From a virus, in IMG/VR virus record IMGVR_UViG_3300027668_000120, positions 1-21,859 of that record: a stretch of 21,859 bases of DNA. One strand, written 5' to 3'. Under the pieces are notes generated by a model that was not told where the DNA came from, ran no database searches, and saw nothing but the letters and a program-made list of their open reading frames with translations. The position numbers were made by a program, and so were the translations under genes. Within the stretch, counting starts at the first letter, position 1; each line of letters opens with the position of its first letter. Of this stretch, positions 1 to 21,859 are shown piece by piece.

Positions 1-2
1 AA

Positions 3-422
3 GGTAGTGACAAGATAAATGACATAATGGTTTACAATCCTCAAATGTCAGATGGAAAGAAGTATAAAATCCCAAAAGCCTCAAAAACAACAGAAGTTTT
101 TAATGTAAATCATAAGAATGGAGAATACAAGCATAAAGAAAAAGATACTACAAAGAGGTTTCCATTTAACACTATTGAAATAAACACAGATAAAAAAAGA
201 GTACACCCAACACAAAAGCCAGTAGCATTAATGGAGTATCTAATCAAGACCTACACCAACGAGGGTGAAACAGTTTTAGACTTCACAATGGGTAGTGGAA
301 CAACAGGTGTAGCCGCTAAAAACCTAAACCGAAGCTTTATTGGTATTGAGCTTGACAAAGACTACTACAATATTGCAAAAGAGCGCATACAAAATGCGAA
401 TCTACTTGGAGACTTTTTATAA
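3..422 (+). CDS. DNA methyltransferase (N6_N4_Mtase family), 3' part only
   Basis: The reading frame is already open at the window edge, so this is the C-terminal part of a longer gene; the first in-frame ATG, at 27, is probably internal. The visible part carries HPTQKP followed by DFTMGSGTTG and then FIGIELDKDYY, the late-placed SAM-binding motif (motif I, FxGxG) and following strand of beta-class adenine-N6/cytosine-N4 DNA methyltransferases. The catalytic DPPY/SPPY motif must lie upstream of the window, so the target base cannot be inferred. The stop TAA shares its last A with the ATG of the next gene (TAATG), which suggests translational coupling of two methyltransferases. Family assignment is firm; role in protecting phage DNA or regulating it is inferred. 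Confidence 0.9.
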   Translation, partial: GSDKINDIMVYNPQMSDGKKYKIPKASKTTEVFNVNHKNGEYKHKEKDTTKRFPFNTIEINTDKKRVHPTQKPVALMEYLIKTYTNEGETVLDFTMGSGTTGVAAKNLNRSFIGIELDKDYYNIAKERIQNANLLGDFL

Positions 423-1735
423 TGACTGACGTGAAACTTATGCTAGGCAATTGCTTAGATCGACTAAAAGACCTTGATGATAATTCAGTAGACAGCATTG
501 TCACTGATCCACCTTATGGAATTGATTTCATGGGTAAGAAGTGGGACTACGATGTTCCGTCTACAGAGATTTGGGAACAAGCGTTAAGAGTTCTCAAACC
601 AGGTGGTTATCTATTAGCATTTGCTGGCACACGAACACAGCATCGTATGGCAGTTCGTATTGAGGATGCTGGTTTTGAAATCAGGGATATGATTGCATGG
701 GTGTATGGTAGTGGATTTCCTAAGTCTCACAATATCAGCAAGTCTCTTGATAAAATGGCTGGTGCTGAACGTGAGATAATTGGGAAGCACAATGGAAGCG
801 GAATGACCAAATCAAATGTTGAGCAGGGAGCGCAAAAGAGGAACGTCACAGAGTGGAATACATACTCTGACGTCCCAGTCACCGATGAAGCCAAACAATG
901 GGAAGGTTGGGGTACTGCACTCAAACCTGCATTAGAACCTATTACAGTTGCACGTAAACCACTAGGAGAAAAGACTGTTGCCAAGAATGTATTGAAATAT
1001 GGCACTGGTGGTATCAATATTGATGCTAGTCGAGTTGCACATATCACTGTTGGTGATGGAAGTAATCTTGCACTGAACTCACATCTTAGGGAGGGTATAA
1101 ATGGTGGCAATGGTGGTAAAATTATTGCGACAGAACCAGATCGCCGCACGACTATACCAAATAATTCAGGTAGATTCCCCGCAAACTTTATTCACGATGG
1201 TTCTGAGGAAGTTACGAGTGGGTTTCCTAACACTAAAAGTGGCAGATCAAATGGCAATGCTCCAATTGGAGAAAGTGGGGTAAATGTGCCATTGCGTAGA
1301 GGCGTTGTGGTTGAAAGAAATGATGATGGTTCAGCCGCACGTTTCTTCTATGTTCCAAAGACATCTAAGAAAGATCGTAATGATGGGCTAGAGAACTTTA
1401 CACCAAAGGCCACAGCGTCTTCTGAGTTCAGACCAAACCATGCAGAGAAAGCAGATAATGGTGAAGATGGCAATCCATATGGACGTTGGACGCCCACACA
1501 GAACAACCACCCTACTGTAAAACCTACAGACCTTATGCGTTACCTTGTAACTATGGTAACACCAAAAGGTGGTACAACACTTGATCCGTTTATGGGTAGT
1601 GGCTCTACAGGACGTGGTGCAAAGCTAGGTGGTTTTAACTTCATTGGTATTGAACTAGACGAAAACTACCTAGAGATTGCTAAAGCTAGAATTGATGTTG
1701 TATCTACTGAAGTTACGTTAGGAGACTTTTTATAA
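422..1735 (+). CDS. DNA methyltransferase, beta class, complete
   Basis: 437-residue SAM-dependent DNA methyltransferase. Catalytic motif IV TDPPYG is at residues 28-33 and the SAM-binding motif DPFMGSGSTG at 388-397, followed by FIGIELDENY. This permuted order defines the beta class of amino-methyltransferases; DPPY is most common in N6-adenine enzymes. HPTVKPTDLMRYL (about 363-375) is the usual segment before motif I. The 300 residues between the motifs, which include glycine-rich stretches and GRFPANFIHDGSEE, should hold the target-recognition region. It starts within the stop codon of the upstream methyltransferase and ends in TAATG with the next small gene. No restriction endonuclease is visible nearby, so it looks like an orphan (solitary) phage enzyme. 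A specific recognition site cannot be predicted. Confidence 0.93.
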   Translation: MTDVKLMLGNCLDRLKDLDDNSVDSIVTDPPYGIDFMGKKWDYDVPSTEIWEQALRVLKPGGYLLAFAGTRTQHRMAVRIEDAGFEIRDMIAWVYGSGFPKSHNISKSLDKMAGAEREIIGKHNGSGMTKSNVEQGAQKRNVTEWNTYSDVPVTDEAKQWEGWGTALKPALEPITVARKPLGEKTVAKNVLKYGTGGINIDASRVAHITVGDGSNLALNSHLREGINGGNGGKIIATEPDRRTTIPNNSGRFPANFIHDGSEEVTSGFPNTKSGRSNGNAPIGESGVNVPLRRGVVVERNDDGSAARFFYVPKTSKKDRNDGLENFTPKATASSEFRPNHAEKADNGEDGNPYGRWTPTQNNHPTVKPTDLMRYLVTMVTPKGGTTLDPFMGSGSTGRGAKLGGFNFIGIELDENYLEIAKARIDVVSTEVTLGDFL

Positions 1736-1908
1736 TGCCGTACATCTTAATAAAAAATGGAAAAACTGTTCAACACATCACTTTTAGTGGTAACATAAAA
1801 AAGTATTGGAAACGTGAACAAAAAGTTGATGATTTGTTATTCAATACACTGGAAGCCGCTAATGAAACCGCTGAGGTTTTAGATGCAGAAACTATGTGGG
1901 TTGCATAA
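1735..1908 (+). CDS. Small protein of unknown function (57 aa)
   Basis: 57-residue protein beginning MPYILIKNGK. Its ATG overlaps the stop of the methyltransferase gene (TAATG) and its own stop overlaps the next ATG in the same way, so it appears translationally coupled on both sides; this is the main evidence that it is real. The N-terminal third reads like a short beta hairpin, and the C-terminal part (NTLEAANETAEVLDAETMW) like an amphipathic helix. No membrane segment, cysteine pair or known motif is visible. It may be an accessory to the adjacent methyltransferase, but nothing in the sequence proves that. I do not recognise the family. Confidence 0.6.
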   Translation: MPYILIKNGKTVQHITFSGNIKKYWKREQKVDDLLFNTLEAANETAEVLDAETMWVA

Positions 1909-2108
1909 TGAGTAAAGCATTTGATAAGAAGCAAAGAAAACAGGCTCAGAAACAAGCCGAGGATGCGTATGTGTTGTTTATTAAGTGGTGTAAGTGGGGT
2001 ACATACGTAATGATAGCTACAGTATTAATTGCCAGTGTTGGTTGTAATAATGGTGTAGATGGAACTGGCTCTAAGCCTAATGGTGAACTATGTACAGACA
2101 CTTGCTAA
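1908..2108 (+). CDS. Small single-span membrane protein (66 aa)
   Basis: 66 residues starting MSKAFDKKQRK. An in-frame start 12 bases upstream is possible, but the ATG at 1908 fits the TAATG coupling seen in this cluster. The first 25 residues are charged, followed by a hydrophobic segment (about residues 33-47, GTYVMIATVLIASVG) and a short polar tail with three cysteines (GCNNG and CTDTC). The Cys after the hydrophobic stretch recalls a lipobox, but the residue at -3 is Ser rather than Leu/Val/Ile, so lipidation is doubtful. Probably an inner-membrane protein with its N-terminus in the cytoplasm. Function unknown. A change of transcription unit follows, because a promoter-like sequence lies just downstream. 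Confidence 0.6.
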   Translation: MSKAFDKKQRKQAQKQAEDAYVLFIKWCKWGTYVMIATVLIASVGCNNGVDGTGSKPNGELCTDTC

Positions 2109-2123
2109 CGATAAAAATATAGC

Positions 2124-2152
2124 TTTACAACTACATTAATTTATGTTACAAC
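2124..2152 (+). promoter_or_regulatory. Sigma70-type promoter, TTTACA family
   Basis: TTTACA (2124-2129), 17-base spacer, then TACAAC (2147-2152), 23 bases before the next ATG. It matches the layout of the better examples at 4023, 4943 and 7842. The -10 is weak, so this is the least certain of the four. Confidence 0.4.
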
Positions 2153-2174
2153 AATAATAAGAATAGGAACGATT

Positions 2175-2372
2175 ATGACAAAAACACTAGACCATGATGC
2201 TTTGGCATTAGAAATAATAAAAGCCTATGATGAACATGCATTGACCGCTGAAGTAGTAGTCTATAGATACAATGACACACAGGTTGTTCGTGAAACAGTT
2301 ACGATAGACTTTAGAGACGATTGTGATTATCATACTACTATTAGCTCTAAACCGATCTATACTGAGACATGA
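2175..2372 (+). CDS. Small protein of unknown function (65 aa)
   Basis: 65 residues, acidic, starting MTKTLDHDALALEIIKAYDE. The first half is predicted helical; the second half (EVVVYRYNDTQVVRETVTID) has alternating residues typical of two beta strands. A purine-rich site (AGGAA) sits about seven bases before the ATG, and a TTTACA promoter candidate is just upstream, so it probably opens a new transcription unit. Its stop overlaps the next start as ATGA, suggesting coupled translation. No motif or family is recognised. Confidence 0.65.
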   Translation: MTKTLDHDALALEIIKAYDEHALTAEVVVYRYNDTQVVRETVTIDFRDDCDYHTTISSKPIYTET

Positions 2373-2536
2373 GTAAAACTAGCTTGGAATGGTCAGAATT
2401 ATTTGGACTGAGGATAGCTTTGTCTACTCTTAAAGCCTCAGTGGATACACAGCTACCTATCCGTAAAACAGAAAATGTTGTTGCAGACTGGATGCAATTA
2501 AGAATAAAACAACTTGAGGATAAAGGTGAAAGATAA
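2369..2536 (+). CDS. Small protein of unknown function (55 aa)
   Basis: 55 residues beginning MSKTSLEWSELFGL, reading largely as two amphipathic helices and ending in a charged tail. The start codon overlaps the previous stop (ATGA) and the next gene starts two bases after its TAA. The operon position and lack of interrupting stops are the evidence for it; no known domain is visible. Confidence 0.5.
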   Translation: MSKTSLEWSELFGLRIALSTLKASVDTQLPIRKTENVVADWMQLRIKQLEDKGER

Positions 2537-2538
2537 TC

Positions 2539-2790
2539 ATGCATAGTAAATACCTGTTTAGAGGACTCAAACTGTACTCTTCTGCATTGAAGCGAGATAA
2601 GAAATACATATCGTATATTCGCAGCAATTTTAAACTTGAAGAAGCTTATAGAGATTATTGTAATACGACAGAAGATGGGTTACTCGAAAACTTAGACGAA
2701 ATTTACTGGACAGACTCAGTTGAATATGCTGATGCGCATTATGGAGAAATTGCGCATGAAACCACACGCCATGATAAAGATTGGGATTGA
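2539..2790 (+). CDS. Small acidic protein of unknown function (83 aa)
   Basis: 83 residues beginning MHSKYLFRGLKLYSS. The N-terminal third is basic and aromatic; the remainder is acidic and rich in Tyr, Asp and Glu, ending HDKDWD. Predicted mainly helical, no membrane segment and only one Cys. It lies in a tightly packed same-strand run (two-base gaps on both sides), so it is probably co-transcribed with the genes around it. I do not recognise a family. Confidence 0.65.
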   Translation: MHSKYLFRGLKLYSSALKRDKKYISYIRSNFKLEEAYRDYCNTTEDGLLENLDEIYWTDSVEYADAHYGEIAHETTRHDKDWD

Positions 2791-2792
2791 AT

Positions 2793-2897
2793 ATGAAAAG
2801 AATTAATATAGACTTGCCTTTCGTGATTATTGCACTAGCAATAGTATTGACATCTGCGCTGATAGTTATTGATCCACTATCCATTGTAAGGGGTTAG
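2793..2897 (+). CDS. Tiny single-span membrane peptide (34 aa)
   Basis: 34 residues: a short charged start (MKRINID), then a continuous hydrophobic segment from residue 8 to about 26 (LPFVIIALAIVLTSALIVI), and a short tail. It has two-base gaps to both neighbours, a typical spacing for this operon. Small single-span phage peptides of this shape can act on the host membrane, but nothing here defines the role. Confidence 0.5.
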   Translation: MKRINIDLPFVIIALAIVLTSALIVIDPLSIVRG

Positions 2898-2899
2898 AT

Positions 2900-3055
2900 A
2901 TGAATTTTGCATGGGGTTCTGAAAAAGAAAAGATTAAAGCCTTACGTATTTCTAAGTCTGAACGTGCGCGTATTCGTAGACGTACTGTAAAGAATATTGT
3001 TGCAGATACTACACAAAGGTTGTATGCTAAGATTAGACGAAACAAAGGTAAGTAA
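2900..3055 (+). CDS. Very basic small protein (51 aa)
   Basis: 51 residues, strongly basic, with Arg/Lys-rich stretches SERARIRRRTVKN and YAKIRRNKGK. The start is two bases after the preceding stop and its TAA sits one base before the decarboxylase-like gene. The charge suggests nucleic-acid binding (RNA or DNA), but no defined fold or motif is visible. The assignment as a gene rests on operon spacing and a complete frame. Confidence 0.55.
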   Translation: MNFAWGSEKEKIKALRISKSERARIRRRTVKNIVADTTQRLYAKIRRNKGK

Positions 3056-3056
3056 T

Positions 3057-3428
3057 ATGGAATTAATAGAACACAAGCATTTAATTATTCGTGCTGAAGT
3101 TTTAAACCCTCCAAAAGACGAAGTTTGGGTACAAAATTGGCTTACTATGTTAGTAGATAAAATTGGCATGAAAGTTGCCAAAGGACCTATTACAGCATAT
3201 GTAGATGTGCCAGGTAACGAAGGGATAACTGGTTTAGTTGCGATAGAAACTAGCCATATTGCAATACACATATGGGAACTCCTAGAGCCTGCACTTGTAC
3301 AACTAGATGTATACACCTGTAGTTCTTTGGATAAAGATATGATCTTTGCAGAGTTAGAACAATGGAACCCTACTAAAGTTGAATGGAAATACCTAGATCG
3401 AGAATTTGGGTTAAACGAAGTTGAGTAA
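3057..3428 (+). CDS. speD: SpeD-like pyruvoyl-dependent decarboxylase homologue
   Basis: 123 residues. The stretch GITGLVAIETSHIAIHIW (residues 56-73) followed by LDVYTC (83-88) matches the core of prokaryotic S-adenosylmethionine decarboxylase, a self-cleaving proenzyme of spermidine synthesis. The serine that becomes the pyruvoyl group would be S66, and the conserved processing/catalytic His and Cys are H71 and C88. Length is close to the usual 115-130 residues. Differences: the residue before the processed Ser is Thr instead of Glu, the usual WPEYGY segment is replaced by one two residues longer, and TCG is TCS. The ATG at 3057 follows the upstream TAA by one base; an upstream in-frame ATG (2997) lies inside the previous gene. 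SpeD-like genes are known in marine phages, and some bacterial SpeD homologues decarboxylate arginine or ornithine instead, so the substrate is open. Confidence 0.8.
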   Translation: MELIEHKHLIIRAEVLNPPKDEVWVQNWLTMLVDKIGMKVAKGPITAYVDVPGNEGITGLVAIETSHIAIHIWELLEPALVQLDVYTCSSLDKDMIFAELEQWNPTKVEWKYLDREFGLNEVE

Positions 3429-3449
3429 ATTTAAAGAAAGGAAAATGAT

Positions 3450-3764
3450 ATGAATGCGGAACAAATGAGAGAGGTGCTTTCAAAAGCTGTTGTTGAAGTG
3501 ACCTTTACTGAAACGAGATGGGTTTCAAAATTGAATAAGAATAAAGTAGAAGTGCATACATCACTTTTTACTTTAGATTCAAACATCGTATCAACTAATG
3601 ATTGCCCAAAGTATCCAGGATTGCACGACCTCGTACATAGTGGATGGATTGAATTTACTAGTTTAGTTGTAGCATGGGATATTAAAAATAAAAAATGGTT
3701 GCAATTTAACTCTGAGGATGTTACAAGTTTTTTGACTGATAAAAACGTACAACTGATATTTTAA
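3450..3764 (+). CDS. WYL_2/DUF2693-like small phage protein
   Basis: 104 residues. MREVLSKAVVEVTFTE near the N-terminus, and VVAWDIKNKKWLQFNSEDV near the C-terminus, follow the pattern I know from the WYL_2 (DUF2693) family of short phage proteins, where a strand ending in VxFTK is followed much later by vWDxexxgWRsFxxdxI. Those proteins are thought to adopt a small SH3/Sm-like beta barrel. This copy is longer, with an insert containing CPKYPGLHDLVHSGW. It has an AGAAAGGAAAA ribosome-binding region about seven bases before the ATG. It is the last gene before a late promoter. Family match is moderate; biochemical role unknown. Confidence 0.7.
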   Translation: MNAEQMREVLSKAVVEVTFTETRWVSKLNKNKVEVHTSLFTLDSNIVSTNDCPKYPGLHDLVHSGWIEFTSLVVAWDIKNKKWLQFNSEDVTSFLTDKNVQLIF

Positions 3765-3769
3765 ACACA

Positions 3770-3777
3770 TATAAATA
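3770..3777 (+). promoter_or_regulatory. T4-type late promoter TATAAATA
   Basis: Exact TATAAATA octamer, 26 bases before the ATG at 3804 and just after the stop of the previous gene. In T4 this octamer is recognised by the gp55 sigma with gp33 and the sliding clamp. The same spacing to the start is seen at 15648. Confidence 0.75.
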
Positions 3778-3803
3778 ATTGTATGAGAACGAAGGAATAG
3801 TAA

Positions 3804-4019
3804 ATGGTAGACTTAGACACAAATTTTATTGTTGGCGCATTGCTTATTGGAATTAGCGCAGTAAGTTACTTTCTAGGGAAATGGAAAGAAGAGATAAAAC
3901 AGCTAGATAGTATTGAACATACTATAACATATCTTTCTGATAATGGGTTCATAAGAACTAAGAAAAATCCTGAGAATGGTGAAACTGAACTAGTCAAGCT
4001 TAATGGAGATATAAATTAA
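3804..4019 (+). CDS. Small membrane-anchored protein (71 aa)
   Basis: 71 residues with one hydrophobic segment near the N-terminus (residues 8-24, FIVGALLIGISAVSYFL) followed by a charged cytoplasmic-type tail (KWKEEIKQLDSIEHTITYL, then SDNGFIRTKKNPENGETEL). This resembles small phage proteins with an N-terminal anchor and a short helical tail. It sits alone behind a TATAAATA promoter, so it is probably made late. Ribosome-binding site AAGGAA about seven bases before the ATG. No homologous family is named; a lysis-accessory or envelope role is possible but unproven. Confidence 0.65.
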   Translation: MVDLDTNFIVGALLIGISAVSYFLGKWKEEIKQLDSIEHTITYLSDNGFIRTKKNPENGETELVKLNGDIN

Positions 4020-4022
4020 CTG

Positions 4023-4051
4023 TTTACATTATCTAAATTGTATGCTATAGT
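4023..4051 (+). promoter_or_regulatory. Sigma70-type promoter TTTACA-17-TATAGT
   Basis: TTTACA at 4023-4028, 17-base spacer, TATAGT at 4046-4051, 29 bases before the ATG at 4081. Same layout as the promoters at 4943 and 7842. Confidence 0.65.
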
Positions 4052-4080
4052 AAGAATATACAATATTGGAGAACTTTATT

Positions 4081-4665
4081 ATGGCTATGCGAAAAACAAT
4101 GTCTAAAACAGAACTCGCTAGAAAAAATGCTAAATCTAAAGCTACAAGAGACGCAAAGAAAAATGCGGCACTCAAAGAATTAGGTATTGATGTTAAACGA
4201 ACTAAGATTCGTAAGAAGCGCAAACCTATGACTGAAGAACAACACGCCGAAGCCATAGCGCGTCTGGCAAAAGCTAGAGAAGCTAAAGGACCTGTTAAGC
4301 ACACACAATTTCATCCTGATGTTGTTGCATTACCTGATGAGCATGAACTGTCATTAAAGAATGTGAGACAGTGGTTAAAGACACAAAAAGAATTGTTGAT
4401 TAGTATGAAGTTGTATAAGGACAGTAAAGATGCTGTAGAAAGAAACAAATATAACATTTGCTATACTTACGTAAGTAATTTGAATACGTATCTAACTAAA
4501 GGTGTCTATGTAGATCACAAGATTGGTGAGCATGGAACTGGTAGTATCAAATACTCTTGTACTCATATGTCATTTAAAGCAGATGGAACTCCGAAGAGAA
4601 CGCATGGTGTCTACTATCCAGATATGGGTATGGTCTATGAAACTGGAATGGAAGATAGAGAGTAA
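4081..4665 (+). CDS. Conserved basic protein upstream of gp33 and gp32
   Basis: 194 residues. The ATG at 4081 is preceded by GGAGAAC at proper distance; an upstream in-frame TTG (4066) overlaps that site and is less likely. The N-terminal 70 residues are highly basic and helical (KRTKIRKKRKPMTEEQHAEA, RLAKAREAKGP). The remainder includes PDEHELSLKNVRQWLKTQKELL, which matches my memory of a hypothetical protein that sits beside gene 33 in many marine T4-like phages, ending in a GVYYPDMGMVYE-type motif, also seen here. The basic tail suggests nucleic-acid binding. Its position would fit the helicase loader gp59 of T4, but I see no sequence reason to call it that. It is probably co-transcribed with the gp33-like gene. 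Confidence 0.75.
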   Translation: MAMRKTMSKTELARKNAKSKATRDAKKNAALKELGIDVKRTKIRKKRKPMTEEQHAEAIARLAKAREAKGPVKHTQFHPDVVALPDEHELSLKNVRQWLKTQKELLISMKLYKDSKDAVERNKYNICYTYVSNLNTYLTKGVYVDHKIGEHGTGSIKYSCTHMSFKADGTPKRTHGVYYPDMGMVYETGMEDRE

Positions 4666-4669
4666 TACA

Positions 4670-4897
4670 TTGAAACAATTTTTAAACAAAAGTGAGTTCT
4701 CTATAATGGTAGAACGATCTGTACACGAAAAACGAGTTAGTTACATAGATGCTATTGTAGACATATGTAATGACAATCAAATTGAACTTGAGGATGTCGG
4801 TAAGTATGTTAACAGTATTGTCAAAGATAAGATTGAGGCGGAAGCAAGAAGTCTAAATTGCTTAGACGCACCAAAAATAAACACGTTGCCGATATAG
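4670..4897 (+). CDS. 33: gp33-like late-transcription co-activator
   Basis: 75 residues if started at TTG 4670, four bases after the upstream stop; the first ATG (4706) would give 63 residues and remove FSIMVERSV, which belongs to the conserved region. The core VSYIDAIVDICNDNQIELED, then VGKYVNSIVKDKIEAEA and RSLNCL, matches the small gp33 proteins of marine T4-like phages as I remember them. In T4, gp33 bridges RNA polymerase (beta flap) and the sliding clamp and, with the gp55 sigma, activates late promoters. The location just before gp32 is also as in T4-like genomes. TATAAATA sites elsewhere in the window are its expected targets. I could not confirm a clamp-binding motif at the C-terminus. 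Start codon uncertain. Confidence 0.75.
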   Translation: MKQFLNKSEFSIMVERSVHEKRVSYIDAIVDICNDNQIELEDVGKYVNSIVKDKIEAEARSLNCLDAPKINTLPI

Positions 4898-4942
4898 ATC
4901 ACTGTTAAAACAAAAATTAATTAATAAGGAGAAAATTAAGAC

Positions 4943-4971
4943 TTTACATAAAGACTAAACTACTATACTAT
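4943..4971 (+). promoter_or_regulatory. Sigma70-type promoter TTTACA-17-TACTAT for gp32
   Basis: TTTACA at 4943-4948, 17-base spacer, TACTAT at 4966-4971; an overlapping TATACT at 4964-4969 is an alternative -10. It lies about 50 bases before the gp32 start, so gp32 can be made independently of the genes upstream. Confidence 0.65.
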
Positions 4972-5023
4972 GCCTATATGGTAAACACGTAATATAAACC
5001 TAAAAATATAAATGGAGACACAT

Positions 5024-5926
5024 ATGTCATTCGCAAAACTAAAAAACAATCGTCCAGATTTAAAGGACATGGCGGCTAAAGCCAACGCTTCACCAAGCGG
5101 AACAACAAACAGTAAAGATGATCGCTTTTGGTATCCTCAGCGAGATAAAGCTGGAAATGGTTACGCAGTAGTTCGTTTTCTACCAGGATTAAAAGGTCAA
5201 GGCGAAAGCTATTGGGCAAAATACTGGGATCATGCTTTTAAAGGACCTACAGGTCAGTGGTACATAGAGAAATCATTAACAACTATAGGCCAGCAAGACG
5301 CAATCGCAGAAGCTAATTCTTTATTGTGGAACTCTGGCATAGAGTCAGACAAAGACATTGTTCGTAAGCGTAAGCGTAACTTGCGTTATGTAACAAACGT
5401 TCTTATTGTAAGTGACCCAGCTAATCCAGAGAATGAAGGCCAAATAAAACTATATCGTTTTGGTAAGAAAATCATGGATAAAATTTTAGATACAATGACA
5501 CCTAAATATCCAGATGAAAAGCCTATGGATCCGTTTGATGTGTGGGATGGTGGCGATTTTGTCATTAAGATTAAGATGATAGATAAATATCCCAACTATG
5601 ATTCATCAGTATTTAAATCACCATCACCACTGTTTGACGGCGATGATACTAAATTAGAAGCTGTATTTGATAAGCAACATGTGTTGGATGAATGGGTAAG
5701 TCCTGAAAACTTTAAAACATACGATGAATTAAAAGCGCGTCTTAATCTTGTACTAGGTGAGAAAGCACCTAGGACTGTTAAAGATACAGTTTCATTGGAT
5801 ACGACTGAAGAACCAGCTCGTATGAAAACATCAGAGCCAGTCCAAATGCAAACAGCAGAAGTTGCATCAGCAGATGATGAAGACGATATTATGGCACACT
5901 TTAAATCTTTGGCTAACGAAGACTAA
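5024..5926 (+). CDS. 32: gp32-like single-stranded DNA-binding protein
   Basis: 300 residues, the usual size for T4 gp32. An N-terminal basic/polar arm (MSFAKLKNNRPDLKDMAAK) matches the cooperativity region that contacts neighbouring gp32 molecules. The central region (about 35-240) contains FWYPQRDKAGNGYAVVRFLP, YWDHAFKGPTGQWYIEKSL and RNLRYVTNVLIVSDPANPEN, all typical of the OB-fold core of marine T4-like gp32. The C-terminal tail (about 280-300, ASADDEDDIMAHFKSLANED) is acidic, as expected for recruitment of replication proteins. The protein contains no cysteine, so the zinc site of T4 gp32 is absent. GGAGA precedes the ATG at 5024; an in-frame ATG at 5012 lies on that site and is rejected. 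It ends at a strong terminator shared with the convergent endolysin gene. Confidence 0.95.
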   Translation: MSFAKLKNNRPDLKDMAAKANASPSGTTNSKDDRFWYPQRDKAGNGYAVVRFLPGLKGQGESYWAKYWDHAFKGPTGQWYIEKSLTTIGQQDAIAEANSLLWNSGIESDKDIVRKRKRNLRYVTNVLIVSDPANPENEGQIKLYRFGKKIMDKILDTMTPKYPDEKPMDPFDVWDGGDFVIKIKMIDKYPNYDSSVFKSPSPLFDGDDTKLEAVFDKQHVLDEWVSPENFKTYDELKARLNLVLGEKAPRTVKDTVSLDTTEEPARMKTSEPVQMQTAEVASADDEDDIMAHFKSLANED

Positions 5927-5943
5927 AGTAAACAATATGCAAT

Positions 5944-5976
5944 AAAAAAAGGCTAGTAGAAATACTAGCCTTTTTT
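5944..5976. terminator. Bidirectional intrinsic terminator
   Basis: Perfect 8-bp stem GGCTAGTA/TACTAGCC (5951-5958 and 5963-5970) with a GAAA tetraloop, flanked by seven A on the left and six T on the right. It therefore works for gp32 (plus) and the endolysin operon (minus), which converge here. Confidence 0.93.
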
Positions 5977-5978
5977 GT

Positions 5979-6821
5979 TTATGCGAATAGTTTTGCTTGT
6001 GTAGCAGGACCTGCCATACCATCAGGCGTTAGTCCATTAGATGTCTGCCACGCCTTTAAAGCTTTAACAGAACCATTTCCGAAATCACCATCTGCGGTTA
6101 TGCCTAATGCTTTTTGAACTTTAGCGGCTAAGGCTCCTTTAGAACCTTTCTTAATTGTTGTAGACGCTTTTGTCTCTGTTATAACAGGATCTTTACCTGT
6201 CAATATGTGGTATATGTGAGTGTAATGTTTAATACGATCCTCAAGACCTATTGTTCCGCCATTAACAAGCTTGGTCATTCTCTTAACATCACATGCGTCT
6301 GCTGGCACATTTATATTCCTAGAATTCCAATACCAAGCGGCTGAACGTAATGCACCACGATGCGTGCCAAGATACTTAACAACTTCTTCAGGAGAAAGAT
6401 TTACATTTTTATCTTTACCAAAGGCAGTGTAATTATTCTTCCCGGTCAATTGTATTATACCTCTTCCACGAAATAACCATCCTTCACGACTCTCAGTATC
6501 ACCATTACCCATGCGATTTGCATAAACTATATTGGCAATCTTTTCAGGTTGTCTGTGGTATTCTTCTGCATTTCTACCAGCACGTTCAAAATACTTTGGA
6601 AAAATCTTATTAAGTCCATTAGCTGAATAATTTAAATTCTCTTCTAACACTTTAAAATTATTTGACTCATGGGCACATTGTGCCATAAAACCTGCAATAC
6701 GTTCTGGGGTGTTAATGTCATATTCAGGTAAAATGCTTTCTAGTGCTTTATGCCACGATTCCATTTCCTCTTGATCTTTACCATTAAGAATATGCTTTAC
6801 TTGATCTAAGGTTAATATCAT
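5979..6821 (-). CDS. Endolysin: GH19 chitinase-like domain plus peptidoglycan-binding domain
   Basis: 280 residues. Residues 1-212 form a glycoside hydrolase family 19 domain: AGFMAQCAHESNNF (43-56) carries the likely catalytic acid E52, a second candidate E61 follows, and FRGRGIIQLTGKNNY (117-131) is the family's signature; WYWNSRNINVPAD follows. In phages this domain cuts peptidoglycan glycan strands. Residues about 224-280 (KGSKGALAAKVQKALG, then DGDFGNGSVKALKAWQTSNG) are a PG_binding_1 cell-wall-binding domain. No signal peptide is visible, so a holin or other release route is needed; none is adjacent. The start at 6821 follows the previous gene's stop by two bases, with AAGGAAAC as ribosome-binding site. 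Expression is expected from the late promoter at 7117-7110. Confidence 0.93.
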   Translation of the reverse strand: MILTLDQVKHILNGKDQEEMESWHKALESILPEYDINTPERIAGFMAQCAHESNNFKVLEENLNYSANGLNKIFPKYFERAGRNAEEYHRQPEKIANIVYANRMGNGDTESREGWLFRGRGIIQLTGKNNYTAFGKDKNVNLSPEEVVKYLGTHRGALRSAAWYWNSRNINVPADACDVKRMTKLVNGGTIGLEDRIKHYTHIYHILTGKDPVITETKASTTIKKGSKGALAAKVQKALGITADGDFGNGSVKALKAWQTSNGLTPDGMAGPATQAKLFA

Positions 6822-6823
6822 TC

Positions 6824-7090
6824 TTATGTTTCCTTACTATAAATTTCTTGTAGGTGGTCTTCGAATGCTTCCACTTTAGCTAAACGATCAGGCCACAAGA
6901 TGTATTCTTTTTGTGGATTGCTTTTTAAATTGTTTAATAGTGGTGTGAATGCGTTATAGAGCGCATCAAGCTTGGCTTGTACACGTGCTAGTTCATCGAC
7001 AATAGTACCAGTGGTATCTATTTGTGCCTTAACTATTTCTAATTCATCTTCGTCTACGGCTGTGAAACCAAAGTCAAAAAACTCTGCCAT
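6824..7090 (-). CDS. Conserved small protein of marine T4-like phages (88 aa)
   Basis: 88 residues, acidic, starting MAEFFDFGFTAVDEDELE. This opening, followed by a long helix and then NPQKEYILWPDRLAKVEAFE, matches a conserved hypothetical protein I remember from many marine T4-like phages; the YIxWPxR motif is its clearest mark. The middle (TIVDELARVQAKLDALYNAF) reads as a coiled coil, which suggests an oligomeric structural or assembly role. It sits directly behind a minus-strand TATAAATA promoter and immediately before the endolysin, so it is late. GGAGT serves as ribosome-binding site. Function not known to me. Confidence 0.8.
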   Translation of the reverse strand: MAEFFDFGFTAVDEDELEIVKAQIDTTGTIVDELARVQAKLDALYNAFTPLLNNLKSNPQKEYILWPDRLAKVEAFEDHLQEIYSKET

Positions 7091-7108
7091 GATGTTTACT
7101 CCAAAATG

Positions 7109-7780
7109 TTATTTATAAGCCAACAACTTTAGATTTTTTCTGTGCCAACTTATTAACTGCTTATGAAAAGATTCGTCAGTTATATTGAATATTTCCTCAA
7201 GGTATCCCTTTGTTAAAACATCATCCATAGCTAAACTTGTTGACACTTCTAATGCCTGCTCCTCGCTAAACCAACTGCCGTAACAATGATGCCTTTTGCC
7301 AGTTAGACAAGTCTGGTGATCTTTTAATTTTATTTTACATACTTGTAATCTGTATTCTTGCCAATGATTATTGGCATGATAATTCAAGTAATATGTGTTA
7401 TCTGGTGTCATATAATCTGGAAAAATGTCATGCGCTCTAGTCATTAAACGACCACCAAGGTTTACATAAGCATCTAAAGAATAATAATCATCGTTAAAAT
7501 TTTGCTGTTGATGATAATCAGTATAATTATCCCAACCTTTTATAGCCACACACAGCATGTTCCAATGATTTATGTTTAGCACACACTTGTTTATATCAGT
7601 GTGCATCTTGTGTTTAAAGTAGTAGTTATAGTTTGGAGAATATTTATTTATAAGATTAGATATAAATTCTCCGCCACCACCTTTATCGTATAATATAAAA
7701 TCGAATTGATTATTTTTTAATGCATCACGTTGGTTTTCTATCAAAAGCTCTATTCGAATTTTGTGTTCTTTGTCCATCAT
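7109..7780 (-). CDS. Unknown protein with a P-loop-like N-terminal motif
   Basis: 223 residues starting MMDKEHKIRIELL (the second Met at 7777 is also possible). FDFILYDKGGGGEFISNLIN (residues 27-46) resembles the strand-loop-helix at the start of sulfotransferase-like P-loop proteins common in marine phages, where a GxGGxFI loop binds a phosphate-containing ligand; the usual Lys/Ser/Thr of a true Walker A is missing. The rest is rich in His, Tyr and Asn (TDYHQQQNFNDDYY, KRHHCYGSWFSEEQA) and has no other motif I can name. No transmembrane segment. It is first in the minus-strand block with the endolysin; a TATATATA element lies upstream near 7809-7816 but is not an exact late promoter. Function unknown. 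Confidence 0.7.
   Translation of the reverse strand: MMDKEHKIRIELLIENQRDALKNNQFDFILYDKGGGGEFISNLINKYSPNYNYYFKHKMHTDINKCVLNINHWNMLCVAIKGWDNYTDYHQQQNFNDDYYSLDAYVNLGGRLMTRAHDIFPDYMTPDNTYYLNYHANNHWQEYRLQVCKIKLKDHQTCLTGKRHHCYGSWFSEEQALEVSTSLAMDDVLTKGYLEEIFNITDESFHKQLISWHRKNLKLLAYK
7110..7117 (-). promoter_or_regulatory. T4-type late promoter TATAAATA on the minus strand
   Basis: Reads TATAAATA on the minus strand, 20 bases before the ATG at 7090 and overlapping the stop codon of the gene upstream of it. It would drive the 88-aa protein and endolysin. Confidence 0.75.
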
Positions 7781-7841
7781 AGTGCTATTCCAAGTTCATT
7801 GTATGTGTATATATAAACTATAAGAACAACAAATTAAGTTC

Positions 7842-7870
7842 TTTACATTAATCAGAATATCTGATACTAT
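7842..7870 (+). promoter_or_regulatory. Sigma70-type promoter TTTACA-17-TACTAT
   Basis: TTTACA 7842-7847, 17-base spacer, TACTAT 7865-7870, 37 bases before the GTG start at 7907. Identical hexamers and spacing to the gp32 promoter at 4943. Confidence 0.7.
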
Positions 7871-7906
7871 GTTTTTATGTATAAATTATTACGGAGTCAG
7901 TGAAAC

Positions 7907-9541
7907 GTGACAGAAAAAACAAAACAAGAAATCGAAAGGGAACAGCTAAAAGCAGAGAAAAAGAATCACATTCTATCTGTTTATCGTTCGATTGTTAAAA
8001 AAGAAAAACGTCTTCCAGTGCGACAAGACTTCTTAGAGTTTGAAATCTCAAGAGATATTTTACGCACAACATTTGGAGGAGTTGAAACCTTACATGAGTA
8101 CATGCGAGATACAAACGAAGAGTTTTTAAACGAACACTTTTCTTCTGTTGATAACATGTTTTCAGAAAATAAAAGTGCATCAACATCTGAGAAGCGCATC
8201 TACGTTGTTACTACAGCGGTAGCTGGTGCAACTGCACACACAGGCTTCTTGAAAACCATGAATAAATTTTGTAAAGAAAACGACGGACAAATTGTCATCA
8301 TGCCAGCGGAAAGTATTTCCAACAGCTTTGAAAAGAAAACTGCTGTGTTTGACAAAGAGTTTAATAGTGACAAATATTTATTTGTTCAAGAAGATACACC
8401 ATTGAATAATAATATTTCTTTGTGTAGCATCCAAGTGTCTGCAAAACAAGTTAAACCTATTACAGGTCTTTCTCGTTTAGGTAGACGTGAAGGTTCATAT
8501 GTCTTTGCTAGTCCCAAGCAGTTTTTAGAATACATTCCCTCTGGTAATAACAGAGATAAAAACTATTCTATTATGACACCTGGGTCTTGTACTTTACCAA
8601 ACTACTACAGTGAGACATTCGTGTCTAAGCGCATTTCATATATTGCAGGCCATGATCATCAAATGGGTGCTGTCATTATTGAAATTGAGGATGATGACAT
8701 CTTCCATTTCAGACAAATCCAATGTGAAGACGATGGTTCGTTCATTGATATGGGTAAACAGTACAGTCATAATAAAAAGACTAAGCGAGTTCCAGTAAAT
8801 GCGATTATGGGAGATATTCACGGCGTACAAGCTGATGAAGACGCCATTGGTATGTTCGCAACTTTATTTGCTACTATGGATCTTCGTTCACTTTACTTAC
8901 ATGACATATTTGATGGTTACAGTATTTCACACCATATTCGTGACATCTCTGAGAAAAGTAAACGCAGTGAAGATGGAATGGGTAAATTAGTAGGTGAGTT
9001 AGAATACACATATGACTTGGTTAAAAGTATCAGTGATACGACAAAGGCTAAAGATGTCTTTATCGTAAAATCAAATCACGACGAATTCCTTGACCGATAC
9101 CTAAAAGAAGGTAGATATGTATTTGATGCCGAAAACCATTTAATATCTTTGAAGATTGCAACAGCTCTATTCGAAGACGAAGACATTCTTCAAAGAGGTT
9201 TTGACGTAGTGGGTAAAGAGTCTCCATCGCATTGGCATTACTTACAACGAGACGATTCGTCAATCATTGCAGGAGTTGAATGTGGATCACATGGTGACTT
9301 AGGTTTGAATGGTGCTAAAGCCGCTCTTAACTCATTAGAAAGAATCTATGGGGATTGTGTTACTGGTCATAATCATACAGCGGCAATTCAACGTGGTGTG
9401 TTCAGAGTTGGAACTTTGTCACAGTTAGACATGGGATATAATAGAGGACCTAGTTCTTGGACGCAGACGTGTTGCTTACTATATGAAAATGGTCAGAGAC
9501 AATTGATTAATAACATCAATGGTAAATGTAGCATACTATAA
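7907..9541 (+). CDS. Calcineurin-like metallophosphoesterase, T5 A1-like
   Basis: 544 residues starting at GTG, with ACGGAG ten bases upstream. The C-terminal part holds the metal-binding motifs of the calcineurin-like superfamily in order: GDIHG (302-306), HDIFDG (332-337, for GDxxDxG), SNHDE (389-393, for GNHE/D), GSHGD (460-464) and TGHNHT (486-491). These coordinate two metals (often Mn) for phosphodiester or phosphomonoester cleavage. Residues 1-70 are charged and helical with an IVKKEKRLPVRQDFLE-type segment that could bind DNA; 95-255 is an extra domain with AGHDHQMGA (247-255), which mimics a metal-site motif. Size and architecture resemble the T5 pre-early A1 protein, linked to host DNA degradation. 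It has its own promoter and terminator. Nuclease activity is inferred; another phosphoesterase substrate is possible. Confidence 0.85.
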   Translation: MTEKTKQEIEREQLKAEKKNHILSVYRSIVKKEKRLPVRQDFLEFEISRDILRTTFGGVETLHEYMRDTNEEFLNEHFSSVDNMFSENKSASTSEKRIYVVTTAVAGATAHTGFLKTMNKFCKENDGQIVIMPAESISNSFEKKTAVFDKEFNSDKYLFVQEDTPLNNNISLCSIQVSAKQVKPITGLSRLGRREGSYVFASPKQFLEYIPSGNNRDKNYSIMTPGSCTLPNYYSETFVSKRISYIAGHDHQMGAVIIEIEDDDIFHFRQIQCEDDGSFIDMGKQYSHNKKTKRVPVNAIMGDIHGVQADEDAIGMFATLFATMDLRSLYLHDIFDGYSISHHIRDISEKSKRSEDGMGKLVGELEYTYDLVKSISDTTKAKDVFIVKSNHDEFLDRYLKEGRYVFDAENHLISLKIATALFEDEDILQRGFDVVGKESPSHWHYLQRDDSSIIAGVECGSHGDLGLNGAKAALNSLERIYGDCVTGHNHTAAIQRGVFRVGTLSQLDMGYNRGPSSWTQTCCLLYENGQRQLINNINGKCSIL

Positions 9542-9547
9542 CAAATA

Positions 9548-9577
9548 AAGAAAAGGGGATTAATTTCTCCTTTTCTT
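9548..9577 (+). terminator. Likely intrinsic terminator after the phosphoesterase gene
   Basis: Nine-base-pair inverted repeat AAGAAAAGG/CCTTTTCTT (9548-9556 and 9569-9577) starting seven bases after the stop. The descending arm is itself T-rich, but no long T run follows, so efficiency is uncertain. Confidence 0.6.
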
Positions 9578-9587
9578 ACATTAGCAC

Positions 9588-9616
9588 TTGACATCTCCTT
9601 TTATTTACATTAAAAA
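9588..9616 (+). promoter_or_regulatory. Early-type promoter TTGACA
   Basis: TTGACA 9588-9593, 17-base spacer, A-rich -10 (TAAAAA, 9611-9616), then ATAAGTGTAAAC, which recurs nearly unchanged after the promoter at 9937. Confidence 0.6.
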
Positions 9617-9641
9617 TAAGTGTAAACAAAAGGAGTTTCAA

Positions 9642-9923
9642 ATGATTGCCCTTCAAAAAGACCTTGCTCTAGTTCTATCAGACATTGATATGATAGCTGA
9701 ATTGTGTGACACTGCAATGCAGGACACTAATCAAAATCTTAAAAACACATCTGATTATGACTATAAAGATAATAAGATTGAATTTCTTATGGGATCATTA
9801 GGTGATGCTGGATTTGATTTAGACGCTATAATTGATAAAATTAAAGAGCTTCGAGTTTTTGTAGAAGACACTATCGACACTGTAGAATATAATGAAATTG
9901 CAAAACAGGCGATTAGAATTTAA
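9642..9923 (+). CDS. Small acidic protein of unknown function (93 aa)
   Basis: 93 residues starting at the ATG after AAAGGAGTTTCAA, a strong ribosome-binding site; the frame extends upstream but into the promoter. Highly acidic and helical: LVLSDIDMIAELCDTAMQD, then AGFDLDAIIDKIKELRVFVE. No membrane segment or catalytic motif. With its own TTGACA promoter and no close partner, it fits an early host-takeover protein; acidic phage proteins of this size often bind and inhibit host proteins or mimic nucleic acid, but no target can be inferred here. Confidence 0.75.
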   Translation: MIALQKDLALVLSDIDMIAELCDTAMQDTNQNLKNTSDYDYKDNKIEFLMGSLGDAGFDLDAIIDKIKELRVFVEDTIDTVEYNEIAKQAIRI

Positions 9924-9936
9924 ACAAACAAAAACC

Positions 9937-9965
9937 TTGACAAAGCTTTCTTTTTGTGTTAATAA
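9937..9965 (+). promoter_or_regulatory. Early-type promoter TTGACA
   Basis: TTGACA 9937-9942, 17-base spacer, TAATAA 9960-9965, followed by ATAAGTGTAATC. Same layout as at 9588. Confidence 0.6.
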
Positions 9966-9995
9966 TAAGTGTAATCAAGAGAGAAAAAAGAATCA

Positions 9996-10349
9996 ATGAC
10001 TGTTTTAGTAAAAACCCCATGTGCTAGTGCTACTTTGAAATTCTTCGGTGTGTCAGGCACTACGTGGAACGACAGAACAGGTAGGAACGTTTGGGACGCA
10101 ACTTTACGTCGTAATGGTTTTGCTGTTCGTAGTCGTTTCTCTGCCTTAGGTGGAGCAACTACTGTTGGAGCCGCTAGAGCAAAGATCAGAAAAATCGCCG
10201 CTAAAGATAAAGGCATCATCGCCTTTGTTGCTCGTGTCGATGGTCACGTTTTAGTGATTGATAGAGATGGTAATACTGCTGTTGATACCGACCCTAGAAA
10301 AAAAGACAAAAGAAAAATGTTTGGTTTTGTTGCTGTTTGGGCGAAATAG
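9996..10349 (+). CDS. Early protein with possible papain-like Cys/His pair (117 aa)
   Basis: 117 residues, basic. CASATLKFFG (Cys at 9) begins a predicted helix, and DGHVLVIDRDGNTAVDTDP (82-100) places a His (84) in a strand followed by Asp residues. A Cys at the start of an N-terminal helix and a His/Asp in later strands is the arrangement of papain-like or C39-like cysteine peptidases, and short phage proteins with this fold exist. The middle (WNDRTGRNVWDATLRRNGF) fits the usual second helix. This is a fold-level guess only; the protein may instead be a non-catalytic relative. It has its own TTGACA promoter; the ribosome-binding site (AGAGAG) is modest. Confidence 0.75.
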   Translation: MTVLVKTPCASATLKFFGVSGTTWNDRTGRNVWDATLRRNGFAVRSRFSALGGATTVGAARAKIRKIAAKDKGIIAFVARVDGHVLVIDRDGNTAVDTDPRKKDKRKMFGFVAVWAK

Positions 10350-10352
10350 TTC

Positions 10353-10381
10353 TTGACGTTAATTCTTTAATGTGTTAATGA
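10353..10381 (+). promoter_or_regulatory. Early-type promoter TTGACG
   Basis: TTGACG 10353-10358, 17-base spacer, TAATGA 10376-10381, then TAGTTATAAAC. It starts three bases after the preceding stop, so it is tightly fitted between the genes. Confidence 0.55.
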
Positions 10382-10405
10382 TAGTTATAAACCAAGGAGT
10401 TTAGT

Positions 10406-10615
10406 ATGTCACATTCAGTAAAAAATCATAAATTTCACACAGAAGCCGATGCACAAGCATTCATCGATCTTACAAATTATAATGAGCCTAATGCAGATAA
10501 GTATATCGGTGAGGCTTATTACACGTGTGGAGATAATGTTTGGCCTAACAATCCTGATTTAGCATTACTTTTTGGAAACCCTTATTGGTCAGTTCGAGTC
10601 GAGACTTACAAATAA
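10406..10615 (+). CDS. Small early protein of unknown function (69 aa)
   Basis: 69 residues, starting MSHSVKNHKFHTEADAQAF after the strong site CCAAGGAG. The opening resembles small domains in which a strand is followed by an EADAxAF helix, as in swapped-hairpin or AbrB-unrelated mini-proteins, but I cannot name a family. The second half is rich in Tyr, Trp and Asn (YYTCGDNVWPNNPD, GNPYWSVRVETYK). Expected to be transcribed from the promoter directly upstream together with the next gene, which has no promoter of its own in the 25-base gap. Confidence 0.7.
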   Translation: MSHSVKNHKFHTEADAQAFIDLTNYNEPNADKYIGEAYYTCGDNVWPNNPDLALLFGNPYWSVRVETYK

Positions 10616-10640
10616 AAACTTTATATTATGGAGAATAATT

Positions 10641-10943
10641 ATGAATAATGAATTAAAAATGGGTATTGAAAATCTAGCAACATTACTTACAAGTAGGTTG
10701 GATGATAGGCACCCAACTTTACCAGATCATAGCTTTTCTACTACAGTAGGTCGAAAGTATACTAAAATACTAGATCCACGTGGCGGTGTTTGGGGTTTTG
10801 TTGTAATGACTACAGACGATGAAAAGTTTGAGCAAGGTGATATTTTAAAACCAGCAAGTTGGAGTAGTCCAACACGAAACTTTGCACGTGGCAATGTGTT
10901 ACATACAAAGCCTGTTGGTGGTGGACTTGTATATGGTCTTTAA
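10641..10943 (+). CDS. Small conserved phage protein (100 aa)
   Basis: 100 residues from the ATG at 10641, which has GGAG ten bases upstream; longer in-frame starts fall inside the preceding gene. RKYTKILDPRGGVWGFVV, then GDILKPASWSSPTRNFARGN, follows a pattern I have seen in many short phage proteins: a strand pair, GDILKPAxWxxPxRNxARGNV, and a variable tail. The family has no known function that I can state. Predicted all-beta, soluble, no metal-binding cysteines. Confidence 0.75.
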   Translation: MNNELKMGIENLATLLTSRLDDRHPTLPDHSFSTTVGRKYTKILDPRGGVWGFVVMTTDDEKFEQGDILKPASWSSPTRNFARGNVLHTKPVGGGLVYGL

Positions 10944-10972
10944 AAAAGATTGCGATTATGTAAAGTAATCGC

Positions 10973-11005
10973 TTGACAAACTCGTTTTAATCATTCAATT
11001 ATAAT
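10973..11005 (+). promoter_or_regulatory. Early promoter element, TTGACA with TATAAT block
   Basis: TTGACA 10973-10978 and a perfect TATAAT at 11000-11005, but 21 bases apart. The block AATTATAATGTATAAGTTAA is repeated before the genes at 12303 and 12721 (one base change in the latter). A weaker CAATTA lies at the standard 17-base spacing. Confidence 0.7.
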
Positions 11006-11037
11006 GTATAAGTTAAACAAATATAAGGATTATCAAT

Positions 11038-11454
11038 ATGGCCTGTATTACACAAGCAGAAAAAAAAGTATTAGCTCCTTCAATCAAAGCGGTTCTTAAG
11101 AAGTATGGCGTTAAAGGTTCTATCGGTGTTAAGCATCACATGACCCTAGTTGTTAATATTAAAGCGGGTGCCTTAGACTTTATCGGTGACGCTAACAAGA
11201 GCCGAATTGAAAGAGCTGAGAAGCAAGGAACACAAGCCTATGAGATCACAAATGGTCATTACCAAGTTTGTAACCACTATGTTGGGGATAACAAAGGTGC
11301 TATCGGCAAATTCTTCGATGAGTTGATTAAGGCTATGAAAGGTACTGATTGGTTTGACGAGAGTGATAGCCAGACTGACTACTTCCACATTGCTTATTAC
11401 TTAAATGTTAATGTTGGTAAGTGGAACAAACCTTATATATTAAAGCAAGTGTAA
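11038..11454 (+). CDS. LPD29-like protein (138 aa)
   Basis: 138 residues. VLKKYGVKGSIGVKHHMTLV (19-38) followed by VNIKAGALDFIG, and near the C-terminus QTDYFHIAYYLNVNVGKWNK, match a protein family widespread in phages and plasmids that I associate with LPD29 (large polyvalent protein associated domain 29). The HH pair and the YxxN/VGKWNKPY ending are its typical landmarks. The function of the family is not established; it is found alone, as here, or inside giant polyvalent proteins delivered during conjugation or infection. Early-type promoter and AAGGAT ribosome-binding site upstream; its stop overlaps the next small frame (TAATG). Confidence 0.8.
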   Translation: MACITQAEKKVLAPSIKAVLKKYGVKGSIGVKHHMTLVVNIKAGALDFIGDANKSRIERAEKQGTQAYEITNGHYQVCNHYVGDNKGAIGKFFDELIKAMKGTDWFDESDSQTDYFHIAYYLNVNVGKWNKPYILKQV

Positions 11455-11549
11455 TGGATAATGGTAATACTGTATGGTGTGAAGGCATGCTAGATGATAA
11501 AAATAACTTTATGAAGATGGTGCAATTTGCCATGAGTGCGGGGAAATAA
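11454..11549 (+). CDS. Possible tiny gene (31 aa)
   Basis: 31-codon frame beginning MDNGNTVWCEGMLDD, joined to the upstream stop by TAATG and ending one base before the methyltransferase ATG. The perfect fit between two genes suggests it is translated, perhaps mainly to couple them. No domain visible. Confidence 0.4.
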   Translation: MDNGNTVWCEGMLDDKNNFMKMVQFAMSAGK

Positions 11550-11550
11550 T

Positions 11551-12234
11551 ATGTGGGGATACTATGGCAGTAAGAGCAAAGTTATTAACCATTATCCTGC
11601 TCCTATACACGACTTAATCATTGAACCTTTCGCTGGAACCGCCCAATATGCATTAAAGTATTTTGATCGAGATGTTATCTTGATTGATAAATATGACGTT
11701 ATTGTCAAGTTATGGCAATGGTTGCAGAAATGTTCCCCACAAGATATATTAGAAACCCGCCGCTTGAAATACGGCGATAACGTAGATGATTTTGAATGGG
11801 ATTGCGTGGAGCGTAAATGGATGGTTGGGTTCATTATTGCTGGAGCACCAGCACAGCCAAAGAAGACTGCAACGCGGTGGAAAACTGTTCTTCGCCCTAA
11901 CACGCAAGAATACAAACTAAAATTAATCTCAGAATCTTTATACAAGATTAGGCACTGGAATATTAAACAAGGTGTGTACCAAGACTTAGATAATAGACGC
12001 GCTACTTGGTACGTCGATCCACCTTACGTCGATGGAGGGCAGTATTACCGCCACGGCAATAAACACATCAACTTTGAACATCTTGCTCGTTGGTGCTGTG
12101 AACGCAAGGGACAGACTATTGTATGTGAAAAGACAGGGGCAGATTGGTTACCTTTTGAACACTTAATTGAATCACGCGGCGCAAAGAAACAACATTGTGA
12201 AGCGATTTGGACAAATGAGAGCACTGGATCGTAA
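11551..12234 (+). CDS. D12-class (Dam-like) DNA adenine methyltransferase
   Basis: 227 residues from the ATG at 11551 (a GTG 15 bases upstream is less likely because it overlaps the tiny upstream frame). MWGYYGSKSK matches the N-terminal GxKxxL/xxI motif of D12-class enzymes, EPFAGTAQYAL (25-35) is the SAM-binding motif I and WYVDPPYVD (153-161) the catalytic motif IV. This alpha order, with motif I before DPPY, differs from the three other methyltransferases in the window and defines N6-adenine methyltransferases such as Dam. It is somewhat short for the class, and the recognition region between the motifs is compact. No nuclease partner is nearby. The recognition sequence cannot be predicted from this. 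Confidence 0.9.
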   Translation: MWGYYGSKSKVINHYPAPIHDLIIEPFAGTAQYALKYFDRDVILIDKYDVIVKLWQWLQKCSPQDILETRRLKYGDNVDDFEWDCVERKWMVGFIIAGAPAQPKKTATRWKTVLRPNTQEYKLKLISESLYKIRHWNIKQGVYQDLDNRRATWYVDPPYVDGGQYYRHGNKHINFEHLARWCCERKGQTIVCEKTGADWLPFEHLIESRGAKKQHCEAIWTNESTGS

Positions 12235-12242
12235 ATTAGGTG

Positions 12243-12275
12243 TTGACAATACCATTAGAATCGTTTAATTATAAT
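12243..12275 (+). promoter_or_regulatory. Early promoter element, TTGACA with TATAAT block
   Basis: TTGACA 12243-12248 and TATAAT 12270-12275, again 21 bases apart, with TAATTA (12266-12271) at 17. The 20-base block around TATAAT is identical to the one at 10998. Confidence 0.7.
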
Positions 12276-12302
12276 GTATAAGTTAATTAAAAGGGTTATA
12301 TA

Positions 12303-12509
12303 ATGAAAAATACAGAATACTCAACTTGGTCAGATTTATATTTGAAAACCTTTAATCAAGCTTTAGAGCTTATGAATATGGCAGAAGGTTTAGAACCAAC
12401 ATCTGCTTTAAAAGAATGTGCTTTTAATAACGGCATTAAAGAAGGTGACGAGTTAGGAAAGTTTGTATTGTGGGCAAGGGAAAAGATTGAAGGATGTATG
12501 TATGAATAA
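12303..12509 (+). CDS. Small helical protein of unknown function (68 aa)
   Basis: 68 residues starting MKNTEYSTWSDLYLKTFNQA, predicted almost entirely helical (ALELMNMAEGLEPTSALKEC, then KEGDELGKFVLWAREKIEG). It has its own copy of the repeated early promoter and an AAAGGG ribosome-binding site. The next short frame overlaps its last eight bases. Not a family I can name; position and promoter point to an early infection role. Confidence 0.7.
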   Translation: MKNTEYSTWSDLYLKTFNQALELMNMAEGLEPTSALKECAFNNGIKEGDELGKFVLWAREKIEGCMYE

Positions 12510-12642
12510 TTTTAAAGTTCTTGTCTCAGATAAGTCTTGTGTTATCATGTACGAACTATGTCGAACAAAAGCCGAAGGCATTGAAATTCAAAATAAATAT
12601 AAGCACATGAAAGAATTAACTTTTGAAATTGTAGAAATTTGA
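12502..12642 (+). CDS. Small protein of unknown function (46 aa)
   Basis: 46 residues starting MNNFKVLVSDKSCVIMYEL, with the pattern strand-loop-strand-helix-strand of a very small alpha/beta domain. The ATG lies in the last codons of the gene before, with AAGGATG as a ribosome-binding site inside that gene. Its stop TGA is followed by another promoter. Short but well placed; function unknown. Confidence 0.55.
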   Translation: MNNFKVLVSDKSCVIMYELCRTKAEGIEIQNKYKHMKELTFEIVEI

Positions 12643-12660
12643 CATTTGCATATATAAGTG

Positions 12661-12693
12661 TTGACAAACTCGTTTAACTAATTTAATTATAAT
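12661..12693 (+). promoter_or_regulatory. Early promoter element, TTGACA with TATAAT block
   Basis: TTGACA 12661-12666 and TATAAT 12688-12693, 21 bases apart; the 20-base block differs from the copies at 10998 and 12268 by one base (GTATGAG for GTATAAG). Confidence 0.7.
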
Positions 12694-12720
12694 GTATGAG
12701 TTAATTAAAAAGGAATCATT

Positions 12721-12981
12721 ATGAAAAATAACTATATTAAAGCGTATAACGAATTAAAAACTCTTGGTTGCCCTATGTTTATAGGTGGCGATAACGGCGA
12801 AGACACATTCCGTATTAGTGGCGAAGATAATTTTGATGCTGTATGGGCTGATTATTACTGTGAGTATCCTAGTTCATGTGACGATATGGGTATAAGCCTA
12901 GCCGTTAATCGAATTTTAGAAAGTAATGGTTTATTCGCTGAATGGATAACCCCTGGTTCAGTAGGAGTGTATGAGTTATAA
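12721..12981 (+). CDS. Small acidic protein of unknown function (86 aa)
   Basis: 86 residues starting MKNNYIKAYNELKTLGCPMF. Acidic, with several cysteines (LGCPMF, DYYCEYPSSCDDMG). The DDMGISLAVNRILESNGLF segment looks like an amphipathic helix, and the end VGVYEL is a strand. It has a strong AAGGAA site and its own repeated promoter. Its TAA overlaps the next ATG (TAATG). Probably an early protein; no known family recognised. Confidence 0.7.
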   Translation: MKNNYIKAYNELKTLGCPMFIGGDNGEDTFRISGEDNFDAVWADYYCEYPSSCDDMGISLAVNRILESNGLFAEWITPGSVGVYEL

Positions 12982-13037
12982 TGCGGACAGTGATGATGGT
13001 ACTACTTAATGACGAACAAGCGAAAGTTGCAGGATAA
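12981..13037 (+). CDS. Possible 18-codon coupling frame
   Basis: MRTVMMVLLNDEQAKVAG, joined to the upstream gene by TAATG and ending directly before the methyltransferase ATG (TAAATG). It fills the gap exactly, which suggests it is translated as a relay; whether the peptide does anything is unknown. Confidence 0.3.
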   Translation: MRTVMMVLLNDEQAKVAG

Positions 13038-13706
13038 ATGATCAATCTAATTAAGGGCGATTGCTTTAATGAATTACCAAAGCTTAAAAGTCAAAGCGTA
13101 GACATGGTTATAACTTCACCACCATATAACAGAAAAAGAAATGATAAATATAATAATCATAATGACATTAAAGGCGATTATGTTTTATTTTTAGAAAACT
13201 CAATAAATGAATGTTTGAGGGTTTGTAAAGGCAATGTATTTTTTAATATACAAAAAAACACCTACAACCATAAAGATGTTCATAAAATTATGGGTATGTT
13301 TTCTGACAAAATAATTGAAGTATTGATTTGGAAAAAATCAAATCCGATGCCAAACCCACATTTAATAAATGCATATGAATATATTTTAGTTTTATCAGAT
13401 AATAATAAATCATTAAAAGCAAATAAAACTTACACATTGAACCATTTTACAACGTCCGTTTATAGTGCAAACCCACACAAGCAAATACATAGGGCTGTAA
13501 TGCATCCTGATGCTTGCGCTTATATGGTGGATAATTTTAGCAATGAAGGCGACATAATTTTAGACCCATTTATGGGTATAGGAACAACAGGTGTTGTTGC
13601 AACAGAAAAAAACAGGTCGTTTATTGGAATAGAATTGGATGAAGATTATTTTAAAATTTGTAATTCAAATATTATGTTAAATAAAAAGTTGAAAGAAGAA
13701 AGTTGA
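13038..13706 (+). CDS. DNA methyltransferase with TSPPY motif (likely cytosine-N4)
   Basis: 222 residues. TSPPYN (26-31) is the catalytic motif IV, and DPFMGIGTTGVVATEKNRSF (about 176-195) then IGIELDEDYF the SAM-binding motif, so it is a beta-class enzyme like those at the window start. SPPY is most often found in cytosine-N4 methyltransferases, though some adenine enzymes have it. It is short for the family, so its recognition region is small. The gene is markedly more AT-rich than its neighbours: hand counts give about 17-28% GC in three 60-base lines, against about 45% in a line of the D12-class gene. This suggests recent acquisition from a lower-GC source. The next promoter's TTGACA overlaps its stop. 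Confidence 0.92.
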   Translation: MINLIKGDCFNELPKLKSQSVDMVITSPPYNRKRNDKYNNHNDIKGDYVLFLENSINECLRVCKGNVFFNIQKNTYNHKDVHKIMGMFSDKIIEVLIWKKSNPMPNPHLINAYEYILVLSDNNKSLKANKTYTLNHFTTSVYSANPHKQIHRAVMHPDACAYMVDNFSNEGDIILDPFMGIGTTGVVATEKNRSFIGIELDEDYFKICNSNIMLNKKLKEES

Positions 13707-13731
13707 CAAAGGCTTTGTGTTATGGTATTAG
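13703..13731 (+). promoter_or_regulatory. Early-type promoter TTGACA-17-TATTAG
   Basis: TTGACA 13703-13708 overlaps the TGA stop of the methyltransferase gene; 17-base spacer; TATTAG 13726-13731, followed by TAGTTATACC, similar to the sequence after the promoter at 10353. Confidence 0.6.
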
Positions 13732-13764
13732 TAGTTATACCAAACGAAAAATGGAGACTGTATT

Positions 13765-14022
13765 ATGATACAGAAGTTCTGGAAATCGCCTCGTTTAGCA
13801 TCTGCTGAATATTATATAGGTGACACTGATATGCTTATGACTGTAAGTGATGTTGAATATGAATGGGATACCGCTCTAGGAGCCAGTATGGATATACAAG
13901 GTGGGTTAGCGGTGTCTAAGTATATAAATGAAAACTCTCTAGCAGAAAAACAATTGTTATCTTTAAACTGGCTAGAAACAAAACCAAATGGAAAAGGTGG
14001 TTATTATGACAAAACAAATTGA
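13765..14022 (+). CDS. Small protein of unknown function (85 aa)
   Basis: 85 residues starting MIQKFWKSPRLASAEYYIGD after a clear GGAG site. Acidic overall, with a beta-rich first half (ADTDMLMTVSDVEYEW-type strands) and helical second half. It overlaps the next gene by 17 bases, whose start lies inside its last codons. First gene of a four-gene unit ending with the ABC/GNAT fusion. No family recognised. Confidence 0.7.
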   Translation: MIQKFWKSPRLASAEYYIGDTDMLMTVSDVEYEWDTALGASMDIQGGLAVSKYINENSLAEKQLLSLNWLETKPNGKGGYYDKTN

Positions 14023-14284
14023 AGCACAATTTCAAATTTATCACGAAGCTAATCCGCACGTGTTCGAATCCTTTAAAAAATTTGCAACTGAAGTTAAGAG
14101 TATGGGTAAAGAACAATACTCTGCAAATTCTATATTTGAGCGTATGCGTTGGCACACAGAAATTGAAACAGTTGGTGAACGCTTTAAGCTAAGTAACAAC
14201 TATCGTGCGTACTACGCTAGAAAGCTAATGGATGAATGTCCAGAATTCTATGGTTTTTTTCGTATCAAACAACTAGACACTTAA
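14006..14284 (+). CDS. Conserved phage protein of unknown function (92 aa)
   Basis: 92 residues from the ATG at 14006, with AGGTGG upstream; a longer in-frame start at 13988 lacks a good site. HEANPHVFESFKKFATEV, then GKEQYSANSIFERMRWHTEI and LSNNYRAYYARKLMDECPEF, closely match a small hypothetical protein found in many phages and prophages (from memory): a single helical domain ending in a PExxGFFRxR-type motif, also seen here (FYGFFRIKQ). Likely soluble and helical; a DNA- or protein-binding role is plausible but not known. Confidence 0.8.
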   Translation: MTKQIEAQFQIYHEANPHVFESFKKFATEVKSMGKEQYSANSIFERMRWHTEIETVGERFKLSNNYRAYYARKLMDECPEFYGFFRIKQLDT

Positions 14285-14539
14285 ATGGTCAAAACAATAA
14301 TTCATACGAATCGTAACGTCATACAAAGAAATGAGAAGAATGGAACAAGGCTTCCTGTTTGTAGAGTTGACGTTCAAGGTAAGACTTGGTATGGTTCGTC
14401 TATAGAAATATTAGGTTCAAGTCAAATGGTGTACAGTCCAGACAAGCCTTTAAAGTGTGGTGCAAAGTTGTGGCTTGAAACTGAAGCTACAGTTATTATT
14501 CACGATAAGACCACATATAAAGATATGATGAGAAAATAA
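14285..14539 (+). CDS. Small protein of unknown function (84 aa)
   Basis: 84 residues, ATG immediately after the TAA of the preceding gene and stop immediately before the next ATG, so the four genes from 13765 to 15613 form one unit. Predicted mostly beta: NGTRLPVCRVDVQGKTWYG, then KCGAKLWLETEATVIIHD. Two cysteines only, no membrane segment. It may assist the ABC/GNAT protein, by position alone. Not recognised. Confidence 0.7.
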   Translation: MVKTIIHTNRNVIQRNEKNGTRLPVCRVDVQGKTWYGSSIEILGSSQMVYSPDKPLKCGAKLWLETEATVIIHDKTTYKDMMRK

Positions 14540-15613
14540 ATGAAAGTAACAGTAGAGCGTGACGAGATCACGGATGAGATCAGTAGAATCTTTGACTATG
14601 AGTTTGATGGGACATCTACGTTTCGTCCTCACGAGATTAGTTCGATTGATCGTGAGACAACACTTAAAGACTTTGGCATTGGTTTGATTGTAGGACCTTC
14701 TGGATCTGGTAAGACAACTTTACTAAAAGAATTTGGTACTGAACAAGTTCCTCATTGGTTTGATAACAAATCTATTGCTTCTCACTTTGATAACATTGAT
14801 GATGTGCAAAACAGACTAGGTGCTGTTGGTTTTAATTCTATACCATCTTGGATGCGTCCTTATCGTGTTTTATCTAATGGTGAACAGTTTAGAGCTAGGT
14901 TAGCTAGGCAACTAGCTAGTGACATTGTTGTAGATGAGTTTACATCTGTTATTGACAGAGATGTTGCTAAGAGTTGTTCTAATGCTATCTCACGTTATGT
15001 TAAAAGAAATAATCTAAAAAATATCGTATTCTCCTCTTGTCACTATGACATCATTGAGTGGTTGCAACCTGATTGGGTATTCGATACTCAAACAGGTAAG
15101 CTGACCACAAGGGGGTATCAAAGGCCAAATATCGTTTTGGAAATCGTACCTTGTACCAGAGACATCTGGACGCAGTTCAGCGACCACCACTATCTCGACC
15201 ACCACATCCACAAAGGTGCATCTTGCTGGATCGCAACATGGAACGGCAGACTTGTCGGATTTCTTTCTAGCCTAAGCATGCCTTCGGGTACATTAAAGAA
15301 TGCATGGAGAGCACACCGAGTTGTGATCCTTCCTGAGTTCCAAGGGTTGGGCATTGGTGCCAGACTCATGGATGCTCTAGGTGATATGCACGTTGCCGAA
15401 GGAAAACGTTTCTATCTCAAAACAAGTCACCCTAGATTAGGTGAGTATTGTAATAGAAGTGATGCTTGGAAAGGTACATCAAAGAATGGAATATCAAGAC
15501 CAGACTACCTAACAAATAAATCCACATATGGGGGATTTGCTGATGTTCAGACGAAGCACACCGAAAGAGTTTGTTACTCACACGAATATATTGGAATAAA
15601 ACTTGACAAGTGA
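14540..15613 (+). CDS. ABC-type ATPase fused to a GNAT acetyltransferase-like domain
   Basis: 357 residues in two domains. Residues about 1-188 are an ABC ATPase: Walker A GPSGSGKTT (52-60), signature-like LSNGEQFRARLARQLAS (111-127), Walker B DIVVDEFTS (128-136) and a His switch SSCHYD (165-170). There is no membrane domain, and its ABC core is short, so it is not a transporter. Residues about 200-357 are GNAT-like, with RAHRVVILPEFQGLGIGARL (257-276) as the acetyl-CoA loop, preceded by FSDHHYLDHHI. HHYL recalls phage DNA/tRNA-modifying acyltransferases such as Mom, but that is a weak link. The ABC half could energise or position a nucleic acid for the GNAT half. Base composition jumps near the domain boundary. 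Substrate unknown; candidate DNA or RNA modifying enzyme. Confidence 0.85.
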   Translation: MKVTVERDEITDEISRIFDYEFDGTSTFRPHEISSIDRETTLKDFGIGLIVGPSGSGKTTLLKEFGTEQVPHWFDNKSIASHFDNIDDVQNRLGAVGFNSIPSWMRPYRVLSNGEQFRARLARQLASDIVVDEFTSVIDRDVAKSCSNAISRYVKRNNLKNIVFSSCHYDIIEWLQPDWVFDTQTGKLTTRGYQRPNIVLEIVPCTRDIWTQFSDHHYLDHHIHKGASCWIATWNGRLVGFLSSLSMPSGTLKNAWRAHRVVILPEFQGLGIGARLMDALGDMHVAEGKRFYLKTSHPRLGEYCNRSDAWKGTSKNGISRPDYLTNKSTYGGFADVQTKHTERVCYSHEYIGIKLDK

Positions 15614-15623
15614 ATAAACCCTA

Positions 15624-15655
15624 TTGACATCATGCATAATTAAAACGTATAAATA
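15624..15655 (+). promoter_or_regulatory. Overlapping TTGACA and late TATAAATA promoter
   Basis: TATAAATA at 15648-15655, 25 bases before the ATG at 15681, gives a T4-type late promoter. TTGACA at 15624-15629 lies 18 bases before the same TATAAA, so host sigma70 could also use it as -10. Confidence 0.7.
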
Positions 15656-15680
15656 GAAGTAATACAAATACGAGGATGTA

Positions 15681-16601
15681 ATGTTAAACTTTAAAAACTT
15701 TAGTGAAATGCCAGATGCTATTCGAGAAGAATATATTGAAGAGCAATACGACGTTTTAATTGAAAAACTTATTACATTTGGTGGGAAAGCATATCCTAAA
15801 TTTGGTAACGTTGTTATTATGGCTGGTGGAGCTGGCTCTGGCAAAGGTTTTATTAAAGATAAGCTAATTGGTATTGAAGGAAAAGTCTTTGATGTCGATG
15901 TTCTGAAGTCGTTTGCCGCCAAAGCTCCCATGATTAACAAACGTGTTAAGAAAGAAACAGGCATCGATCTAAAAAAAACAGGTGATAACCTTAAAGACCC
16001 TGAAAACGTTAGCAAAATGCATGAGATTATATCTGACTTTTTAAACCTTCCTGATAGAAGACAAGGTAAATTCTTTGCATCTGTATTAGGTGCTAGCCCT
16101 GATCGTAAACCAAATATCATATTTGATGTGACTCTAAAAGACTTACGAAAACTAGAAAAAATTACACGTCAAGTATCGTCAATTGGTTATGACAAGCAAA
16201 ACATCCATATTGTTTGGGTGGTCAATGATATTGAAGTTGCAAAAGCACAGAATACTAAACGTGATCGTGTTGTTCCAGCCGACATTCTTGTTAACACACA
16301 TCGTGGTGCTTCTAATACAATGAATGACATTATCAATATGGGTAATGGATTAAAGAAATACATGGATGGTGACATAGTATTTGCTTTTAATAAGATTAAT
16401 ATTGATAGCGAAATAATTAAGTCTGATAAGAGTGGTAGTAAGGTTGGTATGAAGGGTGACACCAAGGGTGGTATGTACTTAAAGGATGCCAATTACTTTT
16501 ATGCAAAACGTAAAGGTAAAGGCGCAACACCAGCAAGTAAATTAACTAAAGAGCTACGTGCAAAAATTGCACAGTATGTACCAAAAGGAGCTGATTGGTA
16601 G
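15681..16601 (+). CDS. Zeta-toxin-like P-loop kinase
   Basis: 306 residues. VVIMAGGAGSGKGFIKDKL (44-62) is a Walker A loop of the GGxGSGKS type, followed by KVFDVDVLK (68-76) with the Asp pair expected for substrate binding, and RDRVVPADILVNTHRGA (194-210), a lid-type Arg segment. This order fits zeta-toxin/AAA_33-like phosphotransferases, which phosphorylate small molecules (UDP-sugars in zeta toxins) or polynucleotides. No antitoxin is adjacent. The N-terminus MLNFKNFSEMPD shares F4-x-x-F7 with the proteins downstream, which I interpret as a possible capsid-targeting leader, though this copy lacks a clear [L/I]-x-E site. Length is ordinary for phage kinases of this kind. Expressed from the dual promoter. 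Substrate unknown. Confidence 0.8.
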   Translation: MLNFKNFSEMPDAIREEYIEEQYDVLIEKLITFGGKAYPKFGNVVIMAGGAGSGKGFIKDKLIGIEGKVFDVDVLKSFAAKAPMINKRVKKETGIDLKKTGDNLKDPENVSKMHEIISDFLNLPDRRQGKFFASVLGASPDRKPNIIFDVTLKDLRKLEKITRQVSSIGYDKQNIHIVWVVNDIEVAKAQNTKRDRVVPADILVNTHRGASNTMNDIINMGNGLKKYMDGDIVFAFNKINIDSEIIKSDKSGSKVGMKGDTKGGMYLKDANYFYAKRKGKGATPASKLTKELRAKIAQYVPKGADW

Positions 16602-16603
16602 AC

Positions 16604-16675
16604 ATGCAAAACAATGGTGTAACTGTGCCGCAGACCTTAATACAACCAAATGGTTGGAGCCAGCATGATGAATAG
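16604..16675 (+). CDS. Possible tiny frame (23 aa), doubtful
   Basis: MQNNGVTVPQTLIQPNGWSQ plus three residues, starting two bases after the kinase stop and overlapping the next gene by 11 bases. The nearest purine-rich site (AAGGAG) is 15 bases upstream, too far. It may be only part of the leader of the zinc-protein gene. Confidence 0.2.
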   Translation: MQNNGVTVPQTLIQPNGWSQHDE

Positions 16676-16835
16676 AGTCAGTGGATATGAACCAGTAATT
16701 GTTTATTCACACAGTGACACAGTGCGTTGCAGTGGAGAGAACTTGGATCACCCTGTAGTATATTATACTATACCTCCAGAGGGTGAAGTTGTTTGTGGTT
16801 ATTGCGATATAATTTTTAGGAGTAAAGATAAATGA
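16665..16835 (+). CDS. CHCC-type zinc finger protein (zf-CHCC-like, 56 aa)
   Basis: 56 residues from the first of two adjacent ATGs, with GGAG seven bases upstream. VRCSGENLDHPVVYYTIPPE (about 20-39) followed by VVCGYCDIIF (42-51) reproduces the zf-CHCC pattern: one Cys, an HP motif, a beta hairpin and a CxxC pair, giving a Cys-His-Cys-Cys zinc site. In cells this fold is known from a subunit of respiratory complex I and small bacterial zinc proteins. In phages, short copies occur with unknown role. Its last codon overlaps the next gene (ATGA). Zinc binding is likely; target unknown. Confidence 0.8.
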   Translation: MMNRVSGYEPVIVYSHSDTVRCSGENLDHPVVYYTIPPEGEVVCGYCDIIFRSKDK

Positions 16836-17230
16836 AAAATTTTAAGCAACATATTCAAGAAGCGGCTGAACCTAAAGTCGATTTAAAAACTATGAAACAG
16901 TTCGAAGTAGTAGTTGATAAGCTATTCAAAAAGTTTGATATAGATTTTAACTTCACACGTCACTTTGCAGATCGTATGACTGATGAGCGAAACTCTCCAC
17001 CTATATCGCTCAAAGAGCTGGCTGGCTTCATTAAAAAGATATATGCCAAACAAGGTAAGAGCATTAAAGCTATGCAAGGTGCAGAAGCCGTTATTAAAGA
17101 CCTTCAAAAGGATTTAAACATTCCTATTGCAATCACTTATGACCAACGTAACGATGAGTTTGATGTTGTTATGAAAACAATTATGCGTAAGAAAAACTTT
17201 TCTACGCCAAACAAGGTTATAAAATACTAG
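16832..17230 (+). CDS. Virion-associated candidate with capsid-targeting-like N-terminus (132 aa)
   Basis: 132 residues, basic. The first 11 residues MKNFKQHIQEA align position for position with the capsid-targeting sequence of T4 internal proteins (MKTYQEFIAEA), including the [L/I]-x-E site at residues 8-10 where the T4 prohead protease gp21 cuts. The rest contains FNFTRHFADRMTDERNSPP (about 48-66), a TRHFxDRMxxERN motif similar to RelE/DUF4258-like small folds, then AEAVIKDLQKDLNIPIAITY and a basic tail with MRKKNF. I recall a very similar protein in marine T4-like phages annotated as hypothetical. A packaged nucleic-acid-binding or toxin-like cargo is possible. Its start overlaps the zinc-protein gene stop by ATGA. 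Confidence 0.8.
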   Translation: MKNFKQHIQEAAEPKVDLKTMKQFEVVVDKLFKKFDIDFNFTRHFADRMTDERNSPPISLKELAGFIKKIYAKQGKSIKAMQGAEAVIKDLQKDLNIPIAITYDQRNDEFDVVMKTIMRKKNFSTPNKVIKY

Positions 17231-17251
17231 AATAACTCTATAAGATGATAT

Positions 17252-17259
17252 TATAAATA
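17252..17259 (+). promoter_or_regulatory. T4-type late promoter TATAAATA (upstream copy)
   Basis: Exact TATAAATA in the context TTATAAATAC, in the 162-base gap before the gene at 17393. An identical 10-base context recurs exactly 60 bases downstream. Confidence 0.65.
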
Positions 17260-17305
17260 CAGTTTAATGAGACTAACTGTGAAATATCTTTAAACTACTG
17301 TATTT
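17255..17305. repeat. Interrupted inverted repeat between the tandem late promoters
   Basis: AAATACAG then TTTAA (17255-17267) pairs with TTAAA, a CTA bulge, and CTGTATTT (17290-17305): an 8-bp plus 5-bp stem around a 22-base loop. The left arm overlaps the first TATAAATA. It could be a weak terminator, a transcript-stabilising hairpin or a protein site. Confidence 0.5.
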
Positions 17306-17311
17306 AAAAGT

Positions 17312-17319
17312 TATAAATA
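17312..17319 (+). promoter_or_regulatory. T4-type late promoter TATAAATA (downstream copy)
   Basis: Second exact TATAAATA, 60 bases after the first and 73 bases before the ATG at 17393, giving a leader of about 65 bases, longer than for the other late promoters here. Confidence 0.7.
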
Positions 17320-17392
17320 CCTTTAATAAGATGTGTAGTGTAAAGATTTTCTTGATAATATTATATTCTATGGGTAAGCTAGGAACAAATGA

Positions 17393-17770
17393 ATGTCTAT
17401 CAAATTTAAAGATTTTTTAAAACTCGAAAACTTAGATGAAAATCTTGACGAAGTTTTAAACATGCAACAACGCAGACAAAAAGCACGTAAGATGCGTGTG
17501 ATGGGCAAAAAAATGGCTATAGGCCGTAAAAGAGCCATGAAGCGTGCAGCAACCCCAGCAAAATTAAAACAACGCGCTGAAAAAGCGGCAAGAGCTACTG
17601 TATTTAAGAAGCTCTCTAAAGGTAAGTCTAAAGACCAAGTGCCTTTAATGAAAAGAATTGAAATTGAAAAGCGTATGGCTAAGATGGGATCAAGGATCAA
17701 ACGTCTTTCCGTCAAACTCCTTCCTACTGTACGCACTATAGACAGAGAGCGAAGAAAAACTAAAGCATGA
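17393..17770 (+). CDS. Very basic conserved phage protein with capsid-targeting-like start (125 aa)
   Basis: 125 residues. The N-terminus MSIKFKDFLKLENLDE has the shared F-x-x-F-L pattern, with an L-D-E site (14-16) that the prohead protease could cut; a second L-D-E follows at 18-20. After that, the protein is a continuous run of Lys/Arg-rich helices (LNMQQRRQKARKMRVMGKKM, RKRAMKRAATPAKLKQRAEK). From memory this is a conserved hypothetical protein of marine T4-like myoviruses. The strong positive charge fits a DNA-packing internal head protein, similar in role to T4 IP proteins, but this is inference. GGAAC lies seven bases before the ATG. Its TGA overlaps the next ATG (ATGA). Confidence 0.8.
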   Translation: MSIKFKDFLKLENLDENLDEVLNMQQRRQKARKMRVMGKKMAIGRKRAMKRAATPAKLKQRAEKAARATVFKKLSKGKSKDQVPLMKRIEIEKRMAKMGSRIKRLSVKLLPTVRTIDRERRKTKA

Positions 17771-18831
17771 TTAATTCATTTTCCCAATATTTAGTTGAAG
17801 AAGATAAAGTAGTTTATTTTACATTCAGTACAATGAATCCACCTACTGTTGCACATGGACAATTACTGGATAAGATAAGCGCATCGGCTAGTCGTAATCC
17901 TTACAAAGTATTCTTAACACAATCACAGGATGATAAGAAGAACCCTCTATCCTATTCTGATAAGATTAAAAGTGTGCGTAAGATGTTCCCTAAACATGCA
18001 CGTAGTGTTATGGTCAATAAAAAAGTTAATAACGTGTTTGATGCTTTAGTATCATTATATGACGATGGTTTTCGTAAGGTTGTAATGGTTGTAGGTTCAG
18101 ATAAAGTAAATGAATATGATATTCGTTTGAATAAATTTAATGGTAAGAAAAGCCGTGCTGGATTTTATAACTTTATGGATATAAAAGTTGTTTCAGCTGG
18201 CTTAATAGATCCTGATAGTAAAAACGTCGATGAGAAATACTCTGCAAATAGTATGCGATCATTTGCAGAATCTAATGACTTTGTTTCATTCTCTCAAGGA
18301 CTTCCAAGAAACACATCAACTGTACCAGCACGTAAGCTATTCAATGATGTCAGAAAAGGTCTTGGTCTAAAAGAAAATAGTTCTTTTAAAAATCACATTC
18401 AATTACAAACACTATCACAAAAGCGTGAGGACTTCATTAAAGGTGATTTATTTGAGCTTGGTGAAAGTGTTATAATCAAAAAGACAGATGCAGTTGGTAT
18501 AATTACAGTGCTAGGTTCAAACTATGTTATTGTAGAAATGTCCGACGGCACACGTTCACGTCAATGGCTAGAAGCTGTTGAAGCAATTGAAATGGTAGAG
18601 CCTAAGAAAAGACCTGACGAGGGTACTAAAGAAGCTGGCAAAAAAGCCAGAAAAGAAACACCAGGACAAAAGACAGAAGAGATTAAAACAAGACGCTCTT
18701 ATACTGACATTGCTAAAATGCGTATAAATAGAGAAAAGCAGCTAGATGCAAAGAAGCATGACAGAATTTTAGATAAAGCCAGACTACGTATGGCAAAACA
18801 GAAAAACCAGGAGACTAAACCCAATGCATAA
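17767..18831 (+). CDS. Cytidylyltransferase-like nucleotidyltransferase with capsid-targeting-like start
   Basis: 354 residues. MINSFSQYLVEED carries the shared aromatic pattern and an L-V-E site (9-11). Residues 14-200 are a nucleotidyltransferase of the HIGH/cytidylyltransferase superfamily (as in NMN adenylyltransferases): FTFSTMNPPTVAHGQLL (18-34) for the nucleotide-binding loop with the PPTxxH motif (25-30), GSDKVNEYDIRL (110-121), and SANSMRSFAESNDF (159-172) in the place of the ISSTxxR motif. Residues about 231-275 (GESVIIKKTDAVGIITVLGS onward) look like a KOW/SH3-like barrel, and 280-354 is a Lys/Arg-rich tail. Such enzymes transfer a nucleotide to a small phosphorylated molecule (NMN, pantetheine, glycerol phosphate); the substrate is unknown here. 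An NAD-related or lipid-related role, possibly acting straight after injection, is inference. Confidence 0.85.
   Translation: MINSFSQYLVEEDKVVYFTFSTMNPPTVAHGQLLDKISASASRNPYKVFLTQSQDDKKNPLSYSDKIKSVRKMFPKHARSVMVNKKVNNVFDALVSLYDDGFRKVVMVVGSDKVNEYDIRLNKFNGKKSRAGFYNFMDIKVVSAGLIDPDSKNVDEKYSANSMRSFAESNDFVSFSQGLPRNTSTVPARKLFNDVRKGLGLKENSSFKNHIQLQTLSQKREDFIKGDLFELGESVIIKKTDAVGIITVLGSNYVIVEMSDGTRSRQWLEAVEAIEMVEPKKRPDEGTKEAGKKARKETPGQKTEEIKTRRSYTDIAKMRINREKQLDAKKHDRILDKARLRMAKQKNQETKPNA
18723..18730 (+). promoter_or_regulatory. Possible internal late promoter TATAAATA
   Basis: Exact TATAAATA inside the 3' part of the nucleotidyltransferase gene, 93 bases before the ATG at 18824. It may boost the 439-aa protein, but it encodes Arg-Ile-Asn-Arg and could be chance in AT-rich sequence. 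Confidence 0.35.
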
Positions 18832-20143
18832 GTTCGACGATTTCTTAAAGCTTGAAGAAGCCAAAGCTGGTTACGAATTGTATCATAAAGACTTTTCGAG
18901 TGCGATGCAACACGCATACGACCACGCAAAGAAAAAACATGGTATTACTATTAAACCTAGTGAAATTGACGACAAAGTTGCGTCTGGTCCTCGTAAGCCA
19001 AGCAATGGTAAGACAAACACCTATCGCCTAAAAGGTGATAAGGGTGCTATTCAAGTACAGGTATATAACACTGGTAACAAGTACGAATTGAATATGTATA
19101 AAGAATCTATTGATGAAGGTAGAGCCTTAGATGCGTTACGTAAAGACATGAGCAAGCGTACTGCAAGCAATCAAAGTGATCATGCCGCAAACAAAGCACG
19201 TGCCACTAAAAATCAAAAAGACTTAGAAGATTTTCGTAAAAAGAACTCTAAGGTATTAAATAAGAAGAATAACGAAGCTACGACCCCTCAAGAAGAAGGT
19301 GTAGAACATACTAAAGACCCAAAGAGTCATGTCAAACTTAATAAAGAAACTGGTAAATATTGCGTTTATGATATGAAAGATAAGAAGGTTGCAGAGTTTG
19401 ATATGAAGGACGAAGCAGAAGCATATGCAGTAAAGAACCACGATGCATTGATGAATGAAGGTGTAGAAGTAGTACAAGAACTCACTGCCGCCGAAAAGAA
19501 GCTTGTCAATACAATGTATGACAAGAAGGGCAATCTCACCCCTATTGGCAAAAAGGTTATGAACCATGGCAAGACGAAGGGCGACAATGGATTTGTTGAG
19601 TCTGTAGAACTTGAAGAAGCTCTTTCACCACAACAAATTTCCAAAATGAAAAAGCAATATGCAAATACTGGTGATCGTATTTCTGTTGAAGCTTCAATGA
19701 AAATGAGTGCTATGGTCAAGAAGTTTGGTGATGAAGAACTTGTACAACTAGCTAAAGCTGATATTAAGTGGATTTCTACATCTGCAATTACTGCGCTTAT
19801 CATTAAAGGTAAGGCAAAAATGCTTGACGAGTCTTTTGATATTGACGCCGCCGTTACTGCTTTAGCTGAAGCTGGACTATGGGATAACATCCATAATAAG
19901 CGTAAGCGTATTAAAAAAGGTTCAGGCGAAAAGATGCGTAAACCTGGTTCAAAAGGTGCGCCAAGCAATCAAGATTTTAAAGACGCATCTGAGGATGCAG
20001 ATATTGATGAAATTAAAATTCCAGACTTAGCTAAGGTTATTAGAGGTACTGGTCTTAAAACGTTTAAAAATAAACATTACAACGTTAAGAAAACAAAGAC
20101 TGACCTTGCTGGTCTAAAAGCTAGATTAGCGAAAATGGGATAA
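18824..20143 (+). CDS. Modular protein with capsid-targeting-like start and repeated protease-type sites (439 aa)
   Basis: 439 residues. MHKFDDFLKLEEAKAG has the shared F4-x-x-F7-L8 start and an L-E-E/A site (10-12). Segments then follow, each near another [L/I]-x-E: a domain at 17-92 (YELYHKDFSSAMQHAYDHAK) ending at I-D-E/G (96-98); a hydrophilic linker; a KETGKYCVYDMKDKKVAEFD mini-domain (174-193); a helical part ending at L-E-E/A (263-265); a domain at 267-334 (LSPQQISKMKKQYANTGDRI, then LAKADIKWISTSAI) like one I recall from marine T4-like phages; then L-A-E/A (347-349), I-D-E (394-396) and a basic C-terminus. This reads like a polyprotein of small packaged domains. It overlaps the previous gene by eight bases and the next by TAATG. 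Function of the pieces unknown. Confidence 0.8.
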   Translation: MHKFDDFLKLEEAKAGYELYHKDFSSAMQHAYDHAKKKHGITIKPSEIDDKVASGPRKPSNGKTNTYRLKGDKGAIQVQVYNTGNKYELNMYKESIDEGRALDALRKDMSKRTASNQSDHAANKARATKNQKDLEDFRKKNSKVLNKKNNEATTPQEEGVEHTKDPKSHVKLNKETGKYCVYDMKDKKVAEFDMKDEAEAYAVKNHDALMNEGVEVVQELTAAEKKLVNTMYDKKGNLTPIGKKVMNHGKTKGDNGFVESVELEEALSPQQISKMKKQYANTGDRISVEASMKMSAMVKKFGDEELVQLAKADIKWISTSAITALIIKGKAKMLDESFDIDAAVTALAEAGLWDNIHNKRKRIKKGSGEKMRKPGSKGAPSNQDFKDASEDADIDEIKIPDLAKVIRGTGLKTFKNKHYNVKKTKTDLAGLKARLAKMG

Positions 20144-20490
20144 TGAAAAGCTTTAAACGATTCCTAGAACATCCTAATTGTGGCACACCAGATTGTTGCC
20201 AGAATTGTACAGAACCAGTAGAGGAAGCTCGTGGAGAAGATTCCAAGGGGCACAAGATAGCAACCAAAGATGGTGCTGGCATGACTGCTAAAGGTGTCGC
20301 CGCCTATAGACGTAAGAACCCAGGAAGTAAACTCAAAACAGCCGTTACAGGCAAAGTTAAAGCAGGCAGTAAAGATGCTGGACGCCGTAAATCATTCTGT
20401 GCTCGTATGAGTGGAATGAAAGGTCCTATGAAAGACGAGAAGGGTAGACCAACTCGTAAGGCAATGTCGCTTAGAAGGTGGAAGTGTTAA
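20143..20490 (+). CDS. DUF6321-like protein with Cys-rich leader (115 aa)
   Basis: 115 residues, basic. MKSFKRFLEHPN shares the F4-x-x-F7-L8 start, but an [L/I]-x-E cut site is not clear. A cysteine cluster CGTPDCCQNC (13-22) could bind a metal or form disulfides. Residues 45-115 (DGAGMTAKGVAAYRRKNPGS, later GRRKSFCARMSGMKGPMKDE, RPTRKAMSLRRWKC) match the DUF6321 family, basic phage proteins with the ending RPTRKAxxxRxWxC. The charge suggests DNA association inside the head. The ATG overlaps the upstream stop (TAATG). Function not established. Confidence 0.85.
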   Translation: MKSFKRFLEHPNCGTPDCCQNCTEPVEEARGEDSKGHKIATKDGAGMTAKGVAAYRRKNPGSKLKTAVTGKVKAGSKDAGRRKSFCARMSGMKGPMKDEKGRPTRKAMSLRRWKC

Positions 20491-20531
20491 ATGGAAACGT
20501 TTAAAATACACCTGTTGATAATTAATATATA

Positions 20532-20539
20532 TATAAATG
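20532..20539 (+). promoter_or_regulatory. Variant late promoter TATAAATG
   Basis: TATAAATG, one mismatch from the late octamer, 19 bases before the ATG at 20559 in a TA-rich gap. Plausible start for the coiled-coil protein and the large protein after it. Confidence 0.5.
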
Positions 20540-20558
20540 ATAATAGGAAGTAATGCAT

Positions 20559-20834
20559 ATGCCTCAAGACGCAAAAAGATTGGATAGGATCGAAGAAAAA
20601 ATCGATACCTTGTCTGCTGCAATGATTGCTTTCGCACGTGCAGAAGAAAAATTGATAAACCTTGAGCAAAGGCATGTTGCTCAGTATGAGAGAATGAACA
20701 AATTCTCAGAGAAACTAGATAAAATAGATGCTCAAATGACTACCAATGCTTTAACAATATCAACAATAAACAAACTTTTCTGGATAGTAACAGTAGCCGT
20801 AGTATCGGCACTTGTAGCTAACTTCTGGATGTAG
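20559..20834 (+). CDS. Coiled-coil protein with C-terminal membrane anchor (DUF7201-like, 91 aa)
   Basis: 91 residues from the ATG at 20559, eight bases after GGAAG; the ATG at 20553 is only two bases from that site. Residues 5-65 are a heptad-type coiled coil (KRLDRIEEKIDTLSAAMIAF, then RAEEKLINLEQRHVAQYERM), and 72-90 a hydrophobic helix (LFWIVTVAVVSALVANFW), so the protein is tail-anchored with its coil in the cytoplasm. This is a common small phage protein type (I associate it with DUF7201). Shape would fit a holin accessory or an envelope-acting factor, but the family is not characterised to my knowledge. Not of the capsid-leader type. Confidence 0.8.
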   Translation: MPQDAKRLDRIEEKIDTLSAAMIAFARAEEKLINLEQRHVAQYERMNKFSEKLDKIDAQMTTNALTISTINKLFWIVTVAVVSALVANFWM

Positions 20835-20844
20835 GGAGACCACA

Positions 20845-21859
20845 ATGGATACCGAAGACATTAAAAACATGACAACTGCCTACTTGCAAGTATTGGCAGA
20901 AGCTAAGAAGAAAAAAGATGGTATGCACAAAATGCCAGACGGATCAATGATGAAAGACGATGATCCGAGTATGAAAGAAAAAAAGAAACTTGACCCAGTT
21001 GATAAGAACGCTTTAAAAGGCGACCATGACGATCGTGAAGATAGTGACATCGACAATGATGGTGATACAGATGCGTCAGACGAATATCTACATAATCGCC
21101 GTAAGACTATTAAAAAGTCTATGAAGAACGATTCAAAAGACGAAAGCTATGGTAACGTTACACCTAAAATGGCTAAAGGCGTTATGATGGGTAAAGGTAG
21201 TAATTTGCCTAAGATTAATAAAGGTGTTAAAATGGGTAAGCCAATAGCAGGTAAATCTGAGACATATAAAGCTCAACCTAAAAGTCAAGTATCATTAGCA
21301 CCAAATAATCCTTTAGATAAGATGAAGCCTAAAAAAGAAATGATGAAGTTAAAGGCTATGAAAAATTTGTATATGAATAAAAAAGAGTCTGCTGATCGTA
21401 AAGCTTTAAGGAATGAAGAAGTAGAAGACCTACAGGAGTTAGGTATTGACACACTCAGAAACTACGTTAAGAAAAAAGTCGGTAGAAATGCTCGTGCTAG
21501 TGAACTTTTAAAAGCTTACTACGCCGTTGCCAAAGCAGATGGATTTAAAAAACTTAGTAAAGCCGACGAAGAAGCAGTGGTGCAGTTGATTAAAGACCAA
21601 GAAGCTAAAGTAAAGAAAGCTGAAAAGAGTATCAATCGTATCCAATTAGCTAAATTAAAAGCTACGGCAAAGGCTGATAATATGGGTATTGATATGATTT
21701 TTAGTAAAGATGGCAAAGCAATGAGTAAATCAAAGATGAGCATGGATCCAACAAGATTTATAGAAGAAGTTCAAGTAGCAGAAAATCGTTGGCCTATATA
21801 TAATAAGATAATGGAAAATCGTGCTATGCAAACTAAAGGTGCTACAGAACCAGAAGGAA
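20845..21859 (+). CDS. Large Lys/Asp-rich protein, 3' end outside window
   Basis: At least 338 codons, open at the window edge; GGGAGA precedes the ATG by six bases. The N-terminus MDTEDIKNMTTAYLQVLAEA ends in an L-A-E/A site (17-19), again of the prohead-protease type. Next is a Lys/Met/Asp-rich low-complexity region with DIDNDGDTDASD, an EF-hand/dockerin-like acidic loop, followed by EYLHNRRKTIKKS. A DLQELGIDTLRNYVKKKVGR segment and a long helical region follow, and the visible end reads RFIEEVQVAENRWPIYNKIM, with two further sites. Similar Lys-rich proteins with a D-x-D-x-D-G loop occur in marine T4-like phages (from memory). Its position after the leader-bearing proteins suggests a head-internal or core protein. 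Exact role unknown. Confidence 0.75.
   Translation, partial: MDTEDIKNMTTAYLQVLAEAKKKKDGMHKMPDGSMMKDDDPSMKEKKKLDPVDKNALKGDHDDREDSDIDNDGDTDASDEYLHNRRKTIKKSMKNDSKDESYGNVTPKMAKGVMMGKGSNLPKINKGVKMGKPIAGKSETYKAQPKSQVSLAPNNPLDKMKPKKEMMKLKAMKNLYMNKKESADRKALRNEEVEDLQELGIDTLRNYVKKKVGRNARASELLKAYYAVAKADGFKKLSKADEEAVVQLIKDQEAKVKKAEKSINRIQLAKLKATAKADNMGIDMIFSKDGKAMSKSKMSMDPTRFIEEVQVAENRWPIYNKIMENRAMQTKGATEPEG

Follow-up and report, generated by a model that had tools for sequence, protein, structure and literature searches.

The window analysed here, a linear virus record of 21.9 kb (21,859 nucleotides) whose phage genes include one for a gp32-type single-strand binding protein (phrog_224), carries a gene coding for an ABC ATPase fused to a GNAT domain (ABC-GNAT below). 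The 357-aa product is read in a single uninterrupted frame, with the ATPase half preceding the GNAT half. It is another member of a phage family whose function has already been predicted, and the gene neighbourhoods of its relatives indicate that it is probably an ATP-gated acyltransferase of DNA bases. The gene and its parts were located as follows, with conservation scored in 90 homologues.

14540–15613, plus strand: ABC ATPase–GNAT fusion (PHROG 11143), supported by Pfam, PHROG, alignment, AlphaFold and dN/dS
14540–15109, plus strand: ABC ATPase half, about residues 1–190, a single nucleotide-binding domain (Pfam ABC_tran; Foldseek)
14693–14716, plus strand: Walker A GPSGSGKT, residues 52–59; G52, S54, G55, G57 and K58 invariant
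14870–14884, plus strand: ABC signature LSNGE, residues 111–115; L111, S112 and G114 invariant
14927–14947, plus strand: Walker B VVDEFTS, residues 130–136, with the catalytic Glu133; D132 and E133 invariant
15041–15043, plus strand: switch His168; invariant
15134–15613, plus strand: GNAT half, about residues 199–357 (Acetyltransf_1, _7 and _10 over the Pfam cut-offs; Foldseek to GNATs)
15185–15196, plus strand: HHYL, residues 216–219, start of the GNAT; Y218 invariant, H217 and L219 conserved in at least 90%
15341–15358, plus strand: acyl-CoA binding loop QGLGIG, residues 268–273; G269 invariant, G271 conserved in at least 90%

The reality of the fusion was confirmed far beyond chance. The Pfam search of the 357-aa product gave 26.4 bits for ABC_tran (cut-off 25) and 38.7 bits for Acetyltransf_1 (cut-off 20.7), and phrog_11143 matched it end to end (residues 4–354, E = 4e-116). 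The earlier note had described the ABC hallmarks and a GNAT motif in one chain, and all of them were found where it had placed them, both domains exceeding the Pfam cut-offs. Further invariant columns among the 90 divergent homologues were R118, S136, R140, R260 and P265 as well as the D-loop residues. The gene is under purifying selection, since dN/dS relative to six relatives was 0.09–0.19 and low in the ABC and GNAT domains alike. The AlphaFold model had a mean pLDDT of 93.7 and a pTM of 0.88, and Foldseek aligned it with ABC nucleotide-binding domains, with GNATs and, at a low TM-score, with TmcA across both halves. Among viral models, the homologue from Leptospira phage LE4 aligned with a TM-score of 0.8. 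A structural match (E = 1e-5) was also obtained for the BFVD entry A0A8S5PZ92 from Siphoviridae sp. ctG0D7, named aspartate 1-decarboxylase; the alignment perhaps covers the GNAT part and the entry is possibly a mislabelled PanD–GNAT pair.

Relatives of the protein were found in 55 phage records, 27 of them aligned over at least 80% of its length, and in hundreds of metagenomic sequences. The family (PHROG 11143) includes proteins of pT24, PX29, LE3 and Komp_PAO1_1, and the window protein belongs to it by full-length ABC and GNAT homology with complete ATPase and CoA-loop residues. A sample of 368 ABC-GNAT loci, drawn from the records of phages, from viral contigs and from prokaryote genomes, served to compare neighbourhoods. 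The loci from prokaryotes looked mostly like prophages, having portal and terminase-like genes downstream, and ABC-GNAT was frequently positioned late or beside terminase genes in the related loci. The two halves stay together even where they are split into two adjacent ORFs. Such adjacent, sometimes overlapping ORFs were seen in the loci L002, L088, L091 and L087 (P335, Javan523, Oenococcus and Thomasclavelia phages), and these versions are often misnamed siderophore transporter. A combination of an ABC ATPase with an acetyltransferase domain is also known from the archaeal group COG2401.

The earlier note had proposed an ATP-driven acylation of nucleic acid, which is the best-supported function on the strength of the family context. 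The idea itself is not new. A 2021 survey of jumbo phages (PMC7824862), citing an earlier paper from 2013, relates the prediction that a DNA base receives an uncharacterised acyl modification from a GNAT joined to an ABC ATPase, and names Tenacibaculum phage pT24 as a carrier. The window protein is 39% identical to its pT24 homologue over 99% of its length, and the proposal was therefore an independent rediscovery of the published prediction. No biochemistry or experiment on any member of the family was found in the literature search. The gene-context links described below, that is those to the com–mom slot, the ParB module, PanD, the CoA-transferase and the formyltransferase, as well as the ParB-less clade, come from the present analysis, although parts of this context may already be described in the 2013 paper that PMC7824862 cites.

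In about 210 of the 368 loci a ParB-like gene directly precedes ABC-GNAT, a count including Mu-like loci with a 50-aa C-terminal module only, and its overlap with ABC-GNAT was mostly 1–22 nt. In a tree of 143 representatives, mostly less than 72% identical to one another, ParB was present in 93 and the C-terminal module alone in 8 more; a neighbour of this kind is typical of most lineages, not universal. At their C-terminus the partner ParBs carry a module of about 32 aa, FxVVVxCxDExEQxxxxExLxxxGxKCRV. Mu-like phages lack the ParB domain and encode the module separately, as a 50-aa protein whose gene overlaps the start of ABC-GNAT:

L103, 3852–4004; L130, 3071–3223; L181, 3846–3998; about 60 more Mu-like loci: free 50-aa module (phrog_28816)

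The possibility that the 'parB' hits in Mu-like loci reflected profile drift was rejected, as these short ORFs correspond to the ParB C-terminal module alone. Since it also occurs without the ParB domain, the module rather than the domain is the partner kept most consistently, and it is a good candidate for physical contact with ABC-GNAT. The ParB of Lactococcus phage P335 was homologous to the N-terminal part of a family of phage DNA methyltransferases (phrog_498, E = 3e-43), which favours DNA as the substrate.

A second link to DNA modification was provided by the Mu-like phages, in which the gene order is com – module – ABC-GNAT – formyltransferase. Of 80 Mu-like loci, 69 had a Com zinc-ribbon gene upstream (five members were verified with PF10122) and 56 a formyltransferase-fold gene downstream, and mom was found in the flanks of none. 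In the transposable Pseudomonas phage Komp_PAO1_1 the order is tail-fibre assembly – com – module – ABC-GNAT – formyltransferase, while in Mu it is tail fibre – gin – com – mom. The end of the tail-fibre operon is thus occupied by the ABC-GNAT set in the former and by com–mom in the latter. Com is a translational regulator of mom, so the location of ABC-GNAT after Com puts it in the place of mom. Com adjoined ABC-GNAT in Mu-like relatives only and in no member of the clade of the window protein.

Mom itself was met in T4-like lineages of the latter clade. In one of them (L029, L030, L031, L033 and L035), a Mom gene (PF25680, E = 1e-14) lies downstream of ABC-GNAT with a 4-nt overlap, and in two more it is 1–3 kb away. 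A phage with both genes does not fit a simple replacement. These contextual links, seen in relatives, are the true connections with Mom. The resemblance of HHYL to a Mom motif, from which the earlier note had drawn a link to Mom-like chemistry, did not hold up as family evidence, and the window protein was rejected as a Mom: PF25680 was unmatched at E ≤ 0.1 and the profile–profile comparison was not significant, with hhalign giving a probability of 1.9% for a short alignment pairing HHYL with KHYS of Mom. A wider set of Mom proteins from viral contigs added no depth to this comparison, since nearly all were Mu-like and 85–100% identical.

In some lineages genes with a possible role in acyl supply follow ABC-GNAT. 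The order in the lineage of phage Jace is ParB – ABC-GNAT – aspartate 1-decarboxylase – small CoA-transferase-III-like protein, and in some loci, e.g., L228, a second ABC-GNAT comes after the CoA-transferase-like gene.

L228, 5098–7261; L227, 5110–6221; L242, 2655–3679: aspartate decarboxylase and CoA-transferase-III-like genes directly after ABC-GNAT

The decarboxylase of this lineage matched solved PanD (E = 2e-16) and keeps the catalytic residues and the GS cleavage site. The CoA-transferase-like proteins scored 20–38 bits against PF02515, from just below the cut-off of 23.3 to clearly above it, and keep a GDTAAG segment, which would surround the presumed catalytic Asp. In the formyltransferase of the Mu-like phages, two motifs of 10-formyl-THF enzymes, HPSLLP and DTG, are intact. 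The gene order suggests that a dedicated acyl-CoA is used where either the formyltransferase or the decarboxylase and CoA-transferase-like pair is present; the simplest reading of the pair is a supply of β-alanyl-CoA, and the formyltransferase could cap a free amine.

The window copy falls in a well-supported clade of the tree of 143 representatives (SH-aLRT 100), nearly all members of which are without ParB. Neither ParB nor the module was found beside ABC-GNAT in the window or in 82 T4-like loci. Com and the formyltransferase were likewise lacking from the window and its T4-like clade, and none of these genes occurred elsewhere in the long or whole records of three relatives, i.e., PX29, VmeM-32 and a 160-kb contig whose protein is 86% identical to that of the window. 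ParB, Com and an acyl-supply gene were all absent from the window, so the context argument reaches the window copy by homology. Genes adjoining ABC-GNAT in this clade belong mostly to DNA metabolism, and in the nearest relatives (L007–L013) a DNA methyltransferase gene (phrog_799) lies upstream, overlapping the start of ABC-GNAT. The Pfam scan of adjacent genes revealed DNA polymerases, RusA, DnaB, NinB, N6/N4 and D12 methyltransferases and Mom, with 25 listed families serving as the distal control and no p-value attached to the comparison. Six methyltransferases were located within 1 kb and three further away, a count that is circular in that the profiles were seeded from the same neighbours.

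The immediate surroundings of ABC-GNAT in the window comprised the following features.

11536–12234, plus strand: D12-type adenine DNA methyltransferase (VDPPY; PF02086, E = 2e-5; phrog_56, E = 1e-13), 2.3 kb upstream of ABC-GNAT
12661–12709, plus strand: promoter-like 49-nt repeat, third copy and the last one upstream of ABC-GNAT
13038–13706, plus strand: N6/N4 DNA methyltransferase (TSPPY, DPFMGIGTTG; PF01555, E = 1e-34), 0.8 kb upstream of ABC-GNAT
13765–14022, plus strand: small ORF of 85 aa with no Pfam or PHROG family match and no homologue in related loci
13988–14284, plus strand: small ORF of 98 aa, matching phrog_13625; singleton among related loci
14285–14539, plus strand: small ORF of 84 aa, phrog_8676, whose stop codon abuts the ATG of ABC-GNAT at 14540; singleton among related loci

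The presence of two DNA methyltransferases within 4 kb agreed with the earlier reading. The promoter-like repeats, the other copies of which lie at 10973–11021 and 12243–12291 (copies 80–86% identical to the first), stand upstream of short operons in the window, and no plus-strand terminator-like site was found between 12661 and ABC-GNAT. This arrangement suggests a shared transcript, and the N6/N4 methyltransferase and ABC-GNAT genes are probably transcribed together. Of the coupling to three small genes that had also been noted, the abutting or overlapping arrangement of the ORFs stood, but a conserved partnership did not: no homologues of the three were found in the flanks of related ABC-GNAT loci, so the coupling is local and these singletons were ruled out as conserved partners.

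Several other genes of the window were recorded. Two adjoining ORFs for N6/N4 DNA methyltransferases occupy the left edge (27–1735), the first being a C-terminal half only, and an S-adenosylmethionine decarboxylase-like gene (2997–3428; phrog_3125, E = 9e-14), possibly connected with modified-SAM chemistry, is 11 kb distant from ABC-GNAT. The ORF at 7907–9541 matched the phrog_1745 'DNA transfer protein' (E = 1e-95) and has a metallophosphoesterase part. A zeta-toxin-like P-loop protein (PF06414, E = 1e-6; phrog_5268) is encoded at 15681–16601, and its homologue is located near ABC-GNAT in five other loci.

For an ATP-gated DNA-base acyltransferase, the following course of events may be proposed. 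On ATP binding, a head-to-tail pair of ABC domains would clamp the DNA, and hydrolysis of the ATP would reset it. A base would thereby be offered to the attached GNAT for acylation at an exocyclic amine, either N6 of A or N4 of C, with a CoA thioester as the acyl source. The ParB-like protein, or the C-terminal module alone, would act as the partner in most relatives. Accessory enzymes of some lineages may make or trim the acyl group, these being either the formyltransferase or the aspartate decarboxylase with the CoA-transferase-like protein, in which case β-alanyl-CoA would be the simplest donor. Phage DNA acylated in this way may be protected from restriction, as Mom modification protects that of Mu. 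The whole scheme in its most specific form, in which dedicated acyl-CoAs such as β-alanyl-CoA are loaded on DNA bases under ATP gating and ParB guidance, with a formylated variant in Mu-like phages, displacement of Mom under Com and the window protein as a stand-alone branch, is tentative and may well be wrong as a whole.

Alternative functions were weighed against the same data. A TmcA-like RNA acyltransferase, in which the ATPase would open tRNA or another RNA for the GNAT to acylate a base, with translation control or escape from tRNA-cleaving defences as the benefit, is rather unlikely. TmcA (2zpa), likewise a P-loop ATPase followed by a GNAT, was matched by Foldseek with E = 4.9e-6, but the TM-score was only 0.29 of the query. 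The ATPase here is of the ABC and not the helicase-like type, and the neighbours are ParB, Com, Mom, DNA methyltransferases and replication genes, with no RNA genes among them.

GNATs are promiscuous and many act on proteins, which counts against the DNA reading. It is nevertheless unlikely that ABC-GNAT serves host takeover as a protein acyltransferase switched by its ABC part, with RNA polymerase, a restriction enzyme or a nucleoid protein as the target: such a role would leave unexplained the com–mom slot, the ParB module and the acyl-supply genes, and the frequent late location or proximity to terminase genes is poor timing for takeover. Proteins are nonetheless the targets of phage GNATs such as Rac of phiKMV, as described in PMC7824862.

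A DNA-bound ATPase with a GNAT fold for CoA sensing or partner binding, serving packaging or segregation with no DNA chemistry, would accord with the ParB partner and the frequent place just before terminase. The adjacency of PanD in one lineage could be viewed likewise, PanM being a GNAT that matures PanD. Such a role seems quite unlikely, as the CoA loop is conserved throughout, most lineages lack PanD, and the links to Com, Mom and the formyltransferase point to chemistry. A transporter subunit or an antibiotic-modifying enzyme acquired by the phage is highly improbable: relatives are listed in databases as, e.g., 'ABC iron siderophore transporter' or 'hemin importer', but these labels derive from ATPase motifs alone, the ABC and GNAT halves remain together, and, in accordance with the claim of the earlier note that transporter parts are absent, no permease was present among the neighbour families of related loci, the inspected loci or the scanned window ORFs.

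If acylation of DNA bases is indeed the function of ABC-GNAT, phages would possess a second route, unrelated to Mom in sequence at the family level, of placing amino-acid-like acyl groups on DNA, a route powered by ATP and fed by enzymes that the phages themselves encode. This would account for a large family of phage proteins that are, for the most part, listed as hypothetical or as transporters, and could provide a new DNA-modifying enzyme and a mechanism of restriction escape. New DNA nucleosides would be expected in Komp_PAO1_1 (P. aeruginosa PAO1), Axumite (Gordonia terrae), Jace, PX29 and P335, all of which are culturable.

Among known systems, TmcA, the tRNA-Met cytidine acetyltransferase, uses a base amine as the acceptor and, like ABC-GNAT, has an ATPase followed by a GNAT in one chain. 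Its ATPase is of the helicase type, its substrate is RNA and the structural overlap is low, whereas ABC-GNAT has the ABC signature, Walker B and switch His; the resemblance is in plan only. The closest counterpart is the ABC ATPase-coupled GNAT of pT24, of the same family and domain order, for which the accessible text of PMC7824862 offers prediction only. The ParB-fused phage DNA methyltransferases (phrog_498) have an N-terminal part homologous to the ParB partner of ABC-GNAT, the ParB being fused to the methyltransferase in the former and encoded apart from the ABC-GNAT chain in the present family; ParB–methyltransferase fusions are enriched in prophages according to a survey of the ParB fold (PMC12704722). 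Mom of Mu (PF25680), a Com-controlled enzyme that modifies adenine at N6 to give N6-(acetamido)adenine, probably does the same job as ABC-GNAT. It belongs to the GNAT superfamily (PMC7824862), and so does the GNAT half of ABC-GNAT. The genome slot and the Com regulator are common to Mu and the Mu-like ABC-GNAT phages, but the two proteins show no family-level homology, and ABC-GNAT, unlike Mom, comes with a built-in ATPase and, in most cases, a ParB partner.
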